Assembly (NCBI RefSeq): GCF_020177375.1 | Contig: NZ_JAIWHV010000001.1 | Coordinates: 1-64,000, forward strand | From: Saliphagus infecundisoli | GTDB taxonomy: Archaea > Halobacteriota > Halobacteria > Halobacteriales > Natrialbaceae | Reading direction: 5' to 3' | Length of the DNA: 64,000 nt | Shown here: positions 1-64,000 of the stretch, piece by piece | Layout of the letters: each line of letters starts with the position of its first letter | Position numbering within the stretch: the first letter of the stretch is position 1 | Translations under genes and position numbers: made by a program | Notes under the pieces: model-generated | Told to the model about the DNA's origin: nothing | The model's database searches: none | Seen by the model: only the letters and a program-made list of their open reading frames with translations

Positions 1-130
1 TACGGATCGCGGAATCTATCGATTCCGGCGATCCGCCAATCCCCAGCGCCACAGTTGGTTCACCATTGAGAGACCACTCATGAGACTGCTACGAAATCGG
101 TCTGACGGAAGGTCGCTATCCAACTACATA

Positions 131-610
131 TTATTCAGCGCATTCAGATCCCTGGTATGAATACATTATTCGAATATCCGGTGAGTTCCCGTTACCAGTG
201 TCCTGGTCCTCAACTTCTCCCCTTACCATTATGGTATCTCCATCCCAATCAGAAGTAGAGACCTCCTGCCAGGCACCATCATTCACCCGCATCTTGACAC
301 TGTACTGGCCTGAATCGGACGGAAGCTCTTCATGTGGGATAGTGAACCCATCAACTCTTGTTTCGTCTGGTCCGTCAATGAGTTCTTGTTTTGGATCAAG
401 CTCTTCGGAGCGTTCGATCAATACAGTGTCGTCCTCTATGAGCCGGAGTTCCCCTACTACGGACTCGGAAGAGCTATTTGACAACCCGACACTGCATAGA
501 ATAATCGCATTTTCGCCATTGCTTTGGCCGCTCAAACACCCGCTAAGGACGATACCACCCCCGATCGAAACAATAGTGCGCCGAGTCAATGAGTCCATAG
601 AAAATGTCAT
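131..610 (-). CDS. Tat-type haloarchaeal lipoprotein, unknown function
   Basis: A 159-residue secreted lipoprotein of unknown role. The N-terminus has an Arg pair (LTRR), a hydrophobic stretch and a lipobox LSGC with the lipidated Cys near residue 25, so it should be exported by Tat and anchored outside the membrane. The rest is acidic and beta-rich in appearance, with no catalytic motif that I recognise. Met1 is used as the start; Met5 (598) is possible. An AT-rich promoter stretch lies just upstream (about 612-640). The gene and its flanks are visibly lower in GC than the rest of the window, which hints at acquisition or relaxed constraint. Family unknown to me. Confidence 0.75.
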   Translation of the reverse strand: MTFSMDSLTRRTIVSIGGGIVLSGCLSGQSNGENAIILCSVGLSNSSSESVVGELRLIEDDTVLIERSEELDPKQELIDGPDETRVDGFTIPHEELPSDSGQYSVKMRVNDGAWQEVSTSDWDGDTIMVRGEVEDQDTGNGNSPDIRIMYSYQGSECAE

Positions 611-759
611 ATCACAATTGGTAAATAATTTGGGGAGAACGACCAGCTAATATTCCATTCGCACCTGCAGTGAGCGTGTGCCGAAGACTGCGCGGGTGGA
701 GACAGTTCTCTGACGGCCTCTTTTGCGCTACCAAAAGAACTCGAAGCGGTGGAACGACG

Positions 760-2337
760 TTACTCGGCGGAGATGACGTCGTCGATCCGGGTGATCATCG
801 TCGCGGCCTCGGTCGCGCTCTCGACGGCCTCCCGTTTGACGTCTGCGGGATCGACGATGCCGTACTCGACGGGGTCGGCGATCGAGACGTCCTCGCCGTC
901 GGTGACGAGACCGGCCCGGCCGCTCGACTCGTGTTCGGCCCGGAGATCGACGAGGACGTCGATCGGGTCCTGGCCGGTGTTGGCCGCCAGCGTCCGGGGG
1001 ACGATGTCGATCGCGTCCGCGAAGGCCGTGACCGCGAGCTGTTTGCGGCCCTCGATGCCGGCGGCCTCCGAGCGGATGCGGTCGGCGATCGCGATCTCGG
1101 TCGCGCCCGCGCCGGGGACGACCTCGCCGCTTTCGAGTGCGGTCGCGACGACGTCTAAGGCGTCGCCGATCGCGCGCTCGAGTTCGTCGACGACGTGTTC
1201 GGTGCCGCCACGGACGAAGACGGTGACGGTCTCGGCGGCGGCGCCGCCCTCGACGAACGCGAGGTCCTCGCCGGCGTAGGTGTCGGTGTGGACGTGGTCT
1301 GCGTGGCCGAAGGCGTCCGCGTCGAGATCGTCCAAGTCGCCGACGCGGGCGGCGCCGGTCGCGCTCGCGATCTTGCGGGCGTCGCTACTGGAGACGTTCT
1401 CGAAGGCGAGGACGCCCTCGTTCGCGAGCGCGCTCGCGACGCGGTCGTCGACGTCCTCGGTCGTGAAGACGACGTCGACGCCGCTGTCGGCGACGGTCTC
1501 GGCGTAGCCCGCGAGCTCGCTTTCCTCGGCGTCGAGGGCGGCGTTGAGCTGGTCGATCGACTCGATGGAGTACTCGGCGTCGACGTCGCCGGTGCGGACG
1601 CCGAGTTCGACGTCGACGATCGCGACGTCGGCGTCCTCGACGGAGACCGGCATCTCGCTGTGGGCGGGTTCCTCGTCGACGATGATCCCCTCGATGAGTT
1701 CGGTCGCCGAGGAGGAGGCGCCGACCTCGGTGTGGACGTTGACGTTCTCGCGGACGACGCCGTCGTCGCCGTCGACGTGGCGGATCGCGTCGACGACCGT
1801 CTCCGCGAGGACGTCGGCGGTCAGCCCACCGGTGCCCTTCCCGGTCATGCTCGATTCCGCGACCTGACCGAGGACCTCGTCGTCTACGTCCTCGCCCAGT
1901 ACCTCGTCGTCGACCGCCTCGAGGGCGATCCGGGAGGCCTCGTGGTAGCCCTCGACGATCGTCGTCGGGTGGACGTCCTGCTCTAGGAGGTCTTCGGCCT
2001 CCTCGAGGAGGGTGCCCGTGACGACGGCCGCCGTCGTGGTTCCGTCGCCGACCTCGTCCTCCTGGGTCTCGGCGACCTCGACGATCATCTGGGCGGCGGG
2101 GTGTTCGATGTCCATCTCCTCGAGGATGGTCGCCCCGTCGTTGGTGATGACGACGTCGCCGCCCGAGGAGACGAGCATCTTGTCCATCCCCCGGGGGCCG
2201 AGGGTCGTCCGGACCGAGTCGGCGACGGCCTTCCCGGCCATGATGTTCGACGATTGGGCGTCCCGCCCCTGGGTTCGCTGACTGTCCTCGCTCATGATGA
2301 ACATGGGTTGTCCGCCCATGCGTCGCTGTTGTGCCAT
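760..2337 (-). CDS. ths: Thermosome subunit (group II chaperonin)
   Basis: ATP-dependent folding chaperonin that assembles into a double ring in the cytosol. The 525-residue protein carries the group II signatures: [10 protein letters not shown] and TNDGATIL in the N-terminal equatorial part, GDGTTTA for nucleotide handling, and GAGATEI towards the end. The start [15 protein letters not shown] is typical of haloarchaeal subunits. The usual Gly-Gly-Met-rich C-terminal tail is missing; the protein stops at DDVISAE. Length and lack of the tail fit the shorter type of subunit (CCT3-like), which is an inference. A strong TATA element lies 34-45 bp upstream, and GAGGAT about 7 bp before the ATG can act as ribosome binding site. 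Confidence 0.96.
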
Positions 2338-2370
2338 GTGTCGATCCTCACTACCCTGTCGTTAGCACTT

Positions 2371-2382
2371 CTATATAAATGT
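2371..2382 (-). promoter_or_regulatory. TATA box of the thermosome gene
   Basis: Read on the minus strand this is ACATTTATATAG, a near-ideal haloarchaeal TATA element. It places transcription start at about 2350, giving a leader of roughly a dozen bases before the thermosome ATG at 2337. Thermosome genes are typically strongly expressed and heat inducible, which fits such a strong box. Confidence 0.7.
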
Positions 2383-2414
2383 TTCTCTCCCGGCTCGCTT
2401 CCCTCGTGCGATCC

Positions 2415-3335
2415 CTACCGGAGGTCGTACCGGCGGACCGCCCGGTCCTGTCGGGCCGAGAGCCCGTGGGGGTTTCGCCGCTGGCCCCCGTCCTCCCCGC
2501 GGGCGGATCGCCCGTCCCTGAGCCCGCGGGCCGTGCTGCGGACGACCGCCGCGCCGTTGCCGACCCAGCCCGTCGGGGTCGAGTCGCCGGTCGCGACCGC
2601 CCGGACCTCCTGGGAGGCGTCCCGGAGCGCGCTCCCGGCCGCCCGCGCGAGGACCATCGGGCCGAGCCCGTAGTTCTTCGCCAGCCGGTAGCCAAGCGAC
2701 CGGTAACAGACCCCCCAGTTGCGCTCGAGGCGGCCGCCGTCGGTGCCGACCTCGTGGCGGGCGGCCATCCCCCCGCTCCAGGTGACGTCGTACCCCATCG
2801 CCGCGACCCTGTGGGCACAGTCCTTGGCTCCGCCCGTCTCGAGGTACTCGTCGAACCCGTCGAGGGCCTCGATGACCTCGCGGTCGAAGGCGACGTTGTC
2901 GCCGTCGAAGCCGGTGACCGCCCGGCCGCGGACGGGCCGTGGGTCCGACGGCGACCGGTCGTCGCCGGCCGGGCTCCCGACGCCGTCCCGGACGGGGCCG
3001 GTCACGACGTCGGCACCGCTCGCGCTCGCGGACTCGAGGGCCCCGTACCATCCCCCGTCGACGGCGTACTCGCCGCCGACGAACGCGACGACGTCGCCCG
3101 TCGCCGCCTCGATCCCCGCGTTCCGCGAGACGTTCCGGTTGCGCTCGGAGATCTCGACTAAGACGTCGACGTCGTCGCGCTCGCGGACCGCCCCCGTCGT
3201 CCCGTCGGCGGAGGGACCGTTGACGACGACGACCTCGGTGCTCGCGGGCACCGAGGTCCGGAGGGCGTCGAGACAGGGCAGCAGTCGCTCCCGGCCGTTG
3301 AGCGTCGAGACGACTACCGAGAGCTCCATACTCAT
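2415..3335 (-). CDS. Family 2 glycosyltransferase-like protein
   Basis: A 306-residue GT-A fold protein. The N-terminus ELSVVVSTLNGRERLLPCL and the segment RNRNVSRNAGIEAATGDVVAF are classic family 2 glycosyltransferase features. The acidic DxD motif that normally follows (FLDDD type) is replaced by FVGGEY near residues 85-90, so metal-dependent sugar transfer is uncertain. GFDGDNVAFDREV later in the protein matches the acceptor-side region of the family. The ATG at 3335 is chosen because the homology begins there; a second ATG lies two codons on. It is expected to act on lipid- or protein-linked glycans at the membrane; substrate unknown. Confidence 0.8.
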   Translation of the reverse strand: MSMELSVVVSTLNGRERLLPCLDALRTSVPASTEVVVVNGPSADGTTGAVRERDDVDVLVEISERNRNVSRNAGIEAATGDVVAFVGGEYAVDGGWYGALESASASGADVVTGPVRDGVGSPAGDDRSPSDPRPVRGRAVTGFDGDNVAFDREVIEALDGFDEYLETGGAKDCAHRVAAMGYDVTWSGGMAARHEVGTDGGRLERNWGVCYRSLGYRLAKNYGLGPMVLARAAGSALRDASQEVRAVATGDSTPTGWVGNGAAVVRSTARGLRDGRSARGEDGGQRRNPHGLSARQDRAVRRYDLR

Positions 3336-3381
3336 GGATAGTTTCCGCGATCGGTAAAATAGGCTGGGGTTCGGGCGTCCA

Positions 3382-4089
3382 TCAGCGGACGCGGGCCGTC
3401 CAGTAGGAGACGGAGGCGAAGTGGTCGGCGGTCGGAAGCGCCCCGACGGCCTCGTCGGCCGCACGGATCGGGGCCGCAAGGGCGTTCGGGATCGCCCGGT
3501 AGAGCCCGTAGGGCACGAGGAAGTCGTCGGCGACGTCCACGAGGGTGAGGTCCGCCTTCGCAAGCAGGACCGCGACCTCGCTCTTCGAGTACAGCCGCGA
3601 CCCCATCGGCAGCGCCCAGTTGTAGATGCTCCGGGCCGAAAAGCGGTTGAACGTGTCGAAGACGATCCGGTCGCTGGCGACCCGGCGCATCTCCCGGAGG
3701 AAGCCCTCGGGGTCGTCGGCCAGGTGGAAAAACCGCATTGCGACCACCGTGTCGAAGTGGTCGTCGGGGAAGGGGAGCCGACCCGCGTCGCCCCGGAGGA
3801 ACTCGAGGTGATCCGCGACCCCCGCCCGTCGGGCCTTCTCCCTGCCCTGTCGGAGCATCGCCGCCGAGATGTCCAGTCCCACCACGTCCGCGCCCCGCCG
3901 CGCCAGCATCGTCGTAAACCGGCCGGTCCCGCAGGCGATCTCGAGGATCTCCCGGCCCTCGACGGGCCCGACCGCCTCGAGGAGCGCCCGCTTCTCGCGT
4001 CGGTCGATCAGCCGACCGCCCCGGGAGAACCGTTTGTCGTCGTACTCCTCGGCGACGTCGTCGGCCTGATACCACTCCTGTCCTTTCAC
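3382..4089 (-). CDS. Class I SAM-dependent methyltransferase
   Basis: A 235-residue Methyltransf_11-type protein. Motif I is LEIACGTGRFT, followed by VVGLDIS for the ribose-binding acid and GDAGRLPFPDDHFD for motif III/IV, so S-adenosylmethionine binding is well supported. The acceptor substrate is unknown. The open frame continues further upstream, but GTG at 4089 is preferred because a CTTTATC promoter box on the minus strand lies about 25 bp before it, which gives a leaderless start. It sits next to the glycosyltransferase at 2415-3335 in the same orientation, with a small gap; a link to glycan or lipid modification is possible. Confidence 0.85.
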   Translation of the reverse strand: MKGQEWYQADDVAEEYDDKRFSRGGRLIDRREKRALLEAVGPVEGREILEIACGTGRFTTMLARRGADVVGLDISAAMLRQGREKARRAGVADHLEFLRGDAGRLPFPDDHFDTVVAMRFFHLADDPEGFLREMRRVASDRIVFDTFNRFSARSIYNWALPMGSRLYSKSEVAVLLAKADLTLVDVADDFLVPYGLYRAIPNALAAPIRAADEAVGALPTADHFASVSYWTARVR

Positions 4090-4178
4090 GCTGGGCGGAT
4101 CTACACTTCCCGGAGGATAAAGAGGTACTGGAGTCGGCCGACGGATCGGCTTTTGGCCCCTGATACCGTAGGACACCT

Positions 4179-4319
4179 ATGCCCACCTGCACCCACTGCG
4201 AGACGACCCTCGACGCCGAGGAGCTGGTGCGCCACGAGTCGGGCGACCTCCTGTTCGTTCACTGCCCGTCGTGTGGGGCGTCGATGGGAACGTACCGCGA
4301 GCCGGGGATCGGACGCTGA
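4179..4319 (+). CDS. CPxCG-type zinc-ribbon microprotein (46 aa)
   Basis: A 46-residue protein with two zinc-binding knuckles, CTHC at residues 4-7 and CPSCG near residues 29-33. This is the CPxCG-type small zinc-finger class known from haloarchaea. The frame is intact from ATG 4179 to TGA 4317-4319 and codon use is typical (G/C-rich third positions). The gene is divergent from the methyltransferase at 3382-4089. No function can be assigned; such proteins are suspected to act as small regulators or subunits. Confidence 0.75.
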   Translation: MPTCTHCETTLDAEELVRHESGDLLFVHCPSCGASMGTYREPGIGR

Positions 4320-4440
4320 CCGCCGGCCGACCGTCCGCACCTAATACATAATTCTACCATATATATACACCTATTATAAACAAGATTGTAGGTATCCACA
4401 TATGGGGAAGCTTTACCAACGCCGATTCCGCACTCCGGCT

Positions 4441-4719
4441 ATGAGCACGAGTACCACCGACGATCCTGCCGCGAGCGACGAACCCCTCTCGGAGGCCGAG
4501 TACCGCGACCGCCTCCGCGAGCTTCCCCCTTCGGCGAAACTCGTCGCCAAAGTCTTAGAGGGCGACGCCCCCCTCTCGCAGGGCCAGCTCGCCGAGGAGT
4601 CGCTGCTCCCCGACCGGACCGTCCGCTACGCGCTGAATCGGTTGGAGGACGTCGGCCTCGTCGGCTCCCGGTACAGTTTCCGGGACGCCCGCAAACAGGT
4701 CTACTTCCTCGAGCGGTAG
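4441..4719 (+). CDS. Winged-helix DNA-binding protein (MarR/TrmB-like)
   Basis: A 92-residue winged-helix protein: PPSAKLVAKVLEGDAPLSQGQLAEES is helix 1 and 2, LLPDRTVRYALNRLEDVGLV is the recognition helix and wing entry. No effector domain is present. ATG 4441 is chosen because a GCTTTACC box lies about 25 bp upstream; an ATG at 4402 in the same frame would start before that box. The preceding stretch (about 4340-4395) is markedly AT-rich with several TATA-like runs and may be its own regulatory region. It probably controls itself or the metallo-hydrolase gene that follows after about 30 bp. Confidence 0.8.
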   Translation: MSTSTTDDPAASDEPLSEAEYRDRLRELPPSAKLVAKVLEGDAPLSQGQLAEESLLPDRTVRYALNRLEDVGLVGSRYSFRDARKQVYFLER

Positions 4720-4749
4720 ACGCTTCCGTCGCCGGGCGGTAGCACCGGC

Positions 4750-5493
4750 GTGGACGTTCGACGAGTTCCCGTCCCGACCGACACCCGCGCGCCGACGGGG
4801 GCGACCAACGCCTACCGTGTCGGCGACTGCCTCGTCGATCCGGCGGGCCGGACCGACCGCCTCGACGCCGCCGGCGCTTCCCACCTCGCGGTCACTCACA
4901 CCCACCCCGACCACGTCGGCGGGGTCGCCGACTACGCCGACGGCCGGACGGTCTGGGCGCTCTCGGGCCACGCCGACCGTTTCGCGGCCGCGACGGGAGT
5001 CGAACCCGACCGCACGTTCGCCGAGGGCGATTCGGTCGCCGGGCTCTCGGTCCTCGAGACGCCCGGTCACGCAGTCGACCACGTCACGTTTTGCGGCGAG
5101 GACGCCGGCGAGGCGTTCGCCCTCCCGGGGGACCTCGCGACGGCGACCGGCAGCATCGTCGTCGGTCCGGACGGCGGGGGGATGGCCGCCTACCTCGACT
5201 CGCTCCGGCGCCTGCGGGACCGGAATCTCGACGTTCTCTACCCCGGCCACGGCGACCCGATCGAGGAACCCGCCGAGCGCTTGGCGGAGTTGATCGACCA
5301 CCGTCTCGCCCGAGAGCAGCGGGTCCGGGAGGCGATCGAGGCCGGAAACCGCGTTCCCGAGGCGATCCGCGAGGCCGCCTACGAACGGGATCTGTCGGGC
5401 GTCTCCGACCTCGCGACCCGGACCGTCATCGCCCATATCGAGAAGCTGGCCGCCGAGGGTGTCGTGGAGTGGGACAGCGAACGGGTGCGGTGA
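4750..5493 (+). CDS. Metallo-beta-lactamase-fold hydrolase
   Basis: A 247-residue MBL-fold enzyme. The zinc motif HTHPDHVGG (HxHxDH) lies near residue 50, ETPGHAVDHV supplies the next His, and PGDL then YPGHGDPIE supply the later metal ligands. A C-terminal helical part (residues about 180-247) resembles the LACTB2-type winged extension. The substrate could be a thioester, lactone or RNA; I cannot decide. The GTG at 4750 gives the typical N-terminus. It follows the winged-helix gene closely and may share its transcript. Confidence 0.87.
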   Translation: MDVRRVPVPTDTRAPTGATNAYRVGDCLVDPAGRTDRLDAAGASHLAVTHTHPDHVGGVADYADGRTVWALSGHADRFAAATGVEPDRTFAEGDSVAGLSVLETPGHAVDHVTFCGEDAGEAFALPGDLATATGSIVVGPDGGGMAAYLDSLRRLRDRNLDVLYPGHGDPIEEPAERLAELIDHRLAREQRVREAIEAGNRVPEAIREAAYERDLSGVSDLATRTVIAHIEKLAAEGVVEWDSERVR

Positions 5494-5530
5494 CGACGGG
5501 CTTTTCTCTCTGCCGGCGAATGGAGGGACG

Positions 5531-6223
5531 ATGGACTCGCTCGAGGCAGACCTCGAACGCGCACGCGACCTCGCCGTCGCCGACCTCGCCGACGCGGTCG
5601 AGTCGATCGGCTTCGAGTGTACCCGATGTGGGGCCTGCTGTACGAGCGAGGCCGAGGACCCGCACACGGCGACGGTCTTCCCCGACGAAGTGCGGGAGAT
5701 ACAGGACATGAACGACTACGATTGGAGGGACGTCGCCCGGCCGATGCCCTACGGGCTCCGCGAGGGCGAGGAAGGCCCGGAGGGCGAGACCTTCGAATGG
5801 GCGCTCGCCACCGACGGCTGTGGCGACTGTACGTTCTATGAGGAGGAGGGAGGCGTCGGCGCCTGTACCGTCCACCCCGACCGGCCGCTGATCTGCCGGA
5901 CCTACCCCTTTAGCGTGGTTCTCAAGGACGAGGGGGCGGGAGACGACGCGGGCGAGGACACCGAACTCGCACAGCCGATGGGCGCGGCCGTCGATCGGGA
6001 GGGGTCGGTCCGGGCCCACGAGTGCGAGGGTCTCGGCCGGGACATCTCGCGGGCGGACGCCGAGGAGCTCGCGGGGGCGCTCAAGGAACGCGCGATCCGC
6101 GAGCTCGAGGAGGCGATCGCCGTCCGCGAGGCCTACGAGCCCGCAGACCCCGGTTCGGGCGAGGTCGTCGTCCACGACTCGGAGGGAACGAAGCGGGCGG
6201 ACGGGCGACCTCGGGGCGGGTAG
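5531..6223 (+). CDS. YkgJ-family cysteine cluster protein
   Basis: A 230-residue protein with the CxxxCxxCC cluster (CTRCGACC near residues 30-37), then CGDC, a Cys in GACTVHPDRP and CRTYPF. This is the CxxCxxCC family (YkgJ, UPF0153) which binds iron or zinc. Function is not established; members are linked to metal clusters or flagellin methylation in other groups. The start ATG 5531 matches the family N-terminus. It begins about 40 bp after the metallo-hydrolase gene on the same strand. Confidence 0.82.
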   Translation: MDSLEADLERARDLAVADLADAVESIGFECTRCGACCTSEAEDPHTATVFPDEVREIQDMNDYDWRDVARPMPYGLREGEEGPEGETFEWALATDGCGDCTFYEEEGGVGACTVHPDRPLICRTYPFSVVLKDEGAGDDAGEDTELAQPMGAAVDREGSVRAHECEGLGRDISRADAEELAGALKERAIRELEEAIAVREAYEPADPGSGEVVVHDSEGTKRADGRPRGG

Positions 6224-6259
6224 CGGGAGCTATTTAGGCTCCTGGGGCGACCGTCGGCC

Positions 6260-7030
6260 ATGGCCATGGAGTTCGACTGGAACGGGGTTACCCACGTCAC
6301 GAAGGTCGACCCCGCAAAACCCCTTCCCGGGGACCTCGGGGTTCTCGCGGGGACGGACCTGATCCTCGTCGGCGGCTCCGACGGCGTGACGAGCGAGAAC
6401 ACCCTCGACGCCATCGGGGAACTCGAGTCGGCCGCCCCCGATGTGCCCGTCTTCCAGGAGCCGTACAGCGGCGACCACGTCACCCGGGAGACCGTAGAGC
6501 GTGCCGACGCGGTCGCGATCCCGGCGGTCTACAACGGCGACCGGGCGAACTTCGTCGGGAAACACGTCGATCTCTTCACCGAGGTCGCCCGCAAGCCGGA
6601 GGAGGTCCTCGGCTCGTCGGTCCCGTTCGTCGGCGACGCCATCCGGGAGCAGGCGACCGAGGCGATCGTCGACCTCGTCGGGAGCCTCTTCGGCGAGGGG
6701 TACGTCGTCCAGAACCCCGACGCCACGGCGGCCGCCACCGCGGGCGTCGCCGGGACCTACACGCCCGATCAGGTCGCGGGTGCGGCCCTCGCGACCGAGG
6801 CGTTCTACGGCTTTCCCGTCTTCTACGTCGAGTATTCGGGCACCTACGGCGGCACCGAGGACGTCACGGCCGCCGCGCGCTATCTCGAGGAGACGACGCT
6901 GCTCTACGGCGGCGGGATCGACGGCGAGAAGCGGGCCAGGGAGGTCCTCGAGGCGGGCGCGGACGCGGTCGTCGTCGGCGACTGCTTCCACGACGACCCG
7001 GCGGCGTTCCGGGCGACGATCCCCGAATAG
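6260..7030 (+). CDS. Geranylgeranylglyceryl phosphate synthase family (PcrB/GGGPS)
   Basis: A 256-residue TIM-barrel prenyltransferase that would join a polyprenyl diphosphate to sn-glycerol-1-phosphate, the first ether bond of archaeal membrane lipids. Family signatures are HVTKVDPAKP at the N-terminus, YVEYSGTYGG near residue 195 and the phosphate-binding LLYGGGI and AGADAVVVGD at the C-terminus. Haloarchaea can carry more than one copy, so this may be a paralogue with a different prenyl length. A TATTTA box at 6231-6236 lies 24-29 bp before ATG 6260, implying a leaderless mRNA; ATG 6266 is an alternative start. Confidence 0.83.
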   Translation: MAMEFDWNGVTHVTKVDPAKPLPGDLGVLAGTDLILVGGSDGVTSENTLDAIGELESAAPDVPVFQEPYSGDHVTRETVERADAVAIPAVYNGDRANFVGKHVDLFTEVARKPEEVLGSSVPFVGDAIREQATEAIVDLVGSLFGEGYVVQNPDATAAATAGVAGTYTPDQVAGAALATEAFYGFPVFYVEYSGTYGGTEDVTAAARYLEETTLLYGGGIDGEKRAREVLEAGADAVVVGDCFHDDPAAFRATIPE

Positions 7031-7130
7031 GCGACGCCCGCCAACGGTTCGCGTCCCGACGGTACCGCACGGCCACGTGGGGACGACAATCCCGGTTCTT
7101 ATTTGTCCTCCCCTCACTACCGCTTCCGAA

Positions 7131-7838
7131 ATGTCGTCCGAGTCGATCACGGTCCACCTGATCGGGGACTCCACGATGGCCGAGAAGGAGCCGAGCGAAC
7201 GTCCCGAAACCGGCTGGGGAACGCCGTTTGCCGACTTCGCCGACGACTCGGTGACGGTGGAGAACCACGCCCGCAACGGGCGCAGCACCCGGACCTTTCT
7301 GGCGGAGGGTCGGTGGCAGCCCGTGATACGCGACCTCGACGAGGACGACTACGTGTTCGTCCAGTTCGGTCACAACGACGAGGTCCCCTCGAAGGACCAG
7401 TACACGCCAGAGGCGGAGTTCACCGCCAACCTCGAGACGTTCGTCGCCGAGACGCGCGACCGCGGGGCGAACCCGGTGTTGCTCACGCCGATCGCGCGCC
7501 GCCGGTTCGACGGGACCGGCGACCCGGAAGACACCCACCGGGAGTATTCGAATCTGGTGCGGGAGGTCGCCCGGGCGCGTGACGTCCCGCTCGTCGACGC
7601 GGACGAGCGGAGCCGGTCGCTGCTCCGTGAACTGGGACCGCAGGGATCGAACTCGCTCTACAACCACCTGTCGCCGGGAGAGCACCCGAACTACCCCGAG
7701 GGCGTCGCCGACGACACCCACTTCAGCGAGCACGGCGCTCGCCGAGTCGCCCAACTGGTCGTCGACGGCATCGATGACCTGGACCTCGAGCTGGCTTCCC
7801 ACATCGCCCGGGGCGATCGGCGAGACAGCTCCTCGTGA
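7131..7838 (+). CDS. SGNH/GDSL hydrolase (rhamnogalacturonan acetylesterase-like)
   Basis: A 235-residue esterase of the SGNH superfamily. Block I is LIGDSTMAE (nucleophile Ser), block II has Gly/Arg in HARNGRSTRTF, block III is FGHND, and block V is DDTHFSEHGA with the catalytic Asp and His. The pattern fits rhamnogalacturonan or other carbohydrate acetylesterases. No signal peptide is seen, so it is probably cytoplasmic. A TTCTTATTTG promoter box lies about 27 bp before ATG 7131. Confidence 0.85.
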   Translation: MSSESITVHLIGDSTMAEKEPSERPETGWGTPFADFADDSVTVENHARNGRSTRTFLAEGRWQPVIRDLDEDDYVFVQFGHNDEVPSKDQYTPEAEFTANLETFVAETRDRGANPVLLTPIARRRFDGTGDPEDTHREYSNLVREVARARDVPLVDADERSRSLLRELGPQGSNSLYNHLSPGEHPNYPEGVADDTHFSEHGARRVAQLVVDGIDDLDLELASHIARGDRRDSSS

Positions 7839-7921
7839 CGTGGGGTCACCCGTCGCTCGAGCACGCTCGGGTTTTCGACGGCCGGAGCCGGACCGGAGCC
7901 GACGAGGCGCCGCCGGCCCGG

Positions 7922-8338
7922 TTAGAACGTTTCCTCGATGATCTCGCCGACGGCGAAGTTCGATTTGACCTCGCTGACCTCGATCTTGACGCGCTCGCCG
8001 ACCTCGGCGCCGGGGACGATGATGACGTAGCCCCGCTCGACGCGGGCGATGCCGTCACCCTGTTTGCCGATGTCCTCGATCTCGACGTAGCGGGTCTCGC
8101 CGACGTCGACCGGCGGCTGTGGCTCCGAGGGGGGCGTCGACTCCGCGGGACGGGCCTCGCGGGCGCTCGAGCCGGTTTCCTCCTCGCGGTCCCGGGAGAC
8201 GATCGCGACGCGGTAGACCTCCTCGGGGTCAATGTCACCGGTCTCGATCTCCTGGCGCGGGATTTCGACGACGTAGCGGTCGCCCTCGGTCGAGATCTCC
8301 GTGCTGAACAGACACAGGAGTTTGTCAGAGATTTCCAT
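7922..8338 (-). CDS. TRAM domain RNA-binding protein
   Basis: A 138-residue protein. The C-terminal half (about residues 78-138) is a TRAM domain: VDVGETRYVEIEDIGKQGDG then GYVIIVPGAEVGERVKIEV and FAVGEII, a small beta-barrel that binds RNA. Single-TRAM proteins are common in archaea and have been proposed to act like cold-shock proteins. The N-terminal part is a haloarchaeal extension joined by a Pro/Glu-rich linker. The gene is convergent with the esterase before it. Confidence 0.88.
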   Translation of the reverse strand: MEISDKLLCLFSTEISTEGDRYVVEIPRQEIETGDIDPEEVYRVAIVSRDREEETGSSAREARPAESTPPSEPQPPVDVGETRYVEIEDIGKQGDGIARVERGYVIIVPGAEVGERVKIEVSEVKSNFAVGEIIEETF

Positions 8339-8438
8339 AGAGATCCTCCGTCTGCAGTCTACGGTCCCTCCGTAATAGAACTACCGACGACGGCCCGCCC
8401 GTTCGGGGTTTCCGAGTGCCGTTCGGCGCCGATCCCGG

Positions 8439-10172
8439 TCAGTCCGCCCGGCCCGGCACTCGCACGGTCGCGAACCGCTCGAGATCGACGTCGGGGCCGG
8501 CGACGCCGGCGGCCTCGGCGACCGACTCGTAGGGGCGGCCGACGACGACGTCCCCGGCGCGGCTCCGTCCAAGCCCCGGGATCGCCGTCAGCTCGTCCAT
8601 CGAGGCCGCGTTGAGGTCGAGGGGGTAGGGGACGCCGGTCACCGAGCGGTAGCCGTGGTCGACGACGGCGACGTCCGCCGTCGTTCCGAGCTCGCGCTCG
8701 CCGGGGATCCCGACCAGCAGCGGGTAGGTTCCCAGCTGCCGGCCGAACGTCGTCCCGTCCTGGTGGTACTCGAGGTGGACGTCCGGGAGGACGGTTCCCG
8801 GCGGGGCGACCCGCTTGAGCATTGGATTGTCGATCTCCTCGCGGACCCGCTGCTTGTAGCGCTTGAACAGCTTCTTGTGGTCGTGTGCGATCTCGGCGCC
8901 CGTCTCGGACATCTCGGTGCCCGAAAACGCCATCACCTGGCGGATGTTGACCCGCCGGAGCATGAGCCCCTCCTCGAAGACTCGCTCGAGAAAGGCCATG
9001 TTGCGCTCGTAGGTCTCCTCGCGTTCGCCCTGGAGGCCGTGGAGGAGGTTGATCCCCGGGAGCAGTTTGGGGAGCCGTCGCGTGGCGTCGGGGCTGAAAT
9101 TAGGAGCTGTGTCCTTCTCCCCTCCCGGGCGCCACCCCGCCTCCTCGTTGACGATCCGGACGGCCTCGAGACACTCCTCGGCGGTCACGTTCAGGTTGTT
9201 CTCCTCCTGGACGACGGGGTCGGCCGACTCGAGGCCGAACGCGGCGGTGTCTCCGGGAGTGTTGTGCTCGGCGATGATCCGGATCCCCTCGCGGCTCTTC
9301 TCGGGCCACTCGACGACGGTGATCGGGTTCATGTTGTCGAGGTGGAGCGTGCCGAGGTCGGGGACGGCCTCGCGGATCCCGCCGTAGAGTTCCCGGAGGG
9401 CGTCGGGGTTTGGCGCCTCGCCGTCGCCGCCGTAGGCGAGGATGTCGGCCTGGCGGCCGAGCCGGAAGTGGGCGGCGCCGTGGTCGGAAAGCGCGGCGAC
9501 CTCGCCGACGACGCTCTCGGGGGGGCGAAAGTCGGGATCGCCGTACAGCGGTTCGGTACAGAACGAACAGCGGTAGGCACAGCCCCGCGAGGTCTCGAGT
9601 TCGCAGATGAGGTAGTCGGGGTGGTTCGGGTGTTGCTCGACGACGAATGCGCCCTCCCGGGCCCACCGGGTGACCTCGCGGACGTCGCGCATCCGGTTGG
9701 AAAAGCCCTCGAGGCCGCTCTCGACCAAGTCGTGGGCGGCGGCCTCGACGTCGCCTTTCGCGACGAACTCGAAGTCGAGGTCCTGGCGTTCGGTCTCCGT
9801 CGCGCCCGCGTTCTCCTCGCCGACGCCGAACTTGACGGGGCCGCCCATCAGGCTCGTCCCCTCGGCGACCCAGGCGAGTTCCCGAACTTCGTCGGGTTCG
9901 GCGGGCGTTCCGCCGACGTAGCTCCCGGGGACGGTCATCCCGCCGAGGTAGATCATGAGGTCGGCGTCCTCGACGTCCCGCCAGCGCCCGGACTCCTCGC
10001 GGAGGGCGTCGATCGTGTGGTAGGTGATCCGCTCGCGGGGGACGCCGGCATCGACGAGCGCGCCCGCAGTGTACCGGGGGTACGTCGAGATATAGGGCGG
10101 GACCCCGAAGTGTGCGGGCTCGTCGACGTAGCCGTCGACGATGGTCACCGACAGCGTTTCGGGCTCCGTCAT
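8439..10172 (-). CDS. Radical SAM protein with N-terminal B12-like and C-terminal HhH region
   Basis: A 577-residue radical SAM enzyme. The 4Fe-4S motif CAYRCSFC (CxxxCxxC) lies near residue 203, after a B12-binding-like Rossmann region (residues about 1-170). The C-terminus NAASMDELTAIPGLGRSRAGDVV is a helix-hairpin-helix element. The family is conserved across haloarchaea and methanogens (MJ1487-like architecture), but no reaction is established to my knowledge. Length is normal for the family. It is divergent from the zinc microprotein gene at 10265. Confidence 0.87.
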   Translation of the reverse strand: MTEPETLSVTIVDGYVDEPAHFGVPPYISTYPRYTAGALVDAGVPRERITYHTIDALREESGRWRDVEDADLMIYLGGMTVPGSYVGGTPAEPDEVRELAWVAEGTSLMGGPVKFGVGEENAGATETERQDLDFEFVAKGDVEAAAHDLVESGLEGFSNRMRDVREVTRWAREGAFVVEQHPNHPDYLICELETSRGCAYRCSFCTEPLYGDPDFRPPESVVGEVAALSDHGAAHFRLGRQADILAYGGDGEAPNPDALRELYGGIREAVPDLGTLHLDNMNPITVVEWPEKSREGIRIIAEHNTPGDTAAFGLESADPVVQEENNLNVTAEECLEAVRIVNEEAGWRPGGEKDTAPNFSPDATRRLPKLLPGINLLHGLQGEREETYERNMAFLERVFEEGLMLRRVNIRQVMAFSGTEMSETGAEIAHDHKKLFKRYKQRVREEIDNPMLKRVAPPGTVLPDVHLEYHQDGTTFGRQLGTYPLLVGIPGERELGTTADVAVVDHGYRSVTGVPYPLDLNAASMDELTAIPGLGRSRAGDVVVGRPYESVAEAAGVAGPDVDLERFATVRVPGRAD

Positions 10173-10264
10173 CGTCGGAAGTAACCCCTCGATGCCTAAA
10201 ACGATGACTACCCGCTGGTTCCCCTACCCGTGCGTTGATGGGTCTGCCGGTGATACCCCCACGC

Positions 10265-10423
10265 ATGCCACCGACGAAGGAGGTCAAGTGTACCGACGAC
10301 GGCTGCTTTCTCGACATGTTCGAGAACCACTACACCTACGACGTCCCCGAGGACCACGGCGTCGCCGACCTCTCGTGTCCGGTCTGTGGGGGGACCGACT
10401 GTCTCGAGGAGATCGAACTCTGA
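10265..10423 (+). CDS. Small zinc-ribbon protein, haloarchaeal (52 aa)
   Basis: A 52-residue protein with CTDDGC (residues 9-14) and CPVCGGTDC (CPxCG type) near residues 38-46, likely one zinc site. The start ATG 10265 gives the compact conserved form MPPTKEVKC; an upstream ATG at 10235 would add ten residues. No function is known. The gene lies between the radical SAM gene and an Hsp20-like gene. Confidence 0.78.
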   Translation: MPPTKEVKCTDDGCFLDMFENHYTYDVPEDHGVADLSCPVCGGTDCLEEIEL

Positions 10424-10600
10424 GGAGGTCTCGGGGGGCCCGGAGACGGCTCTCGCCCATCCCGTTCGCCCTCGGACGACGCGCGTCCGACGTTTATTTC
10501 GACAGGCAAAAACGATATGACGGTCCCCCGCGTACCGTTTCCCGTGCATGTCTGACGCATGGAGCCGCCCCTCGGCGGACCGGATCGGTGGGGGACGCCG

Positions 10601-11023
10601 ATGAACGTAAGCGAGGTCGGCCGGTCGGCCCGCGAGCGGATCTACCGACGGATCGGGGCCGCAAAGAGCTACGTCCAGGAGAACCGGCCGCTTCCCGTCG
10701 ACGTCCTCGAGGGAAGCCACTCCTATCTCGTCGTCTTCGACAGCCCCGGCGTCGGCCTCGAGGACGTCCAGGTCAGATACGTCGACGGCGGCGTCCGGAT
10801 CCGGATCGACCGCTTCCGGGAGTTCCACGACGGGTTCGAGATGCGCTTTCCCGGCCGCGGGATGGCCCTGAGCGGCGAGGCGACCCTGCCCGAGGACGCG
10901 GTCGTCGATCCCGACGGCGCGACCGCGCGGCTCACCGACGTCGGAACGCTGAACGTCGAGATCCCCAAGGACGGAGCCGACGCCGACCGGGAGGCCAACC
11001 CCGGGGAGATCATCCTCGACTGA
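10601..11023 (+). CDS. Hsp20/alpha-crystallin-like protein
   Basis: A 140-residue protein with a beta-sandwich that resembles a small heat-shock domain: HSYLVVFDSPGVGLEDVQVRY (strands 2-3), RIRIDRF, then LPEDAVVDPDGATARLTDVG and LNVEIPK at the end. It would be an ATP-independent holdase. ATG 10601 is chosen as the family start; ATG 10559 is in frame and would add 14 residues. A GTTTATTTC box at about 10492 implies transcription start near 10520 and therefore a leader of about 80 bases, long for this organism. Confidence 0.72.
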   Translation: MNVSEVGRSARERIYRRIGAAKSYVQENRPLPVDVLEGSHSYLVVFDSPGVGLEDVQVRYVDGGVRIRIDRFREFHDGFEMRFPGRGMALSGEATLPEDAVVDPDGATARLTDVGTLNVEIPKDGADADREANPGEIILD

Positions 11024-11028
11024 TCGCG

Positions 11029-11808
11029 TCAGTCGACCGTCCGGAGCCCGCCGGCGGGGTAGCCGACGACCGTCGTCGCGCCCGCCGACCGGAGCGCCCG
11101 CGCCCGTTGCTCGATCCCCGCCCCTGCTCCGACGAGCGCGTAGTCCCGGGCGGCCGAAAGGAGGACGCTTCGGGCCCGCCCCGAGGCCGCCGAGTCGGTC
11201 GGCGCGCCCGCGGGCAGGGCGTCGGCGACCGGCCGGCGTCGGGCGACGTACGCGCCCAAGGCGTCGAGGATCTCGTCGGCGTCGTCGGTCGCGAGCGTCG
11301 GCGCGTACACCGCGATCTCGCCGTCGAACCCCGCGGCCCGCAGCGCGCGGAGGTCCTCCTCGGTCGTCCGCGAGAGCAACTCGTACTGGGGCGCGCCCGT
11401 CGCGAGCGCCGTCCGCTCGATCCCCTCGGTGCCGACCCAGGCGTCGGGTGCCGTCTCGAGTGCGGCCCCGAGCCGCGGGGCGATCGCCCGCTCGCGCTCC
11501 TCGTCGGTGAGGTAGGCGGGGTGGCCGGCGACGAGCACCCGGCCGGCGGCGGGCGGGAGCTCGGCGAGCAGCGAGTCGTCGCCCAGCGGGTCGAAGCCGT
11601 CGGCCCGGACCGGCGTCGTCACGAGGACGCGGGTCTCGCGGGCGAGGTCGGCGAGGGCCTCCCGGTCGGGGAGGTGCTCGCAGCCCTCGTAGTCGATGGC
11701 GACCGTCCCGACGGGGATCCGGGCGGCCGCCGACACCGGCGACTCGCTGGGCTTGATCGCGACCGCGTCGAGCGCGTCCCACGCCCGGCTCGTCTGCCGT
11801 GATCTCAT
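11029..11808 (-). CDS. Conserved haloarchaeal protein, unknown function
   Basis: A 259-residue soluble protein that I do not recognise with certainty. It has alternating hydrophobic strands typical of an alpha/beta barrel (RVLVTTPVRADGFDP, RVLVAGHPAYLT, DAWVGTEGIER, GEIAVYAPTLATDD) and ends with ARALRSAGATTVVGYPAGGL, which recalls the phosphate or cofactor rim of luciferase-like (F420/flavin) barrels. That likeness is inference only. It is convergent with the Hsp20-like gene, with a 5-bp gap. Confidence 0.6.
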   Translation of the reverse strand: MRSRQTSRAWDALDAVAIKPSESPVSAAARIPVGTVAIDYEGCEHLPDREALADLARETRVLVTTPVRADGFDPLGDDSLLAELPPAAGRVLVAGHPAYLTDEERERAIAPRLGAALETAPDAWVGTEGIERTALATGAPQYELLSRTTEEDLRALRAAGFDGEIAVYAPTLATDDADEILDALGAYVARRRPVADALPAGAPTDSAASGRARSVLLSAARDYALVGAGAGIEQRARALRSAGATTVVGYPAGGLRTVD

Positions 11809-12006
11809 CGATGTGCCCCCCTATCGCGGAACTCGATCCATCGTCTCTGCGACCATGGACCCCCTCCGGCGGTAGCGTGGAAAAGGCTGCCGCTTGGCGC
11901 GAGTGTGGCCGCCGTCGCCGTCGCTTCCGGGGGAGCACGCGAGAGAAGCGTGGCCGACGGGGCGGCCCCCGCGGCGGTCGGTCGCCGATACCTCCTCCGC
12001 TCGCTC

Positions 12007-12153
12007 TCAGAGCAGGAACGAGACCACGGCGAGCACGAGGAAGACGATCACGAGCCACTTCGCGATCGTCATCGTGACGCCGGCGACGCCGGTCGCGCCG
12101 AGCGCGGATGCGATTATTGCCAGTACGAAGAACGCGATTGCCAACTCTAGCAT
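12007..12153 (-). CDS. DUF1328/YtjA-like small membrane protein (48 aa)
   Basis: A 48-residue hydrophobic protein with two membrane helices: [16 protein letters not shown] and, after a short turn with TGVAGVTM, a second helix [16 protein letters not shown]. This matches the small DUF1328 family found in bacteria and archaea; the function is unknown, with stress association suggested in some bacteria. The frame is intact from ATG 12153 to TGA 12007-12009. Confidence 0.75.
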
Positions 12154-12240
12154 GGACTCACTTTCAGCCTGTCCTCATAAATGGGTTGAGCTTGGATACG
12201 CCGTATGCGGCGTCTGGAGCCCGATTTCGTCGGACCTCCG

Positions 12241-12852
12241 TCAGACGGCGCCGTCGCTCGAGCGATCGACCCGGTCTGCGGGTTCGAACCCGCTCGTCAG
12301 TTCGAGGAGCTGGACGAGGATCCGGCCGGTCGCCCCCCAGACGGTGTAGCCGTCAACGCGGAAGTAGTGGATGGTGATCTCGCCGTAGTGGGGGTGATCG
12401 CGGCGCTCGCTCTCGTAGTTGGCGGGATCGAGCAGTCCGGCGACGGGCAACAGTGCGATCTCGGCGACCTCGCGGTGGTCGGGCTCGTAGGCCCGGTCGG
12501 GAACCGTGACGACGAAGGGGGAAACTGCGTACTCGGTGACCGTCCGGATGTCGTCGAGGCGGCCGATCACCTCCACTTCCTCCCGGAGCAGGCCGATCTC
12601 CTCGAACCCCTCCCGGAGGGCGGTGTCGAGGATCGTCCGGTCGCCGGGCTCGGCCCCGCCGCCCGGGAAACTCATCTGGCCGGGGTGTTCGCCGAGGTGG
12701 TCCGCACGTTTGGTGAAGAGGAGGTACTGCTCGCCCCCCCGCTCGACGACCGGCGCGAGCACGGCCGCATCGGAGGGCTGGTCCCGGATCTCGGCCGGCT
12801 CGTGGCCCGCGATCGCCGTCAGGTCCAGACGACGCTCGCACTCCTCGGTCAT
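12241..12852 (-). CDS. Nudix hydrolase, CoA pyrophosphatase type (NudL-like)
   Basis: A 203-residue Nudix enzyme. The Nudix box ends LREGFEEIGL, preceded by the UPF0035 signature LLFTKRADHLGEHPGQMSF then PGGGAEPGD, which marks CoA diphosphatases that cut coenzyme A or acyl-CoA into phosphopantetheine and ADP. The first Glu of the general Nudix pattern is replaced, as is usual in this subfamily. Start ATG 12852 overlaps the stop of the upstream gene by one base, so the two are translationally coupled. Confidence 0.88.
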   Translation of the reverse strand: MTEECERRLDLTAIAGHEPAEIRDQPSDAAVLAPVVERGGEQYLLFTKRADHLGEHPGQMSFPGGGAEPGDRTILDTALREGFEEIGLLREEVEVIGRLDDIRTVTEYAVSPFVVTVPDRAYEPDHREVAEIALLPVAGLLDPANYESERRDHPHYGEITIHYFRVDGYTVWGATGRILVQLLELTSGFEPADRVDRSSDGAV

Positions 12853-13328
12853 CAGCCGTCCTCCTCGAGCCCGGCGAGTGCGTCCTCGATGCGGTCGCGT
12901 TCGTCCTCGAAGTCCGCCGGCGCCCAGGCCTCGACGTCGTAGCTCGTATCGAGCAGTTCGCGGAGCCGGTCGCCGTCCCCGGCCCGGATCGCGGCCCGCA
13001 CCGCCCGGTTGTACCGCCCGCGGACGGCGTCGGCCGCGGCCGCACGCTCTACGTCCCGGGGATCGACCGAGAGGATGTGCCGGAGGTCCTCGCCGCCCTC
13101 CGGGAGCGTCGGGAACGCCGTCGGGCCGGCGACGTAGAGGGACGTTCCGTCGTGGGTGACCACGACGACCCCGAACGACCGGCGGGCAGCGGCGAGCGCG
13201 GGGCCGAGTTCCGGCTCGGGGGCGCCGCTCCGGGCGGCCGCCTCCGAGAGGGCCCGCTCGAGCTCCCTTCGGGTGAGCCCGCCGAAGAGTTCGAGGACGC
13301 CGGCGAGTTCGTCGGCGCTCACGTCCAT
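12852..13328 (-). CDS. Conserved haloarchaeal protein (DUF7109-like)
   Basis: A 158-residue protein of haloarchaeal type. The N-terminal half is helical (DELAGVLELFGGLTRRELERAL), then a short beta pair (FGVVVVTHDGTSLYVAGPTAF), then a helical C-terminus with basic and acidic faces. No catalytic motif is seen. It precedes the CoA-pyrophosphatase gene, its TGA sharing a base with that gene's ATG, and the conserved pairing is its best functional clue. Confidence 0.7.
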   Translation of the reverse strand: MDVSADELAGVLELFGGLTRRELERALSEAAARSGAPEPELGPALAAARRSFGVVVVTHDGTSLYVAGPTAFPTLPEGGEDLRHILSVDPRDVERAAAADAVRGRYNRAVRAAIRAGDGDRLRELLDTSYDVEAWAPADFEDERDRIEDALAGLEEDG

Positions 13329-13368
13329 GGAGAGGTCATGGGCGCCCGCCTAGATGAGCCTTGCCCGA

Positions 13369-14472
13369 TCACGTCCCGCCAGCTCCCCCCGTTCGGGCCG
13401 CCTTGAGGACCCGTTCGGGCGCGAAGGGGGCGTCGCTCCAGGCGGGCAGGCGCCGGTCGGCGCCCGGGGGACCGATCGCGCCCGCGTAGCGCTCGACCTG
13501 GTCGCGCTCGCTCGCCGGGTCGTACGCGAGGCCGTTGTGGGCCGCGTCCGCACGGTACTGGACGACCAGCCGCCGGCCCTCCGCCCGGAAGCGATCGGGG
13601 AGGCTCTCGTAGTCGGGATCGACGCCGAACTCCTCGGCCACCCGGAGCAGGGTCGCGACGACCTCCCGGCTCATCCCCTCCAACCCCTCGGTGCCGGCGA
13701 CCGCGCGGTGGTCGTGGACGTGGCGGCCCAGATCGACCTGGACCGTCCCCTCGAACCCGGCGTAGGCGAAGGCGTCACCCAGGGTGCCGACCTCGAGGCC
13801 CCAGGCGGGCGGCGCGCGGATCTCGCGGGCGAACTCGGCGGTCGCGGCGAACTCGCCGGCCAGCGCGTACCGAAACGAATCGAGGTAGTCGAGGACCGGG
13901 GCGTCGCTTTCGGTGGAAAGCGCCCGGACCAGCGGCTCGTAACAGAGCCGGAACAGTCGGCCGTAGAGCCGGCCGTCCTCGACACGGGCGTAGTAGCCCT
14001 TCGCGAACTCGAAACCCGCCTCCGTCGCGAGCGGGGAGAGCAGGCGGGCGACGTGGCTCCCCTCGTAACTCGTCGCGTCGGCGTCGTGGACGACGACGTA
14101 CTCGCCCGCGTCGGCCGCGGGCCCGAGCGCGAGCCAGACGTCCCGCCCCTTCCCGAAGCCGTCTCCCAGTCCCGCCCCCGCGAGCAGGTCCTCGACGGCA
14201 GGCGCGTTACACCACAGCACCGACAGCGGGAGGTCGTAGCCCGACAGCCACTTTCGGAAGCCCCCGATCCGCTCAGCGGGCGCGCGGACGGGGACGAAGA
14301 CGCGGGCGGGCGAGAGACGCTCGAGTTCCGAGAGGGCAGCCTCGGCCGCCGGCGCGCCCCGATCGCGGTCAGTCATCGGGACGACGACCGCGGCCTCGGC
14401 GACGGGCGCCGTCGCCGGATCGAACCCCCCCAGCCGGTGGAGCGTCGCGACCCGCTCCTGGACGTACTCCAT
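13369..14472 (-). CDS. GT81-like glycosyltransferase (glucosyl/mannosyl-3-phosphoglycerate synthase-like)
   Basis: A 367-residue GT-A glycosyltransferase. VVHDADATSYEGSHVARLL near residue 140 holds the nucleotide-sugar and metal-binding acidic motif; FEFAKGYYARV and GLEVGTLGDAFA follow as in the glucosyl-3-phosphoglycerate synthase group. That family makes precursors of compatible solutes or glycolipids. ATG 14472 (MEYVQERVATLH) matches the usual haloarchaeal N-terminus; an in-frame ATG at 14499 would add nine residues. The exact sugar and acceptor cannot be read from sequence. Confidence 0.8.
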   Translation of the reverse strand: MEYVQERVATLHRLGGFDPATAPVAEAAVVVPMTDRDRGAPAAEAALSELERLSPARVFVPVRAPAERIGGFRKWLSGYDLPLSVLWCNAPAVEDLLAGAGLGDGFGKGRDVWLALGPAADAGEYVVVHDADATSYEGSHVARLLSPLATEAGFEFAKGYYARVEDGRLYGRLFRLCYEPLVRALSTESDAPVLDYLDSFRYALAGEFAATAEFAREIRAPPAWGLEVGTLGDAFAYAGFEGTVQVDLGRHVHDHRAVAGTEGLEGMSREVVATLLRVAEEFGVDPDYESLPDRFRAEGRRLVVQYRADAAHNGLAYDPASERDQVERYAGAIGPPGADRRLPAWSDAPFAPERVLKAARTGGAGGT

Positions 14473-14616
14473 TTCCTCCCCCTTCGGGCCGAGGCCCAAA
14501 ACGGGCGCGGTTCCGGCGATCCACAGAGACGCGATTCCTCGCGGGGCTGTGGCGGGCGATTCCGCCGTCGGGGGCTTCGTAATAGTTAAACGACGGACGC
14601 GGCTACCACCGTGTGG

Positions 14617-14698
14617 GCCAGGATGGCCGAACGGTAAGGCGCACGCCTGGAAAGCGTGTTCCCTTTCGGGATTCTGGGTTCAAATCCCAGTCCTGGCG
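14617..14698 (+). tRNA. tRNA-Ser (anticodon GGA)
   Basis: An 82-nt class II tRNA. The acceptor stem GCCAGGA pairs with TCCTGGC and is followed by discriminator G. The D arm is GCC/GGC with a GG-containing loop, the anticodon stem CACGC/GCGTG encloses loop CTGGAAA (anticodon GGA), a TCCC/GGGA variable arm follows, and the T arm is CTGGG-TTCAAAT-CCCAG. CCA is not encoded. A TAGTTAAA promoter box lies about 27 bp upstream. Confidence 0.97.
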
Positions 14699-14757
14699 TA
14701 TTCTACCGCGAGCAACCCCGCGAGCGGAAGATACCCAACGAGGGGATTTGAATTACG

Positions 14758-14798
14758 GAAGACGCACGCTCACGAGCGAAGCGAGTGAGATCGTCTTC
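14758..14798. repeat. Inverted repeat (41-nt stem-loop) downstream of tRNA-Ser
   Basis: GAAGACG at 14758-14764 pairs with CGTCTTC at 14792-14798, and an inner CTCAC/GTGAG pair extends the stem around a GAGCGAAGC loop. It sits between the tRNA gene and a copied piece of its 3' end. Similar GAGCGAAGCGAGTGAG-type elements are common in haloarchaeal intergenic DNA. Confidence 0.6.
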
Positions 14799-14802
14799 AG
14801 GT

Positions 14803-14824
14803 GGTTCAAATCCCTGTCCTGGCG
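14803..14824 (+). repeat. Copy of the tRNA-Ser 3' end (att-like scar)
   Basis: This 22-nt stretch matches tRNA-Ser positions 14677-14698 at 21 of 22 bases (T loop through discriminator). A shorter inverted piece, GGGATTTGAA, lies at 14743-14752, and a D-arm-like GTGGCCGAACGG at 14857-14868. Direct copies of a tRNA 3' end are what integrase-mediated insertion at a tRNA leaves; no integrase or cargo remains here. Confidence 0.55.
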
Positions 14825-14944
14825 TCGCGAGGGGCGAGCGAAGCGGGTGCCTCGAAGTGGCCGAACGGCGACGCCGTGAGGTGCCTTTTGACGCGAGCAC
14901 TCCGCGAGCGATAGGTACCCGGATTCCCCCGTCTTCTGTCCGTC

Positions 14945-15220
14945 TCAGACGTCGACGTACTGCTCTTCCCACTCGCGGCGCGCCCGGATCGCCTCCCGTC
15001 CGGCCTCGGTGATCGCGTAGTAGTTCGTCCGGCGGTCGAGTTCGCCCTTCTCGACGAACTCCCTCTCGACGAGTTCGTCCAGATTCGGGTAGAGCCGTCC
15101 GTAGTTGATCTCGGCCTCGTAGTACTCCTCTAGCTCCGAGCCGACCGACTGGCCCGATGGCCTGTCGAAGCCGCTGATGACGTACAACAGGTCCCGCTGG
15201 AACCCCGTGAGGTCGTCCAT
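14945..15220 (-). CDS. PadR family transcriptional regulator
   Basis: A 91-residue winged-helix protein of the PadR family: LTGFQRDLLYVISGFDRPSG (helix 1), ELEEYYEAEINYGRLYPNLD (recognition helix region) and LVEREFVEKGELDRRTNYY (wing), ending with ITEAGREAIRARREW. Haloarchaea encode many of these single-domain forms; the target is unknown. It follows a 48-residue gene by one base, so the two are co-transcribed. Confidence 0.88.
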   Translation of the reverse strand: MDDLTGFQRDLLYVISGFDRPSGQSVGSELEEYYEAEINYGRLYPNLDELVEREFVEKGELDRRTNYYAITEAGREAIRARREWEEQYVDV

Positions 15221-15221
15221 C

Positions 15222-15368
15222 TCAACTCCCCTCGTCCGAATCGGGTCCGTCCTCGGCGTCCTGTTCGGACTGTAACACCTGCCGGATGTGGAAGTCCTTC
15301 TCGGTGGCCTCCTCTGCCTCCAGTGCCTTCTCGAGGTGCGTTCTCCAGTGTCGGGTGAGCCCCACCAT
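15222..15368 (-). CDS. Small hydrophilic protein upstream of padR (48 aa)
   Basis: A 48-residue charged protein (start MVGLTRHWRTHLEKALEAEE) with one amphipathic helix and an acidic tail. The frame is intact from ATG 15368 to TGA 15222-15224 and ends one base before the PadR start. No homology is recognised; it may be a partner or co-regulated product of the PadR regulator. It could also be a leader peptide. Confidence 0.55.
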   Translation of the reverse strand: MVGLTRHWRTHLEKALEAEEATEKDFHIRQVLQSEQDAEDGPDSDEGS

Positions 15369-15529
15369 TCTATACGACTACATACTGTCCGAGAAACTAA
15401 ACTGTATTGATAGTTAATGGCGATTAGACGACGGAATTTCCTATAGGGACGGATGTCGCTGGACCCACTCGCGAGGTGGGCCGCCGGCCCGGATCGGGCA
15501 TTTATTCGTCCCGACCCCTTAGCGCGGTC

Positions 15530-16162
15530 GTGACCCGTACCGACGACCGGATCGTGATGTACTCGGACTACGTCTGTCCCTTCTGTTACCTCGGTCGGCA
15601 GTCCCTCGACTCCTACCGCGAGCGTCGCGAGGACGACCTCGGGATCGACTGGCGCCCGTTCGACCTCCGGAGCGGGAAACGCGGTCCCGACGGCGAGATC
15701 GACCGCTCCGTCGAGGACGGCAAGGACGAGGGCTACTTCGAACAGGTCCGCGAGAACGTCGCGCGCCTGAAAGCGGAGTACGGCGCCGAGGGGATGCTCG
15801 CGCTCGAGGAGACCCCCGAGGTCGATTCCTTCGACGCACAGGTCGCCTCGCTTTTCGTCCGAGAGACCCGTCCCGACCGGTGGGAGGCGTTCGACGAGGC
15901 GATCCTCGAGGCGCTCTGGCTCGAGGGGCGCGACATCGGCGACCCCGAGGTGCTCGCCGGGATCGGCCGGGAGGTCGGCCTCGACGGCCGAGCGCTGCGA
16001 GACGCGATCGACGACGAGGACCACCGCGAACGCCTCCGGGAGCGGTTCGGGGCGGCCGAGCGCCGCGGGATCACCGGCGTCCCGACGTTCGTCTACGGCG
16101 ACCACGCCGCCCGCGGCGCGGTCCCGCCCGAGCACTTGGCGCGCCTCGTCGAGGGCGAGTGA
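15530..16162 (+). CDS. DsbA family oxidoreductase (FrnE-like)
   Basis: A 210-residue thioredoxin-fold protein of the DsbA/FrnE group. The active site CPFC lies at residues 16-19 after the first strand MYSDYV, a helical insertion follows, and the cis-Pro strand is GITGVPTFVYG near residue 185. Members act as thiol oxidoreductases or isomerases in the cytosol. GTG 15530 is chosen because a CATTTATTC box lies about 25-30 bp upstream and the family starts here. Confidence 0.88.
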   Translation: MTRTDDRIVMYSDYVCPFCYLGRQSLDSYRERREDDLGIDWRPFDLRSGKRGPDGEIDRSVEDGKDEGYFEQVRENVARLKAEYGAEGMLALEETPEVDSFDAQVASLFVRETRPDRWEAFDEAILEALWLEGRDIGDPEVLAGIGREVGLDGRALRDAIDDEDHRERLRERFGAAERRGITGVPTFVYGDHAARGAVPPEHLARLVEGE

Positions 16163-16189
16163 CCGGGAGCCGGCCGGGGTCGCCGGCCG

Positions 16190-16876
16190 CTACCGCTCCG
16201 CGTCCGCCTCGGGGACGTCCTCGCCCGCTACGCCGTCGATCCGGCCCACGACCTCCCGGAGGGCGAACGCCTCGCCGATCGCGCTCTCCGCGAAGGGGCC
16301 GTCGGCGTTCGGGAACCCCCCGGTCGTCCCGAGTTCGTCCTCGACCGCGGCCATCAGCGCGCGCTCCGCCCCGGTCCACTGGCTCCGGCCGAACGCCTCC
16401 TCGGCCTTGGAAGGGGTCAGAACCCTGGTCGCGGTCAGCTCGCCCCCGCTCCTGGCGACGTGTTCCCCGACGACGAGCTCCAGGGGATCGGTCCGCCTGG
16501 CGTCGGCGGCGGCCTCGCGGGCCCGCTCTACGTAGCGCTCGGCCGCCGCGAGGTCGGCCCGGAGCGCCTCGAGCTTCTCGGGGGGAAGCTTGCTTCCGGT
16601 CGTTTCCTCGCCGTTGATCGTCGGCTTGGGGTCGTAGATCACCGCGCCGTGGTGGTCGGAGAGCACGTCCGTGAGCCCGCTTCGCTCGCCGCCCTCCCAG
16701 CTCGCGGTCCACTCGATCGCGGCCCGCCCGTGGGTGACGGTGACCGAGAACGCGAGGGCGAGTTCGGTGCCGTCGTCCGCACAGACGTGTTCGACGGTAC
16801 CGAACTCGGGCGGCTCGGGTAGATCCGCGTTCTCCACCGCCGTAAGCGGCGCCACGTCGCGTCCACCCTCGTCCAT
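16190..16876 (-). CDS. Hypothetical haloarchaeal protein
   Basis: A 228-residue acidic soluble protein I cannot assign. The first third looks beta-rich (GTVEHVCADDGTELALAFSV, GRAAIEWTASW), and the remainder is helical with a segment LEALRADLAAAERYVERARE that could form a coiled coil. A start at ATG 16876 gives a compact protein. It is convergent with the FrnE-like gene and divergent from the MFS transporter. Codon use looks normal for the window. Confidence 0.55.
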   Translation of the reverse strand: MDEGGRDVAPLTAVENADLPEPPEFGTVEHVCADDGTELALAFSVTVTHGRAAIEWTASWEGGERSGLTDVLSDHHGAVIYDPKPTINGEETTGSKLPPEKLEALRADLAAAERYVERAREAAADARRTDPLELVVGEHVARSGGELTATRVLTPSKAEEAFGRSQWTGAERALMAAVEDELGTTGGFPNADGPFAESAIGEAFALREVVGRIDGVAGEDVPEADAER

Positions 16877-16965
16877 AGTTCACGTGGAACATCGCCGTTG
16901 GTAATCGTTTCGGCCGGCGGCCACGAAGGGGAAGCGTCGTATATCAGGAGCGGCGAGGTTCGGGG

Positions 16966-18129
16966 GTGACACGGCGGAAGCTCTGGCTCGGCGCGGCGTT
17001 CTGTTTCGTCGCCGGCGACGGGATGGCGATGCAAACCCGGGGCGCGCTGCTCTCGAGCTTCGAGGAGACGTTCGGCGTCTCGGAGTCGCTTCTGGGGCTC
17101 GTGGCGCCCGCGGGAACGGTCGGTTTCGTCGTCGCGATCCTCGCGGTCGGGCTCGCGGCCGGTCGCCTCGACGTCAGGGCGACGATGCTCGTCGGCGCGG
17201 TCGCGATGACCTTCGCGATGGCCGTGACCGCCATCGCGCCCGTCTACGCCCTGCTCCTGGCGGCGCTGCTCGCCCAGGGCGCCGCAGGGGGGGTGTTCCG
17301 GGGGCTCGACAGGCCGCTCCTGAGCCACGTCTACCCCGACCGGCTGGGCCGGATCTTCGTGCTCTACTCGCTGGCGTGGTCGATCGGGGCAGTTTCGGGA
17401 CCGGTGGTTGTCAGTACCGTGCTCTCGGTCGCCGACTGGCGGCTCACCTATCTCCTGCTGGCGGCCTGGTTCCTGCCCGTGGTCGCTCTTCTCTGGAAAC
17501 TCGACTCCCCGTCGGGCTGGTCGGAGACCGAACTCGACCGGGCGGCGCTCTCCGAACTCCTCGGCCGGCCGGCGATCCGGGGCGCCCTGGCCGGGATGGC
17601 GCTGGTCGGCGGGATCGAGGGCGCGATCTTCACCTGGCTGCCCTACTACGCCGGGACCTTCCTCGAGCGCAACGTCGCGAACCTCGCGCTCTCTGCGTAC
17701 CTGCTCGCGTACGTCCCCGGCCGGTACCTCTATGCTCGGCTCGTCGAGTCCGGGGGCTACCTGCGGCTCGCGCTCGCGACGACGCTGCTCGCGGTGCCCA
17801 CGATCGCGCTCGCGCTGGTCGTGCTGTCGGGACCGGCGATGCTCCTCGCGGTGTTCGCGACGGGGCTCCTGATCTCGTCGATCTTCCCGCTGCTGTCGGC
17901 CTACGGCGTCGAGGCCGCCCCCGACTACAGCGGCCCCGTGAGCGCGCTCACCTCGGCGGCGACCTACGCCGGGATCGCCGTCGTTCCGACGACGATGGGC
18001 GTCGTCGCCGAGGTCGAAAGCATCGCGCTGGCGATGTGGATCCCGGTCTCGCTTTCGGTCGCCCTCGTCGTCGTCGTCGGCGCGACCGGCGGCCGGTCGC
18101 TGCTTCCGGGCGCTCGTGCTGGCGGATGA
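16966..18129 (+). CDS. MFS transporter
   Basis: A 387-residue major facilitator superfamily carrier with about eleven to twelve hydrophobic helices. The helix 2-3 region (VGLAAGRLDVRATMLVGA) keeps the Gly/Arg pattern of the MFS loop, and the central break lies around residue 190. Substrate is unknown. GTG 16966 is the most likely start, since the first helix WLGAAFCFVAGDGMAM begins a few residues on. It stands alone between a hypothetical gene and the SRAP gene. Confidence 0.85.
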   Translation: MTRRKLWLGAAFCFVAGDGMAMQTRGALLSSFEETFGVSESLLGLVAPAGTVGFVVAILAVGLAAGRLDVRATMLVGAVAMTFAMAVTAIAPVYALLLAALLAQGAAGGVFRGLDRPLLSHVYPDRLGRIFVLYSLAWSIGAVSGPVVVSTVLSVADWRLTYLLLAAWFLPVVALLWKLDSPSGWSETELDRAALSELLGRPAIRGALAGMALVGGIEGAIFTWLPYYAGTFLERNVANLALSAYLLAYVPGRYLYARLVESGGYLRLALATTLLAVPTIALALVVLSGPAMLLAVFATGLLISSIFPLLSAYGVEAAPDYSGPVSALTSAATYAGIAVVPTTMGVVAEVESIALAMWIPVSLSVALVVVVGATGGRSLLPGARAGG

Positions 18130-18183
18130 GCGGCCGAGAGGGAGGCCGAGGGTAGGGAGAGGGGACCAACCCCGGCGGCTCGG

Positions 18184-19050
18184 GTGACACGGAGCGGGAC
18201 GGGGGAGCCACGCGAACGACAGGGGGTCGACGCGGGCCCCGGTCGATGGAACGAGAGAGCCCTATATCGTAACGCCCTCGCTACCGCGTGCCCGCGCCCG
18301 GTAGCCGTCGGCTACCCCGCGGTCCGCCGGGGGCCGGAGCCGTTTTGTCGCCGGCGAGCGAACGACGACCGGGAGGACCTAGAGGACCGGTTCGACGCCC
18401 GCTTCGAGGGCCCATACGAGCGCCGGTACAACATGGCGCCGGGCCAGCGGCTGCCGGTCGTCACCGACGCCGCGTCCGATAGGATCCGGTCTCTCGAGTG
18501 GGGCCTCGAGCCCGACTGGGACGGCGACCGGCTGATCAACGCCCGGGCGGAGACCGTCGCGAGCAAGCCCAGTTTCCGGGCGGCCTACGAGGGGGTCGGG
18601 CGCGATGGCGGTGTCGGCGAGAGCGAGGGCCGCGAGGCGGGGCGGTGTCTCGTCCTCGCCGACGGCTTCTACGAGTGGGCCGACGGCCAGCCCTACCGGG
18701 TCGCCTTCGAGGACGACCGCCCGTTCGCGATGGCGGGACTCTGGCGGTCGCCGGAGACCGAGACGACCCAGGCCGGCCTCGACGCCTTCGGCGGCGGGAG
18801 CGACGCCGAGGAGCCCGCCGAGGTCGGCTCCTTTACCGTCGTGACGACCGAACCCAACGCCCTCGTCGCCGACCTCCACCACCGGATGGCCGCGGTCCTC
18901 GAGCCGGACGGCGAACGACAGTGGCTCTCCGCCGAGGATCCACGGGGCGTGCTCGAGTCCTACCCCGCCGACGAGATGCGTGCCTACCCGGTTTCGACGG
19001 CGGTCAACGGCCCGGACACCGACGACCCGTCGCTGGTCGAACCGATCTAA
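18184..19050 (+). CDS. SRAP/HMCES-like protein with disrupted N-terminus
   Basis: The body is a clear SOS-response-associated (SRAP, YedK/HMCES) domain: YNMAPGQRLPVV, LINARAETV with the conserved Asn, GFYEWADGQPYR with the conserved Glu, and ADLHHRM with the conserved His. These proteins normally begin Met-Cys-Gly-Arg and use Cys2, freed at the N-terminus, to cross-link abasic sites. Here the matching place reads Phe-Cys-Arg-Arg (TTT TGT CGC CGG, Cys codon 18346-18348) with no start codon in front of it. The only in-frame upstream start is GTG 18184, 54 codons before. Either the 5' end has decayed or an unusual start is used, so the coordinates of the true start are uncertain. Confidence 0.7.
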   Translation: MTRSGTGEPRERQGVDAGPGRWNERALYRNALATACPRPVAVGYPAVRRGPEPFCRRRANDDREDLEDRFDARFEGPYERRYNMAPGQRLPVVTDAASDRIRSLEWGLEPDWDGDRLINARAETVASKPSFRAAYEGVGRDGGVGESEGREAGRCLVLADGFYEWADGQPYRVAFEDDRPFAMAGLWRSPETETTQAGLDAFGGGSDAEEPAEVGSFTVVTTEPNALVADLHHRMAAVLEPDGERQWLSAEDPRGVLESYPADEMRAYPVSTAVNGPDTDDPSLVEPI

Positions 19051-19299
19051 CTCCCTCACCGATCCGTTAGACGACGGCTCTCGCGGGGCATCTCCGCGTG
19101 TATTCTGGCCGGTTTTCACGCCACGGACGGCTCCGACCCCGATACGCTCGTCGTCGAGTTCGTGGGAGTCAGGTGAGTGGGCGAGAACGCGGACCGATGC
19201 CTCCGGCCAGAGGTCCCGTCGCCGTCGAATCACCATCGTTTGCGTACAGTCCGGGTTCTTTGCAGAAGTGTTACATTACGGGGCGATGTGGACCGTTCC

Positions 19300-21336
19300 A
19301 TGCCGAGTTCCGCCGGCGTGGCGCTCGCCCAGGAGCCGGTGGTTCGGCCGGAACTCACGGCCGACGTCTTCGTCGTCCTCGGCGTCGTCGTGCTCGCGCT
19401 CGTGTTCTTTCTCACCGAGTGGCTGCCGATCGACGTGACTGCGATCTCGTTGATCGTCGTGCTCGTCGTCCTGGAGCCGTGGACGGGCATCGATCCGAGT
19501 ACCGGCATCTCGGGGTTCGCCAACGACGCGACGATCACGGTGCTGGCGATGCTCATCCTCAGCGGCGGTATCGCCAAGACGGGACTCGTCCAGGAGCTCG
19601 GACGCCGGATGGCGTCGTTCGCGGGCGACAGCGTCCGGAAACAGCTGTTCGCCACCGTCCTCGCGACGAGCCCCGTCTCGGGGTTTCTCAACAACACGCC
19701 CGTCGTGGCGCTGCTCGTGCCCGTCGTGACCGACGTCGCGAACCGGGGGCACACCTCCCCGTCGAAGCTGCTCATCCCGCTGTCGTACGCCTCGCAGGTC
19801 GGCGGCATGCTCACGCTCATCGGCACCTCGACGAACCTCCTCGCGAGCGACATCAGCGGCCGTCTCGGGAGCGAGTACCCCGAACTCCACCGGTTCTCGA
19901 TGTTCGAGTTCACGCAGTTGGGCGTGATCGTCGTCGTCGTCGGGGCGCTCTACCTGATCTTCGTCGGACACCACCTTCTCCCCGAGCGCGTCCCTCCGCG
20001 GGCGGACTACGTCGAGACGTACGACGTCGGCGACTACATCGCGGAGATAGCGATCGGTCCAGGGTCGCCCCTCGGGGGCGAGACGGTCGGCGACGCGACG
20101 ACGATACTGGGCGAGGGAGTCGACGTCGTCCAGGTCGTCCGCGACGGGGATCGATCGGTTGCCCCCCAGCAGGTGGTTCGACTCGAGGACGGCGACGTGC
20201 TCGTGGTCCGAACGGGCCGAGACGCAGTCGAGATGCTCGAGAATAGTGGGGCAGTCGAACTCGTCGGCGACCCGCGATCGACCGAGGAACTCGCGCCGGT
20301 CGATTCCGAGAGCGTCCTCACCGAACTGGTCGTCTCGCTCGATTCGCGGTTGGTCGGCGAACGACTGGATCCCGAGCGCTTCCGTGTGGAGTTCGGCGCC
20401 GCAGTGCTCGGTCTCCGCCACCGTGGCACACTCATCGGCGGTCGGCTCGTCGGCCACCGTCTCGACGTCGGGGACACGCTCCTCGTCCAGGCGGCGCCCG
20501 ACACGCTCGATCGCCTCTCCAGACGCGACGACGTGATCGTCGCTCGGGAACCGCCCCGACGGGAGTACCGCGCGAACAAGGCACCGATCGCCGTCGCGAT
20601 CATGATCGGCGTCGTCGCCGTCGCTGCCCTCGAGCTCTACCCCATTTTGGTCTCGGCGCTCATGGGCGTGATCGCGATGGTCGTCACCGGCGTCCTCGAC
20701 CCCAACGAGCTGTACGACGCCGTCGAGTGGGACGTCATCTTCCTGCTGGCGGGCGTTATTCCGCTCGGAATCGCGTTAGAACAGAGCGGTGCGGCCGCGT
20801 ATCTCGCCTTTCTGGTCGTCTCGACGGCCGGCTTCCTTCCCACGATCGTCGTGCTGTGGCTGTTCTACATCGTCACCGGCCTCATCACCGAACTGATCAG
20901 TAATAACGCGAGCGTCGTCCTCATGATTCCGGTCGCAGCGGCCGCAGCAGCGGGCATCGATGCGAACCCGCTCGCGTTCGTCTTTGCAGTCACCTTTGCC
21001 GCCAGCACCGCGTTCCTGGGCCCGATCGGCTACCAGACCAACCTCTTCGTCTACGGCCCGGGCGGCTATCGCTTCACCGATTACTTCCGGATCGGCGCGC
21101 CCCTCCAGGTGCTTCTCTCGATCGTCACCGTCCTCGGAATCGCGCTGTTTTGGGGGTGTGATCGAAAGGGGACGGCCAGCCACTGCCCGACGGTGACTGG
21201 AGAGTCGATCACGGAACCCGTGTGGACCGGGAACGGTTTCGTCCGTCGTGGCCGAGTACCGAACGGAGCGAACGAAAAACCGATAACACCTCCGCTCCCG
21301 AGGTTCGGACATGGGAGAGGAGGTCAAGTCGGGTGA
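19300..21336 (+). CDS. SLC13/ArsB-type ion transporter with TrkA-C domains
   Basis: A 678-residue transporter. Two groups of about five to six membrane helices flank a soluble part (about residues 245-420) with two TrkA-C (RCK_C) units, for example GEGVDVVQVVRDGD then VVRLEDGDVLVV. NNTPVVALLVPVV and LISNNASVVLMIPVA are the paired hairpin motifs of the ion transporter superfamily, fitting sulfate, dicarboxylate or metal-oxyanion symport. The start ATG 19300 precedes helix 1. The last about 50 residues after helix ALFWG are hydrophilic and unusual, and the frame runs 26 bp into the next gene. Confidence 0.85.
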   Translation: MPSSAGVALAQEPVVRPELTADVFVVLGVVVLALVFFLTEWLPIDVTAISLIVVLVVLEPWTGIDPSTGISGFANDATITVLAMLILSGGIAKTGLVQELGRRMASFAGDSVRKQLFATVLATSPVSGFLNNTPVVALLVPVVTDVANRGHTSPSKLLIPLSYASQVGGMLTLIGTSTNLLASDISGRLGSEYPELHRFSMFEFTQLGVIVVVVGALYLIFVGHHLLPERVPPRADYVETYDVGDYIAEIAIGPGSPLGGETVGDATTILGEGVDVVQVVRDGDRSVAPQQVVRLEDGDVLVVRTGRDAVEMLENSGAVELVGDPRSTEELAPVDSESVLTELVVSLDSRLVGERLDPERFRVEFGAAVLGLRHRGTLIGGRLVGHRLDVGDTLLVQAAPDTLDRLSRRDDVIVAREPPRREYRANKAPIAVAIMIGVVAVAALELYPILVSALMGVIAMVVTGVLDPNELYDAVEWDVIFLLAGVIPLGIALEQSGAAAYLAFLVVSTAGFLPTIVVLWLFYIVTGLITELISNNASVVLMIPVAAAAAAGIDANPLAFVFAVTFAASTAFLGPIGYQTNLFVYGPGGYRFTDYFRIGAPLQVLLSIVTVLGIALFWGCDRKGTASHCPTVTGESITEPVWTGNGFVRRGRVPNGANEKPITPPLPRFGHGRGGQVG

Positions 21337-21589
21337 TCAGGTCGAAATCGCATACGAATCGACGCGCTCCGGGAACGTGGTCTCGCGAACAGGGACCGTC
21401 GTCCAAACCCCGGACGGGAACGAGCGGAGCGTCCTGTTCGTCGAAACCGATGAGAACCAACTCACTGGCGTCACCGCCGAGTACGCGTTCAGCGTCTCGA
21501 CCGGCGGGAACGATGCCGACGCGGAAGACGATTCCACCGTCCAACGAACCGTGTCTCTCGGCCCCCTCGCGTCCGTGACCAAACGATAA
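21311..21589 (+). CDS. Small conserved haloarchaeal protein, unknown
   Basis: A 92-residue protein with a beta-barrel look: VKSGDQVEIAYESTRSGNVV, RTGTVVQTPDGNERSVLFVE, then a Thr/Ser-rich tail. No motif is recognised. ATG 21311 lies inside the 3' end of the transporter gene in another frame, but a GATAACACC box 25-30 bp upstream suggests its own promoter. Function unknown. Confidence 0.6.
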   Translation: MGEEVKSGDQVEIAYESTRSGNVVSRTGTVVQTPDGNERSVLFVETDENQLTGVTAEYAFSVSTGGNDADAEDDSTVQRTVSLGPLASVTKR

Positions 21590-21779
21590 CTCGGTCGTCT
21601 TCGCCGGCTAATTCGAGCCGGGGCGGCGGCACCATCGAGGCCGACGCCGGTGTCGGACCCGTCGAGACCGGGATCGGCGATCCCGGCCCGTGCCGACGGC
21701 GACGTCGTCGTGGTCCCCGGTCCCCCGAAGACGGTTGTCGTACCCGGCGAGAGCCGCTTCTACGACGCCCTTCTCCGTT

Positions 21780-22982
21780 CTACCCGTCTCGCTCCAGGAC
21801 CTCGATCGCGACCAGTTCCTCGCCGGTGAGCGCGGCGACGTAGGCACCGCCGGCGATCGAGACGTGTGAGAAGGCGTCCTCGGGGAGGTCGTACATCGGG
21901 ATCGCCCGGGAGGTGTCCCCGCCGCCGACGACCGAGAAGCAGTCGGTGTCGGCGATGGCCCGCAGAACGCCGACGGTGCCGTCGGAAAAGCGCTCGTCCT
22001 CGAAGACTCCGAGCGCGCCCTTGACGAAGACCGCATCCGACTCCGAGACGTGGTCGGCGTAGGTCGCGACGGTGTCGCTCCCGACGTCGAGAAAGGAGGT
22101 CTCCTTCTCGACGCCGTCGACGGCGACCTCCGCGCGCTCGCCCGCGTCGTCCTCGTAGGCGAGGTCGCTCGCGAGGACGAGGCGGTCGCCGTGGGTCTCG
22201 AGGGTCTCCTTGATCTCCTCGCGATTCTCGTCCCACTGGTCGTCGAACAGGTCGCTCTCGACGTCGTAGCCGACGTCGTGGCCCGCCGCCCGGAGGAAGA
22301 GTTCGCCGACGATCCCGCCCAGACAGAACCGGTCTACGCCCTCGAGGCGCTCGATCACGGGGATGAGGTCCTCGGCTTTCGTTCCCCCCAGGACCATCGT
22401 CACGCGGTCGAACTCCCGCTCGCGGATCGCGGAGTTGGCGGTGTACTCCGTTTCCATGACGGGTCCCGCGTAGGCGTCCATGACCAGGGGAAAGCCGACG
22501 ATCGAGGCGTGGGCGCGGTGCGCCGCCGAGTAGGCGTCATTGACGTAGGCGTCGAACTCGGGGGCCAGGGTCCGGACGAACTCGCTTTCTGCGTGTTCTT
22601 CGGGAGTCTTCTCGGGCAACTCCTCGTCGCACATCCGGACGTTCTCGAGCAGGAGGACCTCGCCGCCCGCGAGGTCGTCGATCGCTTCGAGGGCCTCCTC
22701 GCCGAAGGTGTCGGCGACGAACTCGACCTCCCTATCGAGATGGTCGGCGAGGATCTCCGCGTGTTGCCCCAGCGAGACGAAGGTGTCCCGGCCGGGCCGG
22801 CCCTGGTGGGCCAGCAGGGCGAGGGCGTGGCCGTCGTCGAGCAGCCGTTCGACGGTCTCGGCGTGGCGCGAAAAGCGCCTGTTGTCCTTGACGACGCCCT
22901 CCTCGACGGGGGCGTTCAGGTCGAGACGGACGAGCAGGCGCTGCTCCGGCGGGAGGTCCTCGACGGTTCCGAACGAAGGCAT
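21780..22982 (-). CDS. pgk: Phosphoglycerate kinase
   Basis: A 400-residue two-domain kinase that transfers phosphate between 1,3-bisphosphoglycerate and ADP. The N-terminal substrate residues are in LLVRLDLNAPVEEG and LAHQGRPG; the nucleotide side includes MVLGGTKAEDLIPV and the C-terminal SVVGGGDTSRAI. Length is normal. It begins 37 bp after gapI on the same strand, so the two consecutive steps of glycolysis are one operon. The same gene order is known in Haloferax. Confidence 0.96.
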   Translation of the reverse strand: MPSFGTVEDLPPEQRLLVRLDLNAPVEEGVVKDNRRFSRHAETVERLLDDGHALALLAHQGRPGRDTFVSLGQHAEILADHLDREVEFVADTFGEEALEAIDDLAGGEVLLLENVRMCDEELPEKTPEEHAESEFVRTLAPEFDAYVNDAYSAAHRAHASIVGFPLVMDAYAGPVMETEYTANSAIREREFDRVTMVLGGTKAEDLIPVIERLEGVDRFCLGGIVGELFLRAAGHDVGYDVESDLFDDQWDENREEIKETLETHGDRLVLASDLAYEDDAGERAEVAVDGVEKETSFLDVGSDTVATYADHVSESDAVFVKGALGVFEDERFSDGTVGVLRAIADTDCFSVVGGGDTSRAIPMYDLPEDAFSHVSIAGGAYVAALTGEELVAIEVLERDG

Positions 22983-23019
22983 GAGCCGAGAATCGCTCCG
23001 GGAGGGGTTAAATCCGGCC

Positions 23020-24078
23020 CTACGGCCGCGGCGAGGCGCCGCTTTCGGCCCGGCCCTCGATGAGGTAGGTCGCGAGATCGAGCATCCGGGCGGAGAAGCC
23101 GTACTCGTTGTCGTACCAGGTCAGCACCTTCGCGAGGCCGTCCTCGACGACCATCGTCGACTCGAGGTCGACGTACGTCGAGAACGGCAGCCCCAGGATG
23201 TCTCTGGACACGATCTCGTCGTCGGTGTACCCCAGCACGCCGGCGAGGTCGCCGTCGGCGGCCGCCCGAACGGCGTCGTTGATCTCCTCGCGGGAGGGGT
23301 TGCCCTCGAGATCGACGGTGAAGTCCGTGATCGACCCGCTCGGAACGGGCACGCGCATCGCCATCCCGTCTAATTTCCCTTCCAGCTGGGGGAGCACTTC
23401 GGTCGTCGACTGGGCCGCGCCCGTCGAGGTCGGGATGATGTTCTCGGCGGCGGCCCGACCGCGGCGGGTCTTGCCCGCCGGACCGTCGACGAGGCTCTGG
23501 GTGCCGGTGTAGGCGTGGACGGTCGTCAGGAGTCCCGATTCGATGCCGAACTCGTCGTCCAGGACCTTCGCGACGGGGGCGATGCTGTTGGTCGTACAGG
23601 AGGCGTTCGAGACGACGTCCTCGCCGTCGTACTCGTCGTGGTTGACGCCGTAGACGACCGTCAGAACCTCCTTGTCGCCCTTCGGGGGTGCGGAGATGAT
23701 CGCCTTCTCGGCGCCGGCTTCCAGGTGCTGGGCGGCGTCGTCGTGGGTCCGAAAGAGGCCGGTGGCCTCGAAGGCGACGTCGACGTCGTGGTCGTCCCAG
23801 GGGAGGTTCGTCGGGTCGCGTTCGGAGGTGAGCGTGATCTCCTGGCCCTGGACGGTGAGGGTGCCGTCGTCGAGGGAGACGCCGTCCAGGCGACCTGCGA
23901 CGGAGTCGTACTCGAGGAGGTAGGCCATCTTCTCGTCGTCCATGATGTCGTTGATCGCGACGATCTCGACGGTGTCGTGTGCGAGGGAGGCCCGGAGCAC
24001 GTTCCGCCCGATCCGTCCGAACCCGTTCAGCCCGACGCGGACGGTCCCCTCGGCCGACTCGACGGAATGTTCACTCAT
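23020..24078 (-). CDS. gapI: Glyceraldehyde-3-phosphate dehydrogenase, type I (bacterial-like)
   Basis: A 352-residue NAD(P)-dependent phosphorylating GAPDH of the bacterial/eukaryotic type. GLNGFGRIGRNVLRA is the Rossmann start and SNASCTTNSIAPVAK holds the catalytic Cys161, with the His later in the C-terminal domain. In Haloferax volcanii the type I enzyme works in glycolysis and the type II enzyme in gluconeogenesis; the same split is inferred here. A CTTTAG box at 24101-24106 lies 23-28 bp before the ATG, and a palindrome overlaps the start codon, pointing to repression at this site. pgk follows in the same operon. Confidence 0.95.
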   Translation of the reverse strand: MSEHSVESAEGTVRVGLNGFGRIGRNVLRASLAHDTVEIVAINDIMDDEKMAYLLEYDSVAGRLDGVSLDDGTLTVQGQEITLTSERDPTNLPWDDHDVDVAFEATGLFRTHDDAAQHLEAGAEKAIISAPPKGDKEVLTVVYGVNHDEYDGEDVVSNASCTTNSIAPVAKVLDDEFGIESGLLTTVHAYTGTQSLVDGPAGKTRRGRAAAENIIPTSTGAAQSTTEVLPQLEGKLDGMAMRVPVPSGSITDFTVDLEGNPSREEINDAVRAAADGDLAGVLGYTDDEIVSRDILGLPFSTYVDLESTMVVEDGLAKVLTWYDNEYGFSARMLDLATYLIEGRAESGASPRP

Positions 24079-24087
24079 GTATGAGTA
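24072..24087. promoter_or_regulatory. Palindromic operator over the gapI start (TrmB-like)
   Basis: The 16 bp read CACT-CATGTAT-GAGTA, with perfect 6-bp arms ACTCAT/ATGAGT. The known Halobacterium TrmB motif is TACT-N7/8-GAGTA, so this differs at one base. It lies just downstream of the gapI TATA box, on the expected transcription start and start codon, a position suited to a repressor that answers to sugar supply. No binding data are implied. Confidence 0.5.
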
Positions 24088-24287
24088 ATCGGGGCCCGCG
24101 CTAAAGAAGATACCCCTTCGGTCACGTTCCTCCCCCGTAGTGCCCTCGCTCTCCGAACATTGTCACGTATTACCGTGGGAGAAACCCGCGTCTTCCGGCG
24201 GTTTCCGGCGTTACAACTCTATTACGAGTAAACATCTATCAAATTTCTGCGAAATAGTTATGGGCGTCGGCGGTGGACCGGGAGGTA

Positions 24288-25340
24288 ATGATCCGTGTCG
24301 GAATCAACGGGTATGGAACGATCGGCAAGCGCGTCGCGGACGCCGTCCGCGCCCAGCCCGGCATGCGCGTGGCGGGCGTCGCGAAGCGAAGCCCCGACTA
24401 CGCCGCCGTCGGCGCCGACGAGACCGGGTACGATCTGTACGCCGAGGACGCGGCGCCGTTTTCGGCGGTCGATATCACCCCCGCCGGCGGCGTCGAGGAC
24501 CTCGTCCGCGAGAGCGATGTCGTCGTCGACGCGACCCCCTCGGGGGTCGGCGCCGAGAACCGTCCGCTCTACGAGCGCCACGATACCCCCGCGATCTTCC
24601 AGGGCGGCGAGGACGCGACCGTCGCCGAGGCCAGCTTCAACGCCCGAGCGAACTTCGCGGAGGCGAGCGAGGCCGACTACGTCCGGGTCGTCTCCTGTAA
24701 CACGACCGGCCTCTCCCGGCTGCTCGCGCCGATCGAGGAACTCGCGGGGATCGAGAAGGCTCGCGTGACGCTCGTCCGCCGCGGGGGCGACCCGACCCAG
24801 ACCTCCCGTGGCCCGATCAACGACGTCGTCCCCGACCCCGTCTCCCTGCCCTCCCACCACGGTCCCGACGTCCGGACGATCTTCCCCGAACTCGCCATCG
24901 ACACGATCGCCCTCCGGGTGCCGACGACGATGATGCACGTCCACGCGGTCAACGTCTCCCTCGCCGAGGACGCCGACGCGGGTGAGATCCGCGATCGGCT
25001 CGCCGGAGAGAGCCGCCTGCTTCTGGTTCCGGGCTACGCCGGGATCGAGGGGACGGGCGGCCTGCGGGACCTCGCGGGCGACGCCGGCCGTCCCCGGAAC
25101 GACGTCTGGGAGAACGCGATCTGGGAGGAGTCGATCGCGGTCCGGGACGGCGACCTCTACTGTCTGCAGGCGATCCACCAGGAGTCGAACGTCGTCCCCG
25201 AGAACGTCGACGCGATCCGCGCGATCGCCGGCGAGGCCGACGCCGCCGAGAGCATGGCCACCACCAACGAGGCCCTCGGGATCGGCCTCGAGCGCTTCGA
25301 GGGCCGCGAGCGCGCCGCCGACCGCCAGATCGCCGACTGA
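24288..25340 (+). CDS. gapII: Glyceraldehyde-3-phosphate dehydrogenase, type II (archaeal)
   Basis: A 350-residue archaeal-type [24 protein letters not shown] is the Rossmann start, and [13 protein letters not shown] holds the catalytic Cys137 in the type II context. It is divergent from the type I gene with a 209-bp control region between them. In Haloferax this type serves gluconeogenesis. ATG 24288 is preferred: an AATAGTTATG box at about 24253 gives a leaderless start there, and GGAGGT lies too close (one base) to serve as a normal ribosome site. GTG 24273 would add five residues. Confidence 0.94.
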
Positions 25341-25378
25341 GGGAACAGGTTTTTGCTCCGGCCGTCCCAACCCCGGGT

Positions 25379-25774
25379 ATGGTCAGAGACGACCGCGACG
25401 AGCCCTTCGACGACTTCTTCCGGGAGATCGAGCGGATGATGAACGAGATGACCGGCGGCGCCAACGTCGGCGCCGGCGGCCCCGGAGGCGCCGACGCCGG
25501 CTTCGGATCGGACACCCACGTCGACATCCACGACGTCGGCGACGAGGTTCGGGTCGTCGCCGACCTCCCTGGCGTCGAGAAGGGCGACATCGACCTCGAG
25601 TGCGACGGGCGGACGCTGACGGTCTCGGCCCACAGCGAACACCGCGAGTACGACGAGCGCGTTTCGCTTCCCCGCCGGGTCGACGAACACACCGCCGAGG
25701 CGACCTACAACAACGGCGTCCTCGAGGTCGTCTTCGACCCCGCCGCCTCCTCCTCGGACATCAGCGTCGAGTAG
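25379..25774 (+). CDS. Hsp20 family small heat-shock protein
   Basis: A 131-residue small heat-shock protein. The N-terminal part (FDDFFREIERMMNEMTGG) is the helical oligomerisation arm, then a Gly-rich linker, then the alpha-crystallin domain HVDIHDVGDEVRVVADLPGV to VSLPRRVDEHTAEATYNNGVL. It would bind unfolding proteins without ATP. It starts 38 bp after gapII and its 3' end overlaps the convergent ATP-grasp gene by 14 bp. Confidence 0.93.
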   Translation: MVRDDRDEPFDDFFREIERMMNEMTGGANVGAGGPGGADAGFGSDTHVDIHDVGDEVRVVADLPGVEKGDIDLECDGRTLTVSAHSEHREYDERVSLPRRVDEHTAEATYNNGVLEVVFDPAASSSDISVE

Positions 25775-26642
25775 CCCGGTCGGCGGTCGCCTCGATGGCC
25801 CCCGCCAACCGGTCGTAAAACTCCGGCTCGTACTTCGTCGCCCGATCGATCGTCGGCCGGGCGTTGGTCTCGTTGACGACCGCCCGCTCGTCGGTGACCA
25901 GCAGGTCCACCCCCAAAAAGGGGATCTCCAACTCGGCGGCGACCGCCTCGGCGAGGTCGCGGAGTTCGGCGGGAAGGTCGATCCCGGTCGCCTCCGCCCC
26001 CCGGTGGACGTTGTGTTTCCACTGCCCCGCGGCCCGGGCGGGCTCTGGCAGCCGTCGCTCGACGGCGCCGACGTACTCGCCCTCCAGGACCATCACCCGG
26101 TAATCGACGGCGTCGGGGAGGTACTCCTGGACGAGAAACGACTTGTCGCCGGTCGCGTGGTAGTCGTGGACCATCGAGAGGTAGTCACAGATCCCCAGAA
26201 AGGAGTCGGCGTCGCCGGCGCGGGCGACCCCGATCCCGCGGGTCGTCGAGTTCGGTTTGACGACCACGGGCGGCTCGAACCGCTCGAACGCCTCGAGTAG
26301 TTTCCCGGGATCGACCTGGCTCGAGACGTACACCGAGTCGGGGACCGGGAGGCCGGCACGCTCGAGGCGGGCGAGCACCTCGCCTTTGTTGCGCGAGGTC
26401 ATGACGGCCTCGCGGCCGTTGAGCCAGGGGACCGAGAGCAGCGCGGTCGCGACCCCGCCCTCCATCACCCGGCCCGGAAAGACGAAGCCGGCGTCGAACT
26501 CCTCGGGCGACCAGGGCGGGTCCGCGAGGGAAGTGGTCCGCTCGCGGACGGGGACGTGACGGACCGCGATCCCCCGCTCGGCGAGGGGGTCGGCTATCCG
26601 TTCGAACGTCTCCTCACTGTTGGCGACCGCGAGCTCGAGCAT
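25761..26642 (-). CDS. RimK-type ATP-grasp ligase
   Basis: A 293-residue ATP-grasp enzyme. The N-terminal pre-ATP-grasp part ends near PWLNGREAVMTSRNKGEVL; the ATP-binding lysines and loop are in EPPVVVKPNSTTRGIGVAR, and the metal-binding end is VNETNARPTIDRA. Members add amino acids or amines to a carboxylate (RimK, LysX, MptN type). The substrate is not apparent. It is convergent with the Hsp20 gene. Confidence 0.85.
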   Translation of the reverse strand: MLELAVANSEETFERIADPLAERGIAVRHVPVRERTTSLADPPWSPEEFDAGFVFPGRVMEGGVATALLSVPWLNGREAVMTSRNKGEVLARLERAGLPVPDSVYVSSQVDPGKLLEAFERFEPPVVVKPNSTTRGIGVARAGDADSFLGICDYLSMVHDYHATGDKSFLVQEYLPDAVDYRVMVLEGEYVGAVERRLPEPARAAGQWKHNVHRGAEATGIDLPAELRDLAEAVAAELEIPFLGVDLLVTDERAVVNETNARPTIDRATKYEPEFYDRLAGAIEATADRATRR

Positions 26643-26693
26643 GTCCGAGGATCGCAGCGACGGGCCAAAAGCCCCCCGACGACTCGATCCGGG

Positions 26694-27389
26694 TCAGTCC
26701 CCCTTTCCGGTCTCCGACGTCCGGTCGTCCCCGGAGCCCTGGTCGCCGATGATGACGGTGTTCTCGACCAGCATCCGATGGCCCCGCCGGATGCGTTCGG
26801 ACAGCGCCTGGTGGGAGACGCCCATCTCCTCGGCGAGGTCGTCCATCGAGGCCTCTCGAGGGATCTCGTAGTAGCCCTTCTCGAAGGCCGAAAGCAGAGT
26901 GTCCTGTTGGCTGTCGGTCAGCCCGAACCGGCCCTGTCGGCCGTCGTTGACGTCGTAGATCGTGTGGATCTCCATCGCGAGCCCGCGCTCCTCGCAGTAG
27001 TCGTGGGTCCGCGAGAGCGCCTCCCGGCTCGGAAAGAGGATGCGGAGCGTCCAGTCGTCGCCGTTGCCCTGTGCCGACAGGATCGCGCCCTCCTCCTCGA
27101 CCAGGATCCGCACGAGGGTGTCGATCCGCGCGACCCAGTCCATTCGGTACAGTCGTTCTTCCTCGAGGTCCGCGATCCGCTCGAAGTCCTCGACGGTATC
27201 GTCCTCGGCGAGGGCCGCCTCGACGTCGCCGACGCTCGGCCCGTCGATCCAGACGTAGGGCAGCACGCGACCGTCGCCGTGGGCGACGACGCGCTCGATC
27301 TCGTACTCGAGGTCGTCGAACCGAGCCGTCGTTTCCGAAAGCGCGAACTCCTCGGCGGGGAGTCCGACTTCGACCACCGTTCCTCCCAT
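26694..27389 (-). CDS. Bat-like HTH_10 transcriptional regulator
   Basis: A 231-residue haloarchaeal regulator of the bacterioopsin-activator type. The N-terminal GAF/BAT-like region (residues about 1-155) senses an unknown signal; the C-terminal HTH_10 is LTDSQQDTLLSAFEKGYYEI then DDLAEEMGVSHQALSERIRR. Such proteins are numerous in haloarchaea and usually have individual targets. It is transcribed alone, between L10e and the ATP-grasp gene. Confidence 0.88.
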   Translation of the reverse strand: MGGTVVEVGLPAEEFALSETTARFDDLEYEIERVVAHGDGRVLPYVWIDGPSVGDVEAALAEDDTVEDFERIADLEEERLYRMDWVARIDTLVRILVEEEGAILSAQGNGDDWTLRILFPSREALSRTHDYCEERGLAMEIHTIYDVNDGRQGRFGLTDSQQDTLLSAFEKGYYEIPREASMDDLAEEMGVSHQALSERIRRGHRMLVENTVIIGDQGSGDDRTSETGKGD

Positions 27390-27499
27390 TAATGGGCGTG
27401 GTGTCCGGACGATGTACTAAGTGTTCCGACCGGTGGCGGGAGAAAGGCGACTGCCGGCGATAGCACTCGAGCGCCGATCGGCCGGGGTCGCCGGCCCGT

Positions 27500-28030
27500 T
27501 CAGGAGATCAGTTCCTGTTCGCCCTTCTCGACGACGACCCGACACGGCGGCGAGACCTTGTTGTACGCCCGCCGGAGGGCCTCCTTTGCGAACCCGGCGT
27601 CGTCGACGTCACACCAGATCGTGAAGATTCGCTCGCCCTCCTGGATCCGGGCGGCGGTGCCGACGATTTTGCCGAACGCCTGGCGCATCCCGTCGGAGAC
27701 CCGGTCGGCGCCGGCACCGGTCGCCTGCTTGTTCTCCCTGATGACGTGGTGGGGGAACTTCCGGAGGATCATCTTGTAGTTGCCCTCGCCGGCGTTTTTC
27801 AACATGTGGCGGTTGGCCGACAGCCGGGAGGCCTCGAGGCTGCCGTGGCGGATCTGGACTTCCTCCTCGGTGACGAGGCTGATCTGGACGGGGTAGTCCT
27901 CGGGGTCGGCCCCGACGTCGCCCATCTTGTGTTGTGCGATCTTCGAGCCCGGAATCCCGGTGATGTACTCCCGGCGCGTGTACGCCGGCTTGTCGATCTC
28001 CCGGTACATGGAGGCGGGTTTCTCGGCCAT
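27500..28030 (-). CDS. rpl10e: 50S ribosomal protein L10e (uL16)
   Basis: A 176-residue protein of the large ribosomal subunit, equal to eukaryotic RPL10 and bacterial L16, placed near the A-site tRNA elbow. The N-terminus [20 protein letters not shown], the loop [20 protein letters not shown] and the C-terminal [15 protein letters not shown] are diagnostic. A GCCTTTATCC box lies about 30 bp upstream of the ATG at 28030. It is transcribed alone. Confidence 0.97.
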
Positions 28031-28125
28031 GGTTGTTGGGAAAACGGACGCCTACCGCGCGGATAAAGGCTTCGAACCCCCACCGGCGCCGCCGGAGCGC
28101 CCGGAGCGGTTCGGGGCAGGTCGCT

Positions 28126-28356
28126 TCAGCTCGAGACGACGTACCGGTTGCCGGACTTCTCGACTAACTTCTCGCCCGAAAGCGAGTTCAGGACGCTCAG
28201 GATGCTCATCTTCTGCATCGCGAGGGTCTCGTTCAGGTCGTCGACTGTCGCGCCCCCGGCGGCGTCGACGTAGAGGTAGACCAGCTTCGCCTCCGGCGAC
28301 GTCAGGGTCTCGGGAAGGGGAGCGATCGTCTCGGCCTCGAGTTGCTGTTGGATCAT
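28126..28356 (-). CDS. Small winged-helix protein (76 aa)
   Basis: A 76-residue DNA-binding-like protein: LTSPEAKLVYLYVDAAGGATVDDL is helix 1-2, LAMQKMSILSVLNSLSGEKLV the recognition helix, and EKSGNRYVVSS the wing. ATG 28356 is chosen because a TTTATATT box lies 23-30 bp upstream; the frame extends a few codons further. Partners or targets are unknown. It precedes L10e, and the gap downstream of it holds the L10e promoter. Confidence 0.72.
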   Translation of the reverse strand: MIQQQLEAETIAPLPETLTSPEAKLVYLYVDAAGGATVDDLNETLAMQKMSILSVLNSLSGEKLVEKSGNRYVVSS

Positions 28357-28487
28357 ACCTCCGAAAACGGCGACATCCAATATAAATCTATGCCGCAGTC
28401 AGTTAATACGATCTAATCGATAAGGATGTGATTATATGTATATTGTGGCGTTGTAACGTGGCGGCCGCTCCGGTCGCAACGACCCGG

Positions 28488-30242
28488 CTATCGCTCGGTC
28501 CGGTCGTCGATCGAGCCGCCGTAGACGACGCCTCGCTCGGCGTCGATCGTCACCAACGCGTCCCCGGGTACGTCCGAGAGATCCGCCCCGCTTATCATCG
28601 GGACGTCCATCTCGCGGGCGACGAGGGCGGCGTAGCCGGTCATCCCGCGGGTCGCGTCGACGATGCCCGCGACCGTCGAGAGGTCGCCGTCGAACTCGTC
28701 GTCGAACCCTTCTTTCAGGAAGACGATCGAGCCGGATTCGACCCCCGAGAGGTCGCCGTCGGCGAGGTGGACGACCGGGCCGGAGACGCGGCCCTCGACG
28801 ACGACCCGGCCGGTCGCGACCGCGTCGGCGGCGACGTGGACCTTGAGCATGTTCGTCGTGTTCGCACCCTCCAGGTCGGTCATCATCCCACAGAGGACGA
28901 CGACGGTGTCGCCGCTGTCGGCCACGCCCGCGTCGAGAGCCGACTGGACCGCCTTCTCGACGACCGCGCCGGCGCCCTGGTCGGAGACCGGCGCGTACAG
29001 CGGTTGGACACCCCACGAGAGCGCGAGCCGGCGCCGTACCTCGTGGCTCGGCGTCGAGGCGACGACCGGAACCCCGGGACGATACTTCGCGGTCTTCAGG
29101 GCGGTGTACCCCGACTCGGTGGCGGCGACGACGGCATCGGCGTCGATGTCGCGGGCGAGAAAGCGCGCCGAGCGCGCCAGCGCGTCGGTCCGGGCCTCGC
29201 CCGAGGCCGGCACCCGCTGTTCTAACAGCTCTGCGTACTCGTTGGACCCTTCGACCTCGCGGACGATGCTGTCCATCGCCTCGACGACGGCGGCGGGGTG
29301 GTCGCCGACGGCCGTCTCCGCCGACAGCATCACGGCGTCGGTGCCGTCGAGGACGGCGTTGGCGACGTCGGAGGCCTCGGCTCTCGTGGGGCGGGGCGCG
29401 TGGACCATCGAGTCGAGCATCTCCGTCGCCGTGATCACCGGGACGCCGGCCTCGCGACACTGCCGGATGATCCGTTTCTGGATCATCGGGACGTCCTCCA
29501 TCGGACACTCCACGCCGAGATCGCCCCGGGCGACCATGATCCCGTAGGAGGCGTCGATCAACCCCTCCAGATTGTCGACGGCGCCCGCCCGCTCGATCTT
29601 CGCGACGATCGGGATCTCGACGCCGAGTTCCTCCAGGACCTCCTCGACCGCATAGACGTCCCCGGCGTCCCGGACGAAACTCGCCGCGACGAAGTCGACG
29701 CCCTTCTCGGCGGCCAACTCGAGATCCCGTCTGTCCGTCTCGGTGACGACGTCCAGGTCGAGATCGACCCCGGGGATGTTGACTCCCTTTCGCCCACCCA
29801 GGCTCCCCCCGCTCTCGACGCGGGCGACGACCGACTCGTCCTCGACGGCCTCGACTCTGGTCTCGATCAGCCCGTCGTCGAGCAGGATCCGGTCGCCGAC
29901 GCCGACGCCGTCGATCGACAGGGAGAGTCCGACCTCCTCCGGCGTCGCCTCCTCGCCCTCGACGAACCGTATCGTCGAGTCGGTCTCGAGGGCGACCGTC
30001 TCGCCCTCCCCGAGGGGTGCGGTCCGGACCTCCGGGCCCTGCATGTCGAGCATCACGGCGACGGGCGCGTCGATCGACTCGTCGACCTCCCGGACGGTCT
30101 CGATCAGTTCGGCGCGGTCCTCGGGGGTGCCGTGGCTCGCGTTCAGCCTCGCGACGGCCATCCCCGCCTCCGCGAGCTCTCGAACCCTCCGCCGGGAGTT
30201 CGAGGCCGGCCCGAGCGTACAGACGATCTTGGCGTTTCTCAT
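28488..30242 (-). CDS. pyk: Pyruvate kinase
   Basis: A 584-residue pyruvate kinase, the last ATP-yielding step of glycolysis. KIVCTLGPAS is the start, MLDMQGPEVRT the substrate loop, VAKIERAGAVDNLEGLIDAS the catalytic Lys/Glu region and VITATEMLDSM the signature for Mg and PEP. The last about 110 residues (VVEGRVSGPVVHLADGDL onward) are a PEP-utilising-enzyme mobile domain, the extra C-terminal domain of the longer type. Some haloarchaeal pyk genes are under TrmB control, but no clear TrmB site is seen upstream here. Confidence 0.96.
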   Translation of the reverse strand: MRNAKIVCTLGPASNSRRRVRELAEAGMAVARLNASHGTPEDRAELIETVREVDESIDAPVAVMLDMQGPEVRTAPLGEGETVALETDSTIRFVEGEEATPEEVGLSLSIDGVGVGDRILLDDGLIETRVEAVEDESVVARVESGGSLGGRKGVNIPGVDLDLDVVTETDRRDLELAAEKGVDFVAASFVRDAGDVYAVEEVLEELGVEIPIVAKIERAGAVDNLEGLIDASYGIMVARGDLGVECPMEDVPMIQKRIIRQCREAGVPVITATEMLDSMVHAPRPTRAEASDVANAVLDGTDAVMLSAETAVGDHPAAVVEAMDSIVREVEGSNEYAELLEQRVPASGEARTDALARSARFLARDIDADAVVAATESGYTALKTAKYRPGVPVVASTPSHEVRRRLALSWGVQPLYAPVSDQGAGAVVEKAVQSALDAGVADSGDTVVVLCGMMTDLEGANTTNMLKVHVAADAVATGRVVVEGRVSGPVVHLADGDLSGVESGSIVFLKEGFDDEFDGDLSTVAGIVDATRGMTGYAALVAREMDVPMISGADLSDVPGDALVTIDAERGVVYGGSIDDRTER

Positions 30243-30355
30243 GACGAGCGGTAGGCGGCTGGCCGGGAAAAAGGTGGCTGACGCCGCTTTTGGCTTTCGT
30301 TCGCACGCTCCGACGGTTTGCCAAACGTTTTGGGGCGGCGTTTTGTAGGTCGTCC

Positions 30356-30643
30356 ATGGTACGATACGCCTCCCTCGTCGAAGCCGCCGATCGCGACGTC
30401 CAGAACGCCCAGGAGCTGGCGTCGATCTGGGGCGAGATCCGGACCGAGTTCGAGGACCACCACGCCGAGCTCGTGGAGTCGTACGCGATCATGGGCGAAC
30501 ACGACTTCCTCGTGATTTTCGACGCACCCGACCGCGACGCGGCGTTCAAAGCGGCGCTGACGATGCGCCGCCACGGCCTCTCGGCCCAGACGATGGAGGT
30601 CGTCGACACCGACGACTTCGCCGACCTCGTCGGCGACATCTGA
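30356..30643 (+). CDS. GYD domain protein
   Basis: A 95-residue GYD-family protein, a ferredoxin-like alpha/beta barrel half: MVRYASLVEAADRDVQNAQE, YAIMGEHDFLVIFDAPDRDA, AALTMRRHGLSAQTMEVV. The family is widespread and its role unknown, with dimeric barrel stability proteins as nearest relatives. ATG 30356 is preferred over the upstream ATG at 30290 since the domain begins there. It is divergent from pyk. Confidence 0.82.
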   Translation: MVRYASLVEAADRDVQNAQELASIWGEIRTEFEDHHAELVESYAIMGEHDFLVIFDAPDRDAAFKAALTMRRHGLSAQTMEVVDTDDFADLVGDI

Positions 30644-30668
30644 GGACGATCTTTTCGATTCGACGGCT

Positions 30669-31451
30669 CTACCGAAGCTCCTCGAGGACGGGGATCTCAC
30701 CGATCCGCTCCTCGTCCAGACGGTCCCAGTCGATCCCCGCCGGCTTCTCGCCCGTATCCGGCCGGATCGCTCGCTCGGGTGTGACGATCAGATCTATCGA
30801 CACGTCGTGGGCCGCGGGCTCGATTCCCGCCACCAGCTGGCGCTCGTGGACCGTCGTTGCGACCAGCGTCTCGCCGTCGACGAGCCCTAGTTCCCGAGCG
30901 AGGGCGAACTCGAGGTCGCTGTAGCCCTCTCCTTTTCCGATTCGGGCGCCGGTGCGGGGCTCGCTCCCGTCGCCCCCAGTGCCATCCGCATCCTCGCTTC
31001 CGCCCGCCTCGTCCGCGTCCCCACCTTGGGCATCGACCGCGACGCTCCCCGAGACGATCAGGTCGATCGGCTCCATCGCGTCGGGGCCGACCTGGCGGCC
31101 GTACTCCCCGATTCCGGAGACGGTCGTCGCGGGATCGTACTCCTCCGGTTCCAGAGAGCGGGGATCGAGTTCGATGAAACACTCGGCCTCGCGCAGGCGG
31201 GGAACGGCCATGTAGAGCGTCTTGCCCGCTCGCAGCGCCCGCCGGCGGACGGGAAGCTGTGGCGCGTCGGGGTTGGCCTTGATCCGCTCTGCACCCTCCC
31301 ATTCGGGGGTGTCGGCCAGCCGGTCGGCGGCGTCGGCGGCACCTTCGAAGTTGGGGATCCGGCCGTGGGGCGGGAACGGGAAGCGGGCGACGCCGCGCTC
31401 CTCTAGGTCGTCCCAGACCCGCTCTCTGACCCCCTCCTTGTCGGCCCCCAT
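30669..31451 (-). CDS. 5-formyltetrahydrofolate cyclo-ligase family protein
   Basis: A 260-residue protein of the 5-FTHF cyclo-ligase (MTHFS) family. PHGRIPNFEGA, RIKANPDAPQLPVRRRAL with the substrate Arg region, then IGKGEGYSDLEFALARELGL with the conserved Gly-rich ATP loop, and ATTVHERQLV. A low-complexity insert of Gly, Asp, Glu and Ser lies at residues about 145-172, absent from most relatives. It would convert 5-formyl-THF (or an archaeal analogue) with ATP. Three bases separate it from moaB upstream, so they form an operon. Confidence 0.85.
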   Translation of the reverse strand: MGADKEGVRERVWDDLEERGVARFPFPPHGRIPNFEGAADAADRLADTPEWEGAERIKANPDAPQLPVRRRALRAGKTLYMAVPRLREAECFIELDPRSLEPEEYDPATTVSGIGEYGRQVGPDAMEPIDLIVSGSVAVDAQGGDADEAGGSEDADGTGGDGSEPRTGARIGKGEGYSDLEFALARELGLVDGETLVATTVHERQLVAGIEPAAHDVSIDLIVTPERAIRPDTGEKPAGIDWDRLDEERIGEIPVLEELR

Positions 31452-31454
31452 GGC

Positions 31455-31964
31455 TCACTCCTCGTCCTCTTCGTCCATTGCTTGCTCGACGATCGCCGGC
31501 GCTTCCGGGACGATGATCGACTCGGCGGCGAGTCTGGTCGCCGCGACGTCGTCGGGCAGACAGAAGATCGCCACCCCGTCGGAGACGCCACCCAGCGACC
31601 GGGCCCGGAGGACGCCGGTGCCGACCTCCTCGTAGCCCAGTCGGGTGAACAGCTGGGAGAACGCGGGCAACTCCTTTTCGATGAACTGGGAGACGGCCTC
31701 CAACGTGACGTCCTCGGGGCCGACGCCCGTACTGCCGGTCGTGACGACGACGTCGACGTCCTCGCGGCCGACGAGCCGGGAGACGACCGACTGGACGTTG
31801 TCGAAGCCGGGCGCGATCAGCTCCCGGGTCGCGAGTTCGTGGCCCGCCTCCTCGAACGCCGCGACGATCGCGTCGCCGGGCTCGTCGGCCGACAGCGATC
31901 TGGCCGACGACACCGTCACCACTGCCGCCCCGAGGGTCCCTTCGCCGGGCTCGTCCGTAGCCAT
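31455..31964 (-). CDS. moaB: Molybdenum cofactor biosynthesis protein MoaB
   Basis: A 169-residue MoaB/Mog-type enzyme that adenylylates molybdopterin before metal insertion. VVTTGSTGVGPEDVTLEAV is the MPT-binding signature (GGTG type), ELPAFSQLFTRLGYEEVGTG follows, and RSLGGVSDGVAIFCLPDDV closes the fold. ATG 31964 gives the usual length. It is the first gene of a two-gene unit with the folate ligase. Confidence 0.92.
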   Translation of the reverse strand: MATDEPGEGTLGAAVVTVSSARSLSADEPGDAIVAAFEEAGHELATRELIAPGFDNVQSVVSRLVGREDVDVVVTTGSTGVGPEDVTLEAVSQFIEKELPAFSQLFTRLGYEEVGTGVLRARSLGGVSDGVAIFCLPDDVAATRLAAESIIVPEAPAIVEQAMDEEDEE

Positions 31965-32078
31965 ACCCCCGCGTTCGGAACCGGCCGGGTTAAACGCCCG
32001 TGGATCGCGGCGGTCGTCCCATGTCATCTCGAATCATACCGCCGGTGGCTTCTTCGGTCCGGAGCCGGAGACGCGGAC

Positions 32079-32921
32079 ATGAGCGGAAACGACGATCCTC
32101 CGCCCACCCTCGAGCCCCGGCGGTACTACGACGAGTACGGCCGCGAGGAGTGGGACCGTCTCGAGGCGACCCTCGGCGGGCGCCTCGAACTCGAGGGGAC
32201 GACGACTACCCTGAGACGCTATCTCCCCGATTCGGGCCGAATCCTCGACGCCGGCGGCGGCGCCGGACGGTACGCCGTCTGGCTCGGCGAACGGGGGTAC
32301 GACGTGACCCTGGTGGACCTGAGCGAACGCCAGTGTGCCATTGCTCGCGAGAAGGTCCGGGAGCGCGGTCTCGACGGGCGGGTTCGCGTCCGGCGGGGCG
32401 ACCTCCGGGCGCTGCCCGTGAAAACGGATGCCTTCGACGCCGTCGTCTGTACTGGCGGCCCGCTCTCGCACGTCGTCGATGACGACGAACGGGCGACCGC
32501 GCTGGCCGAACTCCGCCGGGCGGGCCGACCCGACGCGCCCGTCTTCGTCTCCGTGATGGGCCGACTCGCCGTCCTCCAAAACCTCGTCCGGAACCCGAAG
32601 TACCACGAGGGGATGGCCGAGATCGTCCGTACCGGCTCCTACACCCGCGAGTTCGCCCTCGGGCAGACCGACGACCCCGGTTTCACGGAGTGTCACTTCT
32701 TCCGGGCCGCGGAGCTAGAGGCCGCCCTCGAGAGCGCGGGCTTCGACGTCGAGAAGCTGGTCGGGCTCGAGGGGGTCGCCGCCAACGTCGGCGAGCGTCT
32801 CGACGACGCCGAGATGGCCGAGGGCGACGAGGAGGGGGTCCGCGAGGCGGTTCGAGAACTCAGGACCGACCCGGCGGTCGTGGACTGGTCGAACCACATT
32901 CTCGCGGTCGCCCGGGTCTGA
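32079..32921 (+). CDS. Class I SAM-dependent methyltransferase
   Basis: A 280-residue methyltransferase. YYDEYGREEWDRLEA is the family N-terminus, ILDAGGGAGRYAVWLGERGY motif I, VTLVDLS the ribose acid, and DLRALPVKTDAFDAVVCTGG motif III/IV. The acceptor is unknown. ATG 32079 fits the family start; long upstream open frame is antisense to moaB and ignored. About 420 bp without a gene follow it. Confidence 0.88.
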   Translation: MSGNDDPPPTLEPRRYYDEYGREEWDRLEATLGGRLELEGTTTTLRRYLPDSGRILDAGGGAGRYAVWLGERGYDVTLVDLSERQCAIAREKVRERGLDGRVRVRRGDLRALPVKTDAFDAVVCTGGPLSHVVDDDERATALAELRRAGRPDAPVFVSVMGRLAVLQNLVRNPKYHEGMAEIVRTGSYTREFALGQTDDPGFTECHFFRAAELEAALESAGFDVEKLVGLEGVAANVGERLDDAEMAEGDEEGVREAVRELRTDPAVVDWSNHILAVARV

Positions 32922-33342
32922 CCGACGATTCCCGCGGTGGCGCCGAAAGCTCTATCTCGGGGCGGGCCGTCGCCTCCACCAGTTCGATGCGCGCCGCCCC
33001 GTAGCCGGGCCCCACGCGGGCCCACGGTCGGTCTCCCCAGTCGCAAGCCGTGGCTTCGACGACCGACTCCTCGCCACCTTTAGCAGCGTGCCGTTTGGCC
33101 ACCCGCGTTCTCCGCCGGTTCTGGAGAGAGTTCGACGACCAGCCATCCCGATGAGAGATCCCCACCCATATGTCACGCCCGAACGGCAGTCCGGCCACCG
33201 GATCGCCGATCACGACCCGCGCGACGCACAGCCCTCGACCGCGCCGTAGCCCGCCCCCTTTCGACTTCCTCGAGGCGAGCGATCGGACGACCCCGAGAGA
33301 ACCGCCACGCGACGACCCGACCATAGCGCTCGAGGAGGGACC
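32922..33342. other. Intergenic stretch without a supported gene (421 bp)
   Basis: No convincing coding region, RNA gene or repeat is seen. Short frames exist on both strands, for example a 32-codon ATG frame on the plus strand beginning at the GATGAGAGATCC near 33152, but they have no ribosome site, domain or clear codon bias. The stretch may hold remnants of a lost gene and the promoter of the following MATE gene. Confidence 0.5.
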
Positions 33343-34821
33343 GTGACCGACGCGTCGGCGGAGGGCCGATTCACCGAAGAACCGATCGCGTGGCCCCTGC
33401 TCGCGCTCGCCGGTCCGCTGACGGCGACACAGTTGCTCCAGGTCGCCTACAACCTCACGGACACGTTCTGGGTCGGCCAGGTCGGCGCCGACGCGGTGAC
33501 CGCTCTCTCCTTTTCGTGGCCGCTCATCTTCCTGCTCGTCAGCCTCGGCGCGGGGATGACCAACGCCGGAACGATCCTCGTCGCCCAGCACGCCGGCGCG
33601 GGCAACGACCACGACCTTGGGCGCGTCGCCGGCGGGACCATCGGGTTCGTCGGACTCCTCTCGGTCGCCGTCTCGATCCTCGGAGCGGTCCTCGCGCCGA
33701 TGGCACTGAGCGCGATCGGCACGACTCCCGGGACGGAGGTCCACGAACTCGCCGTCACCTACACCCGGATCATCGTCCTCGGGATGCCCTTCACCTTTGG
33801 CTTTCACGTCTTCATGGCGCTCCTTCGGGGCTGGGGCGACACGAAGACCCCGATGTACCTGATGGTTCTCGGCGTCGGAGTCAACCTCCTCCTCGACCCG
33901 TTCTTGATCCTCGGATTCACGGACAACCCCATCTTCGGCTGGACCGGTCTCCGGGGTCTCGAGGAGTCGCTGTTCGCCGCCACGGACTTCGCGGGGTTCG
34001 GCGTCGCGGGCGCCGCGGGCGCGACGGTGCTCTCGCGGGCCGTCGCCGCCGCCGTCGGTCTCTGGCTGCTGTTCGGCGACCGCGTCGGACTGAGCCTCGA
34101 GCCGGGCGACCTCGTGGCCGACCGCGAGCTGGTAACCCGACTCGTCCGGATCGGCGGGCCGGGGGCGATCGACCAGAGCACGCAGTCGGTCGCGGCCATC
34201 GTCATGACGGCGCTCGTCGCCACGGTCGGCGCGGAGGCCGTCGCCGCCTACGGCATCGGGACCCGCTTCGTCTCACTCGTCTGGCTCCCGATGGCGGCGA
34301 TGGGGATGGCCGTCGAGACGGTCGTCGGACACAACCTCGGGGGTGGGCGGCCCGATCGCGCCCGCCGGACGGTGTACGTCGCTATCGCGATCCTCGGCTC
34401 CGTCTTCCTCGTCGCGGGCGCGCTCACGGTGTGGTTCGCGCGGCCGATCGTCTACCTGTTCGTCACCGGACCGGGTGCCGAACCGATCGTCTCCCACGGC
34501 GCGACCTTCCTCCGGATCGTCGCCCCGACCTGGGCCGTCATGGCCGTCTACCACATGATGAACGGCGCGTTCTACGGTGCGGGATCGACCCGGCTGGCGA
34601 TGACGGTCGGCGTCACGACGCTGTGGGGCGCCCGCGCCGCTATCGCGCTCCTGTTGGTGGTCGTCCTCGCTCTCGGCGCCCCCGGCGCGTGGTACGCCAT
34701 CGCGCTCTCGAACGTCACCGCGGCCGTCGCGGGGACGTACGTCTTCGTCCGGGGCTACTGGCTCGGCGACGTGCTGGGGCCGGATTCGGGCCGGAATTCG
34801 GCCCACGACGCGGAGACGTGA
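33343..34821 (+). CDS. MATE family efflux transporter
   Basis: A 492-residue multidrug and toxic compound extrusion (MATE, DinF-like) protein with twelve membrane helices. QLLQVAYNLTDTFWVGQVGA is the first helix pair motif, GMTNAGTILVAQHAGAG and GTRFVSLVWLPMAAMGMAVE follow in each half. It would expel cationic compounds in exchange for Na+ or H+. GTG 33343 is the start. A second MATE gene at 49226-50707 belongs to the same family. Confidence 0.92.
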   Translation: MTDASAEGRFTEEPIAWPLLALAGPLTATQLLQVAYNLTDTFWVGQVGADAVTALSFSWPLIFLLVSLGAGMTNAGTILVAQHAGAGNDHDLGRVAGGTIGFVGLLSVAVSILGAVLAPMALSAIGTTPGTEVHELAVTYTRIIVLGMPFTFGFHVFMALLRGWGDTKTPMYLMVLGVGVNLLLDPFLILGFTDNPIFGWTGLRGLEESLFAATDFAGFGVAGAAGATVLSRAVAAAVGLWLLFGDRVGLSLEPGDLVADRELVTRLVRIGGPGAIDQSTQSVAAIVMTALVATVGAEAVAAYGIGTRFVSLVWLPMAAMGMAVETVVGHNLGGGRPDRARRTVYVAIAILGSVFLVAGALTVWFARPIVYLFVTGPGAEPIVSHGATFLRIVAPTWAVMAVYHMMNGAFYGAGSTRLAMTVGVTTLWGARAAIALLLVVVLALGAPGAWYAIALSNVTAAVAGTYVFVRGYWLGDVLGPDSGRNSAHDAET

Positions 34822-34884
34822 TCGGCTCCCGACCACGGCGCCGCGGCGCCAATCGTTTTCACCCCTCGGAGACACGACACGACC

Positions 34885-35931
34885 ATGCAGGCAGTCCAAT
34901 TCGCGGGCCACGGCGACACCGACGTCATCGAGTACGGCGACTACCCCGACCCCGAAGTCGGCTCCGACGAGGTGCTCGTAGAGATCAGGGCGGGTGCGTT
35001 GAACCATCTCGATCTCTGGGTCCGCCGCGGGATGCCGGGGATCGACCTCGAGATGCCCCACGTTCCCGGGAGCGACGCCGCGGGGGTCGTCCGGGAGGTC
35101 GGCGCGGAGGTCTCGCGGTTCTCGGCGGGCGACCGTGCCGCGCTCTCGGCGGGCGTCTCCTGTGGGGATTGCGAGTTCTGTCGGAACGGCCAGTACACCC
35201 TCTGTACCGGCTTTCACATCATCGGCGAGCACGTCCGCGGGGTCCACAGCGAGTACGCCGCCGTCCCCGAGGCAAACCTGATCCCCGTCCCCGAGGGCGT
35301 CGACTGGGCGATCGCGGGATCGGCGCCGCTGGTCTTCCAGACGGCCTGGCGGATGCTGATAGACCGTGCGGAAATCGAACCGGGCGAATCGATCCTCGTG
35401 CTCGGTGCCAGCGGTGGCGTCGGCCACGCCGCGGTCCAGATCGCCGCATACGCGGGCGCGGAGGTGTACGCCACCGGCAGCACCGAGGCGAAACTCGAGG
35501 CCGCCCGCGAACTCGGTGCCGACCACGTCTGTAACTACGAGGAGGAGAGCTTCGCCGACTGGGTCCGCGAGGAGACCGGGAAACGGGGCGTCGACGTCGT
35601 CGTCGATCACGTCGGCGGCAACACCTGGCGCGAGTCGATCCGCGCGCTCGCGAAGGGCGGGCGGCTGGTCACCTGCGGCGCGACGACGGGACCCAACCCC
35701 GAGACGGACGTCCGGCGGATCTTCTGGAACGGACTCTCCGTACTGGGGTCGACGATGGCCACGCCCGGCCAGGTCGACGACGTGATGGAACTCGTCTGGG
35801 ACGGACAGTTAGAGCCCGCGATCCGCGAGACCCTTCCGATGAGCGAGGCCGCCCGGGGCCACGAGCTGCTCGAAGGGCGGGAGGGGTTCGGAAAGGTCGT
35901 CCTCGTCCCCGATTCCGTCGAGGAACCGTGA
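34885..35931 (+). CDS. Zinc-binding medium-chain dehydrogenase
   Basis: A 348-residue alcohol dehydrogenase/quinone reductase family enzyme. GALNHLDLWVRRGMPG and HVPGSDAAGVV are the catalytic half; SCGDCEFCRNGQYTLC is the structural zinc loop with four Cys; VLGASGGVGHAAVQIAAYAG is the Rossmann glycine motif. The catalytic zinc site is not of classical form (Asn where Cys is usual), so quinone reductase-like or enoyl reductase activity is possible. Substrate unknown. Confidence 0.88.
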   Translation: MQAVQFAGHGDTDVIEYGDYPDPEVGSDEVLVEIRAGALNHLDLWVRRGMPGIDLEMPHVPGSDAAGVVREVGAEVSRFSAGDRAALSAGVSCGDCEFCRNGQYTLCTGFHIIGEHVRGVHSEYAAVPEANLIPVPEGVDWAIAGSAPLVFQTAWRMLIDRAEIEPGESILVLGASGGVGHAAVQIAAYAGAEVYATGSTEAKLEAARELGADHVCNYEEESFADWVREETGKRGVDVVVDHVGGNTWRESIRALAKGGRLVTCGATTGPNPETDVRRIFWNGLSVLGSTMATPGQVDDVMELVWDGQLEPAIRETLPMSEAARGHELLEGREGFGKVVLVPDSVEEP

Positions 35932-35962
35932 GGGCTTTGAGGGGAGCCAGCGAAGCCCGGAC

Positions 35963-36265
35963 GTGAGCCGGAGCGACGACGGCTACGTCCACGACCCCGC
36001 GAACGCAGACGGCGAGCGCCGCGAGGACGGCCCCGAACGCGAGGGCGAGTCCCTCGAGGGAGTCCATCCGACGGCCGCCGAGCGGGAGTTCGGCCGGCGG
36101 GGCTGGGTGCTCGTGGGAGTCATCGTCGTCGCCTTCATCGTCTCGCCGCTCGCAATCGTGCTGTGGCCGCCGGAGACGAACTACGTCGTCGCGTTCCTCA
36201 TCCTGCCGCTGGCGCCGGCGCTCGCGCTCGCGGTGGCTGCGGTGTGGGCGACGACGCGGCCCTAA
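35963..36265 (+). CDS. Small membrane protein with acidic N-terminus
   Basis: A 100-residue protein with a charged N-terminal third and two membrane helices, VLVGVIVVAFIVSPLAIVL and a second of similar length (YVVAFLILPLAPALALAVAA). No family is recognised; similar small haloarchaeal membrane proteins flank transport or respiratory genes. GTG 35963 is the start. Its stop overlaps the convergent gene at 36262 by four bases. Confidence 0.65.
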   Translation: MSRSDDGYVHDPANADGERREDGPEREGESLEGVHPTAAEREFGRRGWVLVGVIVVAFIVSPLAIVLWPPETNYVVAFLILPLAPALALAVAAVWATTRP

Positions 36266-36561
36266 CCGAGGGCCTCGAGGCGGGCGGCGACCGCCGATGC
36301 GAGTTCGACGTCCCGCGAGGGCGTCCCGTCGGCTCCTGCATACGTTCGGAGAGCGTCCTGGAGGGTACGGAGCTGGCGGCCGGTGAGCGTTTTCTCGCCG
36401 TCCTCGATCCGGGAGACGAGGTCGAGCAGCCGCTCGGGGGGCCGTTCGCCGTCGTCGATCCGGTCGTCGATGCGGTCGGTGAGGACGTGGTGGACGACCC
36501 AGCGCTCCTCGCGGTCGAGGGCGATCGTGTACGTCTCGCGTTCCTGCGGTGGGCTGGTCAT
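36262..36561 (-). CDS. Conserved haloarchaeal protein, unknown (99 aa)
   Basis: A 99-residue helical protein: TYTIALDREERWVVHHVLTD, a loop, LLDLVSRIEDGEKTLTGRQL and LQDALRTYAGADGTPSRD. The heptad-like spacing suggests a helical bundle. I see no metal or catalytic motif. ATG 36561 is the first start that gives this conserved part. Function unknown. Confidence 0.6.
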   Translation of the reverse strand: MTSPPQERETYTIALDREERWVVHHVLTDRIDDRIDDGERPPERLLDLVSRIEDGEKTLTGRQLRTLQDALRTYAGADGTPSRDVELASAVAARLEALG

Positions 36562-36655
36562 ATCGATCGGGCGGCCGGTCGGCGCCGGCCGTCGATCCGA
36601 GCTACGGAACCCCCGACCATAAGGGTTGTCACTGTGTGTCACACGCCGAGAACGC

Positions 36656-37219
36656 CTACAGGTCCCGGCGCATGGCGATCTCGAACCACGGACAGAGGCG
36701 GAGCTGACGGTAGTCCTCGGGGGAGTTCCGGAGGCGGTCATAGGGCACCCACAGCAGGCCGGCGACCTCCTCGCGATCGGGCTCGAGGTCGACCTCCGAG
36801 AGGGTGAGCTGGAGCACCGCACAGACCTCGTGTTCGACGCCGGCGTTCTCGAAGTATCGTTTGTACTCGAAACGATCGGTGACCCGGAGGTCGTGGTACT
36901 GGTCGTCGGTGATCCCGAGTTCCTCCGCCAGCCGTTCGCGGGTAGCCTCCTCCTGGCTCTGGCCCTCGGCGGGGTGGGAGGCGACGGTGCCGTCCCAGTA
37001 GCTCCCCCAGAGGCGTTTGCCGGGGGCCCGGCGGGCCAGCAGAACGTTGTCGTCGCGATCGAAGACCAGGGCCGTAAACGCCCGGTGGCGGATCCCGTCG
37101 CCGGTGTGGGCCTCGAGGCGGTTGACCGTCTCGATGGCGGTGTCGTCGGCCTCCACGGCGACGACGTCCTGGGCGGCGTTCTCGTGGACGGCGTCGTCGG
37201 CGGTCTGGCGCGTGCTCAT
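36656..37219 (-). CDS. idi: Isopentenyl-diphosphate delta-isomerase, type I-like (Nudix)
   Basis: A 187-residue type I IPP isomerase homologue, which would interconvert IPP and DMAPP for archaeal lipids and carotenoids. His38 and His45 (HTGDGIRHRAF), His82 and the Glu pair in VEHEVCAV (Glu129, Glu131) match the metal and catalytic acids, and ATRERLAEELGI is the Nudix helix. The catalytic Cys of the TNSVCGHP motif is Ala80 here (DGTVASHP). Haloarchaeal members seem to share this as far as I recall. ATG 37219 is the start. Function as isomerase is likely but the mechanism must differ. Confidence 0.85.
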   Translation of the reverse strand: MSTRQTADDAVHENAAQDVVAVEADDTAIETVNRLEAHTGDGIRHRAFTALVFDRDDNVLLARRAPGKRLWGSYWDGTVASHPAEGQSQEEATRERLAEELGITDDQYHDLRVTDRFEYKRYFENAGVEHEVCAVLQLTLSEVDLEPDREEVAGLLWVPYDRLRNSPEDYRQLRLCPWFEIAMRRDL

Positions 37220-37265
37220 GACGCTACGATCGGGAAGGGGCCACAAACCAGTATCGACTCGCGGC

Positions 37266-38225
37266 CTACCGCGCGTCGCCGGCGCCGATCCCGAGCCCTC
37301 CGTCGTCGGCGTCGGGGTCCGGCCGGTAGCCGTCGCCGACGGCCACCGAGAGCGCCCCGGCGTGGGTCCGGAGTTCGAGGGCCTCGGCCGCCAGCATCTC
37401 GCCGTCGAGGCTGTACTCGACTGTCTCGCCTTCCCGGTGTTCGATCGACAGCGAGGGCGCCCGCCGGCGGACGATCGCGTCGTTGCCGTCCTCGCCGAAC
37501 AGCCCCCCGAAGGCGGCCTCGCCGGCGAGGTCGGCCGCCGACGCTCGCTCGATGATCGCGACCTCGAACTCGCCGTCCTCGACGTTCGCCTGGGCGCGCC
37601 GGGCGGTCGTAAACCGCCGGCAGTTGCCCACGAGGACGAACATCGCCTCGCCCTCCCAGCGGACCGGCTGGCCCTCGCCCCCGCCGAGTTCGACCCGGAG
37701 CGGGAGGGCGTCGAACTCGCTCACCTGCTCGATTCCCTTCAGGAGATAGGCGAGGATGCCGAAGCGGTCTTTCTCCTCGGAGCTCGTCGCCCCGCTGGCC
37801 TCGGCGGTGATCCCACAGACACAGGAGTTGACGAACGCGCGCTCGTTCGTCACCCCCAGGTCGAGGTCGCGGCGCTCGCCGTCGTCGATGACCTCGAAGG
37901 CGTCCTCGACGCCCTCGATCCCGACGTTCGAGGCGAAGTTGTTGCCCGTCCCGCCGGGGACGACCCCGAGGGTCGTGTCCTCTAGGGCGTCGGCCTCGGC
38001 CATCCCGTTGACGACCTCGTTGATCGTGCCGTCGCCGCCGGCCGCCGCGACGAGATCGACGTCGGGGGCGGCCTCGCGGGCGAGTTCCCGCGCGTGGCCC
38101 TCCCCCTCGGTCCGACGGACGGCCAAGCCGTACTCGCCGGCGAGTTCGACCACGCGATCGACGTGGTTGCCGCTCCCGCTCGTCGGGTTGCAGATCAGCA
38201 TGCGCCCGTTCTCGTCCCTGGCCAT
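37266..38225 (-). CDS. Diacylglycerol kinase-family lipid kinase
   Basis: A 319-residue DAGK/YegS-type kinase. LICNPTSGSGNHVDRVVEL is the start, AAAGGDGTINEVVNGM holds the GGDGT nucleotide motif, and LGVVPGGTGNNFA follows. The C-terminal beta-sandwich (EGEAMFVLVGNCRRFTTARR, VEYSLDGEML) is normal. It would phosphorylate a lipid alcohol such as diacylglycerol, archaeol analogue or sphingosine-like lipid. It is divergent from the PHP gene. Confidence 0.88.
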   Translation of the reverse strand: MARDENGRMLICNPTSGSGNHVDRVVELAGEYGLAVRRTEGEGHARELAREAAPDVDLVAAAGGDGTINEVVNGMAEADALEDTTLGVVPGGTGNNFASNVGIEGVEDAFEVIDDGERRDLDLGVTNERAFVNSCVCGITAEASGATSSEEKDRFGILAYLLKGIEQVSEFDALPLRVELGGGEGQPVRWEGEAMFVLVGNCRRFTTARRAQANVEDGEFEVAIIERASAADLAGEAAFGGLFGEDGNDAIVRRRAPSLSIEHREGETVEYSLDGEMLAAEALELRTHAGALSVAVGDGYRPDPDADDGGLGIGAGDAR

Positions 38226-38262
38226 GGCGGCGATACGTTTAGGAAGAGCAAAAGTACCGGGT

Positions 38263-38979
38263 GTGCTTACACAAGGTGTGTTCGCCGTCGACCTCCACGC
38301 CCACACGCGCGCATTTCACGGCCATCGTACGCTCGGCGACCTGTTCGACCCGCTCGGGGTCCGGCTTCTCGCCTGGGAGACCGCGCGACGCGGCCTCGAC
38401 GGGGTCGCGACGACCAACCACGACTACTACACCCCGTTCTCCCCGTCGGGAGCGACCGTCATCCCCGGCGTCGAGGTCTCGACCACCCGCGGCCACGTCC
38501 TCGTCGTCGGACCCGACCCGCCACGCGAGACCGCCCCGGGCGAGCTCACTCCCGCCGAAACCGTCGGGCTCGCCCACGACCGGGGCTGTGCGGCGATCGT
38601 CGCCCACCCCTTCCGGAACAGCACCGTCACCGAGCTCGACGACCTCGCGGTCGACGCCGTCGAGATCAACGGCAAACACCCCCAGACCCGGCCGCTGGTC
38701 GCCGAGATCGCCGAGAAACGGGGCCTGCCCCTCGTCGGCGGCAGCGACGCCCACTACCCCATCGAGGCCGGCCGGGCGTACACCCTGATCGACGCGCCCG
38801 AACTCACCCCCGAGTCCGTCGTCGCCGCGATCCGGGACGGCCGCGTCGAGGCACGGGTTCGAAACGGGATCACCGACCGGCTCCTCCGGCGGCTCTACCG
38901 GGAGATCCACCGCCGGAAACACCCCGACAGCGTCCTCGGCTCCTCGAGTCCCGGCATCGGCGAGCCCCCCGAGGAGTAG
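38263..38979 (+). CDS. PHP domain phosphoesterase
   Basis: A 238-residue PHP-fold metal hydrolase. VDLHAHT and GVATTNHDYY supply the first metal ligands, GVEVSTTRGH, CAAIVAHPFRNST and GGSDAHY the others. Family members cleave phosphate esters of small molecules or nucleic acids. GTG 38263 is chosen because an ACGTTTAGG box at about 38235 gives a leaderless start there. It is divergent from the lipid kinase and abuts the convergent lrp gene. Confidence 0.85.
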   Translation: MLTQGVFAVDLHAHTRAFHGHRTLGDLFDPLGVRLLAWETARRGLDGVATTNHDYYTPFSPSGATVIPGVEVSTTRGHVLVVGPDPPRETAPGELTPAETVGLAHDRGCAAIVAHPFRNSTVTELDDLAVDAVEINGKHPQTRPLVAEIAEKRGLPLVGGSDAHYPIEAGRAYTLIDAPELTPESVVAAIRDGRVEARVRNGITDRLLRRLYREIHRRKHPDSVLGSSSPGIGEPPEE

Positions 38980-39393
38980 TCAGCCCAGCTGTTCGTCGAG
39001 GATCAGCCGCGTCTTCGTGCTGACGACCTCCTCCTGTTCTCTGGCCTGGCTGATGAGGTCGTTGACGCTTTTCGTGTCGGCGGCGTCGACGACGAGCACT
39101 ATGTCCTCCTCGCCCGAAACCATCCAGACGAAGTCGACTTCGGCCCACTCGGCCATCCGCTCGGAGACGCGGGCGGTATCGACGTCGACCGCGACACCGA
39201 TCTCGAGCATCGCCTTGACGTTGCCCGTCCGGGTCGTCACCGTGAAGCGTTCGATGGTCCCCTCCTCGACCATCCGCTCGACGCGGTTGCGGACCGTCCC
39301 CTCGCTGGTCCCCACCTCCTCGGCGATCTCGGTGTAGGGTTTTCGGGCGTCCCGCCGGAGGCTGTGGAGGATGCGCCGGTCCAGCTCGTCCAT
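38980..39393 (-). CDS. lrp: Lrp/AsnC family transcriptional regulator
   Basis: A 137-residue Lrp-type regulator. MDELDRRILHSLRRDARKPY and VGTSEGTVRNRVERMVEEG form the helix-turn-helix, and FTVTTRTGNVKAMLEIGVAV to EDIVLVVDAADTKSV the RAM effector domain, which usually binds an amino acid such as glutamine or leucine. It is divergent from carA, and two TACG-N5-CGTA palindromes lie in the gap, which makes control of carA and itself likely. Confidence 0.93.
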   Translation of the reverse strand: MDELDRRILHSLRRDARKPYTEIAEEVGTSEGTVRNRVERMVEEGTIERFTVTTRTGNVKAMLEIGVAVDVDTARVSERMAEWAEVDFVWMVSGEEDIVLVVDAADTKSVNDLISQAREQEEVVSTKTRLILDEQLG

Positions 39394-39429
39394 TGAGGTC
39401 CGACCCTACACGCGAGGCACACTTGACGA

Positions 39430-39444
39430 TTACGAATTTCGTAA
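39430..39444. promoter_or_regulatory. Palindrome 1 in the lrp-carA gap
   Basis: TTACGAATTTCGTAA is a perfect 7-bp-arm palindrome with a central T; its core is TACG-N5-CGTA. It lies about 20 bp upstream of the carA TATA box. Centre to centre it is 51 bp from palindrome 2, close to five helical turns. Confidence 0.6.
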
Positions 39445-39463
39445 CGAACCTTCGAAGACAACG

Positions 39464-39470
39464 CTTATAG
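39464..39470 (+). promoter_or_regulatory. carA TATA box
   Basis: CTTATAG lies 24-30 bp before the carA ATG at 39495, so the mRNA should be leaderless. The box sits between the two palindromes. Confidence 0.6.
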
Positions 39471-39481
39471 GAATCGACCGG

Positions 39482-39494
39482 TACGTATCTCGTA
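39482..39494. promoter_or_regulatory. Palindrome 2 at the carA start
   Basis: TACG-TATCT-CGTA ends one base before the carA ATG and covers the expected transcription start, a repressing position. It shares the TACG-N5-CGTA core with palindrome 1. Confidence 0.58.
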
Positions 39495-40574
39495 ATGACA
39501 GCGGCCTACGTCGCCCTGGAAGGCGGCCACGTCATCGAGGGACGCGGGCGTGCGCCGGGGACAGCCAACGGCGAGATCGTCTTTACGACCGCCTACACCG
39601 GCTACGAGGAGAGCCTCACCGACCCCTCCTACGAGGAGCAGGTGCTTACCTTCTCGTATCCGCTGATCGGCAACTACGGCGTCCGCGAGGAGCGATTCGA
39701 GTCCGACCGGATCCACCCCCGCGCGGTCGTCGCCCGCGAACTGACCGAGAGCGTCACCGACTGGCTCGAAAGCGAGGGCGTCCCCGCGATGGACCACCTC
39801 GACACCCGAGAGATCGTTACGGACATCCGGGAAGGCGGCGCGATGAAGTGTGGGATCGCCGTCGGCGAGTCGGTTACCGAGGAGGACGCTCTGGCGGAAC
39901 TCGATGATTGCGTGGCGATGAGCGATCACGCCGAGATCGGCGCCCAGGTCAGCGTCGGCGAGGCCGAGGAGTACGGCCCCGACGACCCCGAGGCCCCCTC
40001 GGTCGCGCTGATCGACTGCGGGGTCAAGGGCTCGATAATCTCCTCGCTGGTCGAACGCGGCGCCAGCGTCTCCGTGCTCCCCTACGATGCAACCACGGAG
40101 GACGTCCTCGAAACCGATCCGGACCTCCTGTTCATCTCGAACGGTCCCGGCGACCCCGCGAACTACGAGGCCGCCGTGGCGCTCGTCTCCGAGCTCACGG
40201 GCGAGGTCCCGATCGCCGGCATCTGCCTCGGCCAGCAGATCGTCGCCCGCGCGTTGGGGGGAACCACCGAGAAGATGGCGTTCGGCCACCGCGGGGTCAA
40301 CCAGCCGGTCCTCGACCTCGATTCCAAGCGCGTCGTGATGACGACCCAGAACCACGGCTACACCGTCGGCGATCCCGGCGACCGCCTCGCGGTCGCCCAG
40401 GTCAACGTCAACGACGACACCCCCGAGGGACTGGTCGGCACGGACGCCGACGTCATCACCCGCCAGTACCACCCGGAGGCCAACCCCGGGCCCCACGACT
40501 CGCTTACCTTCTTCGACGACGTCCTCGCGATGACCGACGCACAGTCACAGCCGACCGTTCCCGCCGACGACTGA
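39495..40574 (+). CDS. carA: Carbamoyl-phosphate synthase small subunit
   Basis: A 359-residue glutaminase subunit that supplies ammonia to CarB for carbamoyl phosphate, used in arginine and pyrimidine synthesis. The N-terminal half AYVALEGGHVIEGRGRAPG and FTTAYTGYEESLTDPSY is the CarA-specific domain; the class I amidotransferase part has Cys244 in GICLGQQ and the His/Glu pair in YHPEANPGP (His326, Glu328). carB is not adjacent in the window. Divergent lrp and two palindromes suggest regulation by nitrogen or amino acid supply. Confidence 0.96.
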   Translation: MTAAYVALEGGHVIEGRGRAPGTANGEIVFTTAYTGYEESLTDPSYEEQVLTFSYPLIGNYGVREERFESDRIHPRAVVARELTESVTDWLESEGVPAMDHLDTREIVTDIREGGAMKCGIAVGESVTEEDALAELDDCVAMSDHAEIGAQVSVGEAEEYGPDDPEAPSVALIDCGVKGSIISSLVERGASVSVLPYDATTEDVLETDPDLLFISNGPGDPANYEAAVALVSELTGEVPIAGICLGQQIVARALGGTTEKMAFGHRGVNQPVLDLDSKRVVMTTQNHGYTVGDPGDRLAVAQVNVNDDTPEGLVGTDADVITRQYHPEANPGPHDSLTFFDDVLAMTDAQSQPTVPADD

Positions 40575-40641
40575 GCGGCCACCTCTCGGCTCCCGATCCG
40601 ACTCGGAACGTTGAACGGTCGGGCGAACGGACTTCCGGAGG

Positions 40642-41187
40642 ATGGAGCGTCCGCTTGGCCTCGCGAGTTTCGACCGCCAGCGCCGGTCGGTCCACGCGCT
40701 GACAGTCGCCGTCGCGGTCGTCGTCTTCTGGCTCGGCTACTTCGGGAGCGTCGCCGCCGTCTACGGCGACGTCTCCGTTCTCGCGCCCGAAGCGAGCATC
40801 CCCGAGCAGCGCGTCGGCGGGATCGTCGGCTCGGTGCTCGTCTGGACGTACTTCGCGCTCGCGTTCGTCCGCGGCTACGGCGGCCCCGTTCTGGACGCCG
40901 TCGTCTACCCGTTCGCGATCGTCGCGCTCGCGCCGTTTGCCGGCCGCTGGCTCCTGTTCGGCCCCGATATATCGGGATTGTTCTCCCGGTTCGTCGGCTG
41001 GGTCGTCGTCGAGCCGCTTCTCACGACCCTGCTCGCGGTCGTCCCCGGAATCGGGACGTTCATCGCCGTGCTCTCGATCTGGGGGGCCGCGATCGGCGAC
41101 GCCGACCGCCGTGACTGGGAGCGCCGGCACCTCCCCGCGGAGTTCTACGACGAGTTCGTCGCCCGGGACCGCGACGGCGAGGAGTAG
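40642..41187 (+). CDS. Membrane protein, four helices, unknown
   Basis: A 181-residue integral membrane protein with about four helices: ALTVAVAVVVFWLGYFGSVA, VGGIVGSVLVWTYFALAFV, VYPFAIVALAPFAGRWLLF and EPLLTTLLAVVPGIGTFIAV, followed by a charged C-terminal tail. No family is recognised. It follows carA after 67 bp on the same strand but shows no functional link. Confidence 0.65.
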   Translation: MERPLGLASFDRQRRSVHALTVAVAVVVFWLGYFGSVAAVYGDVSVLAPEASIPEQRVGGIVGSVLVWTYFALAFVRGYGGPVLDAVVYPFAIVALAPFAGRWLLFGPDISGLFSRFVGWVVVEPLLTTLLAVVPGIGTFIAVLSIWGAAIGDADRRDWERRHLPAEFYDEFVARDRDGEE

Positions 41188-41205
41188 TTGGACCCGAGCG
41201 AACTC

Positions 41206-41949
41206 TCACTCGAGGCGGTAGCCGACGGTCACCGACACGGAGACCGAGACGGGTTCCGTCTCGAGGGCGGTCGGCGCCCGGGCGGCGTCGGTCGCGGCCT
41301 CCGGAATGGGATCCTCGACCGGCCGGCCGCCACCGGCAGTCGAGACCCATGCGGTTTCGACGATGTCGGCGCCGCGGTCGGCCGCGATCGCTTCGGCCTC
41401 CCGGTCGGCCGAGGCCAGCGCGTCAGCGAGGGCCTCCTCGCGGAGTTCCTCCCGAGTGTCAGGGGCGAGCGCGAACCCGACCCGGCCGACGTCGTCGGCA
41501 CCGGCCTCGACGGCCCGGTCGATCACCTCTCCGACCCGATCCACGTCCTCGATCTCGACGGCGTAGGAGTGGTACCCCTCGAATCCGGTTCCTTGCCGGC
41601 GCTCGCCGATCCGGTAGCCCGCGGTTCGGACGTTCCTCTCGGGCACGAGGTCCGAGAGGGCCGCCCGGAGCTGCTCGCCGTCGGTCGCCAGCTCCGTTCG
41701 AACCGCCTCGGCGGTCTCGCCCGCGGCCTCGACGCCCAAGCGCGCGCGAGCCCGATCGGGATCGGCCGACGCCTCGCCGCCGGCGCTCACCTCGACGAGC
41801 CGCCCGTTTCCGGTAGGGTCGGGGTCGCCGGCTCCCTCCCCGCTGCCCGGTCGGAACGCGGTGCCCGTACAGCCCGCCGTCGCGGTCGCGACGAGGGTCG
41901 CCGTTCCCGCGAGGAATCGCCGTCGGTTCGCCGGGTTGGCTCCCTGCAT
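41206..41949 (-). CDS. SIMPL domain (DUF541) lipoprotein
   Basis: A 247-residue exported protein. The N-terminus has the Tat motif NRRRFLAG and a lipobox TAGC (Cys near residue 26), so it is a Tat-exported lipoprotein. The mature part is a SIMPL/DUF541 domain: VEVSAGGEASADPDRARARL, RTAGYRIGERRQGTGFEGYH and DVGRVGFALAPDTREELREE. Members are periplasmic or surface proteins of stress or signalling function, not enzymatic so far as known. Confidence 0.85.
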   Translation of the reverse strand: MQGANPANRRRFLAGTATLVATATAGCTGTAFRPGSGEGAGDPDPTGNGRLVEVSAGGEASADPDRARARLGVEAAGETAEAVRTELATDGEQLRAALSDLVPERNVRTAGYRIGERRQGTGFEGYHSYAVEIEDVDRVGEVIDRAVEAGADDVGRVGFALAPDTREELREEALADALASADREAEAIAADRGADIVETAWVSTAGGGRPVEDPIPEAATDAARAPTALETEPVSVSVSVTVGYRLE

Positions 41950-42059
41950 GGCTCACCCATCCGGGCGCGAGAACATAGCACCGGCCCAAGGTGAAACGCG
42001 GGTTTGAGCCAGTCGGAACGGGCCGACAGTTAAGGGCTCTCCACCCTTCGACTCCGCCA

Positions 42060-42932
42060 ATGCCGGGCGATCGCCCCGCAGTTCTCGTGCCGGTCGCCAA
42101 CCCCGAGACCGCAGAGCGGCTGCTCGACACCGCGATCGATCTCGCCCGGGACCGGGATCTCTCGATCCTCGTTCTGACCGTCGTCGAGGTCCCGATGCAG
42201 TTGCCCCTCGAGCGGGCCCGCGAGGCGATGGACGTCGAGAGCGAGGAGGCGGTCGTCACCTCCGCCCGAGGGCTCGCCGCGGAGGCGGGCGTCCCCGCGA
42301 CCGGCCGGCTCCGCTTCGGCCGGGACGTCGCCGGAGGCGTCGTCTCGGTCGCCGAGCGCGAGGAGGTGGAGGCGATCCTGGTCGGGTGGCGGGGCCGCCC
42401 CCGGCGCCGCGAGATCGTCCTAGGGAGCTACATCGACGAGATCCTTTCGGAAGCGCTCTGTGACGTCCTCGTCAAGCGGATCGACCGCGCCAGCGACGCG
42501 GTCGAGTCGATTCTCGTCCCCGTCGCCGGCGGTCCCCACACCGAGTATGCCGCCGAGGTTGCGGGCTCGATCGCGCGCGAACACGGCGCCCGGGTCGAAC
42601 TCGTCACCGTTGTCGGCGACGAGGACGAAGAACGGATGGCCGAAGCCCGGGAACTGTTGACCCAGACCTCGGCCGCGCTGGGTGCTGTCGAGTCCGTCGA
42701 GGAGACCGTCCTCGTCGGCGACGTCGTCCCCGAGATCGTCGAGCGAGGCCGCGAGCGCGGCCACGACGTCACCGTACTGGGCGCCACTCGAGGCGGCTTC
42801 CTCCGGCGGGTGCTCGTCGGCGACGTCCCCGAGGCGATCGCCCGCGAGAGCGAGGGCGCGGTAATCATGGCCCGGCGGGGCAGGCGCGTGGTAGCGCTGT
42901 GGAAACGGCTCCGCAACCGGTTGCCAGTATAG
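42060..42932 (+). CDS. Tandem universal stress protein (UspA x2)
   Basis: A 290-residue protein with two UspA domains: residues 1-145 (AVLVPVANPETAERLLDTAI to the GWRGRPRRREIVLGSY nucleotide loop) and about 150-270 (ESILVPVAGGPHTEYAAEVA to GATRGGFLRRVLVGDVP). Such proteins bind ATP and help in stress survival. The C-terminus is basic (RRVVALWKRLRNRLPV), unusual for a haloarchaeal protein and possibly membrane-binding. ATG 42060 is the start. Confidence 0.85.
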   Translation: MPGDRPAVLVPVANPETAERLLDTAIDLARDRDLSILVLTVVEVPMQLPLERAREAMDVESEEAVVTSARGLAAEAGVPATGRLRFGRDVAGGVVSVAEREEVEAILVGWRGRPRRREIVLGSYIDEILSEALCDVLVKRIDRASDAVESILVPVAGGPHTEYAAEVAGSIAREHGARVELVTVVGDEDEERMAEARELLTQTSAALGAVESVEETVLVGDVVPEIVERGRERGHDVTVLGATRGGFLRRVLVGDVPEAIARESEGAVIMARRGRRVVALWKRLRNRLPV

Positions 42933-42954
42933 GGACCCGAGTCGGTGTCGGCGG

Positions 42955-43005
42955 CTAGTCGTGTCTAAACGCCCGCTGGCCCGCAAACGCGATCGCGGCA
43001 TCCAC
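42955..43005 (-). repeat. Duplicated 3' end of the purH gene
   Basis: This segment repeats the last 16 codons of the AICAR transformylase gene that ends at 43089. On the minus strand it encodes GQRAFRHD followed by a stop, as the full gene does, with a 25-bp identical core (TCGTGTCTAAACGCCCGCTG and onward). It has no start or upstream coding part, so it is a relic of a duplicated or replaced copy. Confidence 0.7.
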
Positions 43006-43088
43006 CTTTTTCCGCTCGGGATCGCTCTCGACGGTCGCTCACCGCTCGCGCAAAAATCTGGACCAAAAACCGCCCACCCTTGGCGGTA

Positions 43089-44726
43089 CTAATCGTGTCT
43101 AAACGCCCGCTGGCCCGTAAACGCCATCGCCATCCCGTGGTCGTCGGCGGCCTTGATCACGTCGTCGTCGTTGACCGAGCCGCCGGGCTGGACGACCGCC
43201 GCGATGCCCGCCTCGGCGGCCGCCTCGATGCCGTCGGGGAACGGGAAGAAGGCGTCCGAGGCCATCACCGCGCCATCGGCGTCTTTCCCCTCGGCGTGCT
43301 CGTCGGCTTTCATCGCCGCAAGCCGGACGGCATCGACCCGGGAGACCTGGCCCATCCCGACGCCGACGGTCTCGGTGCCGTCGGCGAACAGAATGCCGTT
43401 GGACTTGACGTGTTTGAGGGTCTGCCAGGCGAAGACCATCGTCTCCAACTCTTCGTCGCTGGGCTCGCGTTCGGTGACGACCTCCAGATCCTCGACTGCG
43501 ACCGACTGCAGGTCCCGTTCCTGGACGAGTCGCCCGCCGACGAGCGGTTTCTCGGTAAACCGTTCGGTCCGGTCGTTCAGCTCGCCCACGTCGAGCACCC
43601 GCAGGTTCTCCTTCTCGAAGAGGGTCTCGAGGGCGTCGTCGGTGTAGCCCGGCGCGACGACGACCTCCTTGAACGAGTCGATCACTCGTTCTGCGGTCGC
43701 GGCGTCGCACTCGCGGTTGAGCGCGACGATGCCGCCGAAGGCGCTCATCGGGTCCGTCGCGAGGGCCTTCTCGTAGGCCTCCGCGAGCGTATCGGCGGTC
43801 GCACAGCCCGCGGGGTTGGTGTGCTTTATGACGGCGGCGGCGGGCTCCTCGAACTCCGTGATCAGGTTCAGGGCGCCGTCGGCGTCGTTGTAGTTGTTGT
43901 AGCTGAGTGCCTTCGCGCCCTCGTTCAACTGCTCGGCGCCGACGACGCTCGCCTCCTCCGTGGTGTAGTCCTCGTACACCGCCGCGTCCTGATGGGGGTT
44001 CTCGCCGTAGCGGAGGGTGTCGGCGCGGTCGTCGGAGACGAGTCGGCGTGCCGGAAGCCCGTCGTGATCGGCTCCCTCCGTGCTCGCCACGTCCACCTCG
44101 ACCGTCACCTCGCCCGTCTCGAGATCCACTTCGACTGCGTCCCCGGCGAACCACTTCACGGCTCGGGGATAGGCCCGGAACTCTCCCTCGTAGAGGACTC
44201 GTTCTTTCAGACTCTCTTCGTCGTCGCCGTCGTACACCGGGACCGGTTCCTGGGTGACGATCGGGCCGGCGTCGACCTCGCTCTCGATCACCTCGCCCGC
44301 GTCGTCGGTCGCGTCGGTGACGACGTGGACCGTACACCCCGTGACCGAGACGCCCGCCGAAAGCGCGTCGCCCCAGGCGTCGGTGCCGGGGAAGGCGGGC
44401 AGCAGCGAGGGATGGACGTTCAGCGTCGTCGGCGCCTCCGAAAGGAAGGTATCGGAGAGGATGCGCATGTAGCCGTCGAGACAGACCAGGTCGAACTCGT
44501 GGTCGGCGAGGGCGTCGAGGACGCGCTCCTCGTGTTCGCGGCGCTGTTCTCCCTCCCGCAGGGGAACGGTTTCGGTCGGGATCCCCCGTTCGGCCGCGTC
44601 CTCGAGAACGGGCGCGTCCTCGTCGGTCGCGAGGACGACTGCGAGTTCCGCCCCGTCCGGCGCGCGGTCGGCGATGTTCAGCAGGTTACGCCCACGGTTG
44701 CCGGCCATCCCGGCGAGTCGCGTCAT
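43089..44726 (-). CDS. purH: PurN-AICAR transformylase fusion (purine synthesis)
   Basis: A 545-residue fusion. The N-terminal part (residues about 1-190) is a GAR-transformylase-like formyl transferase domain: VCLDGYMRILSDTFLSEAPT, NVHPSLLPAFPGTDAWGDAL with the catalytic Asn and His, and DAGPIVTQEPV. The C-terminal part (about 215-545) is the AICAR transformylase half of PurH: LRYGENPHQDAAVYED, IKHTNPAGCA and HVKSNGILFADG. The IMP cyclohydrolase half of bacterial PurH is absent; archaea use PurO for that step. ATG 44726 has GAGGAG about 7 bp upstream and a 40-60 base leader behind AATAAAATAC. Divergent from purB. Confidence 0.93.
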   Translation of the reverse strand: MTRLAGMAGNRGRNLLNIADRAPDGAELAVVLATDEDAPVLEDAAERGIPTETVPLREGEQRREHEERVLDALADHEFDLVCLDGYMRILSDTFLSEAPTTLNVHPSLLPAFPGTDAWGDALSAGVSVTGCTVHVVTDATDDAGEVIESEVDAGPIVTQEPVPVYDGDDEESLKERVLYEGEFRAYPRAVKWFAGDAVEVDLETGEVTVEVDVASTEGADHDGLPARRLVSDDRADTLRYGENPHQDAAVYEDYTTEEASVVGAEQLNEGAKALSYNNYNDADGALNLITEFEEPAAAVIKHTNPAGCATADTLAEAYEKALATDPMSAFGGIVALNRECDAATAERVIDSFKEVVVAPGYTDDALETLFEKENLRVLDVGELNDRTERFTEKPLVGGRLVQERDLQSVAVEDLEVVTEREPSDEELETMVFAWQTLKHVKSNGILFADGTETVGVGMGQVSRVDAVRLAAMKADEHAEGKDADGAVMASDAFFPFPDGIEAAAEAGIAAVVQPGGSVNDDDVIKAADDHGMAMAFTGQRAFRHD

Positions 44727-44893
44727 GTGCCGGTCTCCTCGCGGCAGGCGGAAAGCGGTTGCGGTCGCCGGCGACCGGATATCCACGAATGTGTATTTTA
44801 TTCGCGCCGAGAGCGGGAACGAGTGGGGAAGTATGCACGCCCGTGGCGGCGGCTTCCGACACGCTTTTTCCGGACCGTGGTGGACTCCCCCAC

Positions 44894-46273
44894 ATGGCCG
44901 ACGCCCTCTACGCCGTCTCGCCGATCGACGGCCGCTACGGCAACCGGACCGCGGCGCTTTCACCGTACGCCAGCGAGGCGGCGCTGATGCGTGCGCGCCT
45001 GCGCGTCGAGGTCGAGTACCTGATCGCGCTGGCCGAACTCGACGCCACGGCGCTGGAACTCGATCTGGACGAACGAAACCACCTCCGAAAGCAGTACAAC
45101 AGCTTCGCCGAGGAGGACGCCGAGCTGATCAAGAAGATCGAGGTCGAGGGCCACGGCCCCTACGAGGCGACCAACCACGACGTCAAGGCCGTGGAGTACT
45201 TCCTTCGCTACCACCTCCCCGAGGGAAGCGACGCCTCGCCGTGGATCCACTTCGGGCTCACGAGCGAGGACGTCAACAACCTCGCCCACCGGCTGCTGCT
45301 CGCCGACGCGGTCGAGGACGTGCTCCTTCCCGAACTGTTCGACCGCCGGACCACCCTCGCGGGAATGGCCCGCGAGCACCGCGACCTCCCGATGCTCGCC
45401 CGGACCCACGGCCAGCCCGCGACGCCGACCACCTTCGGCAAGGAGATGGCGGTCTACGCCGCCCGGCTGGGCCGGGCGACCGGCCGCCTCGAGGCGGCGG
45501 GAGGAGACCTCCGGGGAAAGCTCGGCGGCGCAAGCGGCACCTACGGTGCCCACGTCGCCGCCTACCCCGAGGTCGACTGGCCCGCGTTCGCCCGGGAGTT
45601 CGTGACCGACCTGGGACTCGAGTTCGAACCGCTCACGACCCAGGTCAACCCCTGTGACGACCTCGCGGTCCTGTTCGACGCGCTCCGCGGGGTCAACGAC
45701 GTCCTCATCGACCTCGATCGGGACGTCTGGCTCTACGTCTCGGATCGCTACCTCGGACAGGCCACCACGGAGGGCGAGACGGGCTCCTCGACGATGCCCC
45801 ACAAGGTGAACCCGATCGACTTCGAGAACAGCGAGGGGAACCTCTCGAAGGCCAATTCGGATCTGACTTTCCTCGCCGACTACGTCACGACCTCCCGGCT
45901 CCAGCGCGACCTCTCGGACTCGACGGTCAAGCGCAACATCGGAACCGCGCTGGCCCACTGCCTGATCGGCTACGAGAAGACGGGGGCGGGACTCGAGAAG
46001 GTGGTGCCCAACGAGGCCGTCATGCGCGAGGAGCTCCGGGGCCATCCCGAAGTGATCGGCGAGGCGATCCAGACGATCCTCCGGCGGGAGGGGTACGACG
46101 ACGCCTACGAGCGCGTCAAGGCACTCACCCGCGGGGAGACGGTGACCATCGAGGACCTCCGGGCGATCGCCGACGATCCCGACCTCGATTCCGACGTGGG
46201 GAGGGAGATCCGTGCGCTCTCGCCGGAGACCTACGTCGGGGTCGCGAGCGATCTGATCGGGGATATGGGGTGA
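44894..46273 (+). CDS. purB: Adenylosuccinate lyase
   Basis: A 459-residue fumarase/aspartase superfamily enzyme that releases fumarate in two purine steps (SAICAR to AICAR, adenylosuccinate to AMP). YAVSPIDGRYGNRTAALSPY is the E. coli-like start, FGLTSEDVNNLAH and MLARTHGQPATPTTFGKEM hold catalytic His residues, and GSSTMPHKVNPIDFENSEGN is the flexible Ser loop signature. It is of the longer type. A CTTTTTCC box is about 25 bp before ATG 44894. Divergent from the AICAR transformylase, whose substrate it makes. Confidence 0.96.
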   Translation: MADALYAVSPIDGRYGNRTAALSPYASEAALMRARLRVEVEYLIALAELDATALELDLDERNHLRKQYNSFAEEDAELIKKIEVEGHGPYEATNHDVKAVEYFLRYHLPEGSDASPWIHFGLTSEDVNNLAHRLLLADAVEDVLLPELFDRRTTLAGMAREHRDLPMLARTHGQPATPTTFGKEMAVYAARLGRATGRLEAAGGDLRGKLGGASGTYGAHVAAYPEVDWPAFAREFVTDLGLEFEPLTTQVNPCDDLAVLFDALRGVNDVLIDLDRDVWLYVSDRYLGQATTEGETGSSTMPHKVNPIDFENSEGNLSKANSDLTFLADYVTTSRLQRDLSDSTVKRNIGTALAHCLIGYEKTGAGLEKVVPNEAVMREELRGHPEVIGEAIQTILRREGYDDAYERVKALTRGETVTIEDLRAIADDPDLDSDVGREIRALSPETYVGVASDLIGDMG

Positions 46274-46618
46274 CTACGCCCGGCGGTCGCCCGCTCTCGT
46301 CCGCGAGAGCAGTTCCTCGACGAGCGGGTCGCCGTCGTAGCGGGCGGTTTCGGATCGCGGGTCGTACTCGATGAGGCGTGCGTCCCGGAGCCGCGGAAGG
46401 TCCCCGTGGCGCAGCGCGATGGTCGCGTCCGGGTCGTCCACGCCGCGAGCGACGAGACGGTCCGCGAGTTCCCCGACCGACGCCACCCCCACGTCGGCCA
46501 GATGCCGGAGCACGATCCGCCGCCTGTGGGCAGAGAGCACGTCGAACAGGCGGTCGTAGTCGTCCGGTCCTCGCCCGCTTGTTTCACCCCCTGTCGAAGC
46601 GAACGTATTGTCAGACAT
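46274..46618 (-). CDS. DUF7344-like winged-helix protein
   Basis: A 114-residue winged-helix protein. YDRLFDVLSAHRRRIVLRHL is the usual first helix, SVGELADRLVARG the second and TIALRHGDLPRLRDARLIEY the recognition helix and wing. The type (DUF7344) is abundant in haloarchaea and probably regulates transcription; two relatives lie at 58601-59071 and 60017-60547. It is divergent from the ferredoxin gene and convergent with purB, abutting its stop. Confidence 0.78.
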   Translation of the reverse strand: MSDNTFASTGGETSGRGPDDYDRLFDVLSAHRRRIVLRHLADVGVASVGELADRLVARGVDDPDATIALRHGDLPRLRDARLIEYDPRSETARYDGDPLVEELLSRTRAGDRRA

Positions 46619-46728
46619 ATCCGCACAACCGTACACCGGAGAGGTATAAAATTCTGTGGGTTGGTATCACTCGGCATTCGGGGAGCGAGGATCGCAACGG
46701 CGAAAGGTCCTCGCTCCCAAGACGGGCT

Positions 46729-47073
46729 ATGAGCGAGCGAGACGGGGAGATCCGGCGACCGAGCGACGTCGGTTCGGCGGACGGCCCGCCGGTCGAGGAG
46801 AAGCCCTACAAGATCATTTTTGAGGCCAACAAGTGCTTCGGCGCGGGCAAGTGCGCCGAGGCGAGCGACAACTGGGAGCTGAGCCTCGACACCGGGCTCG
46901 CCTCCCCCCGATCCTACTTCGTGGGCGAGGACGAACTCGCGGAGAACGTCCGCGCGGCGGAGATCTGTCCCGCCAAAAAGGGCGAGGGCTGTATCCACGT
47001 CGTCGATCGCCGGACCGACGAGGAGATTGCGCCCGACCCCCACGGCGACGGCCGACTAAGCGTCGATTGGTAG
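46729..47073 (+). CDS. Ferredoxin, single-cluster type
   Basis: A 114-residue ferredoxin-like protein. The cluster ligands are CFGAGKC (residues 36-42, CxxxxxC form), and CPAKKGEGC near residues 80-88. The lack of a fourth clustered Cys in the first motif fits a 3Fe-4S or unusual 4Fe-4S type, as in ferredoxins that serve P450s. The segment YKIIFEANKC is typical. It would carry electrons in the cytosol; partner unknown. Confidence 0.82.
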   Translation: MSERDGEIRRPSDVGSADGPPVEEKPYKIIFEANKCFGAGKCAEASDNWELSLDTGLASPRSYFVGEDELAENVRAAEICPAKKGEGCIHVVDRRTDEEIAPDPHGDGRLSVDW

Positions 47074-47173
47074 TCCCTTCGGTCCGCTCTCACGCCGTTC
47101 GCTCGCGGCAGGTTCCTTGCCCGACACCGAAACGCCCATCCCGGTTCCGCCTCAACCCCCGATTGCAGTTCTC

Positions 47174-47258
47174 GCGAGGGTAGCCAAGCCAGGCCAACGG
47201 CGGTGGGCTTAAGACCCGCTCCCGTAGGGGTCCTTGGGTTCGAATCCCAACCCTCGCA
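47174..47258 (+). tRNA. tRNA-Leu (anticodon TAA)
   Basis: An 85-nt class II tRNA. The acceptor GCGAGGG pairs with CCCTCGC and discriminator A follows. The anticodon stem GTGGG/CCCGC encloses loop CTTAAGA, giving UAA. A long variable arm (TCCC/GGGG) and T arm TTGGG-TTCGAAT-CCCAA complete it. CCA is not encoded. Confidence 0.96.
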
Positions 47259-47358
47259 TGTCGCGACGACCGCCCGCGAGCCGCGGCTGTGTGACGCGGG
47301 GTTTCGGGGGATGGCCCCGGGGACAAACGCTTTCCCCCGGGCCTCGAAAGTGCCGGCG

Positions 47359-48597
47359 ATGGTCGGCGAGACGCGCGACCTCGACGGCGAGGAGGGACCG
47401 CTTTCGGGACTGACGGTGCTCGATGCCTCTCAGGTGCTCGTCGGACCGTTCTGTACGATGCAACTCGGGGACCTGGGTGCCGAGGTGATCAAGGTCGAAC
47501 GGCCCGGCGTCGGCGACCGGACCCGCCGGTGGGTACCCCCGACCTACGGCGACAGCGAGGAGAGCGCCTACTACCTGAGCGTCAACCGGAACAAACGCTC
47601 GGTCGAACTCGATCTCTCGACGGACGCCGGTCAGACGGTCTTTCGCGATCTGGCGAGCGAAGCCGACGTCGTCGTCGAGAACTTCCGGGTCGGGAAAACC
47701 GCCGACTGGGGTCTCGAGTACGGCGATCTCGCGGGCGAGAACCCGGGACTGATCTACTGTGGGCTGTCGGGGTACGGCGAGTGGGGACCGGACCGCGACG
47801 CCCCTGCCTACGATATCGTGATGCAGGCGCGAGGCGGGATGATGAGCATCACCGGCGAGGAGGGCGGCCCGCCGGTCCGCGTCGGGGTCGCCATCGCCGA
47901 CATCGGCGCGGGAATGTACGCGACCCAGGCGATCCTCGCCGCCCTCCTCGAGCGCGAGCTGGGCGACGGGACGGGCCAGAAAGTCGAGGTGAGCCTGCTG
48001 GACTGTCAGGCGGCCTGGATGAGCTACCAGGCCGAGAACTACTTCGCGACCGGCGAGTCGCCCGGCCGGATGGGAAGCAAACATCCCAACATCGCCCCTT
48101 ATCAGGCGTTCGCCACGGCCGACGGCCACGTCGTCGTCGCCTGTACCGACGACGCCAGCTGGCAGGCGCTCTGTCGGGCCCTCGAGGTCCCGGCGCTCGC
48201 GGCCGACGACCGCTTTTCGACAAACGAAAAGCGGGTTCGAAACCGGGAGGCCCTCGATCGGCGACTCGAGGCGGCCTTCGGGGAGTACACCACCGAGGAG
48301 GCCGTCGCGCGGCTGACGGCGGCGGACGTGCCCGCGAGCGAGGTCAAGCGGATGGAGGGGGTCTTTGACGACCCCCAGATCGAGGCCCGCGGGATGCGCC
48401 AGGAGGTCGCCCATCCGACGGCCGGGACCGTCGAGATGCCCGGCTCGCCGATGTTCCTCTCGCGGACGCCGGCGACGATCCGGCGGCCGCCGCCGCGACT
48501 CGGCGAGCACACTGCGGCGGTGCTGGGGGAGTACGGCTACGGCGAGGGAGACCTCGAGCGGTTGCGCGCCGAGGGAGCGATCCCCGACGGCTCTTGA
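47359..48597 (+). CDS. Class III CoA transferase (CaiB/BaiF)
   Basis: A 412-residue family III CoA-transferase. LSGLTVLDASQVLVGPFCTM is the family start, LGDLGAEVIKVERPGVGDRT the CoA site, and DAPAYDIVMQARGG includes the catalytic Asp that forms the acyl-anhydride. GSKHPNIAPYQAFATADGHV follows. It moves CoA between carboxylates (formyl, succinyl, carnitine-type or citramalyl). Substrates cannot be inferred. ATG 47359 is used as start. Confidence 0.91.
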   Translation: MVGETRDLDGEEGPLSGLTVLDASQVLVGPFCTMQLGDLGAEVIKVERPGVGDRTRRWVPPTYGDSEESAYYLSVNRNKRSVELDLSTDAGQTVFRDLASEADVVVENFRVGKTADWGLEYGDLAGENPGLIYCGLSGYGEWGPDRDAPAYDIVMQARGGMMSITGEEGGPPVRVGVAIADIGAGMYATQAILAALLERELGDGTGQKVEVSLLDCQAAWMSYQAENYFATGESPGRMGSKHPNIAPYQAFATADGHVVVACTDDASWQALCRALEVPALAADDRFSTNEKRVRNREALDRRLEAAFGEYTTEEAVARLTAADVPASEVKRMEGVFDDPQIEARGMRQEVAHPTAGTVEMPGSPMFLSRTPATIRRPPPRLGEHTAAVLGEYGYGEGDLERLRAEGAIPDGS

Positions 48598-48656
48598 GCC
48601 GCGGGGAACCGGCGGTAACGTAAGAACTATACTCGCGGCGGGGAACCCTGTCGGTT

Positions 48657-49016
48657 ATGGGCTTTATGGACTCGATCCTGGGGGGAAACCACCAGTCCCG
48701 GCGCAACGCCGACGACTACGTCGAACTCGATCTCGCGCCCGCGGACGTAGAGGAGGCCGCGACGCAGGTACACATCGCCGAGATCGACGGCCAGGCGTCG
48801 GCGATCGACATCAAGGACGCGGTGTACGACGGCGACATCGTCATCGCCGACATCTCCCACCTGCGGGCGAGCAACGGACGGATCGAACACGTCATCGACG
48901 AACTCCGCCAGGTCACCGAGGAGGTCGGCGGCGACATCGTCCAGAAGGGCGACGACCAGATCATCGTCACCCCCGCGGGCGTCCACATCGGGCGACGGAA
49001 GCTCGGCGGCCAGTAG
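48657..49016 (+). CDS. sepF: Cell division protein SepF
   Basis: A 119-residue SepF. The N-terminal membrane-binding helix is MGFMDSILGGN, followed by a short linker and the SepF domain: EAATQVHIAEIDGQASAIDI, YDGDIVIADISHL, RQVTEEVGGDIVQKGDDQII. In haloarchaea SepF anchors FtsZ2/FtsZ1 at mid-cell to the membrane. The length is normal. It stands alone between the CoA transferase and the MATE gene. Confidence 0.93.
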   Translation: MGFMDSILGGNHQSRRNADDYVELDLAPADVEEAATQVHIAEIDGQASAIDIKDAVYDGDIVIADISHLRASNGRIEHVIDELRQVTEEVGGDIVQKGDDQIIVTPAGVHIGRRKLGGQ

Positions 49017-49100
49017 CCGACCCCTCGTTTTCCCTCAGTTCTCGAGCCGTCGAGCCGCCGGCCTGCTACACAGTCCTCGGTCCGACAGATACTTGGCCGA

Positions 49101-49136
49101 CTGACCGGTAAGTCAGCCATGACTGACCGATCGGTC
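49101..49136. promoter_or_regulatory. Two inverted repeats upstream of the MATE gene
   Basis: CTGAC-CGGTAA-GTCAG at 49101-49116 and the perfect 12-bp palindrome GACCGATCGGTC at 49125-49136 lie within 125 bp of the MATE start. Their sizes and symmetry fit operators of a TetR-type drug-sensing repressor. No regulator gene is adjacent. Confidence 0.45.
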
Positions 49137-49225
49137 GGCTCCCTGACCGCCGGCGGCCGCCGCCGGGCCGGGAGCCGGGAAACGGACGTCGCGGCCGGGA
49201 AATCGGGATCGACGGAGGGGGCCGC

Positions 49226-50707
49226 GTGAGTCTCCGCGAGCGCCTCGATTCCCTGTTCGTCAGCAGCGAGGACCTCGACCTGACCAGCGGCGAGATCGGC
49301 AAACCCCTGCTCTACCTCTCCCTGCCGATCGTCGTCACCAACCTCTTTCAGACCGCCTACAACCTGGTCGATACGTTCTGGCTCGGCCAGTACAGCACGG
49401 ACGCACTGGCGGCGATCAGCTTCGCGTTCCCGATGGTCTTCCTGTTGATCTCGTTTGCGATCGGGCTTTCGGTCGCCGGTAGCGTCCTCGTCGCCCAGAA
49501 CGTCGGCGCCGACAAGTTCCGGGAGGCCGAGTACGCCGCCTCCCAGACCGTCGCCTTCTCGGTGCTCATCTCGATCCCCCTCGGCGCGCTCGGCCTGTTC
49601 GTCGTCGACGACCTCGTCGCGCTGCTGGGAGCGGACCCCGCCTACGCCCCGCTCGCGGCGAGTTACATGGAGGTCTTTTCCGTGGGGCTGGTGTTCGTCT
49701 TCGGGTTCGCGATGTTCATCGCGCTGATGCGGGGCTACGGCGACACGATCACCCCGATGCTCGTCATGTTCGGCTCGGTCGTGCTCAACATCGCGCTCGA
49801 CCCCTTCCTGATCTTCGGGTTCACCGACAACCCGATCTTCGCGTGGCTCGCTCTGGAGGGCCTCGAAAGCTCCCTCTACGGGGCGACGGGCTTCGCCGGC
49901 AGCGGCATCGAGGGCGCCGCGATCGCGACCATCGTCTCGCGGGCGCTCGCCTTCGCCGTCGGCCTCTGGATCATGTTCCGGGGGAATCGGGGCGTCCGCA
50001 TCCGTCCGAGCCAGATGGTCCCCGACCTCGGCTACGCAAAGAAGCTGTTGGGGATCGGCCTTCCGGCCTCCGTCGAGGGCACCGGCCGTGCGATCTCGAT
50101 CAACCTCCTGCTCGTGATCGTCGCGACGTTCCCGACGACGGTCGTCGCGGCCTACGGGATCGGCACGCGGATCTTCTCGGTGATGTTCCTGCCCGCGATC
50201 GCGTTCTCCCAGGGCGTTGAGACGATGACCGGCCAGAACATCGGCGCGGGCAAGCCCGACCGCGCGGCCCGGACGAACCACTACGGCGCGAAGTTCCTCT
50301 TTGCCGTCCTCACCGCCGCCGGCGCCGTCACCTTCCTCGCCGCCCGCCCGATCTCGGCGATCTTCACGACCGATCCCGCGGTGGCCGCCGAAAGCGCTAC
50401 CTTCCTCCGGGTGGTCGCCTTCAGCTTCGGGTTCATGGGGATCCTCCGGGCGTACACCGGTGGTTTCCGGGGCGCCGGCGAGACGACCGTCGCCGCAGTC
50501 ATCGCCATCGGCACCCTCGCGATCTTCCGGCTTCCCGTCGCCTTCGGCGGCTCGGTTGCCCTCGGCTCGATCGGGCTCTGGGCCTCCTTTGCGATCTCGA
50601 ACGTCGCCGGCGCCGCGATCGCCTTCCTCTGGTTTCGGCGGGACACCTGGCGCGGCGAGTCGCTGGCCGACGCCGGCCGCTCCCCACCCGCACCCGGCGA
50701 CGACTAA
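49226..50707 (+). CDS. MATE family efflux transporter
   Basis: A 493-residue twelve-helix MATE exporter of the DinF-like group. LRERLDSLFVSSEDLDLTSG is the usual haloarchaeal N-terminus, LFQTAYNLVDTFWLGQYSTD the helix 1 motif, and AYGIGTRIFSVMFLPAIAFS the second-half copy. It would exchange drugs or metabolites for cations. GTG 49226 overlaps the stop of a 36-codon frame (49119-49229) as GTGA, so translational coupling is possible. Inverted repeats upstream suggest an inducible promoter. Confidence 0.92.
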   Translation: MSLRERLDSLFVSSEDLDLTSGEIGKPLLYLSLPIVVTNLFQTAYNLVDTFWLGQYSTDALAAISFAFPMVFLLISFAIGLSVAGSVLVAQNVGADKFREAEYAASQTVAFSVLISIPLGALGLFVVDDLVALLGADPAYAPLAASYMEVFSVGLVFVFGFAMFIALMRGYGDTITPMLVMFGSVVLNIALDPFLIFGFTDNPIFAWLALEGLESSLYGATGFAGSGIEGAAIATIVSRALAFAVGLWIMFRGNRGVRIRPSQMVPDLGYAKKLLGIGLPASVEGTGRAISINLLLVIVATFPTTVVAAYGIGTRIFSVMFLPAIAFSQGVETMTGQNIGAGKPDRAARTNHYGAKFLFAVLTAAGAVTFLAARPISAIFTTDPAVAAESATFLRVVAFSFGFMGILRAYTGGFRGAGETTVAAVIAIGTLAIFRLPVAFGGSVALGSIGLWASFAISNVAGAAIAFLWFRRDTWRGESLADAGRSPPAPGDD

Positions 50708-50955
50708 CTCCTCCTGTCGGCTCCCGGATCGCGCTCGCTGCCCTCCTCTTCGTCGGCCGGCAGGTCGGCGTTCTCTAGCAGTCGCGGGAGGACCGCGATC
50801 CGGAAGTAGACGGTCCAGAAGAGCCCGAAGACGACCGCGATCCCGAGCAACACCACCCGATCCTCGATGCCGAACTGGACGGTCATGTAGCCGGCACTCA
50901 GGAGGACCGCTACGTTGTACATCAGCATGACCCCATCCGAGAGCGTCGGTCGCAT
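50704..50955 (-). CDS. Small membrane protein, two helices
   Basis: An 83-residue membrane protein. The helices are MLMYNVAVLLSAGYMTVQFG and VVLLGIAVVFGLFWTVYFRI, and the C-terminus is acidic and cytoplasmic. No family is recognised. Its stop overlaps the convergent MATE gene by four bases. Confidence 0.65.
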   Translation of the reverse strand: MRPTLSDGVMLMYNVAVLLSAGYMTVQFGIEDRVVLLGIAVVFGLFWTVYFRIAVLPRLLENADLPADEEEGSERDPGADRRS

Positions 50956-51100
50956 GCTCCCGTATTCGAAGAGGGGGACCTAAAAGGCCGGTCTCGTAGC
51001 CGGTGCCGGCTAGCTCTGCCGCGGAATAGGGGGTTATATAGGCCGGAGGATTGAGAACAACCGACCCTAGACGCGCGGTCAGCGGAGGCCCATATCCCTA

Positions 51101-53023
51101 ATGAGTACGGACGCAGACCCCGATTCGACGCTACTGAACGAGCACCGAGAAGACGTCTCCCGGCCGATCGTTCGGCTGTTCACCGAGTACGGACGCGACG
51201 ACCTCCACTGGTTCGTCGTCGGCGTCCTCGCGAGCACGATGGCCCGGTTTCTCGGGCTTGTCCCGCCGATCATTCTCGGGGCCGCCATCGACGCCATCTT
51301 CAATGACTCCGCGGCCTACACGCTCCCGGTCATCCCCAACGCCTGGATCCCGGCGACCGAGACCGGCCAGTTCTGGCTCTCGGCGGCGCTGATGGGCGGG
51401 ACGATGGCGCTCGCCGCGGTCATGCATTTCTTCCGCCAGTCCACGCTGAACCTGTTCTCTCACCGGGTCAAACACGAGGTCCGGACCTCCTCCTACCAGG
51501 CGATGCAGCGCCTGGACATGGACTTCTTCAACGAGATGCAGACGGGCCAGCTCATGAGCATCCTGAACAACGACACGAATCGCCTGGAGCTCTTCCTCGA
51601 CAACATGACCGACAGCGTCATTCAGCTCGTCGTGCTTGTCATCGGGATCGGTGGCGTTCTGCTCTGGATCAACTGGCAACTCGCGCTCGTCACGCTGTTC
51701 GTCATCCCGCTGGCCGCACTCTTCACCTACTGGTTCATGTCGATCGTCGAGGAGATGTACGCCGACATCCGTGAGACCGTCGGCGATCTGAACACCCGCC
51801 TCGAGAACAATTTGGGGGGGATCGAGGTCATCAAGAGCGCGACCACCGAGGAGTTCGAGGACGAACGCGTCAGGGACGCCTCCTACGAGTACTTCCGCCG
51901 TGACTGGCTGGCGCTGCGGATGAACTTCATCTACCGCCCGGGCCTCCAGATCTTGACCTCGATCGCCTTCGTCGCGACGTTCATCGTCGGGGGCCTCTGG
52001 GTCATCTCGGGGCCGCCGGGACCGTTCACCGGCAACCTCTCGATCGGGAACCTCGTCACCTTCCTTTTGCTGACCCAACAGCTCGTCGACCCCCTCGCAC
52101 AGATGAGCGAGGCCGTCGATCGCTACGAGGACGCCAAGGCCTCCTCGAGCCGGATCTTTGCCCTGATGTCGATCCCGGTCTCGATTCGCTCCGCGGAGGG
52201 CGCGACCGACCTCGGCGACGTTCGGGGGCGAGTCGAGTACGACGACGTCGACTTCTCCTACGGCGACGAGGAGCCGGTGCTCCACGACATCGATTTCGAG
52301 GTCGAGCCCGGCCAGACGATCGGCCTCGTCGGTCCCACGGGCGCGGGAAAGACGACGATCCTCAAACTCCTGCTTCGGCTCTACGACGTCGACAGCGGGG
52401 CGGTTCGGGTCGACGGCCACGACGTCCGGGAGGTCACCGTAGAGAGCCTGCGGGAGTCGATCGGCTACGTCAGCCAGGACCCGTTCCTGTTCGACGGAAC
52501 GGTCAGAGAGAACATCGTCTACGGCGCCTTTGACGCGACCGACGAGGAGGTCGAACGGGCCACGAAGCGCGCGGAGGCCCACGAGTTCATCGAGCGGATG
52601 CCCGAGGGGTACGACACCCGCGTCGGCGAGCGCGGCGTGATGCTCTCGGGGGGCCAGCGCCAGCGGATCTGTATCGCCCGAACCATCCTGAACGATCCCT
52701 CGATCCTGATCTTCGACGAGGCGACCAGCGCGGTCGACACCGAGACGGAGATGTTGATCCAGCGGAGCCTGGACGACCTCACCGAGGACCGGACGACGTT
52801 CATCATCGCCCACCGCCTCTCGACGGTCCGGAAGGCCGACGAGGTGCTGGTCGTCGAGGACGGCCGGATCGTCGAACGCGGGGATCACGAGGCATTGCTC
52901 GAGGAGGACGGCCTCTATGCCAACCTCTGGAGCGTCCAGGCCGGCGAGATGGACGCCCTCGATCCGGAGTTCATCGAGCAGGCCAGCGAGCGGGCGGCGA
53001 TGGGTGTTCGAGGCGAGGACTGA
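51101..53023 (+). CDS. ABC transporter, fused permease and ATPase
   Basis: A 640-residue half-type ABC exporter. Six membrane helices (residues about 40-330) precede the ATPase, with Walker A GPTGAGKTT near residue 410, signature LSGGQRQR near 516, Walker B ILIFDEATSAVD and the H-loop IIAHRLSTV. It would dimerise and export lipids, peptides or drugs. A TTATATAGG box at about 51033 suggests a leader of some 40 bases. It is transcribed alone. Confidence 0.94.
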   Translation: MSTDADPDSTLLNEHREDVSRPIVRLFTEYGRDDLHWFVVGVLASTMARFLGLVPPIILGAAIDAIFNDSAAYTLPVIPNAWIPATETGQFWLSAALMGGTMALAAVMHFFRQSTLNLFSHRVKHEVRTSSYQAMQRLDMDFFNEMQTGQLMSILNNDTNRLELFLDNMTDSVIQLVVLVIGIGGVLLWINWQLALVTLFVIPLAALFTYWFMSIVEEMYADIRETVGDLNTRLENNLGGIEVIKSATTEEFEDERVRDASYEYFRRDWLALRMNFIYRPGLQILTSIAFVATFIVGGLWVISGPPGPFTGNLSIGNLVTFLLLTQQLVDPLAQMSEAVDRYEDAKASSSRIFALMSIPVSIRSAEGATDLGDVRGRVEYDDVDFSYGDEEPVLHDIDFEVEPGQTIGLVGPTGAGKTTILKLLLRLYDVDSGAVRVDGHDVREVTVESLRESIGYVSQDPFLFDGTVRENIVYGAFDATDEEVERATKRAEAHEFIERMPEGYDTRVGERGVMLSGGQRQRICIARTILNDPSILIFDEATSAVDTETEMLIQRSLDDLTEDRTTFIIAHRLSTVRKADEVLVVEDGRIVERGDHEALLEEDGLYANLWSVQAGEMDALDPEFIEQASERAAMGVRGED

Positions 53024-53101
53024 GACGGTTGCTGTCCGTGCGTGGCTGGGTTTCAGACCGGATGGAGCGGTCTCGGATAAACGTGGGTAGCGTCGAGGCC
53101 G

Positions 53102-53281
53102 TCAGTCCGAGCGTGCGCGATCCGCGTCCTCGGCACCGACGGTGATCTCCTCGTCGGATCGATCGGGACGTCGCTCGATCGCGTGGCCGGAGTCGACGTG
53201 ATGTTCGATCGCTGCCGATCCGGCGTTTTCGACCGATTCGCCGTCGATTGACCACTCACAGTCGACACATGTGTAGGCCAT
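53102..53281 (-). CDS. Small C2H2-like zinc-finger protein (59 aa)
   Basis: A 59-residue protein with CVDC at residues 5-8 and HHVDSGH about 20 residues later, a pattern fit for one C2H2 zinc finger, and an acidic tail. The frame is intact from ATG 53281 to TGA 53102-53104. An AATTATATCGG box lies about 35 bp upstream. No function is known; small zinc proteins of this kind are frequent in haloarchaea. Confidence 0.7.
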   Translation of the reverse strand: MAYTCVDCEWSIDGESVENAGSAAIEHHVDSGHAIERRPDRSDEEITVGAEDADRARSD

Positions 53282-53411
53282 TTCGCACTACCCGTCGGGG
53301 TTTCTCGGCTCTCCGATATAATTCATTCACTTGCAGGCGAGATCCGACGCGCTCTACGGGCGGAGCGGACCGTTTGCAAACAGTTATTGGGTGGCTACGG
53401 CATGGACGGGC

Positions 53412-54545
53412 ATGGCGAGCGAGTTACGACGTCGGGACGTCCTCCGGGTTTCGGGGGCCCTCGCGCTCGTGGGGGCGGCAGGCTGTCTCGACGACGTCAT
53501 GGGGGGGACCTCGGAGGAGAACGGCTCCGACGGGGACGATCCGACGCCCGTGGACGAAAACGACACCGAGACCGCCGAGGGGACGGACGATCCCGACGAC
53601 GGCGAGGGAACCAATAGAACCGACGGGGCCGGGGGGTCGAACGACTCCGAGGGGAGCGACGACGGTGGCGCCAACGAGACCGGCGATACGGACGAAATCA
53701 CCGACTCGAACGCGACCGACGAGTCCGTGGATCCAAACGGGACCGGAGGTGATGGCGGCGAGAACGACTCCGGGCAGCGAGACGACGAGGACGCCGAAAC
53801 CGGCGGATCGAACGAGACTGAGAGCAGTGACGGCGAGGAGGAGGTAGCCGATGCGGAGGGGACCGAAACGGAAGCCGACGACTCGGCCGAGGAGAATGCC
53901 AACGATTCGGCCGAGGACGGCGATGGGGGCGAAGAGAGGGGCGAAGGGAACGGGGAGGGAGACGATGGCGGGGACGGCGGCACCGGCGGGGAGAGCCAGT
54001 CCACCGAGCCCCCCGAGGGGTTCGTCACCTACACCAACGACGAACTGGGGTATTCGATCGCCCACCCCGAGGGCTGGGAGGTCGAGGAGAGCGGCGAGGA
54101 GGTGTACGTCGGCGACCCCGAGAGCCGCCGGGAGCTGGGCGTCCTGACCCTCGACGCGGCGGCGTTCGACTCCAGCGAGGCGCTTTCCGCGGAGTTCCTC
54201 TCCAACCTCGAGGCCGACTACGAGGGCGTCGAGGTCCGCGAGGAGGGCGACCGGAGCCTCGCGTCGGGCCAGGACGCCCGCCTGGTCGACGTCGCCTACG
54301 GCGATCCCGAGGGCGAGCGCGGCCGCCGGCGCTCGCGGCTGCTGTTCGCGACCGATCCCGAGACGGACGCGGGCTACGTGGCCGAGGTCGCCGCGCCCGC
54401 GGAGGCGTTCGACGACGCTCTCGCCGAGCGCGCGGAGACGATGCTCGCGTCGTTCCGGATCGAGAGCGGGGAGAGCACGGAGCGGATCGGCGGCCCGCGG
54501 CTCACGCGCCCCCTGGCTCGAGCCGGGACCGGGATCGGCTCGTAA
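53412..54545 (+). CDS. Tat lipoprotein with long acidic linker and PsbP-like domain
   Basis: A 377-residue surface protein. The signal has the Tat motif RRRDVLR and lipobox GAAGC (Cys near residue 25). Residues about 35-200 are low-complexity Gly, Asp, Glu, Asn, Ser and Thr and act as a long acidic spacer. The C-terminal part, from FVTYTNDELGYSIAHPEGWE on, is a PsbP/DUF1795-like domain seen on haloarchaeal cell surfaces. ATG 53412 precedes the signal directly. The linker is rich in N-glycosylation sites (NxT/S). Confidence 0.8.
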   Translation: MASELRRRDVLRVSGALALVGAAGCLDDVMGGTSEENGSDGDDPTPVDENDTETAEGTDDPDDGEGTNRTDGAGGSNDSEGSDDGGANETGDTDEITDSNATDESVDPNGTGGDGGENDSGQRDDEDAETGGSNETESSDGEEEVADAEGTETEADDSAEENANDSAEDGDGGEERGEGNGEGDDGGDGGTGGESQSTEPPEGFVTYTNDELGYSIAHPEGWEVEESGEEVYVGDPESRRELGVLTLDAAAFDSSEALSAEFLSNLEADYEGVEVREEGDRSLASGQDARLVDVAYGDPEGERGRRRSRLLFATDPETDAGYVAEVAAPAEAFDDALAERAETMLASFRIESGESTERIGGPRLTRPLARAGTGIGS

Positions 54546-54997
54546 CCCACGCGGGAACGGCGCGGTCGGACGAGTGCCTATCGCCGGAATCGCTCGGACC
54601 GACCGGCGAAACGGCGTCCGTTCGTCGGCGGCCGACGGTCGTTCGGTGTCGTCTGTCCGGGAGTAATCCGCTTCGTTCCCGCGGAACCGATCACGTTGCC
54701 GCTGTTTCGGACCGAAACCAACGGCTTCCACCGGCGAAACGGACCACCCGAGCGTGGACCGAAACGCCGTACGGAGGCGGATCGGGGCGTCCATCGCGCG
54801 ATCGAGCCGATCGCTACGGCCGGTAGTAACCGATTGATCGGCTCGGGTCCCGAACGGACGAGCTGCTTCGGTCCGCCGCGCGTCCGAAACCGGCTGAAAC
54901 GATCGTCAATCAGGGACTGGACGGCGCAACGGTGGCTGCCCTTTATTCTGAAATCCGGTCAAGGAGTCGGACGCCCCACCACGGGGCGAGAGAGACA
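54546..54997. other. Intergenic stretch without a supported gene (452 bp)
   Basis: No gene is seen. The sequence has scattered copies of a GGACCGAAAC/CGGCGAAACGG motif (for example near 54605, 54703, 54736 and 54758), some in opposite orientation. Its 3' end carries a CCCTTTATTCTG promoter box at about 54939 that belongs to the Tat protein gene beginning at 54998, leaving a leader of roughly 30 bases. Confidence 0.5.
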
Positions 54998-55600
54998 ATG
55001 AGCGACGAGATATCGACCGACGACTCGAGACGATCGTTTATGAAAAAGGGCGCGCTCGCCGCCGGCGCGCTGGCCATCGGCGCAGGCGCGTCCGCGAACA
55101 GTGTCGCCGCCCAGGAAGACGGGAACGCCCTCGTCTTCTCGTACGACTACCACCCGGGACAGAGCTTCGACGTGGTCGCCCAGCTCGAACAGAGCACGAC
55201 CGTCAACGTCCTCCAGGTCGACGACGAAACGGTCTCGGAGATCTCCCAGCCCGACGACTACACGGGCCACGTCATCCGCTACGACCTCGACGGGTCCGCG
55301 GGGATCACCGCGTTCCTGTTCTCCCAGGACGTCAGCCTCAGTGCCGGCGACAGCGGGACACTGGGTGAGGACGCCTCGATGTTCAGCCCCGAACTCAACC
55401 TCCTCTCGACCGACCTCGGCGGCGGAGGCGGCGGCAACGGAGGGAACGGAAACGGCAACGGCAATGGAGGCGGAAATGGCGGTGGCAATGGAGGCGGAAA
55501 CGGCGGTGGCAATGGAGGCGGAAACGGCGGTGGCAATGGAGGCGGAAACGGCGGCGGCAATGGAGGCGGAAACGGCGGCGGCAACGGGGGCGGTAACTGA
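54998..55600 (+). CDS. Tat-exported protein with novel domain and GGGN-repeat tail
   Basis: A 200-residue secreted protein. The Tat signal DDSRRSFMKKG and Ala-rich core end at AAQEDG (about residue 42), without a lipobox. The mature domain (residues about 42-140) has GNALVFSYDYHPGQSFDVVA, VSEISQPDDYTGHVIRYDL and EDASMFSPELNLLST. I do not recognise the domain; it has a beta-sandwich look. A tail of about 60 residues is almost pure (GGGN)n, coded by 24-bp tandem units. Two more copies of the domain follow at 55600 and 55955. Likely a cell-envelope or matrix protein (inference). Confidence 0.78.
   Translation: MSDEISTDDSRRSFMKKGALAAGALAIGAGASANSVAAQEDGNALVFSYDYHPGQSFDVVAQLEQSTTVNVLQVDDETVSEISQPDDYTGHVIRYDLDGSAGITAFLFSQDVSLSAGDSGTLGEDASMFSPELNLLSTDLGGGGGGNGGNGNGNGNGGGNGGGNGGGNGGGNGGGNGGGNGGGNGGGNGGGNGGGNGGGN
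55466..55597 (+). repeat. 24-bp tandem repeats coding (GGGN)n
   Basis: Five near-identical 24-bp units run from 55466 to 55585 and a partial unit follows. Each encodes GGGNGGGN. Differences between units are silent (aat/aac, ggt/ggc). Unit gain or loss would keep the frame, so tail length can vary between cells. Confidence 0.85.
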
Positions 55601-55920
55601 TGGCGCTCCAGGAGGACGGCAACGTCCTCGTCTTCGCCTACGACTACCATCCCGGTCAGAGCTTCGAGGTCGTCGCGGAACTCGAACAGGCCACGACGGT
55701 CAGCTCTCTTCAGGACGACGACGAGACGGTCTCGGAGATCTCCCAGCCCGACGACTACTCGGGCTACGTCATCCGCTACGACATCGGCGACGGTGCGGGG
55801 ATCACCGCGTTCCTGTTCTCCCAGGACGAGAACCTGAGCGCCGACGATACCGGGAGCCTCGGCGAGGACGCCTCGATGTTCAGCCCCACGCTCAACCTCC
55901 TCTCGACCCAGCTCGACTGA
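55600..55920 (+). CDS. Second copy of the domain, no signal peptide
   Basis: A 106-residue protein that consists of only the novel domain: EDGNVLVFAYDYHPGQSFEV, VSEISQPDDYSGYVIRYDIG and EDASMFSPTLNLLST. It is about 70 per cent identical by eye to the mature part of the gene before, at both protein and DNA level, so this is a recent duplication. It has no signal, and its ATG overlaps the previous TGA (TGATG), so translation is probably coupled. It may remain in the cytosol, or be a truncated duplicate. Confidence 0.72.
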   Translation: MALQEDGNVLVFAYDYHPGQSFEVVAELEQATTVSSLQDDDETVSEISQPDDYSGYVIRYDIGDGAGITAFLFSQDENLSADDTGSLGEDASMFSPTLNLLSTQLD

Positions 55921-55954
55921 GGGGTCTCGGTTTCCGTTTTCGTCTCGAACGCCA

Positions 55955-56446
55955 ATGTCGGAACACATCGCCCCTTCGCGCGTGGTTCTTGCCGGCACCG
56001 ACGTTCCGGAACACGCCAGTGATGGCTGTCGGAACGAGTCGGCCAGTGTCGGCCCGGCCACCGCCACGGACGGCGAGGCTACCGATACCGAGGCGGACTC
56101 GGAGCCGTTCGTCCTGGTCGCGATGGACGATTACCGACCCGGACTACGGTTCGAACTGATGGAGCGATTGCCGGCGCCGATCTCGGTGGCGATGCTTACG
56201 TCCCCCGTCGGCGAGCAGCCGTCGGTTCTCTCCCGGCCCGACGAGTACGTCGGCTACGTCGGCCGGTCGGTGTTCGACAGCGGACAGGTCAGGGGGTTCA
56301 CGACCGTGTTCAGCCGGCGCTCTCTGGAGACGGAGGGCAGGTACGCCTTCGGACGCGATGCGGGGGTCTTCAGCGTCGAGCTCCACCTCCTCCGGGCGAC
56401 GGTTCGTCGGAGCGAGTCCGACGCCGGCGAGTCTCTACCCGTGTGA
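55955..56446 (+). CDS. Third, divergent copy of the domain
   Basis: A 163-residue protein. Residues about 52-150 match the domain of the two genes before: VLVAMDDYRPGLRFELME, VLSRPDEYVGYVGRSVFD, AGVFSVELHLLRAT line up with YDYHPGQSF, SQPDDY and MFSPELNLLS. It has a 50-residue hydrophilic N-terminal extension, a charged C-terminal tail and no signal peptide. Identity to the others is low, so this is an older copy. Function unknown. Confidence 0.68.
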   Translation: MSEHIAPSRVVLAGTDVPEHASDGCRNESASVGPATATDGEATDTEADSEPFVLVAMDDYRPGLRFELMERLPAPISVAMLTSPVGEQPSVLSRPDEYVGYVGRSVFDSGQVRGFTTVFSRRSLETEGRYAFGRDAGVFSVELHLLRATVRRSESDAGESLPV

Positions 56447-56485
56447 CGTCGCTGATCCCAGGGCCGGCTTCCGCTCCGTGGGCCT

Positions 56486-58171
56486 TCAGGCGAGCCCGAT
56501 GCGTTCGGAGTACGCGCCGTGTACGTCCTCGAAGACGCCCATGACTTCGCCCATCGTCGCGTACGCCTTCACCGCCGCGACGATGTACGGCATCGCGTTC
56601 TCGCCGCGGTCGATCGCCGCCCGGAGTTCCGCTAACCGCTCGTCGACCGCCCCGTCGTCTCGCTCGTCCTTGACGTTCGCGAGCCGGTTCAGCTGGCGCT
56701 CCTGGGTCTCCTCGTCGATCGAGAGGGTGTCGGGGCTCGTGTCCTCGCTGATCGCGTACTCGTTGACGCCAACGACGACCTCCTCGCCGCTCTCGACGCG
56801 TTCCTGGTACTCGTAGGAGGCCTCCTGGATCTCCCGGAGGAAGTAGCCCTCCTCGATGCCCGCGAGGATGCCCTCCCGGACCGACCCCTCGCCCATCTCG
56901 CGGATCTCCTCGATGTACTCCATCGCTTCTTCCTCGACCTCGTTGGTGAGGGCCTCGACGGCAAAGGAGCCGCCGAGGGGATCGACGATGTCTGCTGCGC
57001 CCGACTCCTCGGCGATGATCTGCTGGGTCCGCAGCGCGACCCGGACCGCTTGCTCGGAGGGGAGAGCGAGCGCCTCGTCGAAGCTGTTGGTGTGCAGACT
57101 CTGGGTTCCCCCGAGGACGCCCGCCAGCGCCTGGATCGTCACCCGGACGACGTTGTTGAGCGGCTGCTGGGCGGTCAGCGACTGGCCGGCGGTCTGGGTG
57201 TGGAACTTCAGGCGTTTCGATTCGGGGGCCTCGGCGCCGTACCAGTCGTCCATCACCCGAGCGTAGATCCGCCGGGCGGCGCGGTACTTCGCGATCTCCT
57301 CGAAAAAGGAGTTGTGGCAGTTGAAGAAAAAGGAGAGGCGGGGGGCGAAGTCGTCGACCGCGAGGCCCCGCTGGGTGGCGTCCTCGACGTAGGCGAAGCC
57401 GTCGGCGAGCGTGAACGCGAGTTCCTGGACCGCCGTCGAGCCCGCTTCTCGAATGTGGTAGCCCGACACGGAGATGGGGTGGAACTTCGGGGTCTCGCTC
57501 GCGCTGAACTCGACGACGTCGGTGACGAGAGAAAGCGAGGGCTCGGGCGGGATTACCCACTCCTTCTGGGCGATGAATTCCTTGAACATGTCGTTCTGGA
57601 GGGTCCCCCGAAGCTTTTCGCGGGGAACGTCTCGTTGATCGGCGAGCGCGACGTACATCGCGTAGATCACCGGCGCGGAGGGGTTGATCGTAAACGACGT
57701 CGAGACCTCCGCGAGATCGATGCCCGAAAAGAGGATCTCCATGTCCCGGAGGGTATCGACCGCGACGCCCTCCCGGCCGACCTCGCCGTCGCTCATCCGG
57801 TCGTCCGAGTCGAGTCCCATCAGGCTCGGCATGTCGAACGCCGTCGAGAGCCCGGTCTGGCCCTCGTCGATCAGGTAGTGAAACCGTTCGTTGGTCTCTT
57901 CGGCGGTGCCAAACCCCGCGAACTGGCGCATCGTCCACGTCCGTCCGCGGTACATCGTGGGGTACGGTCCCCGGGTGTAGGGCTCCTCACCGGGAAAGGC
58001 CAGGTCCTCGAGGTAATCCATCCCTGCGACGTCCTCGGGGGTGTAGAGCCGGTCGACCTCGTGGTTCGAGACCGTCGCGAACCGGTCGGCCCGTTCGCCT
58101 CCCTCGGGGACCTCGCTCTCCCAGTCGGCACGGGCCTCGCGGATGTCGTCGAGATCGTCCTGATCGTACAT
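56486..58171 (-). CDS. B12-dependent acyl-CoA mutase large subunit (ICM-like signature)
   Basis: A 561-residue TIM-barrel half of an adenosylcobalamin acyl-CoA mutase without the B12-binding domain, which must come from a separate small subunit. RTWTMRQFAGFGTAEETNER, STAFDMPSLMGLDSDD, GTLQNDMFKEFIAQKEW and SGYHIREAGST are the family blocks. The residues that choose the substrate, Tyr89 and Arg207 in Propionibacterium methylmalonyl-CoA mutase, are Phe84 and Gln202 here, the pair found in isobutyryl-CoA mutase; His244 is kept as His239. Annotated relatives are usually called methylmalonyl-CoA mutase. Valine or butyrate metabolism is a good alternative role. Confidence 0.85.
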   Translation of the reverse strand: MYDQDDLDDIREARADWESEVPEGGERADRFATVSNHEVDRLYTPEDVAGMDYLEDLAFPGEEPYTRGPYPTMYRGRTWTMRQFAGFGTAEETNERFHYLIDEGQTGLSTAFDMPSLMGLDSDDRMSDGEVGREGVAVDTLRDMEILFSGIDLAEVSTSFTINPSAPVIYAMYVALADQRDVPREKLRGTLQNDMFKEFIAQKEWVIPPEPSLSLVTDVVEFSASETPKFHPISVSGYHIREAGSTAVQELAFTLADGFAYVEDATQRGLAVDDFAPRLSFFFNCHNSFFEEIAKYRAARRIYARVMDDWYGAEAPESKRLKFHTQTAGQSLTAQQPLNNVVRVTIQALAGVLGGTQSLHTNSFDEALALPSEQAVRVALRTQQIIAEESGAADIVDPLGGSFAVEALTNEVEEEAMEYIEEIREMGEGSVREGILAGIEEGYFLREIQEASYEYQERVESGEEVVVGVNEYAISEDTSPDTLSIDEETQERQLNRLANVKDERDDGAVDERLAELRAAIDRGENAMPYIVAAVKAYATMGEVMGVFEDVHGAYSERIGLA

Positions 58172-58282
58172 GAAGTATGTCGTAATATTTGCCGGAGCGT
58201 CTGTTAAGGATTCCGGGTGCCGGAAGCTATCAACTCGTTTCCGTTACTGATAGCCACTGACGAAACGTATTTATGAACGGAG

Positions 58283-58302
58283 CGATTTCTTTCAGGAAAT
58301 CG
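58283..58302. promoter_or_regulatory. Inverted repeat before the HalOD1 gene
   Basis: CGATTTC-TTTCAG-GAAATCG has perfect 7-bp arms and ends one base before the ATG at 58304. A CGTATTTATG box lies at 58265-58274, so the repeat covers the start of the mRNA. It can be an operator, or a hairpin that limits ribosome access. Confidence 0.55.
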
Positions 58303-58303
58303 T

Positions 58304-58600
58304 ATGGTTACTCACGAACACTCGGCCGAGGACGACTCCGTCGCCGTCGACGTCGTGCTCCTGGTCGCCGAGCGGACGGGCGTCGAACCCGCCGACCTCC
58401 CCCCGATCGAGGAGGCGATCGATCCGGACGCGCTCGATGCGCTGTTTGCCTCCGCACGAACGGGCGGTACCCAGCGGGGCTACGTCGAGTTCACCTACTA
58501 CGGACACCACGTGACGGTTCCCCTCGACGGCGATCGGACGATCACCGTCGTCTCCGAGCCCGCCGCCGCGGCGAGCGACTCCGGACGATCGGCGCCCTGA
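58304..58600 (+). CDS. HalOD1 output domain protein
   Basis: A 98-residue stand-alone HalOD1 domain, a haloarchaeal output domain often fused to receivers or sensors. VDVVLLVAERTGVEPADLPP, IEEAIDPDALDALFA and GYVEFTYYGHHVTVPLDG are the conserved strands and helices. It probably works as partner of a regulator. Its stop abuts the convergent winged-helix gene at 58601. A perfect inverted repeat lies directly before its start. Confidence 0.85.
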   Translation: MVTHEHSAEDDSVAVDVVLLVAERTGVEPADLPPIEEAIDPDALDALFASARTGGTQRGYVEFTYYGHHVTVPLDGDRTITVVSEPAAAASDSGRSAP

Positions 58601-59071
58601 TCACTCCCGCCGGGAGCCAAACCGGTCACGGATCCCCGAGAGCCACCCGCGAACGCCGCCGACCGAGTCCTCGTCGGCACCGTCGGCGCCGTCGCCGACG
58701 AGCAGGTCCTCGGCGAGCACCGAGACGAGGGCGGCGCCGTCGTCGGTCAGTTCGATATCGCCTCTGTCGGAGTCGTAGTCGACGAATCCGCCGTCGTGGA
58801 GCGTCCCCAGGTGGATCTGGATCAGCGACGTGTACGTCCGTTTGCGCTGTTTGTACGTCACCTCCGCACGCGGGACCTGGTTCTCCCAGGCCGCGAGCTC
58901 CTCGGAGATCTCCCGGACCGTGGCGTGGCCCCCGTTCGTGTGCAGGTACGTGAGTACGTACCGGCGCCGCCGGTTGCTCAGCGTGTGAAAGACGTCGTCC
59001 TTGACGTCCTGTTCGTCGAGATGCGCCTCGTCAGCCGTGTCGGTGCCGTCGAGCACCTGGTTCGTTCGCAT
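58601..59071 (-). CDS. DUF7344-type winged-helix regulator
   Basis: A 156-residue protein. DDVFHTLSNRRRRYVLTYLH, ATVREISEELAAWENQVPRA, RTYTSLIQIHLGTLHDGGFV and YDSDRGDIELTDDG give a complete winged helix of the DUF7344 type. The C-terminal 40 residues are a flexible tail. It is convergent with HalOD1 and divergent from the membrane gene at 59189; a CCTTATTAG box lies about 35 bp upstream. Likely a local transcription regulator. Confidence 0.82.
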   Translation of the reverse strand: MRTNQVLDGTDTADEAHLDEQDVKDDVFHTLSNRRRRYVLTYLHTNGGHATVREISEELAAWENQVPRAEVTYKQRKRTYTSLIQIHLGTLHDGGFVDYDSDRGDIELTDDGAALVSVLAEDLLVGDGADGADEDSVGGVRGWLSGIRDRFGSRRE

Positions 59072-59188
59072 TCTTCCCCCACCGGTTCAGTGACGGACAG
59101 ACGGACTAATAAGGAAGTATGACTGTTCAGACGATCGTTCGGGCCGTACGACGATCATACCTATCCCGAGCAACCTCCGGTTACCCGT

Positions 59189-59980
59189 ATGACAGCCGCG
59201 CCGGTATCGCTCCTCGAGCGCGTCGAGAATCCCGAACACACGGGCGAGAACCGGTGTCTCCCCTGTACTGTCGTCAACGTCGTCCTCGCCGGTGCTCTCT
59301 CGGTCGCCGTCGGAGTCGTCTCCCCGCTCGCCGGCGTCCTCGCGTTCGCGGTCGGGATCGCTACGATCCGATTCCGGGGCTACCTCGTGCCGGGGACGCC
59401 ACGGCTCACGAAACGATATTTCCCGTCGTGGCTCCTCGATCGGTTCGGGAAGTTTCCGGCAGCCGACGCGGAGGAGATCGACGTCGAACGCTACCTCCTC
59501 TCTACGGGGGTCGTGGTCGACGACCGCGGGGCCGACGACCTCAAGATCGACCCCGGTTTCGAGGACCGCTGGCGCCGTCGGATCCGGGAGGTTCGGGGGG
59601 AAAGTGCCGACCGGAAGGCGCTCGCGGAACTCGTCGGCGTGCGCCCGGATACCCTCGATCTCGAGTGGTACGGCGACGCGTTCGTCGCCCGGATCGACGG
59701 CGAGTGGATCGGCCAGTGGGAGTCCCGATCGGCGTTCGTCGCCGACGTGGCGGCCTCGCGGGCCCTCGAGGAGCGCGCCGGCCGGGAGTGGAGCGGCCTC
59801 CCGCTCGCTGCCAGAAGCGAGGTCCTCGGGGCCTTGCGGCTCTTCCTCGAGCGTTGTCCGACCTGCGAGGGCGAGGTCGCCTTCGAGCAGGAGGTCGTCG
59901 ACTCCTGCTGTCGAAGCTACGACGTCGTCGCGGCGAGATGTACGGCCTGTGACGACCGACTTCTCGAGGTCGGGATCTAA
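59189..59980 (+). CDS. Conserved haloarchaeal membrane-associated protein with zinc ribbon
   Basis: A 263-residue protein. CLPC lies near residue 24, then two membrane helices (NVVLAGALSVAVGVVSPLAG and the next LAFAVGIATI), a soluble middle region, and a C-terminal Cys-rich part with CPTC, SCC and CTAC, likely one or two zinc sites. No family name is known to me. It lies among regulators upstream of the secreted-protein cluster. Confidence 0.65.
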   Translation: MTAAPVSLLERVENPEHTGENRCLPCTVVNVVLAGALSVAVGVVSPLAGVLAFAVGIATIRFRGYLVPGTPRLTKRYFPSWLLDRFGKFPAADAEEIDVERYLLSTGVVVDDRGADDLKIDPGFEDRWRRRIREVRGESADRKALAELVGVRPDTLDLEWYGDAFVARIDGEWIGQWESRSAFVADVAASRALEERAGREWSGLPLAARSEVLGALRLFLERCPTCEGEVAFEQEVVDSCCRSYDVVAARCTACDDRLLEVGI

Positions 59981-60016
59981 CCGTTCTCTTCGGGTTTCGC
60001 CGCGTCAAGTCCGTCC

Positions 60017-60547
60017 TCACCGGTCCCGGAGCCCGCGCCACAGCAGCGTCCGGTTCGTCCAGAGCTGATACCCGGAGAGGGCCGCGAACAGCCCCAGCGC
60101 GAGGCTCGTCCAGAGGAGGGCGTCGACGGCGGCGATCCCCGGCGCCTCGAGCAGCGAACCGAGGACGACGACGAGGCTACCGACCCCGAGCCCGCGGTAA
60201 ATTTCGGACCACGTCAGCCCGACGCACGTGAGGACCTCCATGTAGAGATCCACCTCGCGGGCGTGTTTACAGAGGCGGACGAGGCGTTGCTCGCGGTCGT
60301 ACTCGACGACGCCGACCTCCTCCAACCGTGGCAGATGGGTCTGGTGGAGCGAGTTGTAGACGCTCTCGCGGAGCCGGGTCGGCGGCGGCGACTCGCCGCT
60401 TTCCTGGACCGCGAGGCGTTCGGAGAGCTCCCGCAGCGAGGTCGTGCCCCCCGATTCCCCGAGCTGGCGGAGAGCCTCGATCCGGCGGCTGTTGCCCAGC
60501 AGCCGGTGGATTTCGTCTTCGGTAAGCGAGGTCGTCCTGAGTTGCAT
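60017..60547 (-). CDS. DUF7344-like winged helix with two membrane helices
   Basis: A 176-residue membrane-tethered regulator candidate. LTEDEIHRLLGNSRRIEALR, SLRELSERLAVQES, YNSLHQTHLPRLEEVGVVEY form the winged helix (residues 1-105); two membrane helices follow (GSLVVVLGSLLEAPGIAAV and LWTSLALGLFAALSGYQL). It is divergent from the SipW-type cluster with a 350-bp gap between, so it may read an envelope signal and control that cluster (inference from position). Confidence 0.8.
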   Translation of the reverse strand: MQLRTTSLTEDEIHRLLGNSRRIEALRQLGESGGTTSLRELSERLAVQESGESPPPTRLRESVYNSLHQTHLPRLEEVGVVEYDREQRLVRLCKHAREVDLYMEVLTCVGLTWSEIYRGLGVGSLVVVLGSLLEAPGIAAVDALLWTSLALGLFAALSGYQLWTNRTLLWRGLRDR

Positions 60548-60897
60548 GGTCCCCGTGGCCGGATTGTACGATTACTGTGGTATGTATGGGGAGCCGGCGT
60601 CGGTGGTATCGCCGCCCTGTCGTCTCGGAGTTGTGTTTGTCGGTATCATGAACGATGTAAACGGTCGTATTGGGCGGCGTGAACGCTTCACGCTCTGCCA
60701 TACCGTCGATCTAACGACCCGTTCGACCGTACGATTCGGCCGTTCGAAACGGCTATTCGGGGGTTAGAACCCTCAATTCCCTCATTCGTGGGCATACCGG
60801 CGGATCGTAACTATCCCCCATACCCTCGTGGAGTCTGATAACCGGTCGCGGCCCGCGCGGCGGCTCGCGGGGGTCACGATCGGGAGGATGACAACCA
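60548..60897. promoter_or_regulatory. Control region upstream of the SipW-type cluster
   Basis: These 350 bp hold no supported gene. Inverted repeats GCCGTT-CGA-AACGGC (60739-60753) and GGGTT-AG-AACCC (60761-60772) lie mid-way and may be operators. GGAGG at 60883-60887 is a clear ribosome site 10 bp before the ATG, so the first secreted-protein mRNA has a leader, unlike most genes in the window. Confidence 0.5.
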
Positions 60898-61557
60898 ATG
60901 AGCGAAAAAGACTTCGAGATCTCGCGTCGCAAGGCGCTTGCCGGCGTCGGCGTCGTCGGCGTCGCCTCCGCGGGCGCGGGACTCGGCACGACGGCGTATT
61001 TCAGCGACGAGGAAACGTTCGACGGAAACACGATCACTGCGGGCGAGTTCGGGATGGAGGTCAAGCAGACCGTCAAGAACGTCAATCAGGGCGGGCTGGG
61101 TCCTAGCCAGACGGACTTCGAAGAGGGCAACAATGACGATGGGGTGTGGGTTACGGACCCAATCACTATCGCCGACGCCAAGCCCGGCGACATCTACAAG
61201 TTCTGTTGGGAAGTTACGATCAACCACAATCCTGGTTACGTTGCCGTGTACGCTGACGGTCTTTCGGGCTCGGACAACGACCTCGCCAATAATCTCGACG
61301 CGACGGTCACGGTAGACGGCGATGATGTCGGGAATGTTGGAACTTTCAGTGATGTTCTCAGTCATCTCGACGGTGGGCAGTCCTATTGGGACCAGATCGA
61401 CAAAGGCCAGACAGTAACGTTCTGCCTCAAACTGGAGATCAGCACGAAGGTAGGCAACGAGATCCAGGGTCAGGAAACCGGGTGGGACCTGATTTTCTAC
61501 GCCGAGCAGGCCCGTCACAACGACGGTGGCCCGAGCGGTTCGCCATTCGACGACTAG
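60898..61557 (+). CDS. SipW/TasA-type secreted protein 1
   Basis: A 219-residue exported protein of the SipW-dependent (TasA/CalY-like) class. The signal has an Arg pair SRRKALAG and a Gly/Ala/Val-rich core; the end GTTAYFSDEETFDGNTITAG is the signature of this class, with cleavage expected before the Asp/Glu run. The mature part has IADAKPGDIYKFCWEVTINH and ends with FYAEQARHN. TasA-like proteins form extracellular fibres in bacteria, and archaeal relatives form bundling pili. It is followed by a paralogue with nearly the same N-terminal region. Confidence 0.85.
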   Translation: MSEKDFEISRRKALAGVGVVGVASAGAGLGTTAYFSDEETFDGNTITAGEFGMEVKQTVKNVNQGGLGPSQTDFEEGNNDDGVWVTDPITIADAKPGDIYKFCWEVTINHNPGYVAVYADGLSGSDNDLANNLDATVTVDGDDVGNVGTFSDVLSHLDGGQSYWDQIDKGQTVTFCLKLEISTKVGNEIQGQETGWDLIFYAEQARHNDGGPSGSPFDD

Positions 61558-61625
61558 CGACCTGATTCCACACCCCACCACTCCCACTCACGTTGGTACG
61601 CCGTCGCCGTACGCGCGGTGACCTA

Positions 61626-61667
61626 GGCGGTTCGATTCCGCCGGTGGGTTTCCCCCACGGGGGGAGG
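61626..61667 (+). promoter_or_regulatory. Structured leader and ribosome site of secreted protein 2
   Basis: GGCGG-TTCGATT-CCGCC (61626-61642) forms a stem-loop. It is followed by a C-run (61652-61656) opposite a G-run (61659-61664) that reaches into the ribosome site GGAGG at 61663-61667. The ATG lies 7 bp further at 61675. The pairing could hide the ribosome site and control translation. Confidence 0.4.
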
Positions 61668-61674
61668 ACAACCA

Positions 61675-62466
61675 ATGAGCGAAAAAGACTTCGAGATTTC
61701 GCGGCGCAAGGCGCTTGCCGGCCTCGGTGTAGTCGGCGTCGCCTCCGCGGGCGCGGGACTCGGTACGACAGCGTACTTCAACGACGAGGAAGAGTTCGAC
61801 GACAACACGATTACCGCAGGCAACTTCGGCCTGACGGTCGATCCCTATGGCCTCGCGGTCGATCAAGGTGAGCACCTTGAGGTTGATTGGAATACTGACA
61901 GCGGCCAAATGGAGGACGGTGTCTTCGCTGGCGGTGAGATTTTCATTGACGACATCAAGCCCGGTGACTATTTCAAGTTCTGCTGGGAGGTCACCGTTCA
62001 CCATAACCCTGGCTACGTACTGGTGAGGGCAGATAACGTCAAAGACCTTGACGGGTCGGAAACCGATGCCAACCTGAGTGATGATGATCTCCACGATACT
62101 GAGGATCTTGCGACTCTCGGCGAGACTGCTCGGGCAGAGGTCAAGATTTATAAGCCGGGCGGGCACAGCGAGGGTACCCTCTCGATTGTCCCCTATGATT
62201 CCCTCGACATCCTCCTCGACAGCCTAAAGGAGGGCTTGGTTATCTCCACCAGCCAAGAGGACCCGCTCTCGATCGGTCCAGATTCTGCGTCATACGAGTC
62301 CGTGATCGTCTGTGTTTATATTTGGGTTGGAGCGAAAGCGGGCGATCCGGGGGATATCGGCAACGAGATCCAGGGTGCCAAATTAAGCGCGAATCTCGAG
62401 TTCTACGCCGAACAGGCCCGGCACAACGGCGACAGCTTTCCGAGCGGGTCACCAGGCAGCGAGTAA
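61675..62466 (+). CDS. SipW/TasA-type secreted protein 2
   Basis: A 263-residue paralogue of the gene before. The first about 50 residues are almost identical (SRRKALAG, then GTTAYFNDEEEFDDNTITAG), as is the ribosome site. IDDIKPGDYFKFCWEVTVHH and NEIQGAKLSANLEFYAEQAR match again, while the middle (about residues 55-85 and 115-220) is longer and different. Codons in the middle are visibly lower in GC than the flanks, as in exchanged or fast-changing surface proteins. Expected to be cut by a SipW-like peptidase and to assemble outside the cell (inference). Confidence 0.84.
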   Translation: MSEKDFEISRRKALAGLGVVGVASAGAGLGTTAYFNDEEEFDDNTITAGNFGLTVDPYGLAVDQGEHLEVDWNTDSGQMEDGVFAGGEIFIDDIKPGDYFKFCWEVTVHHNPGYVLVRADNVKDLDGSETDANLSDDDLHDTEDLATLGETARAEVKIYKPGGHSEGTLSIVPYDSLDILLDSLKEGLVISTSQEDPLSIGPDSASYESVIVCVYIWVGAKAGDPGDIGNEIQGAKLSANLEFYAEQARHNGDSFPSGSPGSE

Positions 62467-62846
62467 CGAACCCGTAACGACGGCGATCGGGGATAGCACT
62501 CCTCGACTCTGCCCTGATCCCCCCGAGAATCCGTTCCAACGCTTTCGGTAACTCTCGAGGCCTCCTCGTATCGATCGTTCCACCGCTTGCGACGTGAAGC
62601 GCCGGTGTCGGCAAACCAGTTGTCCATACGGCGATCCCATGTGTCCTCCTCGGAGAAACACGGTCAGGAAAGCGGTATGACCGTCCTGTCGCCTCCAGCG
62701 ATCGGGTACAGGACTCATACATACACCACTGGTGATAGGAGTGGGCCTAACGGTGGCGGCCTTCGAGCCGCCCACACCACTACCATGCACACGCACACGG
62801 ATCGACCGTCGGCTGCCGTACCGACCCGCCCGCTCGAGGTGATCCC
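62467..62846. promoter_or_regulatory. Gap before secreted protein 3, with hairpin
   Basis: No gene is supported in these 380 bp. A hairpin GGCGGC-CTTCGA-GCCGCC lies at 62755-62772. Two short minus-strand frames (for example 62403-62627) overlap the end of the gene before and look like shadows. An ACATACACC stretch at 62719-62727 may be part of a promoter for the gene that follows. Confidence 0.45.
62836..62845 (+). promoter_or_regulatory. Strong ribosome binding site of secreted protein 3
   Basis: GAGGTGATCC is complementary over ten bases to the conserved 3' end of archaeal 16S rRNA (GGAUCACCUCCU). The GAGG core ends 7 bp before ATG 62847. This is an unusually long match for haloarchaea and fixes the start. 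Confidence 0.65.
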
Positions 62847-63899
62847 ATGATCGACGGGGACGGACCCTCCAGGCGCGAGATCCTCGCGGGCGCGAGCGGG
62901 CTCGGCGTCTTCGGCGCCGTCGGCGGCGCGGGCACCTATGCGGTGCTGAATGATTCCGAGGAGTTTCCCGGAAGCAGCATCGCCGCGGGCGAACTCGGGC
63001 TCGCCATCGACTGCCAGGGCGGGGGCTGTGAAACCGACGGCAACGCGGTTTCCGTCTCGTTCGGCGGAATCGAACCTGGCGATACGGGGACACGAACAAT
63101 CGAACTCACCGTGGAGGGGAACGCGGCGCGGCTCTGGCTCCGAACGGCCTGCCCGCCGGCCAGCGATCCGCTCGGGGACGCTCTCGCAGTCACCCTCTCG
63201 GACGACGAGGGCTGTGGGGGAACCGGAGAGCTGTTCTCGGGCTCGCTGACCGACCTCCGGCGGGAGTTCGCCGACGGGATTTCGCTCTCCGAGGGCTGCC
63301 TCGACCCTGGCGACACTCGCTGTCTCACCCTCGAGTGGAACTTTTCCGAGGAGGATGTGGAGGGGCTCGTCGGGCTCTCCGCGGAGCTCGAACTGGAGTT
63401 CGTCGCCGAGCAGTGTCGCCACACCGACGGAACCGAAAACCCGTTCGGCGAGAGCGGGGACTGTTCCGAACCCCCGTGTCCGGACTGTGTCGAACTCGGG
63501 AGGGCCGACGTCGAACCGGACTCGGTCTCGCCGGGCGATCGGTTCTCGCTCGGCAGCGGCTACGAGATCAAGTTCCTGAGTGTGACGAACAAGGGGGATG
63601 GTGAGACCGTCTGTGGAGCCATCCGGCTTCTCAGAGAGGGTAGCGAGGCCGCGGCACCAGCGATCTGCAAGGTCGTCGTCCGCGGCGGACCACCGGATCA
63701 TGCCGGTGGATCGGGTAGGAAGTCCCAGAGGGGGAGCGGTCCCGCAAGCGGGGCGAAGGAGTTCGAGATCGATCCACCCGCGACCCGGACCCGCGGCGAG
63801 GTCTGTACGGGCCAACGGGAGGGCGGGAACAGCGGCAAGGTCTTTCGACCGGCGATCAGCAACGTCATGGTCCATATCTGTCAGGGGGAAAGCCAATGA
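62847..63899 (+). CDS. SipW/TasA-type secreted protein 3, Cys-rich
   Basis: A 350-residue exported protein. The signal SRREILAGASGLGVFGAV ends in GTYAVLNDSEEFPGSSIAAG, the SipW-type pattern. The first domain has GIEPGDTGTRTIELTVEGNA and FVAEQCRH, as in the two proteins before. It carries many Cys residues (CQGGGC, CPP, EGC, CLDPGDTRC, CSEPPCPDC), and a second domain from about residue 220 (VSPGDRFSLGSGYEIKFLSV). The Cys may form disulfides outside the cell. Its TGA overlaps the next ATG (ATGA), so the following gene is coupled to it. Confidence 0.82.
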   Translation: MIDGDGPSRREILAGASGLGVFGAVGGAGTYAVLNDSEEFPGSSIAAGELGLAIDCQGGGCETDGNAVSVSFGGIEPGDTGTRTIELTVEGNAARLWLRTACPPASDPLGDALAVTLSDDEGCGGTGELFSGSLTDLRREFADGISLSEGCLDPGDTRCLTLEWNFSEEDVEGLVGLSAELELEFVAEQCRHTDGTENPFGESGDCSEPPCPDCVELGRADVEPDSVSPGDRFSLGSGYEIKFLSVTNKGDGETVCGAIRLLREGSEAAAPAICKVVVRGGPPDHAGGSGRKSQRGSGPASGAKEFEIDPPATRTRGEVCTGQREGGNSGKVFRPAISNVMVHICQGESQ

Positions 63900-64000
63900 G
63901 CACCGAACCCGCCGACGGCGAGGTCGCCGAGGGCCCGGAGGTCGAGAGTTCGGGGTCGGAAACCGAGGGGTCGGGGATGCCCCTCTGGCGCCGGGCGATC
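63896..64000 (+). CDS. Start of next gene, cut by window edge
   Basis: Thirty-five codons are visible: an acidic N-terminus (MSTEPADGEV...) that ends with PLWRRAI at the edge, where a membrane helix might begin. The ATG overlaps the previous stop. In haloarchaea, SipW-type substrates often lie next to a signal peptidase I gene, and this N-terminus would fit one, but that is only inference from position. Confidence 0.6.
   Translation, partial: MSTEPADGEVAEGPEVESSGSETEGSGMPLWRRAI

Follow-up and report, generated by a model that had tools for sequence, protein, structure and literature searches.

An undescribed haloarchaeal family of small, putatively exported proteins with signal-bearing and signal-less copies side by side

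The three-gene locus

The window, the whole stretch of 64,000 nucleotides from Saliphagus infecundisoli that was analyzed, carries three tandem genes, termed A, B, and C, that share a domain of approximately 100 residues. Gene A (54998-55600, + strand) encodes 200 amino acids made up of a Tat-type signal, a ~102-residue domain, and a 60-residue GGGN-rich tail. Its signal peptide (DSRRSFMKKGAL...SVAA, then Q; 54998..55111, +) scores 18.6 bits against NCBIfam TIGR01409, for which the cut-off is 16.7, and the succession of a twin-arginine motif, a hydrophobic region, and an AxA site (SRRSFMKKGAL...SVAA, with Q next) marks A as a predicted Tat substrate. The junction between signal and mature protein reads ...DDSRRSFMKKGALAAGALAIGAGASANSVAA followed by QEDGN..., and the shared domain (55112..55417, +; Profile A3, E=7e-45) ends at residue 140. 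The tail (55418..55597, +) is composed of 12 GGGN units in 60 residues, as seen both in the translation and in a 24-bp tandem repeat of 7 copies (55427-55597), and is closed by the stop TGA at 55598-55600. A sequence-only reading of this DNA had described the three reading frames with their common domain, and A as a Tat-type protein with a GGGN tail of ~60 residues; all three are present as described, and so are the signal and the tail.

Gene B (55600..55920, +; 106 aa) is the bare domain, coupled to A by TGATG, its start lying within the stop of A. It is 78% identical to A over aligned columns, begins at the mature residue, and carries no twin-arginine signal; an in-frame stop just upstream of B, found in a second A-B pair and in relatives, leaves no space for one. 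The second pair, which is without C, belongs to the same assembly (G000:C9:63715-64517, on a 72-kb contig with different flanks), and its domains are 99% (A) and 95% (B) identical to those of the window pair. In coupled loci, the last GG[DE] codons of A are often also the Shine-Dalgarno sequence of B (GGAGGTGA). A family-wide C-terminal signal GG[NDE] on the tails of A was considered and rejected: in coupled loci, the motif doubles as this Shine-Dalgarno sequence, and only 20 of 49 GN-poor tails end in it.

Gene C (55955..56446, +; 163 aa) is a diverged third copy, with its domain at about 56099-56404 (profile E=4.9e-30). It shares 31% identity with A and joins the A/B family with E=9e-9 by single sequence and 5e-30 by profile. 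No RRxF precedes a hydrophobic stretch in C, and a twin-arginine signal was not recognized in it. C had been read as an old copy with a new N-terminus; the divergence stands, but the N-terminus is not simply new, as relatives keep Tat-like remains there (AMKRGVIAAGALAAGASALDTG in locus L101 and STRRSFLNYDALAASALVIGTADAS in L037). On the tree, the C clade has a support of 99* and the B clade 97*. The window also holds, upstream of A, a gene resembling a Tat lipoprotein (53331-54545), in which a long spacer is acidic and of low complexity.

The A-B-C order is kept across genera. In the window genome and its relative G100, the dS between A and B within a genome is 0.40 and 0.45, compared with 1.0-1.3 between genomes; the same-genome pairing of A with B is backed by 34 informative sites, and the pairing of orthologs by 2. 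This pattern points to gene conversion or parallel duplication of A and B in these two genomes. The earlier view of B as a recent signal-less copy joined by TGATG therefore stands for the missing signal and the coupling, but not for a recent addition, given the order shared across genera and an A/B pair homogenized or re-duplicated.

The domain family and its tails

The A-B-C locus belongs to a haloarchaeal family, not described before, of small and presumably secreted proteins whose ~100-residue domain is predicted to be mostly beta. The domain had nothing significant in the Pfam, NCBIfam, PHROGs, and PADLOC profiles and no match among PDB sequences (best E=0.16). A first contig scan with a single protein as query found nothing, and no paper on the domain family was found in the literature. 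AlphaFold models were built from the window sequence and relatives; those of the gene B copy (pLDDT 77, pTM 0.64) and of a Halomicrococcus A copy (pLDDT 86, pTM 0.80) are both mostly beta. Foldseek found no match at E<=1e-3 for either model in PDB, nor for the Halomicrococcus A model in BFVD, and the modeled domain is without a known fold as judged in these two collections. The claim that the family was unrecognized has thus withstood both profile searches and predicted-structure comparison. Two of 32 members match bacterial SH3 (SH3_3, PF08239) weakly, with a best E of 0.005 that is not significant family-wide, and SH3 is absent from the fold matches listed for the AlphaFold models.

Two RefSeq proteins of the same family by sequence, WP_235217989.1 and WP_246975992.1, are named "calcium-binding protein," and other relatives are named "twin-arginine translocation signal domain-containing protein" or "hypothetical protein." The domain has no Pfam match to EF-hand or RTX calcium-binding profiles, and the calcium-binding name is unsupported in this analysis; a weak binding of cations by the acidic tails of relatives is conceivable. 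Cysteines are nearly absent from the domain, so copper carriage by it is not proposed.

Members occur in 72 of the 125 genomes from the window's own family, the Natrialbaceae, a recurrence by which the shared domain is not due to chance. Across 394 genomes sampled from the whole class, the domain occurs only in the Natrialbaceae and one other family (f6), which apparently includes Haladaptatus and Halomicrococcus. An origin from viruses or plasmids was rejected: phages and viral contigs hold no homologue of the domain, and plasmid copies are all on haloarchaeal replicons. The neighborhood of many loci includes thyA, folA, acnA, and YyaL; this recurrence was rejected as a functional clue, as it reflects a shared chromosomal position. 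In one clade (L125, L136, L138, L140, L147, and L153), domain copies are adjoined by a neighbor family, cluster 16, which by its look is an HTH regulator of the bacterio-opsin-activator type.

The tails are interchangeable and of low complexity, being GGN-rich, PEDE, DDDE, or NET-rich, the last with about two N-glycosylation sequons per 100 residues. The GGGN tail is just one of these many types, and the earlier likening of the layout to matrix proteins is not supported. In one clade, highly acidic tails end in a conserved motif, DDGI[FL]G or similar (L110, L125, L131, L139, L141, L148, L149, L151, and L154).

The leader and its promoter box

Gene A is preceded by a promoter box (54926..54935, +), a TATA-like TTTAT located 6 bp past the box (54942..54946, +; alignment A6), and a GC dyad, CGCCCC-ACCAC-GGGGCG, in its 5' leader (54972..54988, +). 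The box of the window is the variant GCAACGGTGG of what reads GRAACRRTSG in relatives, with AAC invariant over 58 aligned leaders. The leader of self-promoted copies consists of GRAACRRTSG, six bases, YTTAT, ~30 bases, the CCCC-GGGG dyad, and GTGAGAGAC-ATG. The CCCC-GGGG dyad is about 10-20 bases ahead of the start codon, and a CCC...GGG dyad precedes 110 of the 142 copies that were checked. A leader RNA hairpin was rejected and the element termed a conserved dyad: the window dyad folds with -15.1 kcal/mol (z=-2.3), but the mean z over 110 leaders is only -0.6, RNAalifold gave no consensus pairs, and there was no Rfam match.

Model R1 matches the window leader (C11:54922-54999, E=3e-12), and the leader model gave strong E-values only at family genes in 19 genomes, with four weaker ones elsewhere (6e-6 to 9e-4). 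The exact pattern GRAACRRTSG-N6-YTTAT has 1-4 sites each in 64 of 125 genomes, compared with 3 over all 125 for the reversed control. Outside the family, 34 of 47 box-TATA sites examined are directly upstream of a Tat-exported halocyanin/glucose-sorbosone dehydrogenase (7 of 10 in the first genome set, with the domains confirmed); these sites come from related species and are not independent, and they span two dehydrogenase types and several genera. The promoter box of the family occurs mainly before the domain family itself and before Tat-exported halocyanin/PQQ sugar dehydrogenases. Natrialbaceae examples of the latter are G024:C1:1201009, G025:C1:129678, G028:C1:2061957, and G055:C1:145163, and the same pattern is seen at further loci (L200-L207 and L228-L273). 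Some genomes with the box before a halocyanin/sugar dehydrogenase lack the domain family, and the genome of the window itself showed no such link. Nothing on point was found in the literature on haloarchaeal halocyanin/sugar dehydrogenase. In genome G033 (L155:3893-4834, - strand), one fusion protein combines the family domain with a halocyanin domain at the C-terminus (128.7 bits against a cut-off of 93.8). The halocyanin (TIGR03102, PF00127) and halocyanin/GSDH (PF07995) families resemble this family in Tat export (predicted here), in the common box, and through the L155 fusion, but the family domain itself matches neither.

Signal-bearing and signal-less copies

The 97 fetched loci and the window yielded 190 distinct domain copies, among which 105 have an intact RR ahead of a hydrophobic stretch and 85 do not. 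The non-RR copies fall into three groups: some, such as B, are bare domains that start with MVQD or MALQ; others form a clade, that of C, in which the N-terminus is new or decayed; and the rest mostly keep the signal, but with RR changed to RH, RY, RQ, RD, KG, KR, SG, SD, TR, EQ, QR, SQ, and others. In L111 and L114, RR is retained and the following hydrophobic position is lost, and both were counted as degenerate signals. An RR copy is located within 4 kb on the same strand for 78 of the 85; of the seven others, two are artefacts caused by a contig end and by duplicate removal, and five are orphans with no RR neighbor in the same locus (L047, L049, L145, L150, and L152). Among the loci examined, no genome has non-RR copies only. 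The locus layouts include RR-B-C (16), degenerate-RR (11), RR-B (6), RR-C (5), and RR alone (31), so a partner is not obligatory. RR presence changes state 17 times on the tree, at least nine of them on well-supported (starred) branches, the tree being of a short domain with many weak forks and with start codons picked by rule. An exported-type form beside signal-less copies, suggested before from the window only, is thus a conserved layout and firmer than first stated, the second and third copies being kept in many genera in spite of the single-copy loci.

Selection on the two classes was compared by pN/pS computed between close pairs. The domain has a pN/pS of 0.222 (0.169-0.282) in non-RR copies and 0.225 (0.168-0.295) in RR copies, and the signal-less domains are under the same constraint as the exported-type ones and are not decaying. 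Over the N-terminal 42 residues, the values are 0.35 (0.22-0.53) for degenerate and 0.22 (0.13-0.36) for RR copies, so the broken signal is mildly relaxed at most. Tail and RR do not invariably go together, as five genomes show (L125, L136, L140, L147, and L153), where the tail is on the non-RR neighbor and the RR copy is tail-less; in L156, an exported-type tail, Thr-rich and 115 residues long, is attached to a signal-less copy. Such tails suggest that these signal-less copies, too, end up outside the cell.

Repeated signal loss next to a neighbor with a constrained domain is most simply read as two products used together, and it suggests that the conserved signal-less copies work, and perhaps leave the cell, as partners of the exported protein. 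In Haloferax, the twin arginines are essential for Tat export (PMC2945643), and it is established that subunits without a signal can hitchhike through Tat. Complexes are transported already folded, and a single signal can suffice for all their subunits (PMC4273604), which is why co-export is favored here. Such hitchhiking would account for the repeated disappearance of the signal from one partner when the domain of that partner remains under constraint. A would be made as a Tat precursor that folds in the cytoplasm before export, its low-complexity tail forming a flexible surface extension, whereas B and C, or the broken-Tat copies of other clades, would have the same domain and no Tat ticket of their own. 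Homologous hetero-oligomers would assemble in the cytoplasm, aided by translational coupling, and the signal-less subunits would exit with A on the one signal. That same-domain hetero-oligomers form in this way and are exported on the signal of A is plausible, if somewhat short of an even chance. What the sequences show is the family, its layout, the recurrent RR loss, the equal constraint, and the shared promoter box; the hetero-oligomer, the co-export, and the surface role are inferred from them. Once outside, the complex may join the same response as the box-sharing Tat-exported halocyanin/sugar dehydrogenases. The wider proposal, that export signal and surface tail have repeatedly been divided among homologous subunits in a "one ticket per complex" Tat ratchet, within a two-family regulon with these dehydrogenases, is offered tentatively and with some doubt.

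The known hitchhikers HybOC and PaoABC (PMC4273604) likewise have signal-bearing and conserved signal-less subunits encoded together. They differ in being cofactor enzymes of unlike subunits, whereas here one small domain would act as both carrier and partner, and no motif for a cofactor was seen in it. Several observations go against co-export, namely, the five orphans, the 31 loci with a lone RR copy, and the constrained N-terminus of the broken signals, which a dead signal would not need. Had a redundant signal been lost neutrally, the picture would be the same but for the domain constraint. C may also work elsewhere, given its charge: C-type domains have a net charge of -4 per 100 residues, compared with -18.5 for A, and more Lys/Arg.

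The same charge difference, together with the unlike N-terminus of C, would fit a cytoplasmic binder of the acidic A. B and C might remain inside and bind the A precursor as a same-fold chaperone, as an anti-aggregation or dosage partner, or as an immunity-like copy within the producer, to which the complete absence of a signal in B, the A-B coupling, and the equal domain constraint would also be suited. This is rather unlikely, however, as exported-type tails occur on signal-less copies in the six loci named above, some non-RR copies are at separate loci, and A is without a toxin-like feature. The immunity-like role proposed at first is not supported, with no match of the domain to a toxin or defense family in Pfam, NCBIfam, or PADLOC, no immunity partner, and no virus match. 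For the degenerate class, and not for B or C, export or anchoring without Tat, by a Sec signal or a membrane anchor, is improbable; the hydrophobic stretch and the AxA site are retained, the N-terminal value of 0.35 indicates constraint, and broken-RR copies are slightly more hydrophobic over 12 residues (p=0.01), but no difference is seen over 18 residues (p=0.68), where Sec signals would as a rule exceed Tat signals in hydrophobicity (PMC2945643), and B and C are left unexplained. Ordinary tandem duplication, with the second signal decayed by drift and a moonlighting or dosage role of cytosolic copies not tied to A, agrees with the single copy of many genomes, the frequent duplications, and the homogenization of A and B in two genera, but equal purifying selection on non-RR domains, the long conservation of the B and C clades, and their repeated adjacency make it quite improbable.

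What is new here are the RR/non-RR neighbor pairs with recurrent RR loss and equal constraint, and the common promoter box together with the halocyanin fusion. The analysis adds to the haloarchaea an unnamed and widespread family, predicted to be exported and without a known fold match in PDB or BFVD, and it questions a database name. The box held in common with blue-copper sugar dehydrogenases is a concrete lead on function, and the repeated loss of RR on one of two equally constrained neighbors provides a natural, many-replicate test of Tat hitchhiking in archaeal genome evolution.
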